Below are positions 1-64,000 of a stretch of DNA of 64,000 nt, one piece after another. Both the position numbers and the translations under genes were made by a program. The stretch spans positions 236,930 through 300,929 of the forward strand of contig JAUZSC010000008.1 in NCBI GenBank assembly GCA_030949825.1, in the 5' to 3' direction. This DNA comes from Sulfurimonas sp. (lineage in GTDB: Bacteria; Campylobacterota; Campylobacteria; Campylobacterales; Sulfurimonadaceae). The notes under the pieces were generated by a model. The model was not told where the DNA came from. It did not search any database and saw nothing but the letters and a program-made list of their open reading frames with translations. Every line of letters starts with the position of its first letter. Position 1 is the stretch's first letter.

Positions 1-1
1 A

Positions 2-979
2 AACCTCCTCGATGCAGGAGCTGACACGGTGGATAATCCCTTCGCTATCATCTCCTCGCATCTACAAATGGCACTTGTCGCCCCAAGTCTTTTTAAGCTT
101 GAAAACTGGTTATATAAAATCAACAATCTTGAATCTAAAACCTTTTCCATTCCAAATGAAAATATTATCATCTGCGGCTACGGTCGATTAGGCTCCAACC
201 TTTATGATATGTTTCTCAAAAATAGTGTGCATCCAACAATCATAGAAATTGACCCAGATAAGGTTGAAGCAGCAAAGCATCATGGTGTTAGAAATATTTT
301 ACTCGGAGATGCTGACAAGCATTATATACTCCAAGAAGCGAGGATAGAAGAAGCAGAGTTAGTGATAATCGCAACTGATAATGACACAACAAATCTTTCC
401 ATTCTTTCTACTGTTAAAAAAGTAAATAAAACGGCCTTAATTGTTGCTAGAGAAAACGAGATAACAGACTTTTCCATCTTTTCTCACGCTAAAATAGACA
501 AGCTTTATATTCCAGAAAAAATTCTTATCCATCAAATAACAAATGCATTATCAAACCCTCTTAGTGATGTGCTCATCAGGATTATGATAGATAAAGATGA
601 AGACTGGGGGCAACAACTTTTAGTCCAGCTTATTCAAAATATAGGGGTTGATCCGCTTGCCTATGAGCTCAACATAACAAAAAATGCATCGCTAGAGATT
701 TATAAGTACTTAAAAGATGCAGATAATATCCTCACGCTTGGAGTTTTAAAAGCATCTCGAAGAGACAGAGAACAAAAGAACAATATAATTGCCTTACTTA
801 TTAAAAGAGATGAAGAAGAGATACTGCTTCCAAGCGATGATACAGAGATTAAAATTGGAGATAAAATACTCCTAGCTTGTGATGAAAATGCGATAGAAGA
901 CTTAGAATATATTGCAAATAATTACTATGAATTTGAATATATTATAAGTGGAGAAGAGAAGAAGTTTTTCTTTAGGTAG
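2..979 (+). CDS. TrkA-N/TrkA-C domain potassium channel protein, 5' truncated by window edge
   Basis: Rossmann motif NIIICGYGRLGSNLYDMFL plus TrkA-C-like C-terminus; frame is open to the left edge (NLLDAGADTVDNPFAI...), so the real start lies outside the window. Confidence 0.8.
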   Translation, partial: NLLDAGADTVDNPFAIISSHLQMALVAPSLFKLENWLYKINNLESKTFSIPNENIIICGYGRLGSNLYDMFLKNSVHPTIIEIDPDKVEAAKHHGVRNILLGDADKHYILQEARIEEAELVIIATDNDTTNLSILSTVKKVNKTALIVARENEITDFSIFSHAKIDKLYIPEKILIHQITNALSNPLSDVLIRIMIDKDEDWGQQLLVQLIQNIGVDPLAYELNITKNASLEIYKYLKDADNILTLGVLKASRRDREQKNNIIALLIKRDEEEILLPSDDTEIKIGDKILLACDENAIEDLEYIANNYYEFEYIISGEEKKFFFR

Positions 980-984
980 ACTTT

Positions 985-2349
985 TTATAAAGTCCAAACA
1001 GAAAACTTCTTATTTTTTATTTTTCCTTGTGAAAGTTTTTTATGTGCTGTGTCGATAAGTTCTCTTTTGATTGCGACATAAGCCTGTCTGTCATAAATGT
1101 CTATCTTACCAATAGCACTCCCATCAAGTCCAGCATCTCCGGTTAATGCACCGAGTAAATCTCCAGCACGAAGTTTGTCTTTTTTTCCACCCTCAATTAC
1201 GAGTGTAACAAACTGTGGTTTCATCTCAAAAGTATTTGATTTTTTCAACATCCCTGCATCTTCGAATGTTCGCGTATCATTTTTGTACTCCAGCGCATTT
1301 TGGATTTCATCCTCAGCATAAAGTGTAATGGCGATGCCATCATGTCCCGCTCTACCTGTTCTTCCGATTCTATGTGTATATGTTTCAAGTGTATGAGGTA
1401 AATCTAAGTTTACAACCATAGACAATTCTTTTATGTCTAAACCACGCGCGGCAACATCAGTAGCGATTAAAACAGGGCAAGACTTGTTAGCAAACTGCAC
1501 TAAAACATCATTGCGTTCATACTGTTCTAAATCTCCGTGAATAGCGAGTGCATCTACCTTGTTTTTTGCCAAGTTCTCGGCTAATTCTTTTGCCGCTATT
1601 TTTGTGTTTGTAAAAACAATGATATTTTCAGGTTTAAAATGTGAAAATACATTGATAAGCGTTTGTGTTTTGTCTCTCTCGTGTACCTCATAAAATCGCT
1701 CATCAATAGTGTTGGCAACTTCAGTTGTAACAGTTTTTACACTTACTGGATTATTTTGGATTCGCTTACTTATAAAAGTAATCTCATTTGTGTAGGTCGC
1801 TGAAAAAAGTAATGTTTGTTTTTCTTTTGGAGTGTACTCTAAAACCTTGTCAATCTCTTCAATGAAACCCATATCTAACATTCTATCGGCTTCATCAAGC
1901 ACAAGTGTTTCTAAGTTTTCAAGACTGAGTGTTTCTTTAGCTAGATGCTTTAAAATACGCCCAGGAGTACCAACAATTATATGCGCTCCATGACGAAGAG
2001 AACCGAGTTGTGGACCAAATGCAGCACCACCACAAAGTGTTAAAATCTTAATGTTATGTGCAAATTTCGCGATGATTCGTAACTCTTTAGCTACTTGGTC
2101 TGCGAGTTCTCTGGTTGGACAAAGTACAAGCGCTTGGACTCGAAACTTCTTCACTTGAAGTTTTTGTAAAAGTCCTATTCCAAAAGCTGCTGTTTTTCCA
2201 CTTCCTGTTTTTGCTTGGGCGATTACATCTTTGTTTTCTAAAATAAGAGGAAGTGTATCTGCTTGAACAGGAGTCATTTGTGTATAACCTATCTTATCTA
2301 GGTTTTGAACCATCTCATCACAGAGGGCTAGCTGCGAAAATTTTGACAT
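985..2349 (-). CDS. dbpA: DEAD-box ATP-dependent RNA helicase DbpA
   Basis: AQAKTGSGKTAAFG, DEADRMLDMGF, HRIGRTGRAG motifs and DbpA-type C-terminal RNA-binding domain (LRAGDLLGALTGDAGLDGSAIGKIDIYDRQAYVAI). Confidence 0.93.
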   Translation of the reverse strand: MSKFSQLALCDEMVQNLDKIGYTQMTPVQADTLPLILENKDVIAQAKTGSGKTAAFGIGLLQKLQVKKFRVQALVLCPTRELADQVAKELRIIAKFAHNIKILTLCGGAAFGPQLGSLRHGAHIIVGTPGRILKHLAKETLSLENLETLVLDEADRMLDMGFIEEIDKVLEYTPKEKQTLLFSATYTNEITFISKRIQNNPVSVKTVTTEVANTIDERFYEVHERDKTQTLINVFSHFKPENIIVFTNTKIAAKELAENLAKNKVDALAIHGDLEQYERNDVLVQFANKSCPVLIATDVAARGLDIKELSMVVNLDLPHTLETYTHRIGRTGRAGHDGIAITLYAEDEIQNALEYKNDTRTFEDAGMLKKSNTFEMKPQFVTLVIEGGKKDKLRAGDLLGALTGDAGLDGSAIGKIDIYDRQAYVAIKRELIDTAHKKLSQGKIKNKKFSVWTL

Positions 2350-2540
2350 TAGTAAATCTCCTTTACACGACCAACTTCACCACTCATCAAACGAACTTTG
2401 ATTCCATGAGGATGCGAAGGCGAATTTGTTAAAATATCACGGACAGTTCCATCTGTTAGAAGTCCTGTATCTTGATCTTGTTTTAAAACTATGGCTACTG
2501 TTGTACCATGCTTAATATTTTTTCTTAGTTGTCCGTCCAT
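2349..2540 (-). CDS. YwbE family protein
   Basis: Short protein RKNIKHGTTVAIVLKQDQDTGLLTDGTVRDILTNSPSHPHGIKVRL typical of YwbE. Confidence 0.8.
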   Translation of the reverse strand: MDGQLRKNIKHGTTVAIVLKQDQDTGLLTDGTVRDILTNSPSHPHGIKVRLMSGEVGRVKEIY

Positions 2541-2567
2541 TTTTATTTACCTTTAATTTCGTATCTA

Positions 2568-2831
2568 TTAAGCAATTTTAAGAGCATTCGTTAAAAACAT
2601 TTTTATAAGAGATTGATAAGGAACATCCATCGCATTTGCTTTTACTTTTAACTCTTCTATCATATCAACTGGTAGCCGCAAAGATATACTCTTGGTTGTT
2701 TTTTTTAAATTAGAGAATCGTACCGGCTTTGCTTTTTGCATATCGAAATACTCAGTCACATCATGTTCATCCCAAAAAGAAGATTCTTCTCTTTCATCTT
2801 TAAATGGAGGTACTTCTTTAAGCTTTATCAT
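2568..2831 (-). CDS. brnA: BrnA-like/CopG-family antitoxin
   Basis: FWDEHDVTEYFD followed by ribbon-helix-helix-like ISLRLPVDMIEELKVKANAMDVPYQSLIKMFL; overlaps the toxin gene. Confidence 0.75.
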   Translation of the reverse strand: MIKLKEVPPFKDEREESSFWDEHDVTEYFDMQKAKPVRFSNLKKTTKSISLRLPVDMIEELKVKANAMDVPYQSLIKMFLTNALKIA

Positions 2832-3090
2832 AAACTATCCTTTCTTTTTTACTCATGTCTCTTACTGAAATAACTCTAATCTGCTTATTTCTTATTGTAA
2901 AAATCACAGTCACTAAATCATTGAAATCATTTTTACCTAAGGCGACGCATCTACACTCATTGAGTGAATGTTTAAAGTCTTCTACTATCAGTAAGGGTTC
3001 ATTAAAAAAAAATTCTTCATTTTTATGGATATTTCCATCATCCCAGTCAAAGCCAACAATAGATTCTAAGTCTAAACAATCAAATGTCAT
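2818..3090 (-). CDS. brnT: BrnT-family toxin
   Basis: FDWDDGNIHKN...IRVISVRDMSKKERIVYDKA matches the BrnT C-terminal signature. Confidence 0.8.
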   Translation of the reverse strand: MTFDCLDLESIVGFDWDDGNIHKNEEFFFNEPLLIVEDFKHSLNECRCVALGKNDFNDLVTVIFTIRNKQIRVISVRDMSKKERIVYDKA

Positions 3091-3100
3091 TCTCTTCCTT

Positions 3101-3139
3101 GTATATTGCTATTATATACAATATACTTTTTATTGTCAA
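3101..3139 (-). promoter_or_regulatory. Consensus sigma-70 promoter of brnTA with overlapping inverted-repeat operator
   Basis: Minus strand TTGACA (3134-3139) - 17 nt - TATAAT (3111-3116); 8-bp inverted repeat GTATATTG/CAATATAC (3101-3108 / 3119-3126). Confidence 0.75.
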
Positions 3140-3939
3140 TTTTTATTTTTAAACTGGTACATTATAAGTGAAGCCGCAACTGCGACATTGAAGCTTTTTA
3201 CTCCCGCTTGCATCTCGATACTTACGACCTCATCGCAAATATCTAAAATCTCTTTAGCTATGCCTTTGCCCTCGTGACCCATCAGTAAAACCCATTTACT
3301 TGATACTTTTACATCTTGTAAAAACCTTGCATCTGGCGTGAGTTCAGCAGCGTAAATTTTATAGCCTCTTTGTTTTAACTCTTTGATACATGAAAATATA
3401 TCAGTATATATATGGTATTTAAGCCTACTCATATACCCCATAGAAACACGCAAAGCCCGTCTGCCATAGGGGTGAGGAGAAGTGCTTGGAAGAAGATACG
3501 AAGCGATACCTATACCTGCCATACTTCTCGCAATAGAACCTACATTTTCAGTCGATGTTATAGCATCTAGCATTAAGATCTGATCGTCTAACTCGTCTAG
3601 TCTATGAGGCTTTGGTCGTACACCGTGAGCCATGCAATTATGATGAATCTTATGCCCGACTATGCCTTGCATTAAAGCTTTATCTACTACAAATAATTTT
3701 TCTATATTTTTACTTTTCACTAAGTCTTTATTCTCATCGTAGTACGCTTGTGTCGCTAAAATACTTTTAATCTTGATGTCACTTTCTAAAAGTAAATTAA
3801 CCACTTTTGGAGAGTCTGCTATGAAACTATCTTCATCATCAAAAGCATTATCTCGAAGCGTTTTGTATACTTTTAAATCTTTAACATCTATATCTACTAC
3901 TTTAATCAGCTTCTTAACTCGCTCGTAAAGAAGACTCAA
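3136..3939 (-). CDS. TrmH/SpoU family RNA methyltransferase
   Basis: Motifs LDAITSTENVGSIARSMAGIG and LMGHEGKGIAKEILDICDEVVSIEMQAGVKSFNVAVAASLI. Confidence 0.85.
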   Translation of the reverse strand: MSLLYERVKKLIKVVDIDVKDLKVYKTLRDNAFDDEDSFIADSPKVVNLLLESDIKIKSILATQAYYDENKDLVKSKNIEKLFVVDKALMQGIVGHKIHHNCMAHGVRPKPHRLDELDDQILMLDAITSTENVGSIARSMAGIGIASYLLPSTSPHPYGRRALRVSMGYMSRLKYHIYTDIFSCIKELKQRGYKIYAAELTPDARFLQDVKVSSKWVLLMGHEGKGIAKEILDICDEVVSIEMQAGVKSFNVAVAASLIMYQFKNKN

Positions 3940-5164
3940 GAGCGTTTACATCTTCGATACTTTGCATAATAACATTTTGAACATCTTCTTCGGCTACCTT
4001 ATGTCTTTTAGAAAAAGCTACTATTTCGGCTACATCAAATACTTCTATCGCCCGAACAAGCTTGAACAGCATTCCTAAGGTTCCCTCATCATGTAAAAGC
4101 GCTTGTTTTGCAATGTCTGAGATATGAATATGCTCTAAAATGTCGCTTAATTTTGCGTGAAATATCGTGTCCACTAAAGAAAGAGCACCTATTAAATAGG
4201 CCTCACCTAAGGCATTACTTTTTACATCTGGCTTAAGTATTCTAAGTAAGTTTTGCATAAGTTGCGTTCTATTTTGAACCATGAGCATTAAAGGAGGTGC
4301 TTTGTCATTTTTTGTAAGCGACTTGGAGTAAATCATAAGCATTAACCACTCAGACAATGGTTTCCTCCCAACAAGTGTGAGAATATGGTGCACGGAAGAA
4401 ATCTTCGCTTGAAAGTGAAAGTGTGCAGAATTTATAAACTGTAACAACTGAAAAGTAAGTGCATGGTTGTTTTCAAACTCAGCAGTAATCTCATCAATAT
4501 TAGTGTCGCTAATAAGCATATTGTAAATTTTAAGGACATTAAATTGTGCCGGATCAAATTTTTCATTTTCTAAAATCTGTGGTTTAGCAAACCAATATCC
4601 CTGATACAAATCGCACTCTAAATCTTTAGCTGTTTGGTACTGGTATTCATCTTCTATTTTTGTTGCTACGATTTTCACATGGGTATCTTGGAGTTGGACT
4701 ACTAAATCTTTGTCTTTTAAGTCCATATCTGCATAAATATTAATCTTAAAGTATGTAAGTTTATCCATTATTTTTTTGTATTTTATAATATTATCTCGAC
4801 TCAAATCAACATTATCAATAGCTAAAGTAAAACCTTTCTCATAAAGTTTTTCTATTCTATCTATAACTCTTGCATCTAAGTCTATTTCTGAAAATAAAGA
4901 AAGGGTAAAAATATCATTTGGGATACTCAAGACTAAATCACTCATCAAGAATTTTTTGTCTACTTTAATAAAAGCCTTGTGCTCGCTTGTAAACTTTTTT
5001 GTTCCAAATTTATTTAAAATAGAGTTGATAACTGAAGCTGTTGTAGAGATGTTTTTTTCACTCGCTGCCTTGTTAGCATCAAGATACATCACCTCATAGG
5101 CTTCTAGCTGCTCATCTATACTAACGATGGGCTGTCTTGCAAGATATACATAACTCATGGACAA
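3914..5164 (-). CDS. EAL-HDOD domain signalling protein
   Basis: YLARQPIVSIDEQLEAYEVMY N-terminus (YuxH-type EAL) and HDOD-like C-terminal helical region (LTFQLLQFINSAHF). Confidence 0.8.
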   Translation of the reverse strand: MSMSYVYLARQPIVSIDEQLEAYEVMYLDANKAASEKNISTTASVINSILNKFGTKKFTSEHKAFIKVDKKFLMSDLVLSIPNDIFTLSLFSEIDLDARVIDRIEKLYEKGFTLAIDNVDLSRDNIIKYKKIMDKLTYFKINIYADMDLKDKDLVVQLQDTHVKIVATKIEDEYQYQTAKDLECDLYQGYWFAKPQILENEKFDPAQFNVLKIYNMLISDTNIDEITAEFENNHALTFQLLQFINSAHFHFQAKISSVHHILTLVGRKPLSEWLMLMIYSKSLTKNDKAPPLMLMVQNRTQLMQNLLRILKPDVKSNALGEAYLIGALSLVDTIFHAKLSDILEHIHISDIAKQALLHDEGTLGMLFKLVRAIEVFDVAEIVAFSKRHKVAEEDVQNVIMQSIEDVNALESSLRAS

Positions 5165-5203
5165 TCCTTATATAATTATGTATAGATTATATCAAGAAAT
5201 CCC

Positions 5204-6070
5204 TTAGTCCTTTATTCCGTATATTTTTGCTCTTTGTAAAAGCGCATATGAATAAGCAAACATAGTTTTTGTTTCTGCCATTTTTGAATTTTGATTAAAT
5301 ACCAAAGCATCATTTTGACATACTTCAGATGCTTCTTCGTAGTCTTTTTTATTTACCTTATAGAGTGAATTTATTATCTCTATTTGATTGGGGTGAATAA
5401 TCGTTTTGGAGATTAAACCCTCTTTTAAGTCACGCTTAACATCATTAATAAAACCTTCTTTATCTTTAAAACAAGGATACACGCCAGCACTCACATCAAA
5501 CCCAGCACTTTTAAAAATTCCTATAAAGTTACCCAAAACAGATGAAGTGACTGTAAAATCAAAGATAGACTCTTGGCATGTTCTTCGCATCTTAAGCTGT
5601 CTTAGCATATCTTCTAAACCAAAACGAACAAGAGGGATTTTTTCTTTATGAATAAGTAAAATATCTCGCAGTTCTACAAGTTTAGGCTGCTCAAAAAGCT
5701 CACTTCCCTCAATACTTGGCATAATGGTATAACTCGTATTCGCTAAAATATAAAGATATTTACGAGCATTATCCAGCGAAAATTTCGGTAGAATAAAGCC
5801 CTCTATCAAATGGATATTTTGGAACTTTAAAATCTCTTGCAAAACCTCCATATTTCTTGGTCGTATAAATACAAGAAGCGTACTTTTTTTATATGTTTGT
5901 AGAAGTGTTTGAATCGCTTCTAGTCCTGATTCTAGGTCATCAAGAGAATCTTCTGTATCTATAAGTACACTTTTTAAGTCTGGATATTTTTCGCCACTAA
6001 CGACACACTTTATATCTTTATGTGTAGCCGGTAAAAAAAGTGTTCCTCCGAGCTCTATTGCTTTTATCAT
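5204..6070 (-). CDS. HpcH/HpaI aldolase/citrate lyase family protein
   Basis: TLFLPATHKDIKC start and VSAGVYPCFKDKEGF...HPNQIEIINSLY C-terminal signature; MIKAIELGG is a more likely start than the longer ORF's ATG. Confidence 0.75.
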   Translation of the reverse strand: MIKAIELGGTLFLPATHKDIKCVVSGEKYPDLKSVLIDTEDSLDDLESGLEAIQTLLQTYKKSTLLVFIRPRNMEVLQEILKFQNIHLIEGFILPKFSLDNARKYLYILANTSYTIMPSIEGSELFEQPKLVELRDILLIHKEKIPLVRFGLEDMLRQLKMRRTCQESIFDFTVTSSVLGNFIGIFKSAGFDVSAGVYPCFKDKEGFINDVKRDLKEGLISKTIIHPNQIEIINSLYKVNKKDYEEASEVCQNDALVFNQNSKMAETKTMFAYSYALLQRAKIYGIKD

Positions 6071-7266
6071 GCTTTTTCTTTTATAAAAGAGAATAACCAA
6101 AGAGGTATTTTCTTGTCATTCGTGCTAAAATCAATGTCGATTGCTAAATAACTATTTTCCAGGTCTCTTACTTGAGTAAATGATTTATTTTTTCCACCAA
6201 CTTCAAAAATAATATCGTTGACAACAAAATCACCAATATCGCTGTAGTAACAATTTTCAAAACAGTTCACAAAATATGTTTCTCTTATTGTTCCAATGTC
6301 TAAATCTAAGTCGATTTTATTTGCATATGCATATAAAATATTTGTATTTGAAAAGAGTAACTTTTGCGGTTTTTTTGACATGCGTGTAGATTTTTTTCGC
6401 ATTGCTTTAAATATAGAAGTATTCTCAAGTATATCTATATACGAGGTGAGCGTGGGTGCACTTACTCCAAGTTCTTTTGCAAGTGAGGCTATATTTATTA
6501 AAAAAGGTTTATTTGCAGATACAACAAAATAAATAAACTTTTCAAAAATAGAAATATGTGAGTAGTCTATCTTGTTTAATGAAGGAATATCTTCATGTAT
6601 AATTTTATCCATCGCATTATAAAGTTTTTGTTCAAACCCTGCAATGCCTTCTAAATAAAAGGGATAAGCACCGCGCCTAAGATAATCTTTAAAATGTGAA
6701 TACAAGTCTTCATTCGCAAATACGAGTTCTTTAGATATAGCACTACTATTACTCAAAATTTCTTCAAATGTATATGCCTGAAGCTTTATATCTTTAGTGA
6801 TTTCTAAATATTCTTTAAAACTCAAGGTAGACATCGTATGAAGGACAAGTCTTCTACTTAAATCATATTTTTCATACAGTATATTGAGCATAGAAGAGCC
6901 ACTTAGTCTAATGCGTAAATCAGGAAAGCTATCGTAAATATTTTTAACTTCTTGCGCCCAGTTTTTATACTTATGCACTTCATCTATTACGACTATTCTA
7001 CCACCAAGAGAGTAAAACTCATCAACTAAGTCATATATTTTTGAATTGGTGAATTCTACATCATCTCCTGACATATAGAGTGCTTTAGCTGAACAAGATT
7101 TTATGTATTGAAAAAGTAGTGTAGTTTTACCTACCCCTCTAGCGCCAATAAGACCTACTAATCGTTCTTCTGCATTCATCAACCCAAAATACTCTTCTCG
7201 TATATATTTGATTGATGTTTTAGATACTAATAATTCTTGTTTTTTTAAAAAATAGTCAATATTCAT
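6067..7266 (-). CDS. AAA ATPase with DUF4143 domain
   Basis: Walker A GARGVGKTTLLFQYIK, Walker B RIVVIDEVHKY and DUF4143-type C-terminus. Confidence 0.85.
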   Translation of the reverse strand: MNIDYFLKKQELLVSKTSIKYIREEYFGLMNAEERLVGLIGARGVGKTTLLFQYIKSCSAKALYMSGDDVEFTNSKIYDLVDEFYSLGGRIVVIDEVHKYKNWAQEVKNIYDSFPDLRIRLSGSSMLNILYEKYDLSRRLVLHTMSTLSFKEYLEITKDIKLQAYTFEEILSNSSAISKELVFANEDLYSHFKDYLRRGAYPFYLEGIAGFEQKLYNAMDKIIHEDIPSLNKIDYSHISIFEKFIYFVVSANKPFLINIASLAKELGVSAPTLTSYIDILENTSIFKAMRKKSTRMSKKPQKLLFSNTNILYAYANKIDLDLDIGTIRETYFVNCFENCYYSDIGDFVVNDIIFEVGGKNKSFTQVRDLENSYLAIDIDFSTNDKKIPLWLFSFIKEKA

Positions 7267-7322
7267 AAATATTCCTTAATTACTATTTATGATTATAACA
7301 TAAAATGCTAAAGTCTACTTTA

Positions 7323-9611
7323 CTAAATTAATAAACTCGTATCACGGTTATCTATTTTTGAGATAAGTGCTGGAAGGGCGACTAAATCGACTACAACTGC
7401 AAGAAGAAGTGCTGTTGCCGTCACAACTCCAAAGTGGTAGTTTGGATTAAAATCACTAAACACAAAGACTAAAAATGCAAAGCTTAAAATAACGGTAGTA
7501 AAGATAATAGCAGAGCCTGCAAAACGCATTACATATTCTAAAGAATTTTGTAAATTTTCTCCGCGTTTTCTTGCCTCAATGTACTTCACCATAAAGTGAA
7601 TCGTATCATCAACAGCCACTCCTATAATAATCGCACCTGCAATGGCTACTCCCATATCTATGTCGATTTGTAACCAACCCATCACACCGACTACAAGCGC
7701 AACGGGTAAAATATTTGGAGCGATAAAAAGTGGTAACATTTTTATATTTTTAAAGATAAAAAGCATAATTATCGAGATAAGGATTATCGCTAATGTTATA
7801 GAATATATCAGCGTATATGTCACATCATGTTGCATATGCGCGAACATCTTTGTTTGTCCGTTTACAACCGCGCTATATTCAGTTTTCTCCCACCAATTTT
7901 CAACCCACTCTATCATTTCTAAGTCTTTTGAGGTATCGACCATGTTGATAGATGCTGTTACGCGTAAGAGTTGTTCGTTAATGTCCATTTTATCGTTTAT
8001 TTCCATCCCTTGAGGAAGAGAAAGAGAGTAAAGGAGTAAATACTGTGCTATTAAGTTTTTATCGTCTGGGATGCTCTTAGAGTTGTTCATTACATCATTG
8101 AAGATTTTCACTGTATCCATAAGCGAAGTAACATGTCTTGCATCTGCGTATTCTTTTTTAAAAGCTTTTCCAAAAGCATCTACAGTTTTTAAAAACTTTG
8201 GCTCTTTTATGCCATCGGGAGATTTAGAATCTACAATAATCTCATACGCCATCGGTCCTGTTAAATTGTCTTGTGTAAATTGCGTGGCTACTCGAAAGGG
8301 TACATTTTCATTAAAATAACGGACTGTATTTGAATCTACATTTGCTTTAAATATGCCTATGCCAATCACTACAAAAAGCACTCCAGATGCTAAGAGTATT
8401 TTTGTATTGTGTTTGAGTAAAAAGTCTGCATACCATTGTGAGAATTTATGTGTTTTATTTACATCTTGTGTTTGTACTGCTATCTTTGGATCTAATATCG
8501 CTAAGAGAGCTGGAACAAAAAGTATCGTAAGCACAAAGGCTAAAATCGCTGCACTCGCAGTCGCTATGCCTAAGGTTTGGATGGGAACAACTGCGGAGAT
8601 GCTAAGTGAGGCAAAGCCAACCGCGGTCGTAATAGAAGTCAGAAGAAGTGCTAGAAAATTCTTTTTTACACTGTAATGAATGGCTTCATAATTCTCCTTG
8701 CCCTCTTTTCTTGCAAGTATATAAATCCATAGTAGATGCATAGCATCTGCGATTCCAATGGCTACTACAAATACTGGAATATTTGCTGTAAAGTTATTGA
8801 GTTTAAAGCCTAGAAACACTTGAATAGATAGAACGATTAAAAAAGTAAAAATAACTACAGAGATACTTAAAATACTGAGTGAAAATTTTCTAAAAACAAG
8901 TAAAAGTAAGAACATGGCAACAAGGATTACAGCAGGTGTAAATATGCCGCCATCATGTTGTGCTATTTCTATAAATGAACTGTTTATGACTGGTCCACCG
9001 TTGAGATGAAAAGTATATCCATACTTCTCTATCTCAGGTTTTATAATCTCAAGAGCAGCATCACGGAGTTTAAAACTAACTTCAGGGTCATTCCCTGCCT
9101 TTGGTGTCATTCGCCCTACTATCATTGTAGTTTTTGCATCTGCGGAGATTAGTTTTCCTAGGATAATATCTTGTGTTATAGCGATTGCACGCTTTTTTTC
9201 TAAGTCTTCTTCACTCAAGTTCTCTACATCTTCAATAAAGTCTTCAACAAGAATTTCATCGGGATAGTCCTCATCTGCATGAACATACTGATAATTTGTA
9301 ATCGAATCAACCCGCGCAATATACTCAGTTTCCCAAAGTTTATTTGTCATCGTCTGGATGCTTTGAAGCACTTCTTTGTTAAAGATTCCATCTTCAACTT
9401 TAAAGGCGATAACTATGGCATCATCATTCCCAAAAATCGCACGAAAGTCATCGTACTCACGAAGAATGTCAGACTTTTCACCAAACCAAATTCTATAACT
9501 TCCCTCAAACTCTAAGTTTTTAAGTGAGGATGCCATTGTAAATGTAATCAATGGAATTAGAATCGCTATAAACCATCTAAATTTTATTATTTTTTCTACA
9601 AAATTATTCAT
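7323..9611 (-). CDS. RND superfamily (MMPL-type) exporter
   Basis: Two multi-TM repeats with conserved VAIGIADAMHLLWIY and IGVAVDDTIHFMVKY motifs. Confidence 0.88.
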   Translation of the reverse strand: MNNFVEKIIKFRWFIAILIPLITFTMASSLKNLEFEGSYRIWFGEKSDILREYDDFRAIFGNDDAIVIAFKVEDGIFNKEVLQSIQTMTNKLWETEYIARVDSITNYQYVHADEDYPDEILVEDFIEDVENLSEEDLEKKRAIAITQDIILGKLISADAKTTMIVGRMTPKAGNDPEVSFKLRDAALEIIKPEIEKYGYTFHLNGGPVINSSFIEIAQHDGGIFTPAVILVAMFLLLLVFRKFSLSILSISVVIFTFLIVLSIQVFLGFKLNNFTANIPVFVVAIGIADAMHLLWIYILARKEGKENYEAIHYSVKKNFLALLLTSITTAVGFASLSISAVVPIQTLGIATASAAILAFVLTILFVPALLAILDPKIAVQTQDVNKTHKFSQWYADFLLKHNTKILLASGVLFVVIGIGIFKANVDSNTVRYFNENVPFRVATQFTQDNLTGPMAYEIIVDSKSPDGIKEPKFLKTVDAFGKAFKKEYADARHVTSLMDTVKIFNDVMNNSKSIPDDKNLIAQYLLLYSLSLPQGMEINDKMDINEQLLRVTASINMVDTSKDLEMIEWVENWWEKTEYSAVVNGQTKMFAHMQHDVTYTLIYSITLAIILISIIMLFIFKNIKMLPLFIAPNILPVALVVGVMGWLQIDIDMGVAIAGAIIIGVAVDDTIHFMVKYIEARKRGENLQNSLEYVMRFAGSAIIFTTVILSFAFLVFVFSDFNPNYHFGVVTATALLLAVVVDLVALPALISKIDNRDTSLLI

Positions 9612-9628
9612 TTATAAAATTTTTAATC

Positions 9629-10562
9629 TCATTGATTTTCATTGTGTCTAAGATTAACTAAGTCTGTATCCGTTAATCCTGTAGTAATTTTTATGATGTC
9701 ACTGCTTACATTTTGTTCCAATAAACTCATAGCTATCTCTATCTTTTCTTGCTTTACACCTTCTTCAAGCCCTTGCTTATGCCCCTCTTTATGTCCCTCT
9801 TTATGTCCCTCTATTTTTCCCTCTATTTTTCCAATAACATAAGTACTCTCATAAACACTAGCTTCTCTTCTTTTATCTTCTTGTCTAGCGTCATAGGATA
9901 ACTTCTCTTTTACATCCATTTTTAAGTAGTCGAGTGTCTCTTTTGCTTTTAAGAGACCTTTTGCTTTTGGATTGTCTGGTATCTCTTCATTTTTTAAAAA
10001 GTTTATCCACTCATCTAAGGTATCTTTTGCTGTGTCATTAAAGTTTCTCACTTTAATAAGATAATACTCTGGATATATTTTTTCAACTTTGTCAGTTTTA
10101 TAAAGTTCTTTTTGTTTTTCATTGAGTTTTAGCTGTGTATGATTATGGAGCCCTATAAAGTTTGTTGTTCCTTTATAGATGTAGTCATCGCCATCACCAA
10201 AATCAAAGTATAAAATATTTATAGAGATAATTTTACTAATCTCCTTGTATTGAACACCCTCTTTGAGATGCTCTACGATAGCCTTGCTTGAAGCATATAA
10301 AATTCTTTGAAGATAATCTAGTTCTGCACTGTATTGAATCTCTATGAGTATTATCTCTTCATTTTGATTTTTAACTTTTATATCAAGTCTATTAAATTTG
10401 TCATCTCTTTGCTCTTGATTTGATTCACTTTCTAGTATCTCTAAAATAATTATATCTTCAAAAAGGAGTTCACTTAAAAAAACCTTCTAAGATTTCAAAG
10501 TTTGCTTTACTTCTTAGGATTCTTTTTATTGCCCAGTCGAATGAGATTAGTTTTCTTTGCAT
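9629..10562 (-). pseudogene. Rpn-family recombination-promoting nuclease / PD-(D/E)XK transposase-like protein, frameshifted
   Basis: MQRKLISFDWAIKRILRSKANFEILEGFF... hits TGA; the shifted frame continues ...LSELLFEDIIILEILESESNQEQRDDKFNRLDIKVKNQNEEIILIEIQ... to the annotated 140-aa ORF. Disruption at a 7-A run (10476-10482). Confidence 0.85.
9776..9831. repeat. 12-bp imperfect tandem repeats encoding K-E-G-H/K-I-E-G units
   Basis: Iterated ctctttatgtcc / ctctatttttcc units inside the Rpn-like gene. Confidence 0.75.
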
Positions 10563-10657
10563 TTTAGTTTTCCTTAATTAATAATTTCTAAAGTATGTGA
10601 TTTTATTTACATATAATACTATTAATTGCCTTTTAAGTAGAGTAAGCTTATGTTGAT

Positions 10658-11879
10658 TCAATAATAATACGCAATACTCAAAGCCATTCTTTGGTGTCTT
10701 CCTAAAAGTGCGTAGGCTGTTAGCTCTTTTTTTTGAGGGTTCAATATAATAATAATCAAGTGTTAATTTCAAAGACTCCCCAAGTCGAGTGTTTAGCTCA
10801 CCATAATAAGTCTGCTCGTCATACTCCAAATCATGTACAATGCCACCTACAAACTCTGTTGCATCTGCATTGTTTAAAGCATATCTCAAACCTACAAATA
10901 GATCATCTTGCATACTTTGGAAAAGTTCTAAATCTGTGTACTTATTATCTTCATATGTCGTGTATTTATAATACTCGTACAAAAAGCCAAGGGTTGAACC
11001 ATCTTCAAAGTCAGCAAATGCGTGTTCGACTCCTACTGCGATGTGGGAATAATCACTAATTAGCTCTGCATCATCCACAATGGCATACAGAGCTTCAAGC
11101 TTAAGCAATGTATTTCCAATAACAAGTGTATTATATGTCATAAATTTATCTACTATATATGCATTTTGAACATACGAAGTCGGTGCAGTTTGTGAAAAAT
11201 ATCTTTGGGAATCGTATCCATGCTCATATATAAAAGCAAAATCCAGAGCATACTCGGCATCTGTTGTACCGTTATATGAAAGATAAACTGAAGGCTGATT
11301 TTTATTTTTAGATGTTTTTAAGGTCTCATCATACAAAACTGCTTGGGGAAATACATAATATACATAAGGATAATTTGCCATTTTTTGATTTGGCTCATTT
11401 ACTTTTACTACAATCGATAGTTCTCCGCTATCTGTATAGTAGGAATACGAAGCATTCCAAACACCTAAGGGATTTGTAGCAAATAAATCATCCTGTAATT
11501 CATTAGGGTTAAATACATCAACGATATTTTCTAACTCTAAAGAACCCCAAAACCTTATACTTTTACCAATCTTTATACTTGAGTCTTCTAGCTCATACTT
11601 TAGATAAAGTTCATCAAGTCTTGCAAAAGTTCTTCCAGTATCCTCTACATCATTTAAAAAATCATGATAGGCGGCTTGTGCATACACCTTAGAAAATAGA
11701 CTTAAATCTTCTTTTGCATATTCTACTTCGAGTACTTGTTTGAGCGTAAATGAATTTGAATTTTTATTATCTTGCTGTGTTTTATACACTTGGGATTCTA
11801 AGTCAGCGTGTCCACTTACTTCAAAATCAGCGAACAAACAAGCAGATGCACCTAGAAGAAGCACAAGGAGGCGAATCAT
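10658..11879 (-). CDS. DUF1302-like outer-membrane beta-barrel protein, 3' end frameshifted
   Basis: Signal peptide and beta-barrel-like strands. Removing one A from an 8-A run (10727-10734) gives C-terminus ...EPSKKELTAYALLGRHQRMALSIAYYY*, a typical aromatic barrel terminus. The annotated frame instead runs to 10578. Confidence 0.75.
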
Positions 11880-12628
11880 TTTTTTAGATGTCTTTTGTGA
11901 AAATCTTTATTACTCAGTCCATTTTTTATTTTTTCTTTAGTCCATGTAAGAATCGTTGTTTTATCATTTTGAATATTTTTCATTCTTATCTTGCCTATCC
12001 GAGCGACTGAAGCAAACATCTTATAATCTTGGAAATATGCAGTTTTTAAAAGCTTCTTTTTACGGTCAAAATATTCTATTTTTTTGATTAAAAAGCTCTT
12101 AGCATCTACATAAGAGATTAATTGTGTATATCCAGAATACTTAGAAACGGGTGTACTCTGCGATATAAACACTTTTTCCCCATCAAGCGTGCCTTCTTTA
12201 GCCTCACCTTCATAAGTATACTTTTTTACATTAAAGGCACTGAGGTCTTCATAGGAAAATTCACTTCCCATAAAAGCACCTGACTTATTTTTTGACGCAA
12301 TTCTTTTTACGCGTTTAAGTGCTGGAAGGTACAACCATTGGTCATCGTCCTTGTCAATATGCTCATAACTTAAAAACTTTGTTCCCTTTACATCAGCCGG
12401 TGTTGAAAATTCCATTAATGATTTGTCCGCATCTTTGCCTTCAAGGACTTTCATATACATATGTCTCGTTTTTTCTTGTCCTCGTGCATTAATAAGTTGC
12501 ATCGTCATTATCGACACAGAATCTTCAAAACCACTCATAGCAGCATCGCTTTTTATAGCTACTTCGAGATTAGAAAGAGAAAATAAACTGGAATATAAGA
12601 ACAAAAGAAGTGTAATAGTTTTTAACAT
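11876..12628 (-). CDS. Outer membrane lipoprotein-sorting (LolA-like) protein
   Basis: Signal peptide; DDDQWLYLPALKRVKRIASKNKSGAFMGSEFSYEDLS signature of the MMPL-associated LolA-like family. Confidence 0.85.
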   Translation of the reverse strand: MLKTITLLLFLYSSLFSLSNLEVAIKSDAAMSGFEDSVSIMTMQLINARGQEKTRHMYMKVLEGKDADKSLMEFSTPADVKGTKFLSYEHIDKDDDQWLYLPALKRVKRIASKNKSGAFMGSEFSYEDLSAFNVKKYTYEGEAKEGTLDGEKVFISQSTPVSKYSGYTQLISYVDAKSFLIKKIEYFDRKKKLLKTAYFQDYKMFASVARIGKIRMKNIQNDKTTILTWTKEKIKNGLSNKDFHKRHLKK

Positions 12629-12715
12629 AAGTATGCCTTTATAGGGAAGAAAGAAAAATATGCATCACAAGAAGTAAAATTAAATCTTAGATCTTATGAC
12701 ACCTTCTCGTAGAGT

Positions 12716-13540
12716 CTAACGAACTTTAGCAGCCATTTCATCTTTTAAATCCAAATAGACTTTGGCATACATACCTGGGAAAATCATATCATTTGTTTTT
12801 TCAAAGTGAATACGGATTTTAAATGTATGCGACATAGGATTTGCACTAGGAACAATTGCTTTAATATATCCAGATGCTTTATAATCAAGTGAAGGAATAG
12901 TAATATCTACCACTTTATTATCGCGTACATATTTTAAATCAGATTCTGCAACTTCTGCTTGAATCTCTAAATGATCCATATCTACAATAATCATAGCAAG
13001 CATTCCGGGTCCAATCATATCTCCAACACGGATTCTCTTTTCTACTAGCACTCCATCATTAGGAGCAAGCATTTTTAGGTATCCTGCAATTGTAGTAAAT
13101 TGTTTTGCTTTTTCAGATGCTTCTTCAAGTGTTACCTGCATTGCTTCAACCATTCTGTCTGCATTATCAGCAAATTCATTTAAATCATCCATTCGTAATT
13201 TGAAGTCTTGTTTGTTTAATGACTTTCTTCTTCTTTTTAAATCTTGTTGATCTTTTTTAACACGATATGCACGCGTTTCAAAAGCTTCTAGCATAAGTCT
13301 TGCATGTGCAAGTGCTAAATCAGCCTGAGATTCCATGATATCAAATTCAGCAGATTCAAGTTCAAAAAGAACATCTTCTCGCTTCACTCTATCGCCAACT
13401 TCAAAATTAACTTTTTTAACATAACCCATATATCTTGCAGGTATCATTTTTTGGTTATTTGAAATAACTGTTCCCGTTAGCGTTAATTGCCCTCCAAAAA
13501 GAGAACCTGCCATTATCAATGCTAATACTATATACTTCAT
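12716..13540 (-). CDS. HlyD-family efflux RND periplasmic adaptor subunit
   Basis: Signal peptide, lipoyl-like GYVKKVNFEVGDRVKREDVLFEL, long helical hairpin, VLVEKRIRVGDMIGPG. Confidence 0.85.
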   Translation of the reverse strand: MKYIVLALIMAGSLFGGQLTLTGTVISNNQKMIPARYMGYVKKVNFEVGDRVKREDVLFELESAEFDIMESQADLALAHARLMLEAFETRAYRVKKDQQDLKRRRKSLNKQDFKLRMDDLNEFADNADRMVEAMQVTLEEASEKAKQFTTIAGYLKMLAPNDGVLVEKRIRVGDMIGPGMLAMIIVDMDHLEIQAEVAESDLKYVRDNKVVDITIPSLDYKASGYIKAIVPSANPMSHTFKIRIHFEKTNDMIFPGMYAKVYLDLKDEMAAKVR

Positions 13541-13549
13541 TTTTTTCCT

Positions 13550-13960
13550 TTACCAGTTTCTTGTTTTTCTGTGACATTTCATACATTGACCAAGTATCTT
13601 GTCATACGCTTGAATCGCTTGTTGAGAGTCACCACTTTTATATCTTTGTAAGATCGTTAAAGACTTTTGGTTGATTTTTTTAACTATCTTGTTTGTCATC
13701 TGAACCTTATTGTTCATGTAGCGCGCCATTACATCCGTTTCTTCAACTTCTTCTAAAGGTGGCTTTACTCTTTGGATTGCTTGCGTTAAGTGTTCGATAC
13801 CTTCAGAAATCGTATCGTAGTTATTGTAGAAAAAACCACTTTGTATAGTATTCATAGCGAATGCCATTTCGTGCATGTCATTGATTCTGTCTTGTTTTGT
13901 ATATGGTGCTGCAAATAAAGCAGTACCAGTAAGTATAATTAATACAATTATATTTTTCAT
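13550..13960 (-). CDS. Small periplasmic c-type cytochrome-like protein
   Basis: Signal peptide and single C-terminal CMKCH heme-binding motif. Confidence 0.7.
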   Translation of the reverse strand: MKNIIVLIILTGTALFAAPYTKQDRINDMHEMAFAMNTIQSGFFYNNYDTISEGIEHLTQAIQRVKPPLEEVEETDVMARYMNNKVQMTNKIVKKINQKSLTILQRYKSGDSQQAIQAYDKILGQCMKCHRKTRNW

Positions 13961-14147
13961 CTAGTTCCTTCTAATTCTAATGAGAAGTATTATATCAGAT
14001 AAAGCTTTTATTTCTTTAAGAGTATGCTATTTTCATATTTGATAAGTAAATATAATATATTTATATACTTTAAGTTATATAACAGTCTTTAGAGGTTATA
14101 ATTTCATCTAATACAAATTATAACAACAAAACTAAAGGAAATTACAA

Positions 14148-14954
14148 ATGAAAAAAATTATCGTAAGCTCAATAGCAGCTATCGCATTAACAACTAGTTT
14201 ATCAGCATCTGATTACAATGTAAATCAAACTATCAAAGATATCACGGCTACATTTACAGCAATGAGTACTGACGCTAAAGAAGCAATTCAATCTGCATTA
14301 AATGGCGGTGTTGAAGTTTCTAACTCTGGAGAAAGAACTACAACTTCTGTTTCTAACAACTCTAAGGATTCTTTAGTTAAAGTTTCTGATGACGCTAAAA
14401 CTGTTGAAGTTTCCACTGTTAAAAGTACTACTGATACAACTTCTGGTATCGCTAAAGATTTAAGAGATTCTACTATTGAAATCGCTGAAGATTCTAAAGA
14501 TACTGCATCTAACACAAGTAGAGATTTCAAAGATAGTTCAACTATGGCTACTAAAGATTTCAAAGACAGCGCTATTTCTTCTTCTAACAACTTAACGAGT
14601 TCAGTTTCTACTGTTTCTGGTCATGTTAATGACGCTACTAAATCAGTTTCTAGCAATGCTAACAACTCTACAAACACTATGAGTACTGATTCTAAAGAAA
14701 CTGTAACTAATGTTTCTAAAGACGCTTCTGCTTCTATGAATACTGCAACTACGAATGCTAACGATGCTGTTAAAACAGTTTCTACTAATGTTAATGACTC
14801 TGCTAAATCAATTGCTAAAGAAATGAGTTCAACTTCTAACACTGCAACTACGAACGCTGCTTCAGCTGTTAACACTGCAACGACTAACCTTAGTAATTCT
14901 GTAAACACTGTGTCTGCTAATACTACTGACGCTATTAACAACGCTAACAAATAG
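14148..14954 (+). CDS. Secreted 11-residue (hendecad) repeat protein, copy 1
   Basis: Signal peptide MKKIIVSSIAAIALTTSLSASD; most of the mature protein can be parsed as 11-aa units (ANDAVKTVSTN VNDSAKSIAKE MSSTSNTATTN AASAVNTATTN LSNSVNTVSAN). Confidence 0.85.
   Translation: MKKIIVSSIAAIALTTSLSASDYNVNQTIKDITATFTAMSTDAKEAIQSALNGGVEVSNSGERTTTSVSNNSKDSLVKVSDDAKTVEVSTVKSTTDTTSGIAKDLRDSTIEIAEDSKDTASNTSRDFKDSSTMATKDFKDSAISSSNNLTSSVSTVSGHVNDATKSVSSNANNSTNTMSTDSKETVTNVSKDASASMNTATTNANDAVKTVSTNVNDSAKSIAKEMSSTSNTATTNAASAVNTATTNLSNSVNTVSANTTDAINNANK
14328..14945. repeat. 618-bp direct repeat, copy 1 (identical to 15362..15979)
   Basis: Direct by-eye comparison; constant offset of 1034 nt at both ends. 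Confidence 0.92.
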
Positions 14955-14978
14955 TCACTCTCTAACAACATATTCATC

Positions 14979-15018
14979 AAGCACTCCACCTTTGGTGTGG
15001 TGCTTGCCCCTTTTTTTT
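14979..15018 (+). terminator. Rho-independent terminator after hendecad protein copy 1
   Basis: AAGCACTCCACC-TTT-GGTGTGGTGCTT hairpin followed by gcccc and 8 T. Confidence 0.85.
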
Positions 15019-15172
15019 ACTTCCTGTCACTGACTACAATAAACTCTATTAAAACATCAAAAACTTAAATTAATAAGCTTATATTATAATAATATAAATA
15101 TTAAGTTATAATTTATAGATATACTGTTATAATGTCACTTAACAATCAATTAACAAAAAAAAGGTAACAACA

Positions 15173-15985
15173 ATGAAAAAAATAATTACAAGCTCAATAG
15201 CAGCAATGGCACTAGTATCTTCTTTATCAGCATCTGATTTATCAGACTTCAGTTTTGGAGATATGTTTAAAGATATGAAAGAAAGCATTACATCAATGAG
15301 TTCTGACATGAAAGAAACTTCACAATCAGCAGTAACTGGTACAGTTGAAGTTTCTAAAGCCGGAGAAAGAACTACAACTTCTGTTTCTAACAACTCTAAG
15401 GATTCTTTAGTTAAAGTTTCTGATGACGCTAAAACTGTTGAAGTTTCCACTGTTAAAAGTACTACTGATACAACTTCTGGTATCGCTAAAGATTTAAGAG
15501 ATTCTACTATTGAAATCGCTGAAGATTCTAAAGATACTGCATCTAACACAAGTAGAGATTTCAAAGATAGTTCAACTATGGCTACTAAAGATTTCAAAGA
15601 CAGCGCTATTTCTTCTTCTAACAACTTAACGAGTTCAGTTTCTACTGTTTCTGGTCATGTTAATGACGCTACTAAATCAGTTTCTAGCAATGCTAACAAC
15701 TCTACAAACACTATGAGTACTGATTCTAAAGAAACTGTAACTAATGTTTCTAAAGACGCTTCTGCTTCTATGAATACTGCAACTACGAATGCTAACGATG
15801 CTGTTAAAACAGTTTCTACTAATGTTAATGACTCTGCTAAATCAATTGCTAAAGAAATGAGTTCAACTTCTAACACTGCAACTACGAACGCTGCTTCAGC
15901 TGTTAACACTGCAACGACTAACCTTAGTAATTCTGTAAACACTGTGTCTGCTAATACTACTGACGCTATTAACAACGCTTACTAA
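15173..15985 (+). CDS. Secreted 11-residue (hendecad) repeat protein, copy 2
   Basis: Signal peptide MKKIITSSIAAMALVSSLSASD with a different N-terminal segment, then a C-terminal ~206 aa identical to copy 1. Confidence 0.85.
   Translation: MKKIITSSIAAMALVSSLSASDLSDFSFGDMFKDMKESITSMSSDMKETSQSAVTGTVEVSKAGERTTTSVSNNSKDSLVKVSDDAKTVEVSTVKSTTDTTSGIAKDLRDSTIEIAEDSKDTASNTSRDFKDSSTMATKDFKDSAISSSNNLTSSVSTVSGHVNDATKSVSSNANNSTNTMSTDSKETVTNVSKDASASMNTATTNANDAVKTVSTNVNDSAKSIAKEMSSTSNTATTNAASAVNTATTNLSNSVNTVSANTTDAINNAY
15362..15979. repeat. 618-bp direct repeat, copy 2
   Basis: Identical to 14328..14945. Confidence 0.92.
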
Positions 15986-16003
15986 GTAACTTATTCATCT
16001 TAG

Positions 16004-16026
16004 GTACTACGCCTCGCGCGTAGTAC
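16004..16026 (+). terminator. Hairpin after hendecad protein copy 2
   Basis: GTACTACGC-CTCGC-GCGTAGTAC, 9-bp stem; weak U tract. Confidence 0.6.
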
Positions 16027-16290
16027 TTAAATCCCCTTTCTCTTATAAGATCCCCAACTCTAACTTAACATCAACACTTACTATAGACTTTATCCATGAC
16101 GGATTAAATAGAATATAAGCTAACTAATAAATGCCTGCACATAAAATCTTGTATTTTTCTATAACTCCTCCTACAAAGGAATAGCCAAATTCTACATAAG
16201 CCTATAAGACTTTTGTTTGCACTCAAACAGAATACACTTCCGATAATAATTGTTCTAGGAGAAGAAGATGAAGTGGAAGAAAACTAAAGC

Positions 16291-17985
16291 TTAGATAGCC
16301 TTAGTTTTATTTAGAAGGATTGGTACAAATAAAAGCGAAACAATAACTGCAGCAAAAGTTCCTGAAATCAAAGCAACTCCAAGTCCACCAAATACTGGGT
16401 CACCCGCAAGAAGGGCAGAACCTAAGATGATAGCGATAGCTGTTAGCATAATCGGTTTTGCTCGAGTTGCACTTGCAATTGCAAGTGCTCTTCTTTTTTC
16501 GATGCCTTTGTCTTTTATGAGACCCTGCGCAAAATCAATGAGTAAAAGTGAGTTTCGTGAACTAATCCCCATAAGTGCAATAAAGCCAATAAGCGATGTA
16601 GCAGTAAGAAAGAATGTCTCAGTCGTTACAAGATTAGCAACCCAGTGTCCAACTATAACACCAATGATAGAAAGGAAACTTCCTCCTAATACTATACCAC
16701 TTAGAGCAAATGATTTATAATATACAACTAACAACAAGAAGATAAGGATTAAAGCCGCGATAAAAGCCCCACCTAAATCTCTAAATGTATCAAGCGTAAC
16801 TTTCATTTCGCCATCAAATTTTAAGAGATATTTTTCACCACTTTTTTTATCAACAAGACTTAAGTCAAACATAGTTGTTGAGATACCAGGAGATTTGCTA
16901 ACTTCATATCTGTCAGCAAACTGTTCCATCATCGTTTCTCTCGCATCTAGGAGTGGATACACTTGAGATACTAAATCTGTTTCAGCAACAACATTTACCA
17001 TAGTCTTTAAGTTTTTATGATAAATCATAGGCACAGAAAGCTCTTCTTTAATCTCAACAACCTCCGTAAGAGGAATCATAATTCCACGCTGATTCATAAG
17101 GCTTAACTGACCTAGTTTATTTTTAAGCAATCTAAGTGTATTTTTTTCTATAGTTTGGCTCTCTTCACTTAAAGAAACAAAAATAGATACTTGGTCGTTA
17201 AGCTCTATCGTATTCTTAACAGCAACTCCCATACCTTCAAAAGCAAGATAAAGAATCTCGTTTATTTGTTTAGCTGTCAAACCACTTTGTGAGGCTTTTA
17301 TAGGGATTAGGCTCAGTGTATATTTTGTATGGCGCTCATCCGCCATAATATCAACATCAACAAGATCTTTTGTTTTTTGTAAAATATCTGCAACTTCTGC
17401 GGCAAGTACAATAGCTTTTCGGTTGTCCTTTCCATAAACTTCAACAACGATAGAAGCTAAAGTTGGAGGACCAGCTGGCATCTCAACGAGCTTAATAACA
17501 GTTCCTCTTACAATCGGTTTACATGCATCTAAAATAACAGATCTTAATCTATGTACCATGTTAAAAGATTTTTCATCACGCCCATGTTTATCACTAAGGT
17601 TGATTACAATCTCAGCATACTCAACACTTTGCTTCATACCACTTCCCTTTACAAGACCAGCATAATCTAGTGGAGAACCTTGCCCTAAGAAAACTTCCAT
17701 ATCAACAAACTCTTCTTCTTTTTTCATAATGTTAGTTACACATTCTGAGACAATTTTTGTTTGATGAATTGAGCTTCCCTTAGGAGTATCAACATATATT
17801 GTAAAAGTATTTGTACTCTTTCCTGGCAACATCTTCGCGAGGACTAATTTTGTTGGAAGCATTAAAATTGAACCGGCGAGTGCTGCAAAAATAAGTGCCA
17901 TTACCAATAAACTTTTAAATGGTACATCTAAAATTCCAAAAATAAAGTGTTCGAATCTAGTTCCCTTATGTTCTTTTTTACTCAT
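16291..17985 (-). CDS. RND efflux permease, C-terminal half (AcrB-type)
   Basis: Begins at second-repeat TM (FKSLLVMALIFAALAGSILMLP); SSRNSLLLIDFAQGLIKDKGIEKRRALAIASATRAKPIMLTAIAIILG. Confidence 0.85.
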   Translation of the reverse strand: MSKKEHKGTRFEHFIFGILDVPFKSLLVMALIFAALAGSILMLPTKLVLAKMLPGKSTNTFTIYVDTPKGSSIHQTKIVSECVTNIMKKEEEFVDMEVFLGQGSPLDYAGLVKGSGMKQSVEYAEIVINLSDKHGRDEKSFNMVHRLRSVILDACKPIVRGTVIKLVEMPAGPPTLASIVVEVYGKDNRKAIVLAAEVADILQKTKDLVDVDIMADERHTKYTLSLIPIKASQSGLTAKQINEILYLAFEGMGVAVKNTIELNDQVSIFVSLSEESQTIEKNTLRLLKNKLGQLSLMNQRGIMIPLTEVVEIKEELSVPMIYHKNLKTMVNVVAETDLVSQVYPLLDARETMMEQFADRYEVSKSPGISTTMFDLSLVDKKSGEKYLLKFDGEMKVTLDTFRDLGGAFIAALILIFLLLVVYYKSFALSGIVLGGSFLSIIGVIVGHWVANLVTTETFFLTATSLIGFIALMGISSRNSLLLIDFAQGLIKDKGIEKRRALAIASATRAKPIMLTAIAIILGSALLAGDPVFGGLGVALISGTFAAVIVSLLFVPILLNKTKAI

Positions 17986-19621
17986 TATTTTTCTCCTTCT
18001 TGTACTTTTTGAACTTCTTTAATTTTTTCTGTATCACAACACACAGCATGTCCATCAGTTTTCTTTATTTTTAATAATTTCTTACCTAAATAAGGAGTAA
18101 ATATATAGGCAATAAATAATGAAGCCAGTAGGGCAACAGGAACATTATAAGGAATAGGTTTCATAAACTCACCCATCATTCCACCAACAAATGCCATCGG
18201 CACCATCGTTAAAATAATGGCAAATGTAGCAACTGTAGTAGGTGCTCCAATCTCATCTGTAGCAGTAACGAGTAACTCATCCATATCTCTATCTTCGCTT
18301 CCATGTTGGTGCATATGTCTGTGAATATTTTCAATAACAATAATTGCAGCATCTACGAGTAAACCAAGTGAGAGTAAAAATGCGAAAAGCGTAATTCTAT
18401 TCATCGTTTGATCTGTCATATAAGCTATAAAAAGCGTAATCGATAAAATAGCTGGAACAGTAAATGTAACGATAAGCGATTCTCTCCAACCTAAAAAGAA
18501 CACAAGCATAACAGCAATAATTATAATCGTAATAACAAGGTGGTTCATCAGTTCATTAACCGCTTCGTTTGCTCGCTCACCATAGTTTCGAGTAATAATG
18601 CTACCAATACCCAGTTTTTCGAGTCTTTCTTTATTTTCTTCTAAGAGTTCTTTTACATCATCTGCTACAAAAACTGCATTTGTCCCTGCAAGTTTAGATA
18701 TTGCAAGTGTAATCTGCTCATATTCTAATTGATTTTTAAAAATGATACTTGCACTTTGTTTATTTTGAACATCAATAGAATCAGTTACGGTCGCGATATC
18801 TTTAAGATAAGTCGGACTTCCCATATACTGCGCAACTATAATATTTTCAACATCGCTAATAGAATCAATCGCATTTTTCATTCCAAATACCACAAGCTTA
18901 TTATCTTGTGTATTTAGCTTGACGCTTGGAACCCGAGTACCAATGGCTTGAATACCTTGAACAATTTGCCCTAAAGATAAATGGTAACCTCTAAGCTTTC
19001 CTAAATCAACTTCAACATTATACTGTTGTTTATGCGCACCTTTGAGCTCTGTTTTTGCCACATTATCTAAGGCACTTATATCTTTTTTTAAGATTTTCAA
19101 CCTCATGTAAAAAGCTAGGATAATCGAGCGTTTGATTTTTTTTGATAAAATGCTACACCTACGATAGGAATATCGATATCTATATCAAAGGGTCTCACAA
19201 GTGGTTGCATTACATTCTTTGGAAGCATGTCCATGTTTTGCATTACTTTGTCATAAAGCTTTAGATTAGAGCTTTCTCTATCTTGACCTATATAATACAT
19301 AACATTGATAATAGCTACATTATCTACACTCATAGCATATATGTTTTCAATACCTTTAATCTCTCTAAGTTTTTGCTCAAGTGGCTCAACTAGAATTTTT
19401 TCTATCTCTTTTGGTTTAAGTCCAGGAGCAGGTATAATTATAGTACCTCCACTTATCGAGATCTGTGGGTCTTCTTCACGAGGCATAACTTCTAAGGCTA
19501 TATAACCCATTGTAAATAAAAATACTGCCAACACAGCAGTAAGAGGACTATACAAAAAGGTCTTTGCCAAAGAACCTGCATAATCGCTAGTTTTAATATG
19601 CGATAAATCTTTTTCTTCCAT
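17985..19621 (-). CDS. RND efflux permease, N-terminal half, frameshifted
   Basis: ORFs 19115..19621 and 17985..19106 join when one A is removed from the 8-nt run at 19136-19143, giving ...GVAFYQKNQTLDYPSFLHEVENLKKDISALDNV... Confidence 0.85.
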
Positions 19622-19958
19622 TATAAATTCTCCTTATATATAATAATCTAAATTTTTTGATTGATTTATTATATTTTTACACTTTATATGATAAACACTA
19701 TTCTATATTATCAACCTAAAATTCAGGCTAGTTTTATACTTTTTATACTAAATTTATACTCTAATTCTCTAATTATACACAGATAAAAAAATAAAAATAA
19801 TTATAAATAATATATATGTTAAGATTTTTTTATATTGATTTAGCTATAATAATATATATAAAACGGAAGAATACTTGGCTCAATCATTTCATAGAATGAA
19901 AACAGCGTATTAACCGTTCAAAAATAGTACATTTAATAATCAATTAGGAATCTAAAGT

Positions 19959-21090
19959 ATGTCAAAAACACCAATAACAGCAAAATGTTCTGCTAACATC
20001 ATCGTAATATCTGCTATCCCTGCTCTCTTTTTTTGCAGCAATTGTACTAGGTTATCTAGGTTTAATCCCTATCAAAGTCCCTTTTACATCAGTCATAGTT
20101 ATAGGATTTATATTTTTTATATTTTTACTTTTTGCAAAAAATAATGCGAATTACAGTATTTGTAAAATGCGTGCTTCTTATTTAACGATGGAAGATGAAC
20201 TTAAAAATCAACTTGAGCGCAACTCACTCATACTAAATAATGAAAAGAAATCAATTTTAAATATAGATCTATTTCTTAACGAGTATTATTCAAAAACAAG
20301 AAATGATAACTTTGTTGCGGTAGCAGCATCAGTATTTCCAATGCTAGGTATTTTAGGTACATTTATGGCTATCGCTATCTCTATGCCTGACTTTTCAGTT
20401 CAAAATACGGAGGCACTTGATAATGAAATTACAATTTTACTAAGTGGTGTTGGCTCAGCTTTTTATGCTTCAATCTACGGTATTTTATTATCATTGATTT
20501 GGACCTATTTTGAAAAAAGTGGTTTAAGTAAAGTAGATAAATACTTCGCAAATATAAAAACTACATTTAACAACAGTACTTGGACTGAAAATGAATTAAA
20601 AATTCATGAATTATCTCAAATAGAAAACAAAGACAATAAGTTTATTACAGCGCTTAAAGAAACATTTAACCTTGAGTTTGTACAAACAATCAATGACCAG
20701 CATCTCAGTAATTTACGCGAAGTAATGAATGAAAGTAATAATAACTTTGCAATCGTTGCGAACCATCTCAAAAGTGCGTCTGCTGAACTCACAAAAACAT
20801 TAAACCAACTTGATAATAACCAAAATGCACTTGAAGCACAAAATAATATTGACAAACACTTACAAAACTTTACACTTGCAACAAATGAATTTGAGAAAAA
20901 CTCAAAAATATTTAGTGCGCAACTTAGTATCTCACTCAACAAAACATTTGAAAAAATCGATACTGAAATCGGAGATATCGTTGTTAAACTTGCAGACTTT
21001 GCAACGCATGTAAGCCTACAAAGTGAAGAAGTACAAAATAGTGTTAAGTCTTACCACAACGCACTCGCAAGTCAAGGTAGAATAAGATAA
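19959..21090 (+). CDS. MotA/TolQ/ExbB proton-channel family protein with long coiled-coil tail, frameshifted
   Basis: Removing one T from the 7-T run (20028-20034) joins MSKTPITAKCSANIIVISAIPALFF to AAIVLGYLGLIPIKVPFTSVIVIGFIFFIFLLFAKNNANYSICKMRASY...; GILGTFMAIAISMPDF and LLSGVGSAFYASIYGILLSL motifs. Confidence 0.85.
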
Positions 21091-22202
21091 ATGTTTAAAA
21101 AACAATCTACAAATAACGAAACAAATTTTTGGATATCATATGCTGACCTTATGGCAGGATTATTATTTATCTTTATCCTCTTGATTGGGGCTATTATAGT
21201 AAAAGCTATAGTGCTTAAAAATGATTTAAGTTCTAAAGAAAGTTCTTTAAACAATAAGATAAATACGCTTTTTCTTCGTGATGCAGAAATACAGAAACTA
21301 AAAAAACTTTTAGCAGATAGAATGAAAGACCTTTTAGATTCTGAACAAGCACTTCTCATTACAAAAAATGCCCTTAAACTTCGAACAGAGGAAATTGTAA
21401 ATTTAAATAATATTCTACTTGCACATAATACTAAAATTGACGACTTCAATGGAAAAATAGTAATTTTACAAAATCTACTTGATGAAAGTACAGCAAAAGA
21501 TGCTGATCAAAACAAGAAACTGCAAGACTATGAAAGTAAAGTTCTTATACTTTCAAATACACTAACAGATAAAACAGATGCTCTAAAATTAAAAGATGAA
21601 AAGCTCATAGACCTACTTAGAATTTTAGAAGAAAAAGAAACTAACTACGATAGGCTTATCGCTAAACTTAAGGCTCAAAAGCAAGTATTAAAAGTCTTAC
21701 AGGAATACGAATTAAAGTTATTGCAGAATTAAAAGCATCCCTTGGTAAAAAAGTTCAAATAGACCCTACAAGTGGTTCACTAAGATTATCTTCAAGTATT
21801 TTATTTCCAAAAAATCAAGTTAAACTCAAAGAAGCATTTAAGCAAGACCTCAAAAAACTCTATATTGAGTATATGGATGCGCTTATGTCAAACAGAAACA
21901 TAGCATCGCAAATCGATCGTATTGTGATTGAGGGGCATACAGATAGTGATGGTAGCTACCTTCTTAACCTAGATATTTCTCAAAAAAGAGCTTATGCTGT
22001 TATGAGTTACCTTGCATCCCTTGAATACACCAAAAGACATAATCTCATGCCTCTTTTAGTGGCAAGTGGTCGCTCATACCAAGACATAATTAAAGTCAAT
22101 GGTGTCGAAAACAAGGATGCTTCAAGAAGAATCGAGATTAAATTCACCCTCAAAAATGATGATGCAATGAATGAGATTGAGAGAATTTTAGATTATGAAT
22201 GA
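21091..22202 (+). CDS. MotB-like/OmpA-domain protein, frameshifted
   Basis: N-terminal FWISYADLMAGLLFIFILLIGAI, coiled coil, C-terminal OmpA IDRIVIEGHTDSDGSYLLNLDISQKRAYAVMSYL; halves join as ...KQVLKSLTGIRIKVIAELKASLGKKVQIDP... with a +1 A near 21690-21693. Confidence 0.85.
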
Positions 22203-22366
22203 TTTTGACGCAAAGAAGATAAAAGAAGCAAGTCATTACCTAGAAGACAAGCTCAACCTTTTCAAAAAAAGGTGGAGCAACTACTAAAAAAGATAACGCC
22301 TACGAACTCGATAACAAAAAGTCTAGTATGTTTCAAAGGTTTGTAAATAGTATCTTTAGCAAATAA
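22195..22366 (+). CDS. Small protein overlapping the OmpA-domain gene, frameshifted
   Basis: MNDFDAKKIKEASHYLEDKLNLFKK then, after removing one A from the 7-A run 22264-22270, GGATTKKDNAYELDNKKSSMFQRFVNSIFSK*. Confidence 0.5.
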
Positions 22367-22373
22367 GCTTGCT

Positions 22374-23018
22374 TTACTGTAGGCTTATAAGGTATCCATC
22401 TTTAATCTCTTTTACTTTATAGCGGTAATAACCATCAAGTTCAATAACTATTCTATAATAGCCCTTGTGATTTCCTACTCTTATCTTCGTATATGCAGAG
22501 TTCTCAATTGTTTTAAAGTAACTGTTCATACTACTCTCTCGCTTAAAATCCATGACAATTCTATGCGGTTGCCCTAGTAAAAAGTTTCTAATGAGTTTAT
22601 CTTGTGTGATAATTTTTAATCTACTTTTTCCAAGCATAAAGTCTGCAAATTTTATTTTTCCAATTTCTTTATATACTTGTATTTTTTTATGCTTTGTAGG
22701 TATTTTTTTGCTATTGATTACTTTTTCTTTAGCATAACTCTGTGATATAAAAAGTGGTAAATGCCAATCAACAGTATGTGTTAAATCAATGCTCTTCGTC
22801 TCCAAAGAAGCATCTAAATTCTCATATTCTATTGTTACTTTTTTAATTATTCTAGCAGTTGAGGGAAGCGTAATACTAGCTTGCTTAAGTTTTGGAATAT
22901 TTTTTGTTTCATTTGAAGTAAAAGGTAAATCTTCTTCGCCTTGGGAAGGAAAAAATGGATTCTCTCTTGCGTCAAGATTAAAAATTAAAAAGAATGTTAC
23001 TAATAATACTCTGAGCAT
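22374..23018 (-). CDS. AMIN domain-containing protein
   Basis: Signal peptide and FLLGQPHRIVMDFKRESS...TKIRVGNHKGYYRIVIELDGYYRYKV. Confidence 0.8.
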   Translation of the reverse strand: MLRVLLVTFFLIFNLDARENPFFPSQGEEDLPFTSNETKNIPKLKQASITLPSTARIIKKVTIEYENLDASLETKSIDLTHTVDWHLPLFISQSYAKEKVINSKKIPTKHKKIQVYKEIGKIKFADFMLGKSRLKIITQDKLIRNFLLGQPHRIVMDFKRESSMNSYFKTIENSAYTKIRVGNHKGYYRIVIELDGYYRYKVKEIKDGYLISLQ

Positions 23019-23057
23019 TGAGTCTCCAATTAATGTGTAATTTAAATTATTATAGCA

Positions 23058-23336
23058 TTATTGAGCAGAAATTTCTTTAAGTTCAAAGTATTCACGCTGA
23101 AGCTCTGCATTATCATGTTTCAATCTATAGACTTCATCTCTTAAATATATTTCGTACTCATCAAGACCAAGCAAAATTTCTAAAGAGTTTGTTCCATAAA
23201 GAATAAGCCCGATGTAAACACCAAAGGCTAAAACCATAAGCAAAAGAAGTAAAAAATTTGTAAAAGATAAGCCTAGATACTCTTGAGTTAAACTTTGACT
23301 CGTATCTATCTCGTCAAAAAGTTCTTCTTCTGCCAT
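23058..23336 (-). CDS. FtsB/DivIC-like septum formation initiator
   Basis: Single TM plus short coiled coil; located between enolase and AMIN genes as in other Campylobacterota. Confidence 0.7.
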   Translation of the reverse strand: MAEEELFDEIDTSQSLTQEYLGLSFTNFLLLLLMVLAFGVYIGLILYGTNSLEILLGLDEYEIYLRDEVYRLKHDNAELQREYFELKEISAQ

Positions 23337-23344
23337 TGTAAAAC

Positions 23345-24613
23345 CTAGTTAAAAAGTGCTGAACCTAAGTACTCGCCATAAACAACTTCGTTTTCAATCT
23401 CAAGCAATCGATTGTATTTAGCTGTTCTTTCTCCGCGTGCAGTTGAGCCTGTTTTAATTTGACCACAGTTTAAAGCAACTGCAAAATCAGCGATGAAAGC
23501 ATCTTCACTTTCACCTGAGCGGTGACTCATAACACATGTATAACCATTTCTTTGCGCAAGACGAACTGTTAGCATCGTTTCAGATACTGTACCAATTTGG
23601 TTTGGTTTAATTAAGATAGAGTTTGCGATTCCCTCACGGATTCCACGCACTAATATATTTGCATTTGTAACAAATAAATCATCACCAACAATCTGAATCT
23701 TGTCACCAAGCTTCTCAGTCATAAGCTTAAAGCCATCCCAATCATCTTCATTTAAACCATCTTCTATAGAAACTATAGGATATTTAGCACATAAATCAAC
23801 ATAATAATCTACTAACTCTGCAGAAGTAACTGTACGGTTTTCAGATGCTAGCTTATAACCACCACCCTCTGCAAGAATCTCAGATGCAGCAACATCTAAA
23901 GCTATACCAAAATGCTCTCCAGCTTTATAACCAGCTTTCTCAATAGCTTGAACAATAATTTGAATAGGTTCTTCGTTTGAAGATAAATCAGGAGCAAAAC
24001 CACCCTCGTCACCAAGCGCAGTATTATGTTTATTTTCTTTTAAAATACCTTTTAAAGTATGATAAACTTCAGCAGATGCACGAAGTCCCTCTGCAAAATC
24101 TGTAAAACCAACTGGAACAATCATGTACTCTTGAAAGTCTACAGAGTTATCAGCATGAGAACCACCATTTATGATATTTAACATTGGAGTAGGAATTGTC
24201 ATAGCATTTGCTCCACCGAGGTAACGGTAAAGTGGCATTTCAAGACTTTTTGAAGCAGCACGCGCTACTGCCATAGAAACACCAAGCACTGCATTAGCAC
24301 CTAGTTTTCCATAGTTCTCAGTACCATCAATTTCTTTCATTGTTGCATCTATCACTGCTTGGTTAAAAGGGGACAAACCAATAAGTGCATCAGAGATTTC
24401 ATTGTTAACATGTCCAACGGCTTTTAAAACACCCTTACCCATGTAACGCTCATCCGCGTCACGAAGTTCCAAGGCTTCACGCTTTCCTGTACTTGCACCT
24501 GATGGTACTATAGCACTCTCAACCGTTCCATCACTTAACTCTACTGTCGCTTTTACTGTTGGGTTACCTCGTGAATCCATAACTTCTATTGCACTTACGC
24601 TATCTATAAACAT
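23345..24613 (-). CDS. eno: Enolase
   Basis: [63 protein letters not shown]. Confidence 0.98.
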
Positions 24614-24674
24614 TTATATACCTTTTTTATGTGTAATTAATTGTTTGTATTTTAGCGAAAAATTATTAAATTAA

Positions 24675-25760
24675 CTACTCAGAATCTGACTCAGAACTAT
24701 TTACTTCAGCAACCTCGGCAGCTTCCATAACATTCACATCACTCATGCCCATAGCCACTTTAATTTTTTCTTCTATTTCCTCGGCTAACTTAGGTTCTTC
24801 TTTAAACATTGCCTTCACCTTCTCGCGCCCTTGACCAAGTTTAGTTTCACCATAAGAGAACCATGCTCCACTTTTGTCTACAATGTCGAGTTTAACACCA
24901 TAATCAACTAACTCACCCTCTTTAGAGATTCCCTCACCAAACATAATATCAAACTCTGCTTGACGAAATGGTGGTGCTACTTTGTTCTTGATTACCTTAG
25001 CTTTTACACGGTTACCAATAACACTTTCACCTTGTTTAAGTGAAGCAATACGACGAACATCTATACGAACAGAAGCATAAAATTTAAGTGCATTTCCACC
25101 TGTTGTTGTCTCAGGAGAACCATAACCCATCATTCCAATTTTCATACGAAGTTGATTGATGAAGATAATTGTACAGTTCATTTTAGAAACAACACCAGTT
25201 AGTTTTCTAAGTGCCTTACTCATTAAACGAGCCTGAACACCAACTTGCTGGTCTGTCATCTCACCTTCTAACTCAACTTTTGGAGTAAGTGCTGCAACAG
25301 AATCGATTACGATTAAATCAACTGCTCCACTTCGTGCAATTGTTTCAACAATATCTAGTGCTTGTTCTCCATAATCTGGTTGGGAAACTAAAAGATTATC
25401 AACATCTACGCCAAGATTTTTAGCATAGACAACATCAAGCGCATGCTCAGCATCTATAAAGGCACATACTCCATCTTGTTTTTGACATTGAGCAGTAATT
25501 TGAAGCGCTAATGTTGTTTTACCTGAACTCTCAGGTCCATATATCTCAATAACACGACCTTGAGGGATACCACCTATTCCAAGCGCTAAATCTAGTCCAA
25601 TAGAACCTGTACTAATTGACTGCATAGGTTTAATGTCTTTATCGCCTAGACGCATTAAGGCACCTTTACCAAATGCTTTATCTATTTGTTTCATCGCTAA
25701 GTCTAATGATTTTTGTTTATTTGCGTCCATCTTGGGCTCACTTATTTTAAATTTTGACAC
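24675..25760 (-). CDS. recA: Recombinase RecA
   Basis: [45 protein letters not shown]. Confidence 0.98.
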
Positions 25761-25903
25761 ATTATAGTTTGATTTTTTAAAGAATATAAAAAATATGACA
25801 ATTTGCCATATTTTATCTTGATTTGCTTAAAAAGACTTTGCCTTATTCTTTATAATAATTAAGATGCTATAATCATTTAACTAAATAAAAAGAGGGTTTT
25901 ACA

Positions 25904-26470
25904 ATGAAACACATCAAACTTATACTTGCCTTAGCATTAGCTGTTCTAATGTTTTCTGGATTTTGGTCAAGCAATGACAACGACAACGAAAGAAGAGCAG
26001 AGCGAATAGCTGAGAGTAAAGAGTCTTTGGAACTTTTATATACATATAAATCAGGTACCCAAAAGGACATTAAAAGTGCTTACGGTTACGCAACATTTAA
26101 AAGTATTGGAATGACTATGTTTATTATGACTGCTGAGGGTGGATATGGCGTAGCACATAACAATCAAACTGGTGAAGACACTTATATGGACATGGTTGCT
26201 GGTGGTATGGGTATGGGTATGGGTGTTAAAGACTTTAGAGCAATTTTTATCTTTGATAACAAAAAAGACTTTGATGACTTTGTCGATAATGGTTACGAAG
26301 CAAATGCTCAAGCAGATGCTACAATAAAAGCTGAAGAAGATGGTGATTCTATTAACGAAGCGATTACATTAAAAGAGGGTATGAAACTTTATAAACTTAC
26401 TCAAAACGGTATGGCTATGCAGATTACTATTCAAGGTAGTAAATACTGGAAAGATAAGACACTTAACTAA
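25904..26470 (+). CDS. SYLF/Ysc84-type lipid-binding domain protein
   Basis: Signal peptide; GYATFKSIGMTMFIMTAEGGYGVAHNNQTGEDTYMDMVAGGMGMGMGVKDFRAIFIFDN. Confidence 0.75.
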   Translation: MKHIKLILALALAVLMFSGFWSSNDNDNERRAERIAESKESLELLYTYKSGTQKDIKSAYGYATFKSIGMTMFIMTAEGGYGVAHNNQTGEDTYMDMVAGGMGMGMGVKDFRAIFIFDNKKDFDDFVDNGYEANAQADATIKAEEDGDSINEAITLKEGMKLYKLTQNGMAMQITIQGSKYWKDKTLN

Positions 26471-26473
26471 TCG

Positions 26474-27346
26474 ATGCAAAATCTTAAAAAGATGCTCATA
26501 GCACATTCGCCAGATGCCGATGATATTTTTATGTACTATGCCATTAAATTTGGTTGGGTAGGCATGGACAATGTTGTTTTTGACAATATTGCAAAAGATA
26601 TTCAAAGCCTCAATGAAGATGCACTCAATGGCATCTACGATATTGTAGCCATTAGCTTTGCTCTTTATCCTCACATAAAAGAAGACTATGCTCCACTTCG
26701 TACGGCTGTAAGTTTTGGAGAGGGTTATGGTCCAAAAGTTATTAAGAAAAAAGGTGCGCAGCTCAAACGCAATTTTAAAGTTGCCCTGAGTGGTGAGCAT
26801 ACTACAAATGCTATGCTTTTTCGTATAAAATATCCAGATGCTAGAATCACTTATCTGAACTTTTTAGAAATAGAAAAAGCAGTACTTGATGGTGTTGTTC
26901 ATGCAGGTGTTCTTATTCATGAGTCTATCTTAACCTACGATGAAGAGCTTGAAGTAGAAATCGAACTATGGGATATTTGGCAAGAACTAGCAGGAAAAGA
27001 TTTACCTCTTCCTCTTGGTGGTATGGCGATTCGCCGCTCACTTCCACTCAACAAGGCTATCGCTTATGAGACTACACTTACTAAAGCTGTTCAAGTGGCA
27101 CGCGATCATAAAGATAGACTCTCTAAAATGCTTATTGAGAGAGACTTAGTTCGAATAGATGCTGCTACATTAGACAAGTACCTCGAACTTTATGCAAATG
27201 ACGAGTCCATAAGTCTTAGCGATATTCAATACAAAGCAATCGATAAACTCTTTGAGATAGGTTATAAAAATGGCTTTTACGATGCCCCTGTGAGCGTACA
27301 AGACTATCTTATTCCTACAGAGTACACAGAGTTGAGAAAAGGCTAA
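26474..27346 (+). CDS. mqnD: MqnA/MqnD family menaquinone biosynthesis protein (futalosine pathway)
   Basis: AHSPDADDIFMYYAIKFG; GVLIHESILTYDEELEVEIELWDIWQELAGKDLPLPLGGMAI. Confidence 0.85.
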   Translation: MQNLKKMLIAHSPDADDIFMYYAIKFGWVGMDNVVFDNIAKDIQSLNEDALNGIYDIVAISFALYPHIKEDYAPLRTAVSFGEGYGPKVIKKKGAQLKRNFKVALSGEHTTNAMLFRIKYPDARITYLNFLEIEKAVLDGVVHAGVLIHESILTYDEELEVEIELWDIWQELAGKDLPLPLGGMAIRRSLPLNKAIAYETTLTKAVQVARDHKDRLSKMLIERDLVRIDAATLDKYLELYANDESISLSDIQYKAIDKLFEIGYKNGFYDAPVSVQDYLIPTEYTELRKG

Positions 27347-27348
27347 TA

Positions 27349-27615
27349 ATGGAAGCAAAACTTATTGCACTTGGGGTTGAAACTTTTAAGATAGCACTGC
27401 TTCTTGCACTTCCGGGTCTTTTAACTGGAATGTTTATAGGTCTTGCTGTTTCTATTTTTCAAGCAACAACTCAAATCAATGAAATGACACTCTCTTTTAT
27501 TCCTAAGATTATTGGGGTTGTTATTGTTATTGTCCTCACTATGCCATGGATGCTCAACTCCATGATAGATTTTTCAACAAATATTTTTAATATGATTCCT
27601 ACTTTTGTAGAGTAA
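27349..27615 (+). CDS. fliQ: Flagellar export protein FliQ
   Basis: LPGLLTGMFIGLAVSIFQATTQINEMTLSFIPKI. Confidence 0.93.
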   Translation: MEAKLIALGVETFKIALLLALPGLLTGMFIGLAVSIFQATTQINEMTLSFIPKIIGVVIVIVLTMPWMLNSMIDFSTNIFNMIPTFVE

Positions 27616-27630
27616 TCTTTTTATTCTCCT

Positions 27631-28449
27631 ATGCCTACAAAACGAATAAATTTTTCAAAATACTCTTCTTTTAAAATAGGTCAAGAGATAGATGTCGCTC
27701 TTCTAGAAGATCCTTCTGATTTTAACGATAGTTTTTATCTTTTAGGCGCATGCAACAACACACTTATAGGCACACAACCTCCTCCACTTATTATTCTCTC
27801 TAAAAAATATGACTTTATAAAAATAGAGAATAACACCCTTGTCATCGGAGCAGCAACTCCCTCTGGAAAAATAGCTTCTTTTTGTAAGAAAAATAATATC
27901 GCGAACTTTGAATTAGTCTCGCATCTGCCAGGAACGCTTGGCGGTTTAGTGTATATGAATGCAGGACTTAAAGAATATGAGATATTTAATCATCTCATCT
28001 CTATAAAAACATGTGCATCTACGCTTCAAAAAGATGAAATAAACTATGGCTACAGATTTACAGACATTAGCTCCCCTATTCTTGAAGTAACTTTTGAACT
28101 CAAATCAGGATTTGACACTTCCAAGGTAGCAATGTTTAAAAAAATGCGCTCAAATCAGCCCTCAACTCCAAGTGCAGGTAGCTGTTTTAAAAACCCTGTG
28201 AGTGATTACGGAGGACGACTTATAGAAGCTGTTGGACTCAAGGGAAAAAGAGTGGGAGATATGGAGTTTAGTACGGTGCACGCAAACTTTTTAGTTAATC
28301 ATGGAAAGGGAACTTTTGATGATGCCATCTACTTAATACAAGAAGCTCAAAAAAGAGTTTATAAAGAATTTGATATTTGGCTTGAGTGTGAGATAATTAT
28401 TTTAGATGTAAGGTTTATGAGCGACACATCGCCACTCATAAAAAGTTAA
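27631..28449 (+). CDS. murB: UDP-N-acetylmuramate dehydrogenase MurB (short type)
   Basis: LPGTLGGLVYMNAGLKEYEI, PSAGSCFKNPVSDYGGRLIEAVGLKGKRVGDMEFSTVHANFLVN; synteny with fliQ. Confidence 0.9.
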   Translation: MPTKRINFSKYSSFKIGQEIDVALLEDPSDFNDSFYLLGACNNTLIGTQPPPLIILSKKYDFIKIENNTLVIGAATPSGKIASFCKKNNIANFELVSHLPGTLGGLVYMNAGLKEYEIFNHLISIKTCASTLQKDEINYGYRFTDISSPILEVTFELKSGFDTSKVAMFKKMRSNQPSTPSAGSCFKNPVSDYGGRLIEAVGLKGKRVGDMEFSTVHANFLVNHGKGTFDDAIYLIQEAQKRVYKEFDIWLECEIIILDVRFMSDTSPLIKS

Positions 28450-28455
28450 AGAGGT

Positions 28456-28959
28456 CTAACTTACAGCGGCGATTGCAGCGTCGTAGTTTGGTTCTTCTGT
28501 GATTTCTGGACAAATTTCTTTGTATGTAACGATACCATCAGCATCTACAACAAAGATTGCTCTACAAGTAACACCTGCAAGAACAGAACCACCAAGTAAA
28601 ACACCATAAGCATTTGCGAAATCTTTGTTTCTAAAGTCAGAAGTAACAGTTAACTTGTCAATTCCTTCAGCTGAACAAAAACGACCCGATGCAAATGGTA
28701 AATCTAAAGAAACGATAGTAGCAGTAACACCTGATAAATCTGCAACTTTAGCGTTAAAGTTTCGAGTTTCAGTAGCACATACACCCGTGTCTAAAGAAGG
28801 AACAACGATAATAAGTTGTTTAGTACCATTAGCACCACCAACAACAACATCGCCTAAACCTGCAGAGTTTACAACAGTAATCGCTGGTGCTTTGTCTCCA
28901 ACATTTACTTCATTTCCTATTAGTTCTACATCTGTACCTTTGAATTTTGTAGTTGCCAT
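28456..28959 (-). CDS. tpx: Thiol peroxidase Tpx
   Basis: PSLDTGVCATETRNFN and FCSAEGIDKLTVTSDFR. Confidence 0.95.
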   Translation of the reverse strand: MATTKFKGTDVELIGNEVNVGDKAPAITVVNSAGLGDVVVGGANGTKQLIIVVPSLDTGVCATETRNFNAKVADLSGVTATIVSLDLPFASGRFCSAEGIDKLTVTSDFRNKDFANAYGVLLGGSVLAGVTCRAIFVVDADGIVTYKEICPEITEEPNYDAAIAAVS

Positions 28960-29058
28960 GTATTGGCTCCTTGTTAGTTAATTTTATGAAAAGGATTATA
29001 ATGAAATATCTTAAGAAATTTCTTATTAAAAAATCTAGTGTTTTTTGCTAAGTTTGAC

Positions 29059-30042
29059 TTATAAAATACTACGAGGAGAACTCTCTAAATCTTCGATGGA
29101 ATCAAACATATCTAATTTATACATCTCAGTAGCCACGCGCCCTATCATCGCCGCATTGTCAGAACAGTACTTCAATTCACTCAAGAGTAACTCTGCCTTA
29201 TGCGGTTCTAAAAGTTTTTCTATTTCAGCTCGTAAATACAGGTTTGCACTCGCACCACCAACAATAGCAAATGTCTTAGGTCGCACAGTTTTAAAATACT
29301 TCTTCAACTTCATAGTCAGATGCTTCGTAGCAATATGCTCAAATGAGGCAGCAATGTCTTTGTATTTTTCTTTATCATCACCAGCATCAACAACTGCCAA
29401 ACGCACTGCATTTTTAAGACCCGAGTACGAAAAAGCGATTAAAGGCGATTGATGAAGAGGCACAGTAAAGTTATACTTTAACCTGTCCCCATCTTTTGCT
29501 AAGTCTTGAATGAGTGGACCACCCGGATAACCTAGCCCCATCATTTTTGCACATTTATCAAAACTTTCACCAAAACTATCGTCCATACTTTTAGCTACTG
29601 TTTTTATATCTGTTAAACTTTTTACTTCCATCACTTGCGTGTGTCCACCTGAAACTAACAAGACTGTTAGTGGAAAGACAGTCTCTTTTTCGATAAACAA
29701 AGAATAAATATGTCCCACAAGATGGTTTACCCCAATGATAGGAATATCTAAAGCAACAGCAATAGCCTTAGCCATAATCACACCCTCTACAAGTGTTACA
29801 GCCAAACCTGGAGTTGATGTAACCGCTACTGCTTTTAAGTCCTTAAAATAAGGTTCACATGCTTCTAGTATTTTAGGAAGTGCCTCTGCATGAAGACGAG
29901 CAGCGAGTTCTGGAACAACGCCACCGTATACAGAATGCTCTAATTCTTGACTTATTTTTTTGTGAAAAAGGAGTTTGTTGGTCGCTATTTCTGTTATAGA
30001 TATTGCTGAGTCATCGCATGAGCTTTCTATGGCTAAAATCAT
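29059..30042 (-). CDS. tsaD: tRNA N6-adenosine threonylcarbamoyltransferase TsaD
   Basis: [39 protein letters not shown]. Confidence 0.95.
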
Positions 30043-33000
30043 TTTAAATACTTTTCTAATATATCTTGTTTTTCTTGTGGAATTTCAGATAATTCTTTTT
30101 CTTTTTTTAATAATTTTCTTATCTATAATCTGTATTTTAGCAGTCATCTCTTTTTGTTCTTTTATAGATGCTAAAGGGATTTTAATTCCTTTTATTCTCT
30201 CTATTGAAGCTCTTTTTGTTCTTGAGAACTCTAAACTCTCACCCTCTTTATTTAGAATATATGCTAAAAGTTGTTCATCAATTGTATTGTTTTTAACTCT
30301 CAGTACTCCACAATGGTCGGTCGGATAAAAAGCTTTTTCTTTTGGCAAACAATTCACCATCCAATCACCATCTATCCCCCATATCACGGAGGGTGTATTA
30401 TATGTGTCTAATAAATGCTTGTCTATATATCCAAAAGGCTCAAAAACATTTGCACTGTATATAGGAATTTTTTCTTTTTCCTGTACATCACCTTTTAATA
30501 CTCTTTTTCCGATTGTAACACTAAAAGTATCTGTATCATTTAATCTAATTATTGTCTTAGCATTTGAAATAATATCTATGAATATATTTTCTTTATTTTG
30601 TTTTAGTTGCTCAATTTCTTTTTTATTATTCTTTTCTTTCTTTTCTAGTTCTTCTATTTCGTATACAATCTTTTCTTGTATATCTTTTGGAGCTAATGGA
30701 ATTTTAATTTCTTTTAAATACTTATAATGTCTTTCATACTTATTTTTATTTTCTATTATACCCTCAACTAATATACTTAAAATAATATAATAATATTTTA
30801 TTATAAATCTACTGTCTGGCTTCAAAAGCACCGTTCCATCAGCTCCTCTTATAAATTCAAAATCTATAAATTTAAAACTGCAACTATGATCACCAAAAAC
30901 AACTAAAGGTAAATCGTCTATCACTTCTTCATTATTTGTGTATCCACTAATAAGATTATTTTGTTCTTGCGTTACAACTGGGATTCTAGCAACTTCCAAT
31001 ATGTCATCTTTTGAAATTTTTGTTGTATTTCTTTTAATCTTATCTAATGAGTTGCTTATTAAAATCTGCTCATATTTTATTCCAATATTAACTTTTTTTT
31101 TAACACTCAAAGATACAGACTTCTCAAAAGTACTTCTATCAAAAGTCATCATATCAACTAAATCAACATAAGATATATTATCTTTTAAACTCTCATCTAT
31201 CTCTTTTTCTTCGCCACTAAATGCACTATAAATATAACTATTTACTTTTAAATTATTTTCATACGAGTTAGCGTCAAAAAGTGATGTGCATTCATCTATA
31301 CTTTTACCTCTTTGAATAGGATGAATTCCTTCGCTTCCTCTTCTGTTACTAAACTCATAACCTAAAAATTGCTTCTCTTTTTTCTTTTCACCTGTTTTTA
31401 CTACTGTTACCTTTTGAAAATAAGCCATTATAAAAAAGCATACTTTTTCTTTTTCAAGTTCTACTATTTCATCAATAGTATTATATTTTTTATTGTATTC
31501 ACCATACAACCCATTCGATAATATTTTATCATTTGGAGTTTGCTCAAGTAGACTAATATAATCATCAAAATCTATATCTTCCCAAACATGACTTATATAT
31601 TTTGATAATGGTTTTTCTACTCCATGGATTGTTATATCTTGTTTATTTTCAAAAAGCTTATTCACAGATGCTTTAATATTTACATGTATCATATTGTTTT
31701 TTCTGCGTAAAAATAAAACAACAGTATTTGTTCCTGTTGCCATGAAAGTGCTTGAGCCAAGTTCTGTGATACTCACAATATCAAAATAATTTAATATTAT
31801 TTCTCTTGTTTTTGTATAAATTCCACCATTACTTAAAATACTACTTGGAAGTATAATGCCAGCTATCCCACCATCTTTTAGAAGCTGTTTTGTTCGCTCA
31901 ATAAACAAAGCTTCTATCTCACTACTTTGATCGGTTAGTTTGTCATAAAGTTCAAAGTCATCGCTATTAAATTTTTTACTTATATTTTTAAATGCACTTA
32001 CAGAGTACGGAGGATTAGAGACTACAATATCAAATTTTTTATTATCTTGGGGATAATTTTTATCTTGATGATTTAACTTTCCTTTATATTCTTTCGTATT
32101 GGTAAAGTTGGATAAACCGTCGCCATGAATAACTTTAGCTAAACCATCTCCATGCAAGTAGCATCCTACTTTAGCAGTTTTTACGAGTCTATAATCTTTT
32201 TCTATTCCATACACATAATCATAAGCCCAATCAAAATGGTCAGTTTTCCAACTCTTTATTTTTCTCGTTGTATCTTGAATATATGGATCTGTTTCAATAC
32301 GATTAAGTTCTTTTTGTATCTCATCCATAGCTTCAGTAATAAAATGTCCACTTCCTACAGCATAATCAATTACATTTGGTAAAAGTTCATCTCGCTCACC
32401 TTTTAAAAGTTTTTCTTTAATTATTTTGTCAAAAGGAATACTTCTAATTATAAATCTTGCTATAGGAACAGGGGTGAAGAATTGTCCAACTTCTTGCTTA
32501 AGCCCCGTCGTTAAGAGTAACTCAAAGAAGTCACTTAAAAATTGCTGTTTTTTTGCATATCGTATTTTAAAGTTTTGAAGAAGCTCTACTATCTCTTTTA
32601 CTACGATTGCATTTTCTTCAAATGTTTCTTGGTCAAACACATCTTTAATCGCAAATTCATTGTTTTTTTGAAGTCTTATTTTTGTGAATTCTTCTAGAAG
32701 TAACTGTTTTACACTATTATCAAGTGTTCCAAATTTCTCTTCAAATTCATCATCACTTAAGTCAGTCACTTCTTTATCTAGAAATTCCTTCATTCCTCTT
32801 TGGTAAAGATTTGTTAACCTTTTTTGGAATGCCACATGAGTATCAATACCCTCTAGCCACTGAAATTCCAACTCTTTATCTGGGCTCGTATGCTTTTCAT
32901 CCATAATTTTACAAAGAAATAAAGTAAAAATTTTATTAAAAGCATTGGGTTTATCAGAGACTACATTATGTCGTAAAATTTCCATAAATCGGTTAAATAT

Positions 33001-33702
33001 AAAACTACTATCTTCTTGTTTTATGTCTACTAAATCTTTAGGAGTCAATGCCTTACTTTCATAATTATAAGCAGTATTCCAATTATTAAATACACCATTA
33101 TTTTTACTTGTTTTATTCCACCTGTCATACAAATCTCTTACATTACTTGTGGTTTTATATTCTTCTTCTATCTTCACTATTTCATTTTTATATTCTATTC
33201 TTTTCGCTATTATGTCCGAAGCATATAAAACTAAAACTTCTGCTTTTTTATCTTGCTGAAAATAAGTAAAGAGCTGTCCACCATCTTTTTTCTGTTTAGA
33301 AAAAGCTTTATCAAACTCTTTTGTCCAGGTTTTACACTCAATCATCATATATGCTGAGCCATCATCATTTGTCACTAAGATGTCAAGTCTTCCACTTGTT
33401 CCATGTCCACTTGGATAAACTTTTTCTAACACTAAGTTCTGAGGAGGATAATCTTTATTTAAAAGTCTATCTACACATTCTAATACTACTAAGTCTTCAT
33501 CTTTTGTAATTTTTTGGATTGAATTTTTAGAATTATTAAAAAAAATACTTTTACCAAAATGAATAGTGTTTTTATCAAGATCTAATTCTATAATATAATT
33601 GTTATGATTTACATACTTTTTTTGATAAATATTTACACAGTTCTCTTTTGGAATAAATTCTAATGCGGTGATTAAAGTATTGATATCGTCATTAATATTC
33701 AT
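30039..33702 (-). CDS. Single-chain restriction-modification protein (R-M-S fusion, type IIG/type I-like), C-terminal frameshift
   Basis: N-terminal PD-(D/E)XK ([23 protein letters not shown]), N-6 methylase ([28 protein letters not shown]), C-terminal HsdS-like target recognition regions. Removing one A from the 7-nt run at 30102-30108 restores ...[22 protein letters not shown] ending at 30039. Confidence 0.85.
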
Positions 33703-33805
33703 CGTGTCCTCTTTACTTTTTTTTTAAAATACTATAAAAATGATAGTTCTTTAAAATAAATGTCAAATTGTCATGTATTTGATAGAATTTTATATTTTAG
33801 CATAA

Positions 33806-34864
33806 TTAAATACTACTTCTAATCGCAGCATCTATCATAAAAACATCATCCACATTTTTTGGTGCATCTGTATACTTTTCATAAGCCTGTATAATCGTTT
33901 TACTAATTTCCATAAAGCCTATTTCTTTGTTTATAAACCTTTGTATCGCAACTTCATTCGCAGCATTTACGATGACACCACGGTTTGGATTTTTGAGTAA
34001 GTCATTTTTTATTTCCCAAATAGGATAACGGTCTTTTTTTATCTCTCGAAATTCTAAACTTCCAACTTTAAGTAAGTCTACATGGGCTAAAATATTTTCA
34101 TCCATTTTTTCATCAAGCGCGTAAGCGATTGGGAGTTGCATATTTGCGTGTGCGAAATGTGCGGTAGTTGAGCCGTCTTTAAAGTCTATAAGTGCGTGAA
34201 TGAGTGATTGTGTTTCCATAATAGCGTCGTATTCACCCTCACCAAAAAGCCAACGGGCTTCTAAGAGTTCAAACATTTTGTTAACCATTGTTGCAGAGTC
34301 TATCGTGATTTTTTGCCCCATAGACCAGTTTGGATGCTTTTGCGTGTCGGCTAAACTTGCAGTTTTTAGTTTGTCTAAATTCCAGTCTCGAAATGCTCCA
34401 CCACTTGCGGTAATTATCATCTTTTTTATGGGTCTGTCTTGGAGTAAATACCACAAACCAAAATGTTCAGAGTCAATAGGCTGAATCTTGCTTGCATCTA
34501 TGAATTTTCCACAAGCAACAAGCGATTCTTTGTTTGCAAGAGCTACTTTTTTACCACACTCTATGGCTTTTAAAGTTGGACGAAGACCTAAAAAGCCTAC
34601 GAGTGCATTTACTACTAAGTCACTTGAAGCATCTGCTATTATTTTCAAGGTATTTTCTTGCCCTGCGTAGACATTATTGTGATTAACCTTAGCTATGTCT
34701 TCTTCGTCTGATACCACTACGACTTTAGGCTTATGTGTTTGTATTTGTTCATTTAAAAGCTTTATATTTTTCCCACAGACTAAAACCTCAACGGCTATGT
34801 TAAATCTTTTTGCTACTGCGAGGGTATTTACGCCTATAGAACCTGTGCATCCAAGTAAAATCAT
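33806..34864 (-). CDS. dxr: 1-deoxy-D-xylulose 5-phosphate reductoisomerase
   Basis: MILLGCTGSIGVNTL, LANKESLVACGKF, ASGGAFRDW, HPNWSMGQKITIDSATMVNKMFELLEARWLF. Confidence 0.95.
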   Translation of the reverse strand: MILLGCTGSIGVNTLAVAKRFNIAVEVLVCGKNIKLLNEQIQTHKPKVVVVSDEEDIAKVNHNNVYAGQENTLKIIADASSDLVVNALVGFLGLRPTLKAIECGKKVALANKESLVACGKFIDASKIQPIDSEHFGLWYLLQDRPIKKMIITASGGAFRDWNLDKLKTASLADTQKHPNWSMGQKITIDSATMVNKMFELLEARWLFGEGEYDAIMETQSLIHALIDFKDGSTTAHFAHANMQLPIAYALDEKMDENILAHVDLLKVGSLEFREIKKDRYPIWEIKNDLLKNPNRGVIVNAANEVAIQRFINKEIGFMEISKTIIQAYEKYTDAPKNVDDVFMIDAAIRSSI

Positions 34865-34868
34865 CTAC

Positions 34869-35627
34869 TTATACAAGACCCCGCAAGAGAACAACCATAA
34901 CGATTCCCCCAAAAAGATAACCATCTATTCTATCTAAGATGCCACCATGACCGGGTAAAATATCTCCACTGTCTTTTACATCTGCCGCGCGTTTAAGTGA
35001 ACTTTCAAACAAGTCTCCAAAAATAGAACTCACTGCTACTAAAAATGAAATAAGAAGTGCAGTTCCTAAGTCAACTATAATAAGACCAAAAAACATGCCC
35101 CCTAAAGTTGCAACAGCAATACCGCCAAATACACCCTCAAGCGTTTTGTTTGGACTCGTCTCACAAAACTGTGTCTTACCTAAACTTTTCCCAACAACAT
35201 AGGCGCCAACATCAGTAAGTGCTACAACAGCAAGCAACCATAAAAGCGAAGCTACTCCGTACTCTTGGTACATTGTAAAGATAAAAAGCATTCCCGCAGT
35301 TGGATAAATAAAAGGCAGAAAGTCTTTGTACTCTAAGTCTTTGTTGTACGCTATTGCTCCAGCATACGCCACAGATGCTAAGATAAATAAATCATCTCCA
35401 TAAGGATACACACCAGCAATAAGCCAGATGCCAACAGCATAAAGAAATAAACTCTCATTTTCAAGCTTAAAAAGCATCATCGCTTCTTTAAAGGCAAGTA
35501 AATAAACCGCTCCAAAAATAAGCCACATTAAAAAGAAGTTATCTATTATTCCGATTAGAAAAACTGCCCCAAGTAAGGCGAAACCTGTAATTATTCTCTC
35601 TCTGTTTGCTTCAAAAATTTTCATCAT
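34869..35627 (-). CDS. cdsA: Phosphatidate cytidylyltransferase
   Basis: Multi-TM; VSSIFGDLFESSLKRAADVKDSGDILPGHGGILDRIDGYLF signature. Confidence 0.95.
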   Translation of the reverse strand: MMKIFEANRERIITGFALLGAVFLIGIIDNFFLMWLIFGAVYLLAFKEAMMLFKLENESLFLYAVGIWLIAGVYPYGDDLFILASVAYAGAIAYNKDLEYKDFLPFIYPTAGMLFIFTMYQEYGVASLLWLLAVVALTDVGAYVVGKSLGKTQFCETSPNKTLEGVFGGIAVATLGGMFFGLIIVDLGTALLISFLVAVSSIFGDLFESSLKRAADVKDSGDILPGHGGILDRIDGYLFGGIVMVVLLRGLV

Positions 35628-35681
35628 AAAAAAATCCTACTTTATATATATTAGGATTATATCAAATTCCCCTTTAAAGTC

Positions 35682-36539
35682 TTAGCGTTTGCGTTTTGTT
35701 ATATAAATCATCAAAGATAATGCAAACATAAAGATGGATGTTCCTATCATCAAATAAAGTGCGTTTATCATATTGTCTGGGTTTTCTATTGCTATCTTAA
35801 ACACAACCATTAAGGTCTCAATAGAAAGGGCAATGAGAATCGTCACAAGAAATTTTGTAAGTACCTTTATCTCGATTTTTGAATCTTTCACATAACTTTT
35901 AAAATACACTTCTTGTTCTAAGATAGTCTTTGCTAAATCAAAGATAGCAAGACCTAAAGTAGTTGCGATAATAGGCTTAAAAATTGTATCTATACTGAGT
36001 TTTGAATGAAAAAGATTGGATAAAAAGTCTGCGGCTGCATACAAAATTGTAACAAGCGATAAAAGCATCATAAAATAACCAGTCAAGAGATAAAAAGATT
36101 TTGTTATTTCACTAAAAATCTTATGTTTTTCTATAAAACCTAAGCGTTCTAAAAGAACCTCGACAATAAGATCCATAAAGATAATTTTATCACCCTCTTT
36201 TTTTGAAACAGTAATACAGATATTTTTTGTCGCGCTATTTTGGTAAGGCTGCGTAAAAGCAAAGCCATTCTCTTTAATACTCAATTTATCAATAAGGGAA
36301 TCTCTACTTTTTCCTTTTTCATTTTCATCGTATTTATGTTTATAAAAATTACCTGATGTTTGGACTTTAGTTGTGTGTTCAACAATATAGGCAAGTTCTA
36401 ATGATGGAAAAATCTTAAACATTTTCTTGAATTTATCGCTTTTAGATGCACATAACTCACCTTGTTTTTCAAGTGAGTCTTCTATAAATTTTTCTATTTT
36501 GGATTGGTTAAGTAAGTAAATATCTATATTTTCTTTCAT
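35682..36539 (-). CDS. Conserved hypothetical membrane protein
   Basis: Soluble N-terminal sensor-like region and four predicted TM segments; no family recognised. Confidence 0.6.
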   Translation of the reverse strand: MKENIDIYLLNQSKIEKFIEDSLEKQGELCASKSDKFKKMFKIFPSLELAYIVEHTTKVQTSGNFYKHKYDENEKGKSRDSLIDKLSIKENGFAFTQPYQNSATKNICITVSKKEGDKIIFMDLIVEVLLERLGFIEKHKIFSEITKSFYLLTGYFMMLLSLVTILYAAADFLSNLFHSKLSIDTIFKPIIATTLGLAIFDLAKTILEQEVYFKSYVKDSKIEIKVLTKFLVTILIALSIETLMVVFKIAIENPDNMINALYLMIGTSIFMFALSLMIYITKRKR

Positions 36540-36593
36540 TTTTGCACCTTAAATCAGATGCAAAATTATAACATTGACTAGGAGACAGAACGA

Positions 36594-36893
36594 TTACACT
36601 TTTATATCGAGTTTATAAATCTCTTGAAGAGGATTTTCATCTTCTTTTTCGTCTTCTTTCTTGTTTCTCTTAGTTTCACGCTCAGCCTCATCTCTTTGAT
36701 GTTCTTTATCTTCATCCACTTCATGGTTTTCTTCCGTCGGACGCACTTCTAAAACTTTTTCGTCTTTTTCTTGCACAGCTGCTTGTGCTACCATATTTTG
36801 AAAGTCTACTCGACTATTGTGTGCATTTTGCACTGAAGATACATTGGCAGTCATTTGGTTTACAAATATTGCGCTTCCCACTGGTCCAATCAT
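36594..36893 (-). CDS. Hypothetical protein with charged K/E/D-rich C-terminus
   Basis: Open frame in operon-like context; no family recognised. Confidence 0.5.
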   Translation of the reverse strand: MIGPVGSAIFVNQMTANVSSVQNAHNSRVDFQNMVAQAAVQEKDEKVLEVRPTEENHEVDEDKEHQRDEAERETKRNKKEDEKEDENPLQEIYKLDIKV

Positions 36894-36908
36894 AATAAAG
36901 TTGCTCCC

Positions 36909-38234
36909 TTATCTCGTATCTATTTCTATAGTTTTATATTTATTATACAACACATTTGCACCGTGTTGTATTGTCACTTCGCGTCTTGGAGTATAATCGA
37001 CTAAATACTTATCTTTTGAAGTCGTTGTAAAATCTACACACAATCTTGCAGCACTTTGGATGATATGAAGCGGTAGGTTTTGCTTATCTGTTGTTATAAG
37101 CACATGACACGAGGGTTGCTCTTTCATATGAATCCAGATATCTTTTGCTCGTGCATTTTTAAGTACCTCAACATTTCCTTTTTCATTCTTTCCAAGTGAA
37201 ACCTTACAGCCTTCTATTAAAAAAGTCTCAACAGAGTCATTTGTTTTTATCTTTTTACTTTGTTCTTTTTTTGGAAAAAGTAAGGTAATTTTTGCTGCGT
37301 CTTCTGCCTCGTTTACAGTGTTTATAAAGAGTTCTATATGCTTTAACTTAGATGCCAAGGAGTCTTTTTCTATATGCAGATTAATCGCTCTTTGTTTGGC
37401 TTTTTTACTTTTTGTAAAAAGGGCATTTGACATTCTCGCAACGGTTGAATAACTTTTATCTAAATCTATTTTTACAAGAAAACCATCATAATCTTCAAGC
37501 TCTAGATGCATATCGTAAGGTTTTATTTTGTGCATATGTGACAAAACAAGATTTCCAAAATGTTGCCAACGCTCAGCTTGAAGTGCTAAACCTTCCTCAT
37601 CATCAAGTGTATCAAAAATCTTTTGCAGTTTTTTATATTTTTTATTTAAAAAAGATACTTTTTGCTTTTTAAGTGATTCTAACTTTTGTAATTGATCTTT
37701 TGTATAGTTTTCATAAAGAAATGCTTCTACATCTTCAAGTGGGTAGTCTTGTGCGACAAAAGGAGCAGGAGGAACATCTAAAAGTTTTTGCCCTACCCTT
37801 ACTTCACGAAAAGAGGAAAATAAATCTACATGACGCAGAGCTTCAAGGACTATATTTTGTTCATCTAAGATGATAATATTTGTATATTTTCCCGTAAATT
37901 CAAACTGCAAGTAAGTTGTTTCTTCTTTATACGCAGATGCAATGGATGTCTTCATCCTAATGATTTTATCACCGTTTAAAAGTTCAATGCCTAAAATATT
38001 TGCACGGTTAAACCTCTTAGATAAAACAACATCAAAAGGAGCATTGTAAACCTTTGAGCGTGAAAAAGAATCACAAGAAAACATACTTGAGTTTGAGCGT
38101 TGCATGTTGAAGTAGATTTCATAGTTTTTATCAAAGGCAATTTTAACCGTGCTGTCTGTTACACGGTAGATTGCCGAGATTTTGTCAAAACTTTGTAAAT
38201 AGGTGACAATCTGTTTTAAGTGTGATAATTTCAT
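36909..38234 (-). CDS. NFACT family (Rqc2/FbpA-like) protein
   Basis: N-terminal NFACT-N, coiled coil, and DUF814 DIWIHMKEQPSCHVLI...YTPRREVTIQ. Confidence 0.85.
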   Translation of the reverse strand: MKLSHLKQIVTYLQSFDKISAIYRVTDSTVKIAFDKNYEIYFNMQRSNSSMFSCDSFSRSKVYNAPFDVVLSKRFNRANILGIELLNGDKIIRMKTSIASAYKEETTYLQFEFTGKYTNIIILDEQNIVLEALRHVDLFSSFREVRVGQKLLDVPPAPFVAQDYPLEDVEAFLYENYTKDQLQKLESLKKQKVSFLNKKYKKLQKIFDTLDDEEGLALQAERWQHFGNLVLSHMHKIKPYDMHLELEDYDGFLVKIDLDKSYSTVARMSNALFTKSKKAKQRAINLHIEKDSLASKLKHIELFINTVNEAEDAAKITLLFPKKEQSKKIKTNDSVETFLIEGCKVSLGKNEKGNVEVLKNARAKDIWIHMKEQPSCHVLITTDKQNLPLHIIQSAARLCVDFTTTSKDKYLVDYTPRREVTIQHGANVLYNKYKTIEIDTR

Positions 38235-38235
38235 T

Positions 38236-38973
38236 TTACTCTTTTTCGAACCATTTAAGTTGTTCTCGAAGCTCTACAACTTTTCCAACGACAATAAGTG
38301 CTGGAGTAGGAAGTCCCTTCGCCTTGTTAGCGATAGTCTCCAAAGTCCCAACAACAACTTTTTGCTCGGGTGTTGTGCCACGAGAGATTACAGCTACTGG
38401 AAAATTCGATGGCTTACCTATCTCTATAAGTTTTTCACAGATTAGAGAAAGTTTACTTAGCCCCATCAAAAATACAAGCGTATCATCAGACTTAAAATCA
38501 TTCCACGGAATCTGAGATGCAGGTTTGTTTGGTGCTTCATGTCCTGTAACCACTCGAAAAGAAACCGCCACACCACGATGTGTAACGGGAATTCCTGCAT
38601 AAGCAGGAACACTTATGGACGAAGTAATACCGGGTATAATTTCAAACTCTACTTCTCTTTGTTTAAGATATAAAGCTTCTTCTCCACCACGACCAAAAAC
38701 AAAAGGGTCGCCGCCTTTAAGCCGTACGACTGTTTCATATTTCAAAGCATTCTCATAAATAACTTCATTTATCTCATCTTGAGGCAATATATGTCGTCCA
38801 TCTTCTTTTCCAACATAAACAAATTCACAGCCACTTTTTGCTTTTTCTAAAATATCTGGATTTGCAAGTCTGTCGTAGATGATAACATCAGCATCTTGGA
38901 TGACTCGAAGTGCTTTTAGCGTTAACAATTCTATGTCGCCAGGACCAGCGCCCGTAAGGTATACTTTACTCAT
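38236..38973 (-). CDS. cobA: Uroporphyrinogen-III C-methyltransferase
   Basis: VYLTGAGPGDIELLTLKALRVIQDADVIIYDRLANPDIL, RLKGGDPFVFGRGGEEALYL. Confidence 0.95.
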   Translation of the reverse strand: MSKVYLTGAGPGDIELLTLKALRVIQDADVIIYDRLANPDILEKAKSGCEFVYVGKEDGRHILPQDEINEVIYENALKYETVVRLKGGDPFVFGRGGEEALYLKQREVEFEIIPGITSSISVPAYAGIPVTHRGVAVSFRVVTGHEAPNKPASQIPWNDFKSDDTLVFLMGLSKLSLICEKLIEIGKPSNFPVAVISRGTTPEQKVVVGTLETIANKAKGLPTPALIVVGKVVELREQLKWFEKE

Positions 38974-39028
38974 ACTGACATTCTAGCTAAGTTTTTGGTT
39001 ATAATTCGAAAAAAATGCAAGGAAGCAG

Positions 39029-39178
39029 ATGCCTAAAGGTTTTCGTAAGAGTTATTTTACATTAGCAGCAATCCAAGCCTTTATGTCTATGCTCAAAATT
39101 ATTGCGCAATTTTCTTGTGCCCTTACCTTAAGCGGTAAACCTCTTACGCTACAAATAAACTCTCCACCCTCTTCTTAA
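39029..39178 (+). CDS. Possible 49-codon leader ORF upstream of btuB
   Basis: ATG preceded by AAGGA with 5-nt spacing; MPKGFRKSYFTLAAIQAFMSMLKIIAQFSCALTLSGKPLTLQINSPPSS*; stop lies inside the 5' arm of the btuB hairpin. No homology known. Confidence 0.3.
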   Translation: MPKGFRKSYFTLAAIQAFMSMLKIIAQFSCALTLSGKPLTLQINSPPSS

Positions 39179-39219
39179 TCTTTTAGCCCAAACTATATAA
39201 AAAAATAAAAAAGATTAAG
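39174..39219 (+). promoter_or_regulatory. RBS-sequestering hairpin candidate upstream of btuB-like gene
   Basis: Perfect 11-bp arms CTTAATCTTTT (39174-39184) / AAAAGATTAAG (39209-39219); 3' arm overlaps the TTAAGG ribosome-binding region before ATG 39227. Confidence 0.55.
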
Positions 39220-39226
39220 GTCAACT

Positions 39227-41086
39227 ATGCAAAAAACAATCAAACTATCACTCACGCTCGGTGCTTTATTAAGCCAACTTCATGCAACAGATGCAAACAA
39301 TAAATATACACTAGATGCTATACGTGTTACAGCAGCACAAGGTGCAACACTAGATACAAAGGATGTTACAGATAGTGTAACTATAATCACCAAAGAAGCG
39401 TTAGAAGAGTCACGAATTACTTCTCTGGATGAAGCCCTTAACAAACTTGCTGGTATCTCAATGACTCAAAATGGTGGAGCAGGTAAAAGCACTTCTATGT
39501 TTTTACGGGGTATGGACACTCGACGCCTTTTAGTTCTTATTGATGGTGTTCGACATAACGATCCTGCTACATTAAAGTCTACAGCTGACTTTTCAAAAAT
39601 AATGCTTTATAATGTTGAACAAATTGAAATTATAAAAGGTGCTCAATCTGGTGTTTGGGGTTCTGAAGCAAGCGGTGGGGTTATTAATATTATAACTTCA
39701 AAAGCTAAGAAAGGTCTTCATGGAATCCTAAATGTAGAATATGGCTCATTTGGAACGACAAACACATCTCTTCAAGCTTCTTATGCAGAGGAAAAATTTG
39801 ATATCTTAATTGGTGGATTATCCTTTAAAACAGCTGGATTTTCTGCAGTTGAAGCAAAACAATCCGAAGCAGATTATGGAAAACGATACGATGAACTTGG
39901 TTTAGAAAAAGATTTATACGAGAATGAATCTATCAATGCAAAACTCGGCTACAACTTTACGGATGACGATAGAATTGAGGCAATGGTTCAGGCAACAAAT
40001 GGAATAACAAAATACGATGCTTTTGCAGGAGTTTCAGGAGACTCTACAACACAACAAAGTGTATTTAAGAATCGTCTTTATACTCTAGCCTACAAACATA
40101 AAGATAATCTCAATGATTTAAAACTTCAATACAATCTTTCTACTTTTGATAGAGAAGATACATACGGTAATTATATAGGTTCAATTGAAGAGTTTAAAGT
40201 AGATGATAAGATTTCTTATATGAAAGATAGTTTTTTACGCATTGGCGCTTCCTACCAAAAGGCTCAAAGCAAAGAAGTGACTGTAAACAAAGAAGATAAA
40301 GATTACAATACGCAATCAATTTTTGTAACGAACTATAATAAATTTAAATTAATTGCTAATCAAAACACCATCATCACAGAATCTATTCGTTATGATAAAT
40401 ACAGTGATTATGACAATTCTTTAACTGGGAAGCTTGGTCTAAAACAATTTATTATGGATGATTTTTACATTAGTACAAATATTGGGACAGGATATAACGT
40501 TCCTACCATGAGCCAGCTATATAATCAGTACTGGGGGAATATAGATTTAAAACCTGAAAAATCTTTAACAAGCGACATTACTATTGGAAACAATACAGTA
40601 TGGGTTACTGGGTTTTATAACAAAATAACCGACCTTATTGATTATAATTTCTCCACATTCACATATACTCAAATTGATGGAACATCACGATTCAAAGGAA
40701 TTGAACTTGGTTATGAAGATTATTATTTTAACTCTTTAGGTATTAGCGCTATGTATACATATACTGATACTGAAGATGTAAATGGAAAAGCCTTAGCGCG
40801 TCGTCCTAAAATACAGATAGATGCTACATTAACTTACTATATCACAGAGGCATTTGATATAGGTCTCAGCAGTCAATATATAGGAGAAAGATTTGATAAA
40901 GCAGATAATCAAGGCGCACAAACAGGAAAGTATCTTGTTTCAAATTTAGTAAGTAATTATAAAGTAAATAAAAAGATTACACTTTATGGTAAAATTGATA
41001 ATATAACTGATAAATACTATCAAACAGTAGACGGTTATGCAACTGCAGAGCGTAGTTATTATATTGGTTTAAATGCTAAATTCTAG
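39227..41086 (+). CDS. btuB: TonB-dependent receptor, BtuB-like (cobalamin)
   Basis: Signal peptide, plug domain LRGMDTRRLLVLIDGVRHNDP...IEIIKGAQSGVWGSEASGGVINIIT, C-terminal aromatic (YIGLNAKF); context btuF-D-C. Confidence 0.85.
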   Translation: MQKTIKLSLTLGALLSQLHATDANNKYTLDAIRVTAAQGATLDTKDVTDSVTIITKEALEESRITSLDEALNKLAGISMTQNGGAGKSTSMFLRGMDTRRLLVLIDGVRHNDPATLKSTADFSKIMLYNVEQIEIIKGAQSGVWGSEASGGVINIITSKAKKGLHGILNVEYGSFGTTNTSLQASYAEEKFDILIGGLSFKTAGFSAVEAKQSEADYGKRYDELGLEKDLYENESINAKLGYNFTDDDRIEAMVQATNGITKYDAFAGVSGDSTTQQSVFKNRLYTLAYKHKDNLNDLKLQYNLSTFDREDTYGNYIGSIEEFKVDDKISYMKDSFLRIGASYQKAQSKEVTVNKEDKDYNTQSIFVTNYNKFKLIANQNTIITESIRYDKYSDYDNSLTGKLGLKQFIMDDFYISTNIGTGYNVPTMSQLYNQYWGNIDLKPEKSLTSDITIGNNTVWVTGFYNKITDLIDYNFSTFTYTQIDGTSRFKGIELGYEDYYFNSLGISAMYTYTDTEDVNGKALARRPKIQIDATLTYYITEAFDIGLSSQYIGERFDKADNQGAQTGKYLVSNLVSNYKVNKKITLYGKIDNITDKYYQTVDGYATAERSYYIGLNAKF

Positions 41087-41094
41087 GAGATAAA

Positions 41095-41910
41095 ATGCGT
41101 ATAAAAACTGCCCTTCTAAGTCTTATTTTTATACTCAATCTCCAAGCAAAAGAGAGAATTATCTCTCTTAGCCCTTCTATTACTGAGATTATTTTCGCAC
41201 TTGATAAAGGAGATGAGATTGTTGGAACGAGTTCTTATTCACTCTTTCCCTCAGATGCAAAAAAAATCCCTATCATCGGTGGCTATCAAAACCCTCATTT
41301 GGAAAAAATCCTTGGGCTTTTTCCTACACTTATCATTGGGCAGAACCATAATAAAGTCTTCCTTGAAAAGTTTAAACACTTTAATATTAAGACATTAGAC
41401 CTGGACTTGCAACGCATAGATACAATCAAAGAATCTATAGAAATCCTCAACAAGACACTAGTATCCACACAAGGAGAGCATCTCACAAACAAGATTGATA
41501 AAGCACTCCTAGATGCTAAAACTTCCACAAAACCTCATAATGTCCTCATTGTTTATGGTCTTCGTGAAGACTTGAGAAATGCAACTTACATCGCTGGGCA
41601 TGATATTTTCTTTGAAGACATCATCCATGAGTGCGGTCATACAAATGCCTATACACAAGATTCAATGAGCCAACCTGTTCTAAGTTATGAAAACATCATC
41701 GCAATCAACCCTGACCAAATCATAATCTTACACTCACTTGCAAGTGAAAAAGATGCAGACGTAAAACAAGCACTCGCTAACTGGTACTCACTTCCAACAA
41801 ATGCTTCAAAAAATAAAAGAATCAGCATAATTGATGAGGGCTATTTACATATTCCTTCGCATAGAATCGCTTTAACTATTAAGCGATTATGTGGAGAGAT
41901 GAATGATTGA
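41095..41910 (+). CDS. btuF: ABC transporter cobalamin-binding protein BtuF-like
   Basis: Signal peptide; ERIISLSPSITEIIFALDKGDEIVGTSSYSLFP. Confidence 0.85.
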   Translation: MRIKTALLSLIFILNLQAKERIISLSPSITEIIFALDKGDEIVGTSSYSLFPSDAKKIPIIGGYQNPHLEKILGLFPTLIIGQNHNKVFLEKFKHFNIKTLDLDLQRIDTIKESIEILNKTLVSTQGEHLTNKIDKALLDAKTSTKPHNVLIVYGLREDLRNATYIAGHDIFFEDIIHECGHTNAYTQDSMSQPVLSYENIIAINPDQIIILHSLASEKDADVKQALANWYSLPTNASKNKRISIIDEGYLHIPSHRIALTIKRLCGEMND

Positions 41911-42628
41911 ACTTCAGTCCATTTCATGTAATTTCGATGATGCTATAATCTTTGAAAATATAGACCTAAAAATACAAAATCATCTTAGTATTTTAGGGGC
42001 AAATGGTTCAGGAAAAAGTACGCTTGCAAAGATTGTTTCTTCGCTTACTAAGTACGATGGAAATGTATTTATAAATGCTACAAATACAAAAGATTTATCT
42101 CTTTTACAACGCGCAAAAATACTTTCTTACATACCTGCTAAACTTGAAATATACGATGCGTTTATTTGTGTAGAAGAGTTTGTACTGCAAGGGCGATTTC
42201 CTCATAAAAAAAGCTTTTTTGACTACGCTAACAAAGATAAAAAAATCGTACAAGAGACACTTGAGTTTTTGAAGATAAGTCACTTAAAAAAGCATACAAT
42301 GAACTCACTTAGCTCAGGTGAACAATCGTTAACTTTAATTGCTCAAGCCCTCACGCAACAGAGTAAAGTGATAATTTTCGATGAACCAACTGCAAATCTT
42401 GACCCGCATAACTCCAAGATAGTTGCAAAACATATAAAAGGCTTAAAAGACTACCATACGGTCATACTAATTACGCATGATTTACACCTTGCTTCTTACA
42501 TCGATAGTCCTGTTCTTTTTATCAAAAACAAGGCTTTACATTACTATCAAAATGATTTTTTTAATGATGAAAATCTTGAGAAACTTTATGAAGTAGATTT
42601 CAAATCCCTAAGTGTTGATTATGATTAA
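41903..42628 (+). CDS. btuD: ABC transporter ATP-binding protein BtuD-like
   Basis: LGANGSGKSTLAKIV, SSGEQSLTLIAQAL, VIIFDEPTANLDPHN. Confidence 0.85.
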   Translation: MIELQSISCNFDDAIIFENIDLKIQNHLSILGANGSGKSTLAKIVSSLTKYDGNVFINATNTKDLSLLQRAKILSYIPAKLEIYDAFICVEEFVLQGRFPHKKSFFDYANKDKKIVQETLEFLKISHLKKHTMNSLSSGEQSLTLIAQALTQQSKVIIFDEPTANLDPHNSKIVAKHIKGLKDYHTVILITHDLHLASYIDSPVLFIKNKALHYYQNDFFNDENLEKLYEVDFKSLSVDYD

Positions 42629-43592
42629 AATACTCATCTGGATTTTTCTTATTTCGCTCTTTATTTTATCACCATTTATTGGTGCGGTTACACTTAGTCT
42701 TACAGATATTTTAGACATACATTCACTCTCTCATAAAATCTTTTTTGAGCTTAGAGTCCCTAGAGTTTTATTTGCATTTTTTGCAGGAAGCATTTTAGCC
42801 TTAAGTGGTCTTTTATTTCAAACACTTTTTCGTAATGCTTTGATGACTCCGTACACTTTAGGCATCTCAAGTGGTGCAGTTTTAGGAGCGGGAATCGCTA
42901 TAAAATTAGGTCTAGGAAGCATAGTATTTGGCATCACAGCCATTTCACTTTTTGGTTTTTTTGGCGCGATGATTACTGTCTTTTTACTTGTGTATCTCTC
43001 CACATTTTTAAAATCATCACAACATTCATCTTTGCTTCTTTTAGGAATTGCTCTTTCACTTTTTTACACCTCCGCCCTTATGATTATCTTTTATCTAGGT
43101 GACCCAATGCAAAACGATATGCTGATGCGTTTTACTATGGGTTCACTCTCCGTAATCGGGTGGAATAACCCTATCATTCTTGGAATCATCGCAGTTATAC
43201 TTTTTTTAAGTGTGTATTTTTATAGATTTGAGTTACAACTTTTAAGCATCTCTGAGGATCAAGCCACGCTCAAAGGCATTGACACCAAAAGAGTTACACT
43301 CTTTTTACTCATAGTTTCTTCTTTTGGAATTGGAACACTCGTTAGTATCAGTGGTCCTATCGGTTTTATTGGGCTTATCATCCCTCATATCGTTGCTAAA
43401 ATCTATCCAACTACGCTTAACAAGAGAATCATACAAACTACACTTTTTGGTGGATTTTTTCTTGTTGTCTGTGATTTAATCACACGCGCACTTGCAACCC
43501 AGAGTGAACTGCCTATTGGGATTGTAACCGCACTTATTGGCGCTCCATTTTTTATATATCTTATCATTTCAAAGAGTGCAAAAAGTAATTAA
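42612..43592 (+). CDS. btuC: ABC transporter permease BtuC-like (FecCD family)
   Basis: LRVPRVLFAFFAGSILALSGLLFQTLFRNALMTPYTLGISSGAVLGA; GPIGFIGLIIPHI. Confidence 0.88.
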   Translation: MLIMIKILIWIFLISLFILSPFIGAVTLSLTDILDIHSLSHKIFFELRVPRVLFAFFAGSILALSGLLFQTLFRNALMTPYTLGISSGAVLGAGIAIKLGLGSIVFGITAISLFGFFGAMITVFLLVYLSTFLKSSQHSSLLLLGIALSLFYTSALMIIFYLGDPMQNDMLMRFTMGSLSVIGWNNPIILGIIAVILFLSVYFYRFELQLLSISEDQATLKGIDTKRVTLFLLIVSSFGIGTLVSISGPIGFIGLIIPHIVAKIYPTTLNKRIIQTTLFGGFFLVVCDLITRALATQSELPIGIVTALIGAPFFIYLIISKSAKSN

Positions 43593-43628
43593 AGTATTTA
43601 ATCCTCATAAATACGCTAAAATAACACT

Positions 43629-44303
43629 ATGAATCAAAAACTATACATGGTTTCTTTAGGACCAGGCGATGTTGAACTTCTTACTCTAAAAGCATTAAAT
43701 GCTTTTAAAAACTGTGACGCGATTTGTGTCCCTACAAAAAGTAAGGACAATACATTTGCAAAATCAATCTCACATAAAATTGTCACGGATGCTCTCAAGT
43801 TACTTGATATTGAAAAAGTAATAATCCCTGTTTATTCTCCTATGAACTTTGATAAGCAGGACTGGATAAATGAGGCAAACATCCTTATAGAATCGTCTAA
43901 AAAATATGACACTATTTGTTTTGTAACACTTGGAGATGCTGCGATTTATTCAAGTATTTATTATCTTTTAGACATCCTAAAAGAGAGAGATAAAACACTC
44001 TACTCCCATTGCGAAATCATTGCCGGTGTAACTTCATTTAGTGCCGCTTCAGCAAGGGTTCAAAAGCCTTTATGCCTTGGTGATGAACAACTGTTTATAC
44101 GACCAATAAATCCAAGAAGCGATGTAAAAACAACAGAAATTCTTATGCGTCCTAAAATTGGAATGGACACAAAAGAATTAGGAGAAGGTGATTTTTACAC
44201 CTTTGAAAATATGAACCTAGAGAATGAAAAAATCACTCCATTTAAAATAGAAAAAGTGAAAAAATATATGACCCTTTTTCTTAAATTTGCGAAGCGAGAT
44301 TAG
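43629..44303 (+). CDS. cbiL: Precorrin-2 C20-methyltransferase (CbiL/CobI)
   Basis: LYMVSLGPGDVELLTLKALNAFKNCDAICVPTKS...TLGDAAIYSSIYYLL...IIAGVTSFSAASAR. Confidence 0.9.
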   Translation: MNQKLYMVSLGPGDVELLTLKALNAFKNCDAICVPTKSKDNTFAKSISHKIVTDALKLLDIEKVIIPVYSPMNFDKQDWINEANILIESSKKYDTICFVTLGDAAIYSSIYYLLDILKERDKTLYSHCEIIAGVTSFSAASARVQKPLCLGDEQLFIRPINPRSDVKTTEILMRPKIGMDTKELGEGDFYTFENMNLENEKITPFKIEKVKKYMTLFLKFAKRD

Positions 44304-45103
44304 TTAATTTTTTTCCAGTTTTCTTTTTTCTCACCACTAAGTTCATACTTATTTAAGTAGCCTCTTGGTGTTAAAACTCTTCCATCTTTTGTAAATTTTG
44401 TTGTTGAGTTTCCAATGAGAAGTGTTGTTGACATATTTACATCTGTATTTTCTACACCGGCTTCTATAAGTTCTTCAGCACTTACAATTTTTATAAACTG
44501 ATCAGGGCGTCCTAAATCTCTTGCAATCACTATAATTCTAGTATCTTCTACCATATTAGCCAATTTTTCAAGCATTCCACGGTAGGGTTCTAGACGACTT
44601 TTACTCTTTGGATTATAAATAGAAATCACAAAATCACATTCTAAAGAAAGCTTAATCCTCTTTTGAATTAAGGCAGCATCTGTTAATCTATCTGAAAGCG
44701 AGATAAGACAAAAGTCTTGTGAAAGTGGAGCACCTACCTCAGATGCAAGTGCTAATACTGATGTAATTCCAGGTAAAGACTTATACTCGATACTATCCCA
44801 ATAATCATTTACATCAATCAGTTCTACAACAAGAGAACCCATTGCGTAAACATTAGCATCTCCATTGGATACAAGAGCAACTGTCTTGCCCTCTTTGGCG
44901 CTCTCTACTGCATGAGAAACTCTCTCTATCTCTTTTGTCATTGGAGTTGTAAATACTTCTCTATCTCCAATAACATCTGCTAAATCTTTTGCATACTTCG
45001 TATACGCAACGATTAAATCAGCCTCTTCTATAGCAGCTCTCGCTTCATTTGTAAGGTAACGACTACCTCCTGCACCTGTTGATACTAATGTTAATTTTCC
45101 CAT
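44300..45103 (-). CDS. cbiH: Precorrin-3B C17-methyltransferase (CbiH/CobJ)
   Basis: GKLTLVSTGAGGSRYLTNEARAAIEEADLIVAYTKYAKDL; SNGDANVYAMGSLVVEL; YNPKSKSRLEPY. Internal MGKLTL start preferred over the longer ORF. Confidence 0.9.
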   Translation of the reverse strand: MGKLTLVSTGAGGSRYLTNEARAAIEEADLIVAYTKYAKDLADVIGDREVFTTPMTKEIERVSHAVESAKEGKTVALVSNGDANVYAMGSLVVELIDVNDYWDSIEYKSLPGITSVLALASEVGAPLSQDFCLISLSDRLTDAALIQKRIKLSLECDFVISIYNPKSKSRLEPYRGMLEKLANMVEDTRIIVIARDLGRPDQFIKIVSAEELIEAGVENTDVNMSTTLLIGNSTTKFTKDGRVLTPRGYLNKYELSGEKKENWKKIN

Positions 45104-45113
45104 TGATATTCCT

Positions 45114-46151
45114 TTAAAATGATGCGGCAATCGTTACATTGCCATAAATTCTTTTACTTAAAAAAAGTGTTTTGTTTTTACTTGCGAGTAAAGATGCTGG
45201 TTCTGAAACACCTTTGATATTAAAAAACTTTGTTGCCTGCGAGGGTGAAAAATTTTCTTCTAAGGCATTTATTTGTGTTTCATCGAAGAACTTTAATTCT
45301 TTTTTCGACATTTTTGAATACTCTAAAAGTCCTACTTCATCAGATTTTGCATTAAAACTTGCTAAACATGTCACAAATTCTAAATCTAAGCCTTGCTCAA
45401 AACAAAACCTTTTCACAGAACTGTCTATTTCTTCTTTGGAAGTACCTCTATTCATACCTAAACCAAGACAAATTTCAGATGGATGAATCTGCATGGACTG
45501 AGTAGCAATCCTTTGCGGAACTATATAAACTGTTGGAATCTCTACATCAAAATCTTCCATCTTATCCGGACTTACAAACTTGATACTGCCATCTTTATAA
45601 CCTTCAAAAGCTTTTAACTCTTTTATAGTTGGAGGATAGGATACTACTTGCACTATTTCTTGATTTATAATTCTGTTGGCTACTTCTGCTAATGATTTTA
45701 AGTTGCTTATTTTATAGCCCATTTTTTTTGCAAACATATCAAATGCTAAAACTTTTATCTGATCAGATGCTGTGGTAACAAAGTTTACACACTCAGGAAG
45801 TGTATTTGAAATTTCAACTGCCAACTCATTTGCTCCACCCAAGTGACCAGATAAAAGAGGTATAATCCTTTTTAAGTCAAGCGTCATAATTATAACCGCA
45901 GGATCCGTTGCCTTATCTTTTAAATGCGGTGCTATTTTTCGTATAACAGCCCCCGTAGCCATAATAAAGATTATCGCATCAAACTCAGCCCAAGCTGTTG
46001 GCATAATATCATCCACCTTATTAAAAATCACAAAGCCATCTGCTTCCTCAGATTTATTAAACACAGTACATTCATGATTTTTTAAAACTGGTAATAATTT
46101 CTTTGCTGATTCTAAACTAGGTTTATTTATTGTTGCTATCGCTATTTTCAT
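45114..46151 (-). CDS. cbiG: Cobalt-precorrin-5A hydrolase CbiG
   Basis: IIFIMATGAVIRKIAPHLKDKATDPAVIIM, PLLSGHLGGANELAVEIS, LGLGMNRGTSKEEID. Confidence 0.93.
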   Translation of the reverse strand: MKIAIATINKPSLESAKKLLPVLKNHECTVFNKSEEADGFVIFNKVDDIMPTAWAEFDAIIFIMATGAVIRKIAPHLKDKATDPAVIIMTLDLKRIIPLLSGHLGGANELAVEISNTLPECVNFVTTASDQIKVLAFDMFAKKMGYKISNLKSLAEVANRIINQEIVQVVSYPPTIKELKAFEGYKDGSIKFVSPDKMEDFDVEIPTVYIVPQRIATQSMQIHPSEICLGLGMNRGTSKEEIDSSVKRFCFEQGLDLEFVTCLASFNAKSDEVGLLEYSKMSKKELKFFDETQINALEENFSPSQATKFFNIKGVSEPASLLASKNKTLFLSKRIYGNVTIAASF

Positions 46152-46904
46152 TTTTTTAACCTTTCTTCTTTGTATTTTTTTGCATAAAGATGCGACTCTA
46201 CTTTAGCTTGTTGATGTAGATAATCTCCAAAAAGAATCAAAGCCACCCCTTTGATATGTGAAACCTGCTCTTGTATAGAATCTATGTCTGATTTATATAC
46301 CATTTCTTCTGGCCATGATGCTTTCTCAATCACCCAGCATGGAGTATTTTTTTGCATAACCTAGCTTATAGGCGGTATCTTTTAACTTTTTAAGTAATGT
46401 TATAGAAAGATAAAAAGCGAAAGAAGAGTTTTTATTTGAAAGTAATTGCTCTAAACTTTCAGGATTAGGAGTTCTACCCTCAACCCGTGAGATAATTAAA
46501 GTTTGCGATACTCCAGGAATGGTATACTCAACTCCAACAGAAGCCGCAGCTCCAAAAGCAGCTGTAACACCAGGGATTACTTCATACTCAATATTATTTT
46601 CATTTAAAAATTCTACCTGCTTTGCAGTTGTAGAAAATAAAGAAGAGTCACCCGTATGAAGTCGTACAAATTTCTTCTTAGAATGTTCTTGAATGAAAGA
46701 AAAGATATCTTCATAATCCATATCAGCAGAATTTTCAATAAGCGTACCTTCTTTACACCAAGTCAAAAGTTCTTTAGGAACTAATGAGCCTGTATATAAA
46801 ACAACCTCGGCATCGTACAAAGCTTTTTGTCCCTTTACGGTAATAAGCTCAGGATCTCCTGGACCAGCACCTACAAATTTAACCATTTGATTCCTTTTTA
46901 ACAA
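46148..46904 (-). CDS. cbiF: Precorrin-4 C11-methyltransferase (CbiF/CobM), frameshifted
   Basis: KFVGAGPGDPELITVKGQKALYDAEVVLYTGSLVPKELL; removing one base from the 7-nt run at 46347-46353 joins LGYAK to NTPCWVIEKASWPEEMVYKSDI. Confidence 0.92.
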
Positions 46905-48048
46905 TTATCTGGTGCATGACTCTTTCAGGTTCGGGCATAAGTAAACTCATTTTATACGTTGTGAGTGAAATGCTTTTTATATCAAACTTTATTGCTGCTT
47001 TTTTAAGCGTATTTATAGCTGTTGTGAGATGCTGAAGCGTTACAAAATTTGCGACCATTATTCCATCATCAGCTAAACGTGAGTAGAGATAATCTATTTC
47101 ACTAATCACCTTATCCCCTCCACCGCCAACAAAAATTCTTTGTGGAGTACTTGTTTCTTTTTTATAATCTATGCTTGCTTCCCCTATGTAGAGTTTCGTG
47201 CTTAAGACTTTGTGTGCTTTAAGAGAATTTTCTATCATTTTTGTACGTTTTTCATTTTTTTCAAAAAGTATTGTTTTTACCTTGTACCTTTTATATCCAT
47301 CTATACTTACAGATCCACTTCCAGCACCTACATCCCATAAAAGCATATTTGGCTGTAAATCTAAGTTTTGTAAAGATACATGGCGTTTATATTGTTTTGT
47401 AATCATTCCATTTTCATGTTCAATAGAATCTTCACTCGAAATATTTGGAAGTGTTTTATAGTTTCTTTTTAAAAGAAGACAATACGGCATTTTTGGAGGA
47501 TTTTCTAGCATCTTCTTAAGGCTAGTATTTGAAAAAGTTTCATCTTCGTATCCAAACTGTTCGCCTAGTCTTATAGTAAAATCTTCTTCGTTTAAATAAT
47601 GCATTGCCTCTTGTAATAATCTTGGAGTGTCTGCGTCACAAATAATAAAAGTATAGTCCTTTGTTAAAAGATTTTGTAAATCAATATCTGTTTTTCCATG
47701 AAGGGTTACTATCCCTGTTTTAACAAGAGAGACACCCTCGTGCGCTAACATATAGTTTAAAGATGAAGTATTATCTATAACTTTATACGCTATGTTTTCA
47801 CGTTTAAGTACATTTAAAATAAGGATTGCACCTGAGAAAAATGTAGGTGAGCCACTTACGATATAAAGAATTTCTTTATTTAGATTTTCAAGTATCGCTT
47901 CTTTTACAACTTTAAAACTTGCCTTTACGACATTAGTCAAATCAGTTTCAAAATTTTGGTCACAAAAAATCATCTCATAATCATTAAAATTCAAATCTAT
48001 TTTGTCAAAATTATATGCGCCCATTCCTGAGCCTGCAATTGTTACCAT
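46879..48048 (-). CDS. cbiET: Bifunctional precorrin-6Y methyltransferase CbiE/CbiT
   Basis: N-terminal CbiE-like tetrapyrrole methylase and C-terminal LLWDVGAGSGSVSIDGYKRYKVKTILFEKNEKR (CbiT). Confidence 0.92.
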   Translation of the reverse strand: MVTIAGSGMGAYNFDKIDLNFNDYEMIFCDQNFETDLTNVVKASFKVVKEAILENLNKEILYIVSGSPTFFSGAILILNVLKRENIAYKVIDNTSSLNYMLAHEGVSLVKTGIVTLHGKTDIDLQNLLTKDYTFIICDADTPRLLQEAMHYLNEEDFTIRLGEQFGYEDETFSNTSLKKMLENPPKMPYCLLLKRNYKTLPNISSEDSIEHENGMITKQYKRHVSLQNLDLQPNMLLWDVGAGSGSVSIDGYKRYKVKTILFEKNEKRTKMIENSLKAHKVLSTKLYIGEASIDYKKETSTPQRIFVGGGGDKVISEIDYLYSRLADDGIMVANFVTLQHLTTAINTLKKAAIKFDIKSISLTTYKMSLLMPEPERVMHQIIVKKESNG

Positions 48049-49139
48049 TTTAGATTCCTTTGTATTGCTTCTTTAGCGTAAAGCGTAATAATTTCTATCT
48101 CTCTTACTGTGACATTGAGTTCTTCAAACCACTCTTTAAAACGCTCACTAGATTTATACCCCAAAAAGCTAATAAAGAGTTTACTTTGTTCATCACTCAA
48201 TTTTAATAAGACTGCTTTTAAAGTTGCGAACTCCTCACTATAGAAATCTATTTCAAGTTCTTGTTTTAACCAAAGTTTCACCTCATCAAAATCTATCGAG
48301 CCAAAGCGATTATGTGTATTTTTACAGCCTTGTGCGATTTTACACATTTTACCAACTCCACAAATAAAGGTCATCTTTTTAAAGTGTGTACCTTTTAATT
48401 TTTGAGAGGCTTCGTACACAAAGTTTCCAACCTCAACAACTTCAAGTTCTTCAAAATGCTTTAAAGCATAATCATGAGAAGTGTTGCCGAGTGTAAAAAC
48501 AATATTTTCAATAGTATTTGCATCTGCTACTTTTATTTCAGTTTCTATAGAGTCCAGATAAGCATCTGCGGAAATAGGCTTCACAATTCCCCTTGTTCCC
48601 AAAATCGAGATGCCACCTAAGACTCCAACTTTTTCATTTGCTGTTTGTTTTGCGATTTCTTGCCCATTGACAACACCAATCACAATATGTAATTCTCGTT
48701 TCTCTTCATCTTTTATGATAGATGCTATTTCTTGCATCATCTCTAAAGGCACAGGATTAATAGCAGGAAAAGAAGGACTTATTTTAAGTCCTTTTTTTGT
48801 CACAACACCCACCCCATCTCCAGCATAGATAAAAAAACTTGTGTTTTGTACTTTAAAAAAAGAAGGAGTTTGAACTTTAAGGTTTTGGGGAGTACTTAAG
48901 AATAGTTCCGCTTCTATACAACAACCTTTTGTAACATCTAAATCATCATTATCTACTTTAATTGTGCTAAAATGATTTTTAGCAATATGCTTCACATCAA
49001 TATCTACACAGTCGCCCTTAGGTAAAAAAACTCCAATAGTACTAAGTATTTCTTCATCCAAATAGCTCTTTAAAACAGCACCAAAAATAGCTGTCGCGTG
49101 TGTACCTGTAGTGAATCCACTGCGAAGCTCTTTTTGCAT
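48042..49139 (-). CDS. cbiD: Cobalt-precorrin-5B C1-methyltransferase CbiD
   Basis: RSGFTTGTHATAIFGAVLKSYL, GDGVGVVTKKGLKISPSFPAINPVP, GTRGIVKPISADAYLDSI. Confidence 0.95.
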   Translation of the reverse strand: MQKELRSGFTTGTHATAIFGAVLKSYLDEEILSTIGVFLPKGDCVDIDVKHIAKNHFSTIKVDNDDLDVTKGCCIEAELFLSTPQNLKVQTPSFFKVQNTSFFIYAGDGVGVVTKKGLKISPSFPAINPVPLEMMQEIASIIKDEEKRELHIVIGVVNGQEIAKQTANEKVGVLGGISILGTRGIVKPISADAYLDSIETEIKVADANTIENIVFTLGNTSHDYALKHFEELEVVEVGNFVYEASQKLKGTHFKKMTFICGVGKMCKIAQGCKNTHNRFGSIDFDEVKLWLKQELEIDFYSEEFATLKAVLLKLSDEQSKLFISFLGYKSSERFKEWFEELNVTVREIEIITLYAKEAIQRNLKW

Positions 49140-49140
49140 T

Positions 49141-49674
49141 TTACTCGTAAACTTTCATCGCTATAAAGTTTTCTTCTCCAAGAACTTCCGTCAAAGTTTC
49201 ATTTTCACTTAAAAGTTTAAAAATTTCTCTCCATTGCTCATCAGAAAACTTATGTGTATGTTTTAACCAAAGTGCATTATTTTTTGGATTTCCATTCACT
49301 TGTGTATTTTCAGTAATCTGACATACTTGTCGGTAGCGACATGCCCCATAACATCCAGTTCTACTGATTTTAATACGATTTTTACCCTTGTTAAGTCCCA
49401 TATCTTTAATAATCTCTCGTAAGTGTGTAGCTCTATTATCTTTACCTGCCTTACCACAACGCTCATCATCGCATAAAAGAAGTAATGATTTATAGTGCAT
49501 TATTGCACGATTTGGGTCATAATCTTTTGGTTTACATGTGTAGCCCTCAACAACCTCGCTGCCCATTTCATTTAAGCGTACTTCTCCCTCTTTGACTGGG
49601 TTACTCCCGTATTGAGAGCTCGCATGAGAATTTGTTAAACTACTTGCCATTGTATTTTCCAAATTCAGTATCAT
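49141..49674 (-). CDS. (2Fe-2S) ferredoxin/thioredoxin-like domain protein in cbi operon
   Basis: Cysteine pattern LLLLCDDERCGKAG...SRTGCYGACRYRQVCQI. Confidence 0.75.
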   Translation of the reverse strand: MILNLENTMASSLTNSHASSQYGSNPVKEGEVRLNEMGSEVVEGYTCKPKDYDPNRAIMHYKSLLLLCDDERCGKAGKDNRATHLREIIKDMGLNKGKNRIKISRTGCYGACRYRQVCQITENTQVNGNPKNNALWLKHTHKFSDEQWREIFKLLSENETLTEVLGEENFIAMKVYE

Positions 49675-50353
49675 AATCTTTTATGAGTCTGTATGCTGCG
49701 TGAAGCGAAGCAACTATCATCGTAGATGCCCCGTAGCGACCTTCAAGAATCATACCCTCCCCGTTAAACTCTTCTAAAAATTTCTTTCCATACAGTTTTG
49801 ACTCTACAACATTTACAAAACCCACTGGGAAAAGGAGAAGCACTACATTGTCAAGATTTATCTTTTTCTCGATAAGTGCATTTATCGCTGCATAAATAAA
49901 AGTTGGAGCATTTCCACAAGCCAAAACCAAAGGCTCATCACGAAATTTTTCTATGGCTAACTGTACTGCTGCATATGAACGCGTCGTTTTATTTTTCTTT
50001 GCCATCTCAAAAACTTCTGACTCATTTACATAACAAATAACTTCATTTTCATACTTTTCCAAGTAAAACTTACTCAAACCTGCTCGAATCATGTTTGTGT
50101 CTACTATAAGTTTTGCCTTTCTCTGTAAAAGTTCTTTAAGTTTTGTTATAGAATTTTTAGAAAAGTACATATTGTCAATAACTTGATCAAAACATGTAGT
50201 AGTATGAATTAATCTTTCTACTATTGCTTGTTGTTCTTTATCAAACTTATGAAATCCTTTATAGTTTATAGCTTCTGCGTGAATCATTTCAAAAGACTTT
50301 AATGAAATTTCATCTCCAATATTTATAGGTGGTTCAAGTAGTTCAAAATTCAT
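49640..50353 (-). CDS. cbiC: Precorrin-8X methylmutase CbiC
   Basis: VERLIHTTTCFDQVIDNMYFS, VDTNMIRAGLSK, PLVLACGNAPTFIYAAINALI, LFPVGFVNVVESK. Confidence 0.93.
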   Translation of the reverse strand: MNFELLEPPINIGDEISLKSFEMIHAEAINYKGFHKFDKEQQAIVERLIHTTTCFDQVIDNMYFSKNSITKLKELLQRKAKLIVDTNMIRAGLSKFYLEKYENEVICYVNESEVFEMAKKNKTTRSYAAVQLAIEKFRDEPLVLACGNAPTFIYAAINALIEKKINLDNVVLLLFPVGFVNVVESKLYGKKFLEEFNGEGMILEGRYGASTMIVASLHAAYRLIKDYDTEFGKYNGK

Positions 50354-50404
50354 AGCTTTATCTCTTTTTTATACTGATTATATCAAATAATTATTAAGTT
50401 ATAA

Positions 50405-51037
50405 TTGCGTATGAAATTTAATACAAATGATACAAAAACATTACTTAACATTATGAAAAATAGGCGTGATGTACGCGGTAATCACTTTTTAGGCACTAAG
50501 ATTGAAGATGCTACACTTCGTCTTATTTTAGATGCAGGACTTACCGCTCCCTCGGTTGGTTATTCACAACCATGGAAGTTTATTGTCATTAAAAATAAAA
50601 AAATAAAAGAAGAGGTTTTTCAAAACTTTTCAGAAGAGAACATCAAAGCAAAGAAAATATTTCAAGACAAAAAAGATTACAAAAATCTCAAACTCGAAGG
50701 TATTAAAGATGCACCTATAAATATTGCTGTGCTTTACGAAGAAACTCAAGATGATATTTTAGGCATGACAAGTATGAAAAAAGCTGGAGAATACAGTGTG
50801 GTTTGTGCCATTCAAAACATGTGGCTGATGGCAAGAGCCTTAAATATTGGTCTTGGCTGGGTAAGTATTTTAGATGAGAAGAAAGTTCTCCAAACGATAG
50901 ATGCACCAAAAAACACTAAACTTATAGCCTACCTTTGTCTTGGCTTTGTAGACGAGTTTTTTGAAGAACCCGAACTTAAAACCTTGGCTTGGGAAAAGGA
51001 AAAAACTTTCAAGGACTGTGTCTTTTTTAAGCCTTAA
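50405..51037 (+). CDS. bluB: 5,6-dimethylbenzimidazole synthase BluB
   Basis: NRRDVRGNHFLGTKI, APSVGYSQPWKFIVI, MWLMARALNIGLGWVSIL. Confidence 0.85.
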   Translation: MRMKFNTNDTKTLLNIMKNRRDVRGNHFLGTKIEDATLRLILDAGLTAPSVGYSQPWKFIVIKNKKIKEEVFQNFSEENIKAKKIFQDKKDYKNLKLEGIKDAPINIAVLYEETQDDILGMTSMKKAGEYSVVCAIQNMWLMARALNIGLGWVSILDEKKVLQTIDAPKNTKLIAYLCLGFVDEFFEEPELKTLAWEKEKTFKDCVFFKP

Positions 51038-51045
51038 GATACTTT

Positions 51046-52305
51046 TTAAAAAGAAACTCTCCACATACTGTGAAGATACGTTCCAATAATATTGCCTTTT
51101 TTGTATCCCCCATCTTTCATGTTTTTTTGAGAAATTTTGTATAAGGCTATATCCGCTTTTGGCGCGTGAGTAATGTATGAATAATGAAAAGCATGACCAA
51201 GTGTAATCTCATTGCTTTGGAAGTCAATTGCCTTATAGTAGCCAAGACGCTCCCGTTTACTTCCTAGTTTAAACTCTATATCTAAAATTCCACTCATCTC
51301 TTTATCATCTATTTTTTTACCCAAATATATAAGTCCTGCACATTCTGCATAAATATGTTTATTTTTATTTGCATGGGCTACAAGAGAGGCTTTAAACACA
51401 AAAGAGTCTTTTATTCGTGTGTAACTCTCATCTGTCTCAACATAACCACCACCAAGTATTACAATATCAGCATCTACTTGGATGGCTTCATCTTTTGTAG
51501 AATCAATTATAATCACTTCACGGTAAATCTCTTTTAAATACTCAATATTGTCATGGTACATAAAAGAAAAGTTCTTATCTTTTACCAAAATACATTTCTC
51601 ATCTTTTTTGACTAGCGCTTTAAATGGATACTTTTGAGATGCTACAAAATCTATGTCCATAATACTTTCTAAAAGCTGCATATCTATATTTTTTAAAACT
51701 TCTTGAGCGATACTTTGCAGTTCATATGTGTCTAAAACTTCTAAGTCAAGTCCTAAATGACGCGAACTAATAGATGGAAGATTTTTTTGTATCCAACCAA
51801 CTACTACTATTCCCTCACATTCTAATTCTATATGTTTTTTCACCAAATCAAAATGCATTTTTGAAGATATTTTATTTAAAACCACTGCTTTTATCGTGTT
51901 ATCATCACGGAATGTAATCATCCCTTTTAAAATAGCTGCGATAGTAATATAACTTCCGCTTGCATCGAGGATTAAGAGCGTAGGAATATCTAAAATCTTA
52001 GCAACATTATAAGCACTCGCTCCCTTATCCATACCATCGTAAAAGCCCATTACGCCCTCGCAAATAGCAACATCTCTATCTAAGTATTTTGTAAAAATCC
52101 ATTCTAACTGCTCTTTATTCATCATAAAACCATCAAGGTTTACAGAGGGGTACGATGCTACTTTTTCATGAAATTGTGGGTCTATAAAGTCAGGACCTAT
52201 TTTGTAGGGACGAACCTTTGTTTTAAAATGGTTCAAAAGTGCCATTGTTAGTAAAGTTTTGCCTTGGTTTGATGCTACTGCTGAAATGATTAATGCTTTT
52301 TTCAA
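51046..52305 (-). CDS. cbiA: Cobyrinate a,c-diamide synthase CbiA
   Basis: SAVASNQGKTLLTMALL, RPYKIGPDFIDPQFH, CEGVMGFYDGMD, YAECAGLIYLGKKID. Confidence 0.93.
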   Translation of the reverse strand: MKKALIISAVASNQGKTLLTMALLNHFKTKVRPYKIGPDFIDPQFHEKVASYPSVNLDGFMMNKEQLEWIFTKYLDRDVAICEGVMGFYDGMDKGASAYNVAKILDIPTLLILDASGSYITIAAILKGMITFRDDNTIKAVVLNKISSKMHFDLVKKHIELECEGIVVVGWIQKNLPSISSRHLGLDLEVLDTYELQSIAQEVLKNIDMQLLESIMDIDFVASQKYPFKALVKKDEKCILVKDKNFSFMYHDNIEYLKEIYREVIIIDSTKDEAIQVDADIVILGGGYVETDESYTRIKDSFVFKASLVAHANKNKHIYAECAGLIYLGKKIDDKEMSGILDIEFKLGSKRERLGYYKAIDFQSNEITLGHAFHYSYITHAPKADIALYKISQKNMKDGGYKKGNIIGTYLHSMWRVSF

Positions 52306-52340
52306 GTTTTTTCTCTATAATCTAAAAAATTTTAATATAA

Positions 52341-53189
52341 GTGAATCTTTTAATGAAACGATACAGACATTATAACAAAGGTACAGCAATAATTCTTTCT
52401 TGTTTTGGTTCAGTGATTGAACAAGAAAAATATTTCAAGTTTGAAAAGTACATACAAGATGAGTTTTCAGAAATTCCTGTCTTTACAGCATTCTCTTCAA
52501 AGATGGTTATCAAAGCATTAGCAAAAGAGGGTAAAGTCTATAAAAATCTTCCTCAGGTGATGGCAGATGTTGATATGGAGGGCTATAAACGATACATTGT
52601 CGTTTCTGTAAATATATTTCCAACAGATGAACACGAAGTACTCATCCGAATGGTAAAAGGCTTTAAAAAGTTTTCACTTGCAAATATTCGCTACACAAAC
52701 CCTCTTTTACAAAAAACTAAAGAAACGTCACTCTATCTTAAAGACCTTGATGAAACGATTCGTAAAGAAAATCCAGATATTGTAAACCTCTATGTTATTC
52801 ATGGTGTGCCCGTTTTAAATCTTAGAGGTTTAGAGTCTGTCTCTTATGCTTCAGACTTTTTAAAAATGATAGATGAAAATAATTTAACATGCTCACTCGA
52901 GGGTGAATTTCCTTTTTATGCACTTAAAGATGTAATCAAAAAAGAAATTTTAAAAAGAAAAGAACGAAATCCTCTTTTAAAAGTTCAGGTTGTTCCTATG
53001 CTTCTTGTAAGTGGTAACCACTACTTTAAAGATATGATAGAAATTAGTGAAGAAATTAATGAGTATTGTACTTGTAGTATAACTCCATCGCTCGATGAAA
53101 GTTCAAAATTCAACCTGCTTGGTCAAAAAAATGTAAGAAAAATATTTAGAGATAATATAGAAGTAGAGATAAAAAAACTAGGGCTTTAA
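52341..53189 (+). CDS. cbiK: Sirohydrochlorin cobaltochelatase, CbiK-type
   Basis: AIILSCFGSVIEQEKYFKFEKYIQDEF, VFTAFSSKMVIKAL, MLLVSGNHYFKDMIE; no signal peptide seen. Confidence 0.75.
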   Translation: MNLLMKRYRHYNKGTAIILSCFGSVIEQEKYFKFEKYIQDEFSEIPVFTAFSSKMVIKALAKEGKVYKNLPQVMADVDMEGYKRYIVVSVNIFPTDEHEVLIRMVKGFKKFSLANIRYTNPLLQKTKETSLYLKDLDETIRKENPDIVNLYVIHGVPVLNLRGLESVSYASDFLKMIDENNLTCSLEGEFPFYALKDVIKKEILKRKERNPLLKVQVVPMLLVSGNHYFKDMIEISEEINEYCTCSITPSLDESSKFNLLGQKNVRKIFRDNIEVEIKKLGL

Positions 53190-53195
53190 AGCCCT
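53180..53195. terminator. Possible bidirectional terminator between cbiK and cbiM
   Basis: Perfect 16-bp palindrome AGGGCTTTAAAGCCCT containing the cbiK stop codon, between convergent genes. Confidence 0.45.
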
Positions 53196-53199
53196 GGTC

Positions 53200-53880
53200 T
53201 TAGGCTTTATTATAAAGTCTTTGACTTACTAGATTTGTTTTTGAGAATGTATCTTTTAAAGATTTAGCAAATGCTAAAATAGCTAAGTCAGCTAATGGTT
53301 CTATAAGAATTACTAACATGTACGCACTTCCAAAACTAAGTACTGCAGCAATATTTTCTGCACCAAATCCCTGTCCGTAAAAAGCCCAAAAAGCAACCCA
53401 AGTAACAATCCCTGCTTGATATGCAGTTGAAAGCTTAAGAACATCTCTGTATTTGAGTTCCGTATATGCCACATCTTGAGGAAGCACTTTTTTCGCTAAA
53501 TAGGCGATTCCAACAAGAGGAACAAGCAATGAAGTAACATTCATTCCATACTGTGGTAAATCAAATGGTGCAAAAAATAATCCTTGAATTAAAAGACCAA
53601 GGGCTAAACCAATCATAGCGGGAGCTGTTCCAAAAAGTAAGAAAAGTGTTGAACCCATGATTAAATGTACTTCAGATACCCCAACTGCGTAATGTGGAAA
53701 GACTTGAAAAAATACAAAAACGCTAAGCGTTGAGATAATTCCTTTGATTATAAATGAGAGAAGATTACTCTCTTTAATATTCTCATAAGACAATTTTGCT
53801 GCTACTAAAAGTGCAGCACCTGCTGTTGCGTATGAAAGACCTATTTTAGCTGCGTCTACTATTCCTGCTTCTATATGCAC
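53200..53880 (-). CDS. cbiM: CbiM-like cobalt transport membrane component
   Basis: N-terminal MHIEAG, multi-TM, VSEVHLIMGSTLFLLFGTAPAMIGLALGLLIQGLFFAPFDLPQYGMNV. Confidence 0.8.
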   Translation of the reverse strand: MHIEAGIVDAAKIGLSYATAGAALLVAAKLSYENIKESNLLSFIIKGIISTLSVFVFFQVFPHYAVGVSEVHLIMGSTLFLLFGTAPAMIGLALGLLIQGLFFAPFDLPQYGMNVTSLLVPLVGIAYLAKKVLPQDVAYTELKYRDVLKLSTAYQAGIVTWVAFWAFYGQGFGAENIAAVLSFGSAYMLVILIEPLADLAILAFAKSLKDTFSKTNLVSQRLYNKA

Positions 53881-53974
53881 TGTAATTCCTTAAGTTTATT
53901 TTCTATGTCTAGATATATTAATTGGATTATAGCTAATTTATGCAATAATTCGTAAAAAAGTAAAAGGTTTTACC

Positions 53975-54400
53975 GTGGGCTATACTGATTGGTTTGAAAA
54001 ACATGCTTTAAAACATAAAAAAATTCTCGATAAACTTATAGAAAAGAAATATACAAAGAGCCAAATAATTTCGTATTTTGATTTTGATAGCATGGTAAAA
54101 AATGAAAAAGACTTTTGTCCTCTTTACAAAGATAATAAAAAATGCCACGATATGGAATCACTCAACTGTTATCTTTGTTCTTGCCCTAACTTTCGTTTTA
54201 ATGATGAGGGAATTAAACAAGTTGATAGTAAAACTCAATTTAGCGTTTGTAACATAGAGTCTAAAGATGGAAGGCAAGGCGTTTATGGCGAAAAAATCCA
54301 TCAAGACTGCTCAAAATGTGGCGTTCCCCATCACAAAGCTTATGTTGAAAAACATTTTGATTTAGACTGGAGAGTATGCATGAAAGAGTGCTCTCTGTAA
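53975..54400 (+). CDS. Cysteine-rich small-domain protein
   Basis: FCPLYKDNKKCHDMESLNCYLCSCPNFRF and DCSKCGVPHHKAYVEKHF cysteine motifs. Confidence 0.75.
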   Translation: MGYTDWFEKHALKHKKILDKLIEKKYTKSQIISYFDFDSMVKNEKDFCPLYKDNKKCHDMESLNCYLCSCPNFRFNDEGIKQVDSKTQFSVCNIESKDGRQGVYGEKIHQDCSKCGVPHHKAYVEKHFDLDWRVCMKECSL

Positions 54401-55198
54401 ATGGGCGTAAAAACTATACTCTCGCTTGAGGACTTAAAAAAAATCTTTCCTAGTTACGGATTTATAAAGATTTTACCCACCTCTTCAGGAATTATAGACA
54501 CAACCTACATCGTTTATACAAAAACTGCAAGCTACATTTTAAAAAAATATGAAAGAAATATTCCAAGAAAAATAGTTTTAGATGCACAACTTTTAAAGCA
54601 ACTAAACTCAGCTGGATTAAATGTTCCCTTATGCCTTGGGAAAAATGATGGATGGCATCTATATACAAGGCTCACAGGTGAACAACCCAGGACAATTAAA
54701 AGCTACCATATTCAAGCAGTTGCGAGGTTTTTAGCCAAACTCCACTGTGCAACTTCAAAAAATATTTGTGACTCAAATGTAATGATTGAAGACGAGGTTA
54801 CAGATGCTTTAAAGTATACAAAACTCCATCACTTTTCTTACTACAAAAAGTTTGAATTTCTCAAACACTTTTCACATGAAGATGCAGTGCTCATTCATGG
54901 AGATATTTTTAAAGATAACACTATTTTTAATCACAAAAAAGTTGGTGTTATTGATTTTATTGACAGCTCTTGTGGGACACTTAGCTTTGACGCTGCAGTC
55001 ACACTTGTTGGCTTTGATGCTCGTACGCATCATGATTACTTTATAAATATCTTTTTAAATGCCTACAACCAACACGCTCCAAAAAAACTTACTAAAAAAG
55101 TCGTAAAAGAAAAAATGAAAATCGCTGCTCACTTTTATGCCTTAAAAAGAGTCTACACTTACAAAAATACGCTTAGAGCAAAAGAATTACTCAGATGA
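54401..55198 (+). CDS. Aminoglycoside phosphotransferase-fold kinase
   Basis: VLIHGDIFKDNTIFNHKKVGVIDFIDSSCGTLSFDAAVTLVGF (Brenner-type HGD...N plus ID motif). Confidence 0.8.
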   Translation: MGVKTILSLEDLKKIFPSYGFIKILPTSSGIIDTTYIVYTKTASYILKKYERNIPRKIVLDAQLLKQLNSAGLNVPLCLGKNDGWHLYTRLTGEQPRTIKSYHIQAVARFLAKLHCATSKNICDSNVMIEDEVTDALKYTKLHHFSYYKKFEFLKHFSHEDAVLIHGDIFKDNTIFNHKKVGVIDFIDSSCGTLSFDAAVTLVGFDARTHHDYFINIFLNAYNQHAPKKLTKKVVKEKMKIAAHFYALKRVYTYKNTLRAKELLR

Positions 55199-56229
55199 AA
55201 CATGGGGCTAACATCTATAAATATGCAAAGGAACTCAAGTGTAGCCCTGATGAGATTCTAGATTTTTCTTCCAACATTAATAGCTACCAACCTAAGATAG
55301 ATATAACACTAACACAGCAGATGCTAGCTCGTTATAGCGATAGTTCTTACAAAGATTTAAAAAAGTCTATAAGTACTAAATACAACATTAAAAGAAGCCA
55401 AATCGCGCTTTACAATGGTGCAACTTCTGCCATTTATGAACTCTTTAAATCCTTAGCATCTAAGAGGGTTTATCTTTATGCTCCTTTGTATGGAGAGTAT
55501 GAAAAAGCAGTACCCTCAAAAAGTGAAATCATTAAAATAAATCGTTTTAAAAAGATCGATACAAAGATAAAAAAAGGCTCAACTATCGTCTTTGTAAACC
55601 CTTCTACACCTGATGGAAAGTATTATGATTTGAAAAAACTCTTTATATACTGGATGCAACAAAACTGTACAATTATTATAGATGAATCATTTTTAGAGTT
55701 TGAAAATCTAGACTCTTTAAGAAGTCAGATAAACAACTATAAAAAACTTTATATCATCCAGTCTTTTTCTAAGTTTTACAGCTGTGCAGGTGTTCGTATC
55801 GGTGCGATTTTTTCTCATAAGAAAAACATAAAAAAACTTCAAGCTCCTTTATGGAACCTCTCTTCTTTTGATGCTGCGTTTCTAAGACAAAGACTACTAG
55901 ATGCTAGCTTCGATAAGCGTAGTAAAAATCTTCATAAGATGCATAAAAAAGAGTTTCTTTTGATTTTAGAAAACACTGGATTGTTTTCTAAAATATATGC
56001 AAGTGATTCTAACTTTATTTTAGTAAAATCCAAACATGCAAAAGAGATTTTTAAGCATCTCTTAGAACACAAAATTCTTCTCAGAACATGCGGAAGTTTC
56101 GACTTTCTAAGTGACGAATATTTACGCTTTGGAGTTAAAGATGTCTATAAACATGACAGATTAAAAAAAGCATTCCAAGACTTAATATTAAATGAATATA
56201 AAAATATACCTATTATTGTTATTGAGTAA
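55195..56229 (+). CDS. cobD: CobD-like PLP-dependent aminotransferase/decarboxylase
   Basis: HGANIYKYAKELKCSPDEILDFSSNIN, VNPSTPDGKYYDLKKL, IQSFSKFYSCAGVRIGAIF. Confidence 0.8.
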   Translation: MKHGANIYKYAKELKCSPDEILDFSSNINSYQPKIDITLTQQMLARYSDSSYKDLKKSISTKYNIKRSQIALYNGATSAIYELFKSLASKRVYLYAPLYGEYEKAVPSKSEIIKINRFKKIDTKIKKGSTIVFVNPSTPDGKYYDLKKLFIYWMQQNCTIIIDESFLEFENLDSLRSQINNYKKLYIIQSFSKFYSCAGVRIGAIFSHKKNIKKLQAPLWNLSSFDAAFLRQRLLDASFDKRSKNLHKMHKKEFLLILENTGLFSKIYASDSNFILVKSKHAKEIFKHLLEHKILLRTCGSFDFLSDEYLRFGVKDVYKHDRLKKAFQDLILNEYKNIPIIVIE

Positions 56230-56271
56230 AAAAATGGGTATACTTTAAGTAAAATTTAAAAATGAGCTATA

Positions 56272-57306
56272 ATGTCTTTTCTATTTCTTCCATATAATGA
56301 TGCCCAAATCAAACAACGAACAAATGCAAAAATGCTTTATGCAAGCTATGTTGATGCGCTCAATAACTATAATCTTCGCTTCCGTTATAAAATGCTTTGG
56401 CAAAAACATAAAGATGGCTATGAGCTACTGGCCAAACAACACCTCAAAAGTGGCAAACGAGAATATCTTGGAAGAAGAAGCCAAGAAATGGAACACATTC
56501 GATTAGACTTTGAAAACTCAAAACTAAAAGTAAAAGAAAGACTCTCTGCGCTCAAACAAAAACTTAATAAAGAAGAGAAACTTAATAAAATCGAGGGTAT
56601 AACACGAACACCTAAAGAACTCATAGCAATCTTTGCAAAAATAAATGAACTAGGATTAGATAATAAAGTCATAGCCATAGGGACAAACGCATTATTCGCT
56701 TATGAAGCAAGATGCGGTGTAGCAATAGAACAAGAACATTTAGCAACAAGAGATATTGACCTTTTAAATCGCAAAGACAAAGGAATCTCATTTATTTTCA
56801 ACGAAATAATGACTACAAAAAATGCACATGAGTTACTTCAAAGCATTGACTCTAGTTTTGAAAAAAGCAAGGAAGCATCGTATAGATTTATAAACAATGA
56901 CGGGGTATGGATAGAACTCATAAACCCTATGTCTGATTCTGTAAAACAAGAAAGTTTCAAAGACAATCTTTTTGAAGATGTAATGCCTTTAGCTATGAAA
57001 GGCATGCAATGGCTAGAAAATTCAAGACTATTTAAAGAACTCATTGTAGGCGACAATGGAAAATGTGCATTTATGACAACAGTCCATCCACTGGAATTTA
57101 GCATCTATAAAAACTGGCTCTCATCTCAAGAAGACAGGGACTACATAAAACATACCAGGGACATGCAACAAAGCAAGTTAGTCACAAGACTCATTCAAGA
57201 GCATATGCCAAATATCGACATAAAAGAAGACATAAAAACGATAAGACATTTTAAAAAAGAGCTTATAGAGAACTATATGAATACTATTTTTAAAGAGAGT
57301 AATTAA
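56272..57306 (+). CDS. GSU2403-like nucleotidyltransferase-fold protein
   Basis: VIAIGTNALFAYEARCGV...LATRDIDLLN and long N-terminal helical region. Confidence 0.7.
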   Translation: MSFLFLPYNDAQIKQRTNAKMLYASYVDALNNYNLRFRYKMLWQKHKDGYELLAKQHLKSGKREYLGRRSQEMEHIRLDFENSKLKVKERLSALKQKLNKEEKLNKIEGITRTPKELIAIFAKINELGLDNKVIAIGTNALFAYEARCGVAIEQEHLATRDIDLLNRKDKGISFIFNEIMTTKNAHELLQSIDSSFEKSKEASYRFINNDGVWIELINPMSDSVKQESFKDNLFEDVMPLAMKGMQWLENSRLFKELIVGDNGKCAFMTTVHPLEFSIYKNWLSSQEDRDYIKHTRDMQQSKLVTRLIQEHMPNIDIKEDIKTIRHFKKELIENYMNTIFKESN

Positions 57307-57307
57307 T

Positions 57308-58693
57308 ATGAAAAACCTAAGTATATTCGGAACAAGTTCAGATGCAGGGAAGTCTACGCTTTCTTTTGCTATTACCTATCTTTTACATCATCGTGGAATT
57401 AGTGTCGCGCCCTTCAAAGCACAAAATGTTTCTAACAACTCTCAGGTTACAGATGCTGGAGGGGAGATTGCTATACCTCAGTATTTTGCGGCGGAGGCTA
57501 TTGGGCTTCAAACATCTCCGGATATGAATCCGATTTTACTTAAGTCTGGTGGGAAATCTAAGGCACATATGATTGTCAATGGTCAAAGTGTTGCTAACAA
57601 GAATGTTTGGGAGTATTACCGTGATATTGACTTCCTCAAACCACATGTTAAAAAAGCTTTTAAGAACTTACAAAAGGACTATGACTGCATCGTAGCTGAG
57701 GGTGCTGGTAGTCCTGTTGAGCTAAACTTAATGGATAAAGATTTATCTAACATATACATTGCTGATGAATTTAACACAAAGATTGTTTTAGTTGCAGATA
57801 TTCAAAGAGGTGGCGTGTTTGCTTCTATCTATGGTGTGTATAATCTTCTTCCAAAGAAGCTTCGTAAGAATGTTATAGGTGTCATTGTGAACAAGTTTCA
57901 AGGAGATATGAGCCTTTTTGATGAGGGCGTTAAAATCATCCAAAAACAGTTTAAAATTCCAGTTCTTGGAGTTGTCCCATTTAAGCCTTTTAACTTGGGC
58001 TTTGAAGATTCTCAGTCGCTTATGAATTATGTTCAAGATACACGCAAGGCTATTATAAAAGTTGGAGTTATCAAACTTCCGCATATGAGTAATTTTACAG
58101 ATTTTGAGCCCCTGATAAACGATAAAGAAATCGAACTTTCTTTCATCTCTAATGCTAGTGAGGTTTCTTCATGTGACCTGCTTATACTTCCTGGAAGCAA
58201 ACTTGTTGTAGAAGATTTACAATGGCTCAAAAAGCGTGGCTTTAAAAAGATTTTACGCTCTAAGGAAAAAACACTTCTGGGCATTTGTGGTGGCTATGAA
58301 ATGCTCTTTAAAAACATCTTAGATCCTCACGCTATAGAATCTTCACAAAAAAAGACGAAAGGTCTTGCTCTTTTTAAAGGTGATGTAACTTTTAGTGAAA
58401 CAAAAACAGTTAAAAAAGGAATGTATAATCTTTTTGGAGTTATGTCTGATGGATATGAAATTCATAACGGCATCACAAAAAAACGGGCTAAACATAAAGG
58501 AAATATTTACGGTACTTTTGTGCATGGACTTTTTGATAATGACGCATTGCGTTATAAAATATTTTCCCAAATAAATCTAAAATACAAGGGCTATAACTTT
58601 AAAAAGTACAAAAAGAAAACAATAAAAGAATTTGCAGGGCATATCGAAAAACATGTTGATATAAAGAAAATTTTAAAGGCACTTCATGAGTAA
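57308..58693 (+). CDS. cobQ: Cobyric acid synthase
   Basis: FGTSSDAGKSTLSFAI, APFKAQNVSNNSQVTDAGGEIAIPQYFAAEAIGLQTSPDMNPILLKS. Confidence 0.96.
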   Translation: MKNLSIFGTSSDAGKSTLSFAITYLLHHRGISVAPFKAQNVSNNSQVTDAGGEIAIPQYFAAEAIGLQTSPDMNPILLKSGGKSKAHMIVNGQSVANKNVWEYYRDIDFLKPHVKKAFKNLQKDYDCIVAEGAGSPVELNLMDKDLSNIYIADEFNTKIVLVADIQRGGVFASIYGVYNLLPKKLRKNVIGVIVNKFQGDMSLFDEGVKIIQKQFKIPVLGVVPFKPFNLGFEDSQSLMNYVQDTRKAIIKVGVIKLPHMSNFTDFEPLINDKEIELSFISNASEVSSCDLLILPGSKLVVEDLQWLKKRGFKKILRSKEKTLLGICGGYEMLFKNILDPHAIESSQKKTKGLALFKGDVTFSETKTVKKGMYNLFGVMSDGYEIHNGITKKRAKHKGNIYGTFVHGLFDNDALRYKIFSQINLKYKGYNFKKYKKKTIKEFAGHIEKHVDIKKILKALHE

Positions 58694-59540
58694 CATCTTC
58701 ATCACAATCATTGCCTATTTTCTTGATAAATTTTTTGGTGAGTACAAATTTGTTAAGCATCCCGTTATTAAAATAGGCGAGATGATTACATTTTTTGAAG
58801 AGCGCTATTATAAAAAAGATATCGTTCGTGGTGTTATTTTAGTCCTTTTTATAGTTGGAACTACCGGCTTTGTGGCTTTACTCATCGAAGAGTTTTTGTC
58901 TTACTTTGCGAGTATTTTCAACATCCTTATTTCGGCTTTTATCGCTTCAATGTTTATAGCCCATAGAATGCTACATGACGCAGTAAAAAATATACTAAGA
59001 TCTTCAAACAAACAACACGATATTTCTATGTTAGTGAGTCGAGATACCGAAGGAATGAGTGAGAGTGATGTGTATAAGGCAGCGATAGAAACCTATGCTG
59101 AAAATCTTTCAGATGGAGTTATCGCACCTATATTTTACCTTTTACTTTTTGGACTTCCTGGGATTATTGTTTACAAGGCTATTAACACCATGGACTCTAT
59201 GGTTGGCTACAAAACAGCGAAATACGAAAAGTATGGAAAAGCTGCCGCACTCTTAGATGACGCTGTGAACTACATTCCATCTCGACTAACGGCTGTTCTT
59301 ATTATGTTTGCCTCAAAACAAAAAGACTTATTTGCTTTTTATAAAGATGGTAAAAAACACGAAAGTCCAAATGCTGGGCATCCTATCACAGCAATGGCTT
59401 TAGCATTGGGAGTTAAACTCGGAGGAAATACAAGATACTTTGGAAAGATGAAGAAAAAACCTATTTTCGGAAAAGGGAGAAAAATCATTATAGAAGATGA
59501 TGTACTTAAAGCGCTAAATTTAGGTAAAATAAAATCATGA
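58686..59540 (+). CDS. cbiB: Adenosylcobinamide-phosphate synthase CbiB
   Basis: VSRDTEGMSESDVYKAAIETYAENLSDGVIAPIFYLLLFGLPGIIVYKAINTMDSMVGYK. Confidence 0.95.
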   Translation: MSNIFITIIAYFLDKFFGEYKFVKHPVIKIGEMITFFEERYYKKDIVRGVILVLFIVGTTGFVALLIEEFLSYFASIFNILISAFIASMFIAHRMLHDAVKNILRSSNKQHDISMLVSRDTEGMSESDVYKAAIETYAENLSDGVIAPIFYLLLFGLPGIIVYKAINTMDSMVGYKTAKYEKYGKAAALLDDAVNYIPSRLTAVLIMFASKQKDLFAFYKDGKKHESPNAGHPITAMALALGVKLGGNTRYFGKMKKKPIFGKGRKIIIEDDVLKALNLGKIKS

Positions 59541-60592
59541 AAACATTAAATATTTTTACGCAAGAACATGACACACTTCCAGAGGGAAAAGCTGACTTTT
59601 TGCTAGCGGCATCTGTTACAAGAACATGTGAGATAGAAGCTATCACGCAAGCTGGAATCCCAGGAAATATTCCTCTTACTCCAACTTTAGATGCTGAGCT
59701 TCTTTGCACTCAAAAAATATTTTCCTTGCCAAATATTGCTGAGACTCCAAGCGGTATTCCAAGTCCTTGCGTCATTACTCGCGCTATTCACAATCTTAAT
59801 CCTTTTTCACATATAGAGATTTTAAACCTTGGATTGGACATTAAACCACAGCAAACGAATTTAAAAGATTTCGCTATATCCCCATCAGATTCTATTGCTA
59901 CTGGTGCCAACATTAATGCTAAAGAAGTTTTTGCAAAGGGCATGAAATACGGAAGAGAGTATGAGCTTAAGGGAAATTATCTGATTTTAGGAGAGAGTAC
60001 TCCCGCAGGCACAACAACTGCAACAGCTTCATGTTTAGCACTCGGGTTTACTTGTAAAAATGACTTTTCATCAAGCTTTTTGAACGCGCCTGATTCTATA
60101 AAAAGTGAAACCGTGCGTCAAGCGATTCGTCTTACAAACCAAAACATGACTAACTTTGAAAAGTTAAGCATCGTAAGTGATAATATGCTTCTTTTTTGTG
60201 CAGGTTTTTTACTTGAAGCCTCACGCCGTTTTCATGTGGTTCTCGCAGGAGGAACACAGATGGCAGCATGTTTGCTAATCGCCGACACACTCAAAGAAGA
60301 TGTTTTAATGCGTTTAAAATCCGATAACATCACGCTGGCTACGACTGCTTGGGTTATGCACGATAAACATTCTGACATCGAGCATCTACTCTCGCTTTTA
60401 AGTTATACACCTCATGCTATTTACACCGAGTTTAGTTTTGCAGATGCAGAGATAAAAGTCCTTAAAAAATACGATGAGGGTGAAGCAAAAGAAGGTGTTG
60501 GAGCAGGAGCGGCACTTTCCTATGCATCTACAAATAAACACTCAAATCAAGAAGTGCTTGAGGCAGTAGAACTTTTACTGTATATGATGTGA
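59537..60592 (+). CDS. cobT: Nicotinate-nucleotide--dimethylbenzimidazole phosphoribosyltransferase CobT-like
   Basis: LGESTPAGTTTATASCLALGF, VVLAGGTQMAACLLIA; operon context. Confidence 0.88.
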   Translation: MKTLNIFTQEHDTLPEGKADFLLAASVTRTCEIEAITQAGIPGNIPLTPTLDAELLCTQKIFSLPNIAETPSGIPSPCVITRAIHNLNPFSHIEILNLGLDIKPQQTNLKDFAISPSDSIATGANINAKEVFAKGMKYGREYELKGNYLILGESTPAGTTTATASCLALGFTCKNDFSSSFLNAPDSIKSETVRQAIRLTNQNMTNFEKLSIVSDNMLLFCAGFLLEASRRFHVVLAGGTQMAACLLIADTLKEDVLMRLKSDNITLATTAWVMHDKHSDIEHLLSLLSYTPHAIYTEFSFADAEIKVLKKYDEGEAKEGVGAGAALSYASTNKHSNQEVLEAVELLLYMM

Positions 60593-61086
60593 TGAGGGCT
60601 TTATTTATAGGTGGAATCAAATCAGGCAAAAGCAAAAATGCTGAAATTTATACACTCAAACATTCTAAAAATAAGCCTTTATATCTAGCAACGACAGAGT
60701 TTTTTGACCAAGAGATGCAGGACAAAGTACATAGACACAAAGAACAAAGAGGCGATGCTTTTGAAACGCTTGAGGAAGCACTTTATCTTGCATCTGCCTT
60801 AGAAAATAAAACTTCTATCGTTCTCATTGAATGTATGAGTATGTGGATTAATAATATGCTTTATCATGAGAAAAGTGAAGAGGAGATGATGAGAGAAATA
60901 GAAAAACTTTCCAAACTAAAACAAAACCTAGTCTTTGTTATAAATGATGTTAGTCAAGGTGTTGTTAGCGATAATGCCCTTGTCAGAAAATTCGTAGAAA
61001 TCAACGGACGAATTGCTCAAATCTTAGCATCTAGATGCGATGAAGTATATAATACAATCGCAGGAATACCTGTAAAAATAAAATGA
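60589..61086 (+). CDS. cobU: Adenosylcobinamide kinase/guanylyltransferase CobU
   Basis: LFIGGIKSGKSKNAE, YLATTEFFDQEMQDKVHRHKEQRGDAFETLEE. Confidence 0.93.
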   Translation: MMRALFIGGIKSGKSKNAEIYTLKHSKNKPLYLATTEFFDQEMQDKVHRHKEQRGDAFETLEEALYLASALENKTSIVLIECMSMWINNMLYHEKSEEEMMREIEKLSKLKQNLVFVINDVSQGVVSDNALVRKFVEINGRIAQILASRCDEVYNTIAGIPVKIK

Positions 61087-61805
61087 ATCTCTTTAAAGCC
61101 TTTGCCCTCGCCTTTAATATGTTAAGTATTTTTCCCTTCTTTAAAGTACACGACTTTTTTAAAGGTATCAACGGTTTGAGTCTAATGTTTTACCCTCTCA
61201 TTGGGTTTATCTTAGGCTCACTTCTTTGGGCTACACATTTTTTACTCCAAGATTTTCTTCCAAGTGTGCATCTAGGGGTCATCATCTTTAGCCTTTGGGT
61301 TCTTATAACAGGGGCTTTACATATTGATGGACTAAGTGATTCTATAGATGGACTTTTTGTACCTAAGGAAAAGGCATTAGAAGTTATGAAAGATGCTCAT
61401 GTTGGTGGAATGGGAATGACCTTTACCTTTGTCTTTCTAAGTCTTAAACTCTCATCTGTCATTTACTTTGAAGCATATTACCTTCTGCCTGTTATTTTAA
61501 TGCTTTCTCGATTTAATGCTGTTTTAGCCATTTACTTTTTTCCTTATATATCTCAAGGTGTAGGGGCACTTTTAAAGGCTGAATTTACAAAAGTTCATCT
61601 CTTTGTTGCTCTTTTATTTACGCTACTCATATCCTTGAGTTTTGATTTTATTTTTGTCTTCATCCCTGCTATTTTAACACTTCTAATCTGTGCAAAGTTT
61701 TTCACATCCCGTTTAGGTGGACTGAGTGGTGATACTTATGGATTTATCATTGAAGTAACTGAGTTAGTACTTCTGAACTATATTATCATCCTAAACTTCT
61801 CATGA
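61083..61805 (+). CDS. cobS: Adenosylcobinamide-GDP ribazoletransferase CobS
   Basis: TGALHIDGLSDSIDGLFVPKEKALEVMKDAHVGGMGMTF, GGLSGDTYGFIIEVTEL. Confidence 0.95.
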   Translation: MNLFKAFALAFNMLSIFPFFKVHDFFKGINGLSLMFYPLIGFILGSLLWATHFLLQDFLPSVHLGVIIFSLWVLITGALHIDGLSDSIDGLFVPKEKALEVMKDAHVGGMGMTFTFVFLSLKLSSVIYFEAYYLLPVILMLSRFNAVLAIYFFPYISQGVGALLKAEFTKVHLFVALLFTLLISLSFDFIFVFIPAILTLLICAKFFTSRLGGLSGDTYGFIIEVTELVLLNYIIILNFS

Positions 61806-62380
61806 ATATTACACTTGTACGCCATGCAGAAGTTGTTGCATCTCACATTGGAAAGTACAATGGTCACATAGACATAGTTCTTTCAAAAAATGGAAAAGTC
61901 CAAGCAAAAGAACTTGCAGAAAAATTAGCCCTTAAAAAATTTGACAAAGTATATTGCTCTGATTTACTCCGTGCCCGCCAAACACTCGATGCTTTTAAGC
62001 TAGACTGCGAAATTGTTTACACATCTGCTTTAAGAGAAAAATCATGGGGAATCCATGAGGGGAAAAGCTTTGAAGAAATAGAGGCATCTGGAATTAAGTA
62101 TGAAAACTTTGAGCAATGGATTCACGCACTTGATGGAGAAGATATAAGCCTCTATACAAAAAATGTGAAAAACTATTTTGAACAAGTAGTCTTAAAAGAA
62201 AGCTTAGATAATATTCTTATAATAAGCCATTCAGGTTTTATCAAGTCTCTTATTTCAGACCTGCAGGGTATTACCTTAGAAGAAGCATTTAGTATTAAAC
62301 TACCTTATTCTTCACCTATCTATATACAAACTAAGAATTTATTAGATATGATTATACAAATACCACCTTATCAGGATTAA
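61802..62380 (+). CDS. cobC: Alpha-ribazole phosphatase-like histidine phosphatase CobC
   Basis: [39 protein letters not shown]. Confidence 0.87.
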
Positions 62381-62382
62381 CT

Positions 62383-63972
62383 ATGTTCTCTTCTATAAAG
62401 TCTAAAGTCATTGTTTCAATTTTAGGAGCTAGTATCATAGGGTTTTTTGCTCTCTCAACTTATTTTTCCTATGCACTTAACTCTTTGTCCAAAAAAACGA
62501 CAGAACAATCTCTTGCAATCATCAGTGAGTCCATCCATCAGACAATGACATCAAGTATGATGTCAGGTGATGCAACTACGATACAAAACTCTTTTAAAAA
62601 AGCAAAGGCAATCCAAGGGATAGACTCCTTAGAAATAATCCGATCAAAATTTGTTTTAGATATCTACCCAAATGGGGATGCCTTCACAAAGGACCCTCTT
62701 CTTATAGATGTTCTTAAAAATAAAACTACTACACTTTTAGAATACAATGAAAAAAACCATCATACAATTCGTAGAATAGCCCCTATGATAGCGGAAGGAA
62801 GATGTTTGTCTTGCCATTATAATGCCAAAGAGGGTGATGTCCTTGGTGTCTTAGACCTTGTGGTATCACTTGACAAAACAGATGAAGAGATTCAAAAAAC
62901 TGAGTTCATTTTATATATTACCTTATCTATTGCATTAATTCTTTTTATGCTTAGCTTTGCTATCTTTTTTAGTAAAGAAATATTCAGCCCTCTTAACTCC
63001 TTACAAGTTAGAATATCTGAGCTTGTAAAGGGGGATAAAGACCTTACAAAAAGGCTCAAATTCAAAGATGGAAATGAATTTGGAGACACAGCTAAAGAAG
63101 TCAATAACTTTATAAATATGGTCCAAAAGACCATTAATGAAGTTAAGGAAATTGGTATTAGCAATATAGAAATATCTTCAAAAGTCTTAAAGTCGAGTGA
63201 TGTAATTACGCAAGCGACATTAAAAGAAAATGAAATAGTAGAAGATACTTCCAATGCAACAGCACGCATACAAGAACTTTTAAATAGTTCATCGCAAACG
63301 GCTAAAGACAGTGAAGCAATGATTGACAATGCTTCTAGCAATCTACAAATAGCACAAGATACTCTTGTTACACTTACAAACGAAGTACATTCCTTTGTAG
63401 AAGTAGAAAATGAACTCTCTCTTGAACTCTCAGAACTTAAAAACGATGCAAGTCAGGTTAAAGATGTACTTGGAGTCATTAAAGACATCGCCGAACAAAC
63501 AAACCTTCTTGCTTTAAATGCAGCCATAGAAGCAGCACGAGCAGGAGAACATGGACGAGGCTTTGCTGTTGTTGCTGATGAAGTACGTAAACTTGCAGAG
63601 AGAACACAAAAAAGTTTAACAGAAATAGATATGACAGTAAGCACTATTGTGCAATCAATAAACGATGTAAGTGACAAAATGAACAATAATGCTCAAAGTA
63701 TTGAAAAGCTTACAAATATCTCTCAAGAAGTTGAAGATAAAATCTCAATAACTTCTACAACAATGCAAGAGTCAAATGAAGTCGCACACCAAGCTAAAAC
63801 AGACAATGAAGTAATGGCACAAGAATTAACTTCTATTATCAGTTCCATCGCTGATATAAAAAATATATCTCAAGAGAATGGTACAAATGCTAGTGAAATA
63901 TTTAAAGATATTAATGAGCTTGTCAAAGTTGCAAACAACTTACAATCGACAATCAATCAATTTAAAAGCTAG
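62383..63972 (+). CDS. Methyl-accepting chemotaxis protein with periplasmic CxxCH motif
   Basis: Two TM segments, HAMP-like region, [50 protein letters not shown]; sensor has [24 protein letters not shown]. Confidence 0.92.
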
Positions 63973-63998
63973 ACGAAGAGTGTTTCACTCTTCGTCTA
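63970..63998 (+). terminator. Terminator hairpin after MCP gene
   Basis: Perfect 13-bp stem TAGACGAAGAGTG-TTT-CACTCTTCGTCTA overlapping the stop codon; window ends before any U tract could be judged. Confidence 0.75.
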
Positions 63999-64000
63999 CC

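Follow-up and report, generated by a model that had tools for sequence, protein, structure and literature searches.

Exported 11-residue-repeat proteins of Sulfurimonas and their genomic association with an RND adaptor and a c-type cytochrome

Alpha-synuclein and the exchangeable apolipoproteins contain amphipathic 3-11 helices built of 11-residue units, which fold on lipid. In perilipin-4 gapless 11-mers form a 3-11 helix with a weak hydrophobic moment, a Thr/Val-rich apolar face and almost no aromatic residues, and the contribution of length is additive (PMC5889406, PMC8064757). Its moment is 0.257 at a hydrophobic fraction of 0.35, as compared to 0.30 and 0.47 for alpha-synuclein (PMC5889406), and a 4T>S mutant of perilipin-4 no longer binds droplets (PMC5889406, PMC8064757). 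LEA group 3 proteins repeat the motif TAQAAKEKAGE (PMC6559209). Envelope-located bacterial proteins of 11-mer repeats are already known as well, BilRI of Aggregatibacter being a disordered LEA_4-type outer-membrane lipoprotein, the repeats of which end in KD[A/T] (PMC8096337).

How do the products of two adjacent genes of Sulfurimonas sp. compare to these systems? The genes lie in a stretch of 64,000 nucleotides that was analysed as a whole and is called the window, and a first-pass annotation had described their products as secreted proteins of 11-residue repeats belonging to no recognised family. BilRI is the closest precedent in kind and perilipin-4 the closest in physics. The gapless 11-mers of perilipin-4, its weak moment, Thr/Val-rich apolar face, near lack of aromatic residues and additive length recur in the repeat proteins, albeit perilipin-4 is eukaryotic, cytosolic, net positive and of higher hydrophobic fraction, and homology was not detected. 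With BilRI the repeat family would share the envelope location, the hydrophilic character, the intrinsic disorder and repeats ending in KD, its own units often reading [KRN]D-[S/T]. However, BilRI is a lipoprotein of Lys/Asp/Ala LEA chemistry to which LEA_4 is assigned, whereas in the repeat family the signal is of the plain Sec type, the chemistry is Ser/Thr/Asn/Asp, the LEA_4 match stays below the cut-off and the RND and cytochrome neighbours are conserved.

One gene in two copies and its 11-residue repeat

Both open reading frames are present as annotated (Table 1) and each starts with a Sec-type signal peptide (MKKII..SSIAA..SLSA/SD) without a lipobox Cys, the number of Cys residues in either copy being zero. 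Judging from the DNA, the tandem pair is the result of a recent duplication or gene conversion, that is, one protein present twice. Since 618 bp are exactly identical, the copies are not independent examples; the description as a tandem pair thus holds for two adjacent genes but not for two independent cases. Moreover, tandem arrangement is rare among the relatives, most of which are single genes, exceptions being three copies at locus L073 and two at L074. The first ~180 bp, outside of the identity, differ between the two genes, and copy 1 has lost the family motif FSFGDMFKDMK and carries SDYNVNQTIKDI where SDFSFGDMFKDMK would be expected.

The copies also differ in their upstream regions. 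The pattern TTAAG-N6-TTTAG-N11-TATAGTT precedes the repeat gene at 26 of 40 loci, and the best dyad of this promoter-like element is found in 25 loci, as compared to 7 at most in shuffles. Copy 2 has the element with identical spacing; copy 1 retains only TTAAG (14070) and TATAAT (14097), which are likewise 27 bp apart. The full pattern occurs about once per genome and essentially only in front of the repeat gene, which argues against a wider regulon sharing it.

Table 1. Coordinates of the repeat genes and of neighbouring features in the window
Feature	Coordinates	Strand	Remarks
Hendecad protein, copy 1	14148..14954	+	268 aa; Sec signal ~1-20; diverged N-terminal segment; ~20 gapless 11-residue units
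Hendecad protein, copy 2	15173..15985	+	270 aa; Sec signal; family motif DFSFGDMFKDMK; ~20 gapless 11-residue units
618-bp segment in copy 1	14328..14945	+	identical to 15362-15979
618-bp segment in copy 2	15362..15979	+	identical to 14328-14945
Promoter-like element of copy 2	15101..15133	+	TTAAG (15101), TTTAT (15112), TATAAT (15128); spacing 11 and 16
c-type cytochrome, divergent partner	13550..13960	-	signal; C-terminal CxxCH; cytochrome c'/b562-like four-helix fold (predicted)
Short RND-type periplasmic adaptor (HlyD_D23), divergent partner	12716..13540	-	274 aa
Split RND permease, C-terminal half	16291..17985	-	ACR_tran positions 524-1016
Split RND permease, N-terminal half	17985..19621	-	two ORFs, 373 + 168 aa; in relatives one of ~525 aa

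From about residue 60 onwards the lag-11 residue identity of the window proteins is 0.24, as compared to 0.118 +/- 0.022 and a maximum of 0.20 in 2000 shuffles, and lags 22 and 33 are likewise among the top lags. A 3-11 helix advances by 98.2 deg per residue (360x3/11). The Eisenberg moment of the window proteins peaks at 98.0 deg per residue with 0.33 (shuffled maximum 0.19), and the peak lies at 98.0-98.5 deg in both of them and in every relative measured. It is close to zero at the heptad angle of 102.9 deg and also at 100 deg, the angle suggested for the check, at which it averages out over such a length; the expected amphipathicity is therefore real, but at about 98.2 deg. In addition, the register is unbroken, with ~20 consecutive 11-residue units and zero insertions in each protein. 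All three measures agree with the parsing over ~200 residues proposed in the first-pass annotation, and repeat detection, named there as a possible refuter, found the period. An 11-residue periodicity of this strength greatly exceeds what chance would produce.

The consensus over 1051 units reads S-[TVA]-K-T-[VI]-S-N-[DN]-x-[NKR]-D, with Ser in 70% of the units at position 1 and in 74% at position 6, Thr in 40% at position 2 and Thr or Ser in 24% at position 9. The repeats consist of 18.9% S, 15.6% T, 14.3% D, 10.9% N, 9.1% K, 7.4% A and 2.5% E, and in the mature sequences of the members, taken together, Cys is absent and Pro occurs once. The earlier description of the chain as near-uncharged goes too far, since ~20% of the array residues are charged, near balance, with a net charge of -5/-6; in every member the net charge is negative (-2 to -24). 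Mean hydrophobicity is low (-0.08 to +0.09) and the hydrophobic fraction is 0.29 in the window proteins and 0.21-0.26 in relatives. A scaffold for N-glycosylation was considered and rejected, D/E-x-N-x-S/T sequons being depleted (6 vs 67 expected; 0 in the window pair).

Positions 5, 9 and 2 (V/I, A/L, T/V) lie side by side on an 11/3 wheel and make up a contiguous narrow apolar stripe, edged on both sides by Ser 1 and Ser 6 and backed by positions 10, 3, 7, 11, 4 and 8 (D/N/K). For copy 2, AlphaFold with an alignment of 30 sequences predicts one continuous helix of 184 residues (86-269) with pLDDT ~73-89 over most of its length, residues 49-99 being of low confidence, albeit AlphaFold readily draws single helices for repeats of this kind. 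There is no tertiary packing, and the pTM of 0.28 implies no tertiary arrangement. Neither a Foldseek search of the predicted helix against the PDB (nothing significant) nor a search of the family profile against solved chains gave a match. The Fauchere-Pliska moment, calculated for a 3-11 helix, is 0.29 for the window proteins and up to 0.38 in relatives. As 0.29 falls between the values of perilipin-4 and alpha-synuclein, the comparison with such helices is quantitatively reasonable; the angle of 98.2 deg and the moment of ~0.26-0.30 typical of this class are found, but not its hydrophobic fraction of >=0.35 nor a charge suited to lipid. Despite its weak hydrophobicity the chain is thus sufficiently amphipathic to be a helix that seeks surfaces.

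The stripe with its flanking Ser residues would fit coiled-coil assembly equally well. According to this possible, though doubtful, alternative, chains pair along the V/I-A/L-T/V stripe into a right-handed or straight hendecad coiled coil and self-assemble into long rods or filaments, periplasmic or extracellular. The three apolar positions per 11 residues do have the 3-4-4 spacing of hendecad coiled coils in one long, unbroken predicted helix, the small Ser on both sides of the stripe would permit close packing, and length varies among the members in whole units. However, the core would be weak, given the frequency of Thr at position 2 and of Thr/Ser at position 9, and no relative is found among solved structures.

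Spread and conserved neighbourhood of the family

Relatives are encoded at 34 loci of species-representative genomes, all titled Campylobacterota, the hosts being Sulfurimonas, Sulfurovum, Sulfurovaceae and MAGs filed as Helicobacteraceae, Campylobacteraceae or Campylobacterales. Among 397 genomes drawn evenly from the phylum, 19 had a strong match (E < 1e-15) and seven a weak one (E 4e-5 to 6e-4); the weak matches that were read (a porin in G338, an LEA-like lipoprotein in G152, G240, and coiled-coil proteins of 873/897 aa) are unrelated. No relatives were found on plasmids or on viral contigs, and a mobile or phage origin was rejected on this ground. Members start with the signal and a conserved segment, DFSFGDMFKDMKD-x-TSMSHDA, followed by about eight conserved, slightly irregular units ending in SSTMATKDFKD and by a variable array; many end in the tail DDYKEYLKLKAKYE, which the window copies lack. 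Array size ranges from ~13 to 41 units, and of the 1366 internal indels between members of >60% identity, 1169 have a length divisible by 11 residues, an overwhelming bias even though the pairs are not independent. Length thus varies freely, as would be expected of an interaction surface to which each unit adds its share.

Upstream of the repeat gene a divergent c-type cytochrome is followed by a short RND adaptor. The divergent pair of cytochrome and repeat gene, within ~600 bp, is found in 42 locus records (40 without two duplicates), and the adaptor adjoins the cytochrome at nearly all loci. In the 397-genome draw the cytochrome subtype (called at E < 1e-30) is present in 19/19 genomes with a strong match to the repeat protein, and the repeat protein in 19/20 genomes with the subtype, though the genomes are related and the 19 co-occurrences are hence not 19 independent events. 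In G379, the one genome with the subtype but no repeat protein, the cytochrome is solitary and lacks the adaptor, as does a second cytochrome copy of G343; conversely, a few repeat-gene copies without a cytochrome nearby are found at L003/L091, L035 and L079. A split RND permease, the halves of which match ACR_tran ~1-500 and 520-1016, adjoins most Sulfurimonas-type loci and lies within ~10 kb at several Sulfurovum-type loci, and a secreted DUF302 protein is encoded downstream in many loci. The partner cytochrome is predicted to be a four-helix bundle (pTM 0.76) in which C126, C129, H130 and Met29 are invariant; Foldseek lists cytochrome cb562 variants first and then cytochrome c' (TMt ~0.56-0.79, E at best 0.0056), and PF01322 scores 19.7 and 22.4 bits, below its cut-off of 26.5. 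The genomic tie of the repeat family to this cytochrome and the short RND adaptor, often with the split permease, is the main new result; it is unexpected and is absent from the first-pass annotation. From the gene neighbourhood alone we infer a functional link of the repeat protein to this module.

A number of further observations concern the surroundings of the module. RND permeases usually are single chains of ~1000 aa; that of the module is encoded in two halves at essentially all loci (for example L006, L011, L031), and in the window the N-terminal half is broken around an A-rich run near 19130-19140, by a frameshift or an assembly error. The minus strand of the window at 7323-12628 encodes an HAE3/MMPL-type RND exporter (762 aa), an exported barrel-like protein of 433 aa and a LolA-like/DUF1329 protein, which run into the adaptor-cytochrome operon, and a short open reading frame between the exporter and barrel genes (9629-10051, minus strand) has a subthreshold match to PDDEXK_2, a PD-(D/E)XK transposase family. 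MMPL and LolA-like genes occur together also at L011 and L014, which suggests that in some species lipids or hydrophobes are transported. The DUF302 proteins are ~350, 700 or 1040 aa long (L024, L034, L070, L071, L072), as if a 350-residue unit were present one to three times. At L078 (9500-10920) an inverted duplication places two outward-facing cytochrome genes around repeat-gene sequence readable on both strands. A MotA/ExbB-like and MotB/OmpA-like pair lies beside the module in many Sulfurimonas loci (window 20167-21732, plus strand; L035, L036); a Zorya-like reading of these genes was rejected, the ZorA/ZorB models scoring far below cut-off and the pair not being constant. HlyD-type and TolC genes reported as up in Sulfurovum S8 transcriptomes (PMC10045233) could not be mapped onto the module.

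Literature searches found no paper describing the family, the window proteins pass no family model and there is no characterised match, in agreement with the earlier judgement; judged by sequence, the exported repeat proteins belong to an undescribed family of Sulfurimonas/Sulfurovum-type Campylobacterota. The apolipoprotein model PF01442 scores 20 bits for the window and at most 62 bits among relatives (cut-off 90). Reversed sequences reach 58 and 62 bits and one register-permuted sequence 56 bits; since decoys score as high, such matches reflect periodicity and composition, not descent, and homology to apolipoproteins was rejected. This reversed-decoy control is worth repeating whenever apolipoprotein-type matches are reported. 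Viral fusion-protein helices and phage tape measures were also dismissed as kin, being generic helical repeats without any match to the family profile. The best NCBIfam match, the exported Neisseria Ag473 lipoprotein (NF047840), reaches 21-23 bits at a cut-off of 100 and differs in being a lipoprotein. A 212-aa frame on the minus strand of L059, an LEA-like lipoprotein of another Campylobacterota genome, is also exported and has a lag-11 identity of 0.22, but it has Lys/Glu/Ala repeats and a lipobox and matches the query only marginally; no module genes were recognised around it (L085).

LEA_4 (PF02987) scores 15.1 bits for both genes in their own genome and 10.9/13.8 bits by hmmscan, its cut-off being 51.1. 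An LEA-group-3-like stress shield, a disordered hydrophilic protectant of membranes or proteins in the envelope under osmotic, cold or oxidative stress, would accord with this subthreshold match, with the 11-mer repeats, the extreme hydrophilicity and the apolar positions 2/5/9, and has its bacterial envelope precedent in BilRI (PMC8096337). The repeating 11-residue motif of LEA group 3 is indeed found, but its Lys/Glu/Ala chemistry is replaced by Ser/Thr/Asn/Asp, and a general protectant would hardly be tied so constantly to an RND adaptor and a cytochrome, which makes the shield unlikely. Type I antifreeze protein has an 11-residue repeat with Thr at i, i+11, and the flat Thr/Val/Ala face with 11-residue spacing could recall such an ice-binding helix. 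Against it stand Ala of merely 7%, the strict neighbourhood and the wide spread over Sulfurimonas/Sulfurovum-type species, which takes in lake MAGs as well as genera known above all from hydrothermal vents (PMC10045233); ice binding is accordingly highly improbable.

Possible mode of action and meaning

The reading that we prefer, with a probability of roughly 0.4, is a giant amphipathic helix of the envelope that attaches, through a large number of weak units, to an extended surface and serves the RND/cytochrome module. It draws on the moment peak, the single predicted helix, the unit-wise indels, the conserved N-terminus, the constant partners and the promoter-like element found essentially only in front of the repeat gene. 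Sec export is predicted to carry the protein to the periplasm or beyond, where the free chain, being rich in residues that form helices poorly (Ser, Thr, Asn, Asp and Val), would be largely unfolded and would become helical upon contact. Many weak units would then provide avidity along an extended envelope surface, which may be a membrane leaflet, another hydrophobic interface or a neighbouring copy of the same protein, while the conserved Phe/Met-rich N-terminus (DFSFGDMFKDMKD) would dock the protein to the adaptor/cytochrome module. The protein would be a periplasmic coat or scaffold for the RND/redox system rather than an enzyme, its action resembling by analogy that of perilipin-4, synuclein or the bacterial LEA-type BilRI. 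Against a lipid coat speak the low hydrophobicity and a hydrophobic fraction of 0.21-0.30, as compared to 0.35 in perilipin-4, and the negative net charge would disfavour anionic membranes as target. A bolder and rather improbable version would make the family a periplasmic counterpart of perilipin, in which a very long 3-11 helix coats a hydrophobic interface, be it a membrane leaflet, an exported hydrophobe or zero-valent sulfur, for the handling of which sulfur-oxidising Campylobacterota would have a dedicated split-RND/adaptor/cytochrome system.

The analysis defines an unnamed exported family, the natural 11-residue repeat of which is strikingly regular and runs to ~41 units. Its members form a natural series of lengths on which the summation of weak amphipathic units can be studied, be it on lipid or in hendecad coiled coils, and what had been an orphan low-complexity protein can now be tested as a component of the envelope in sulfur oxidisers of ecological importance.
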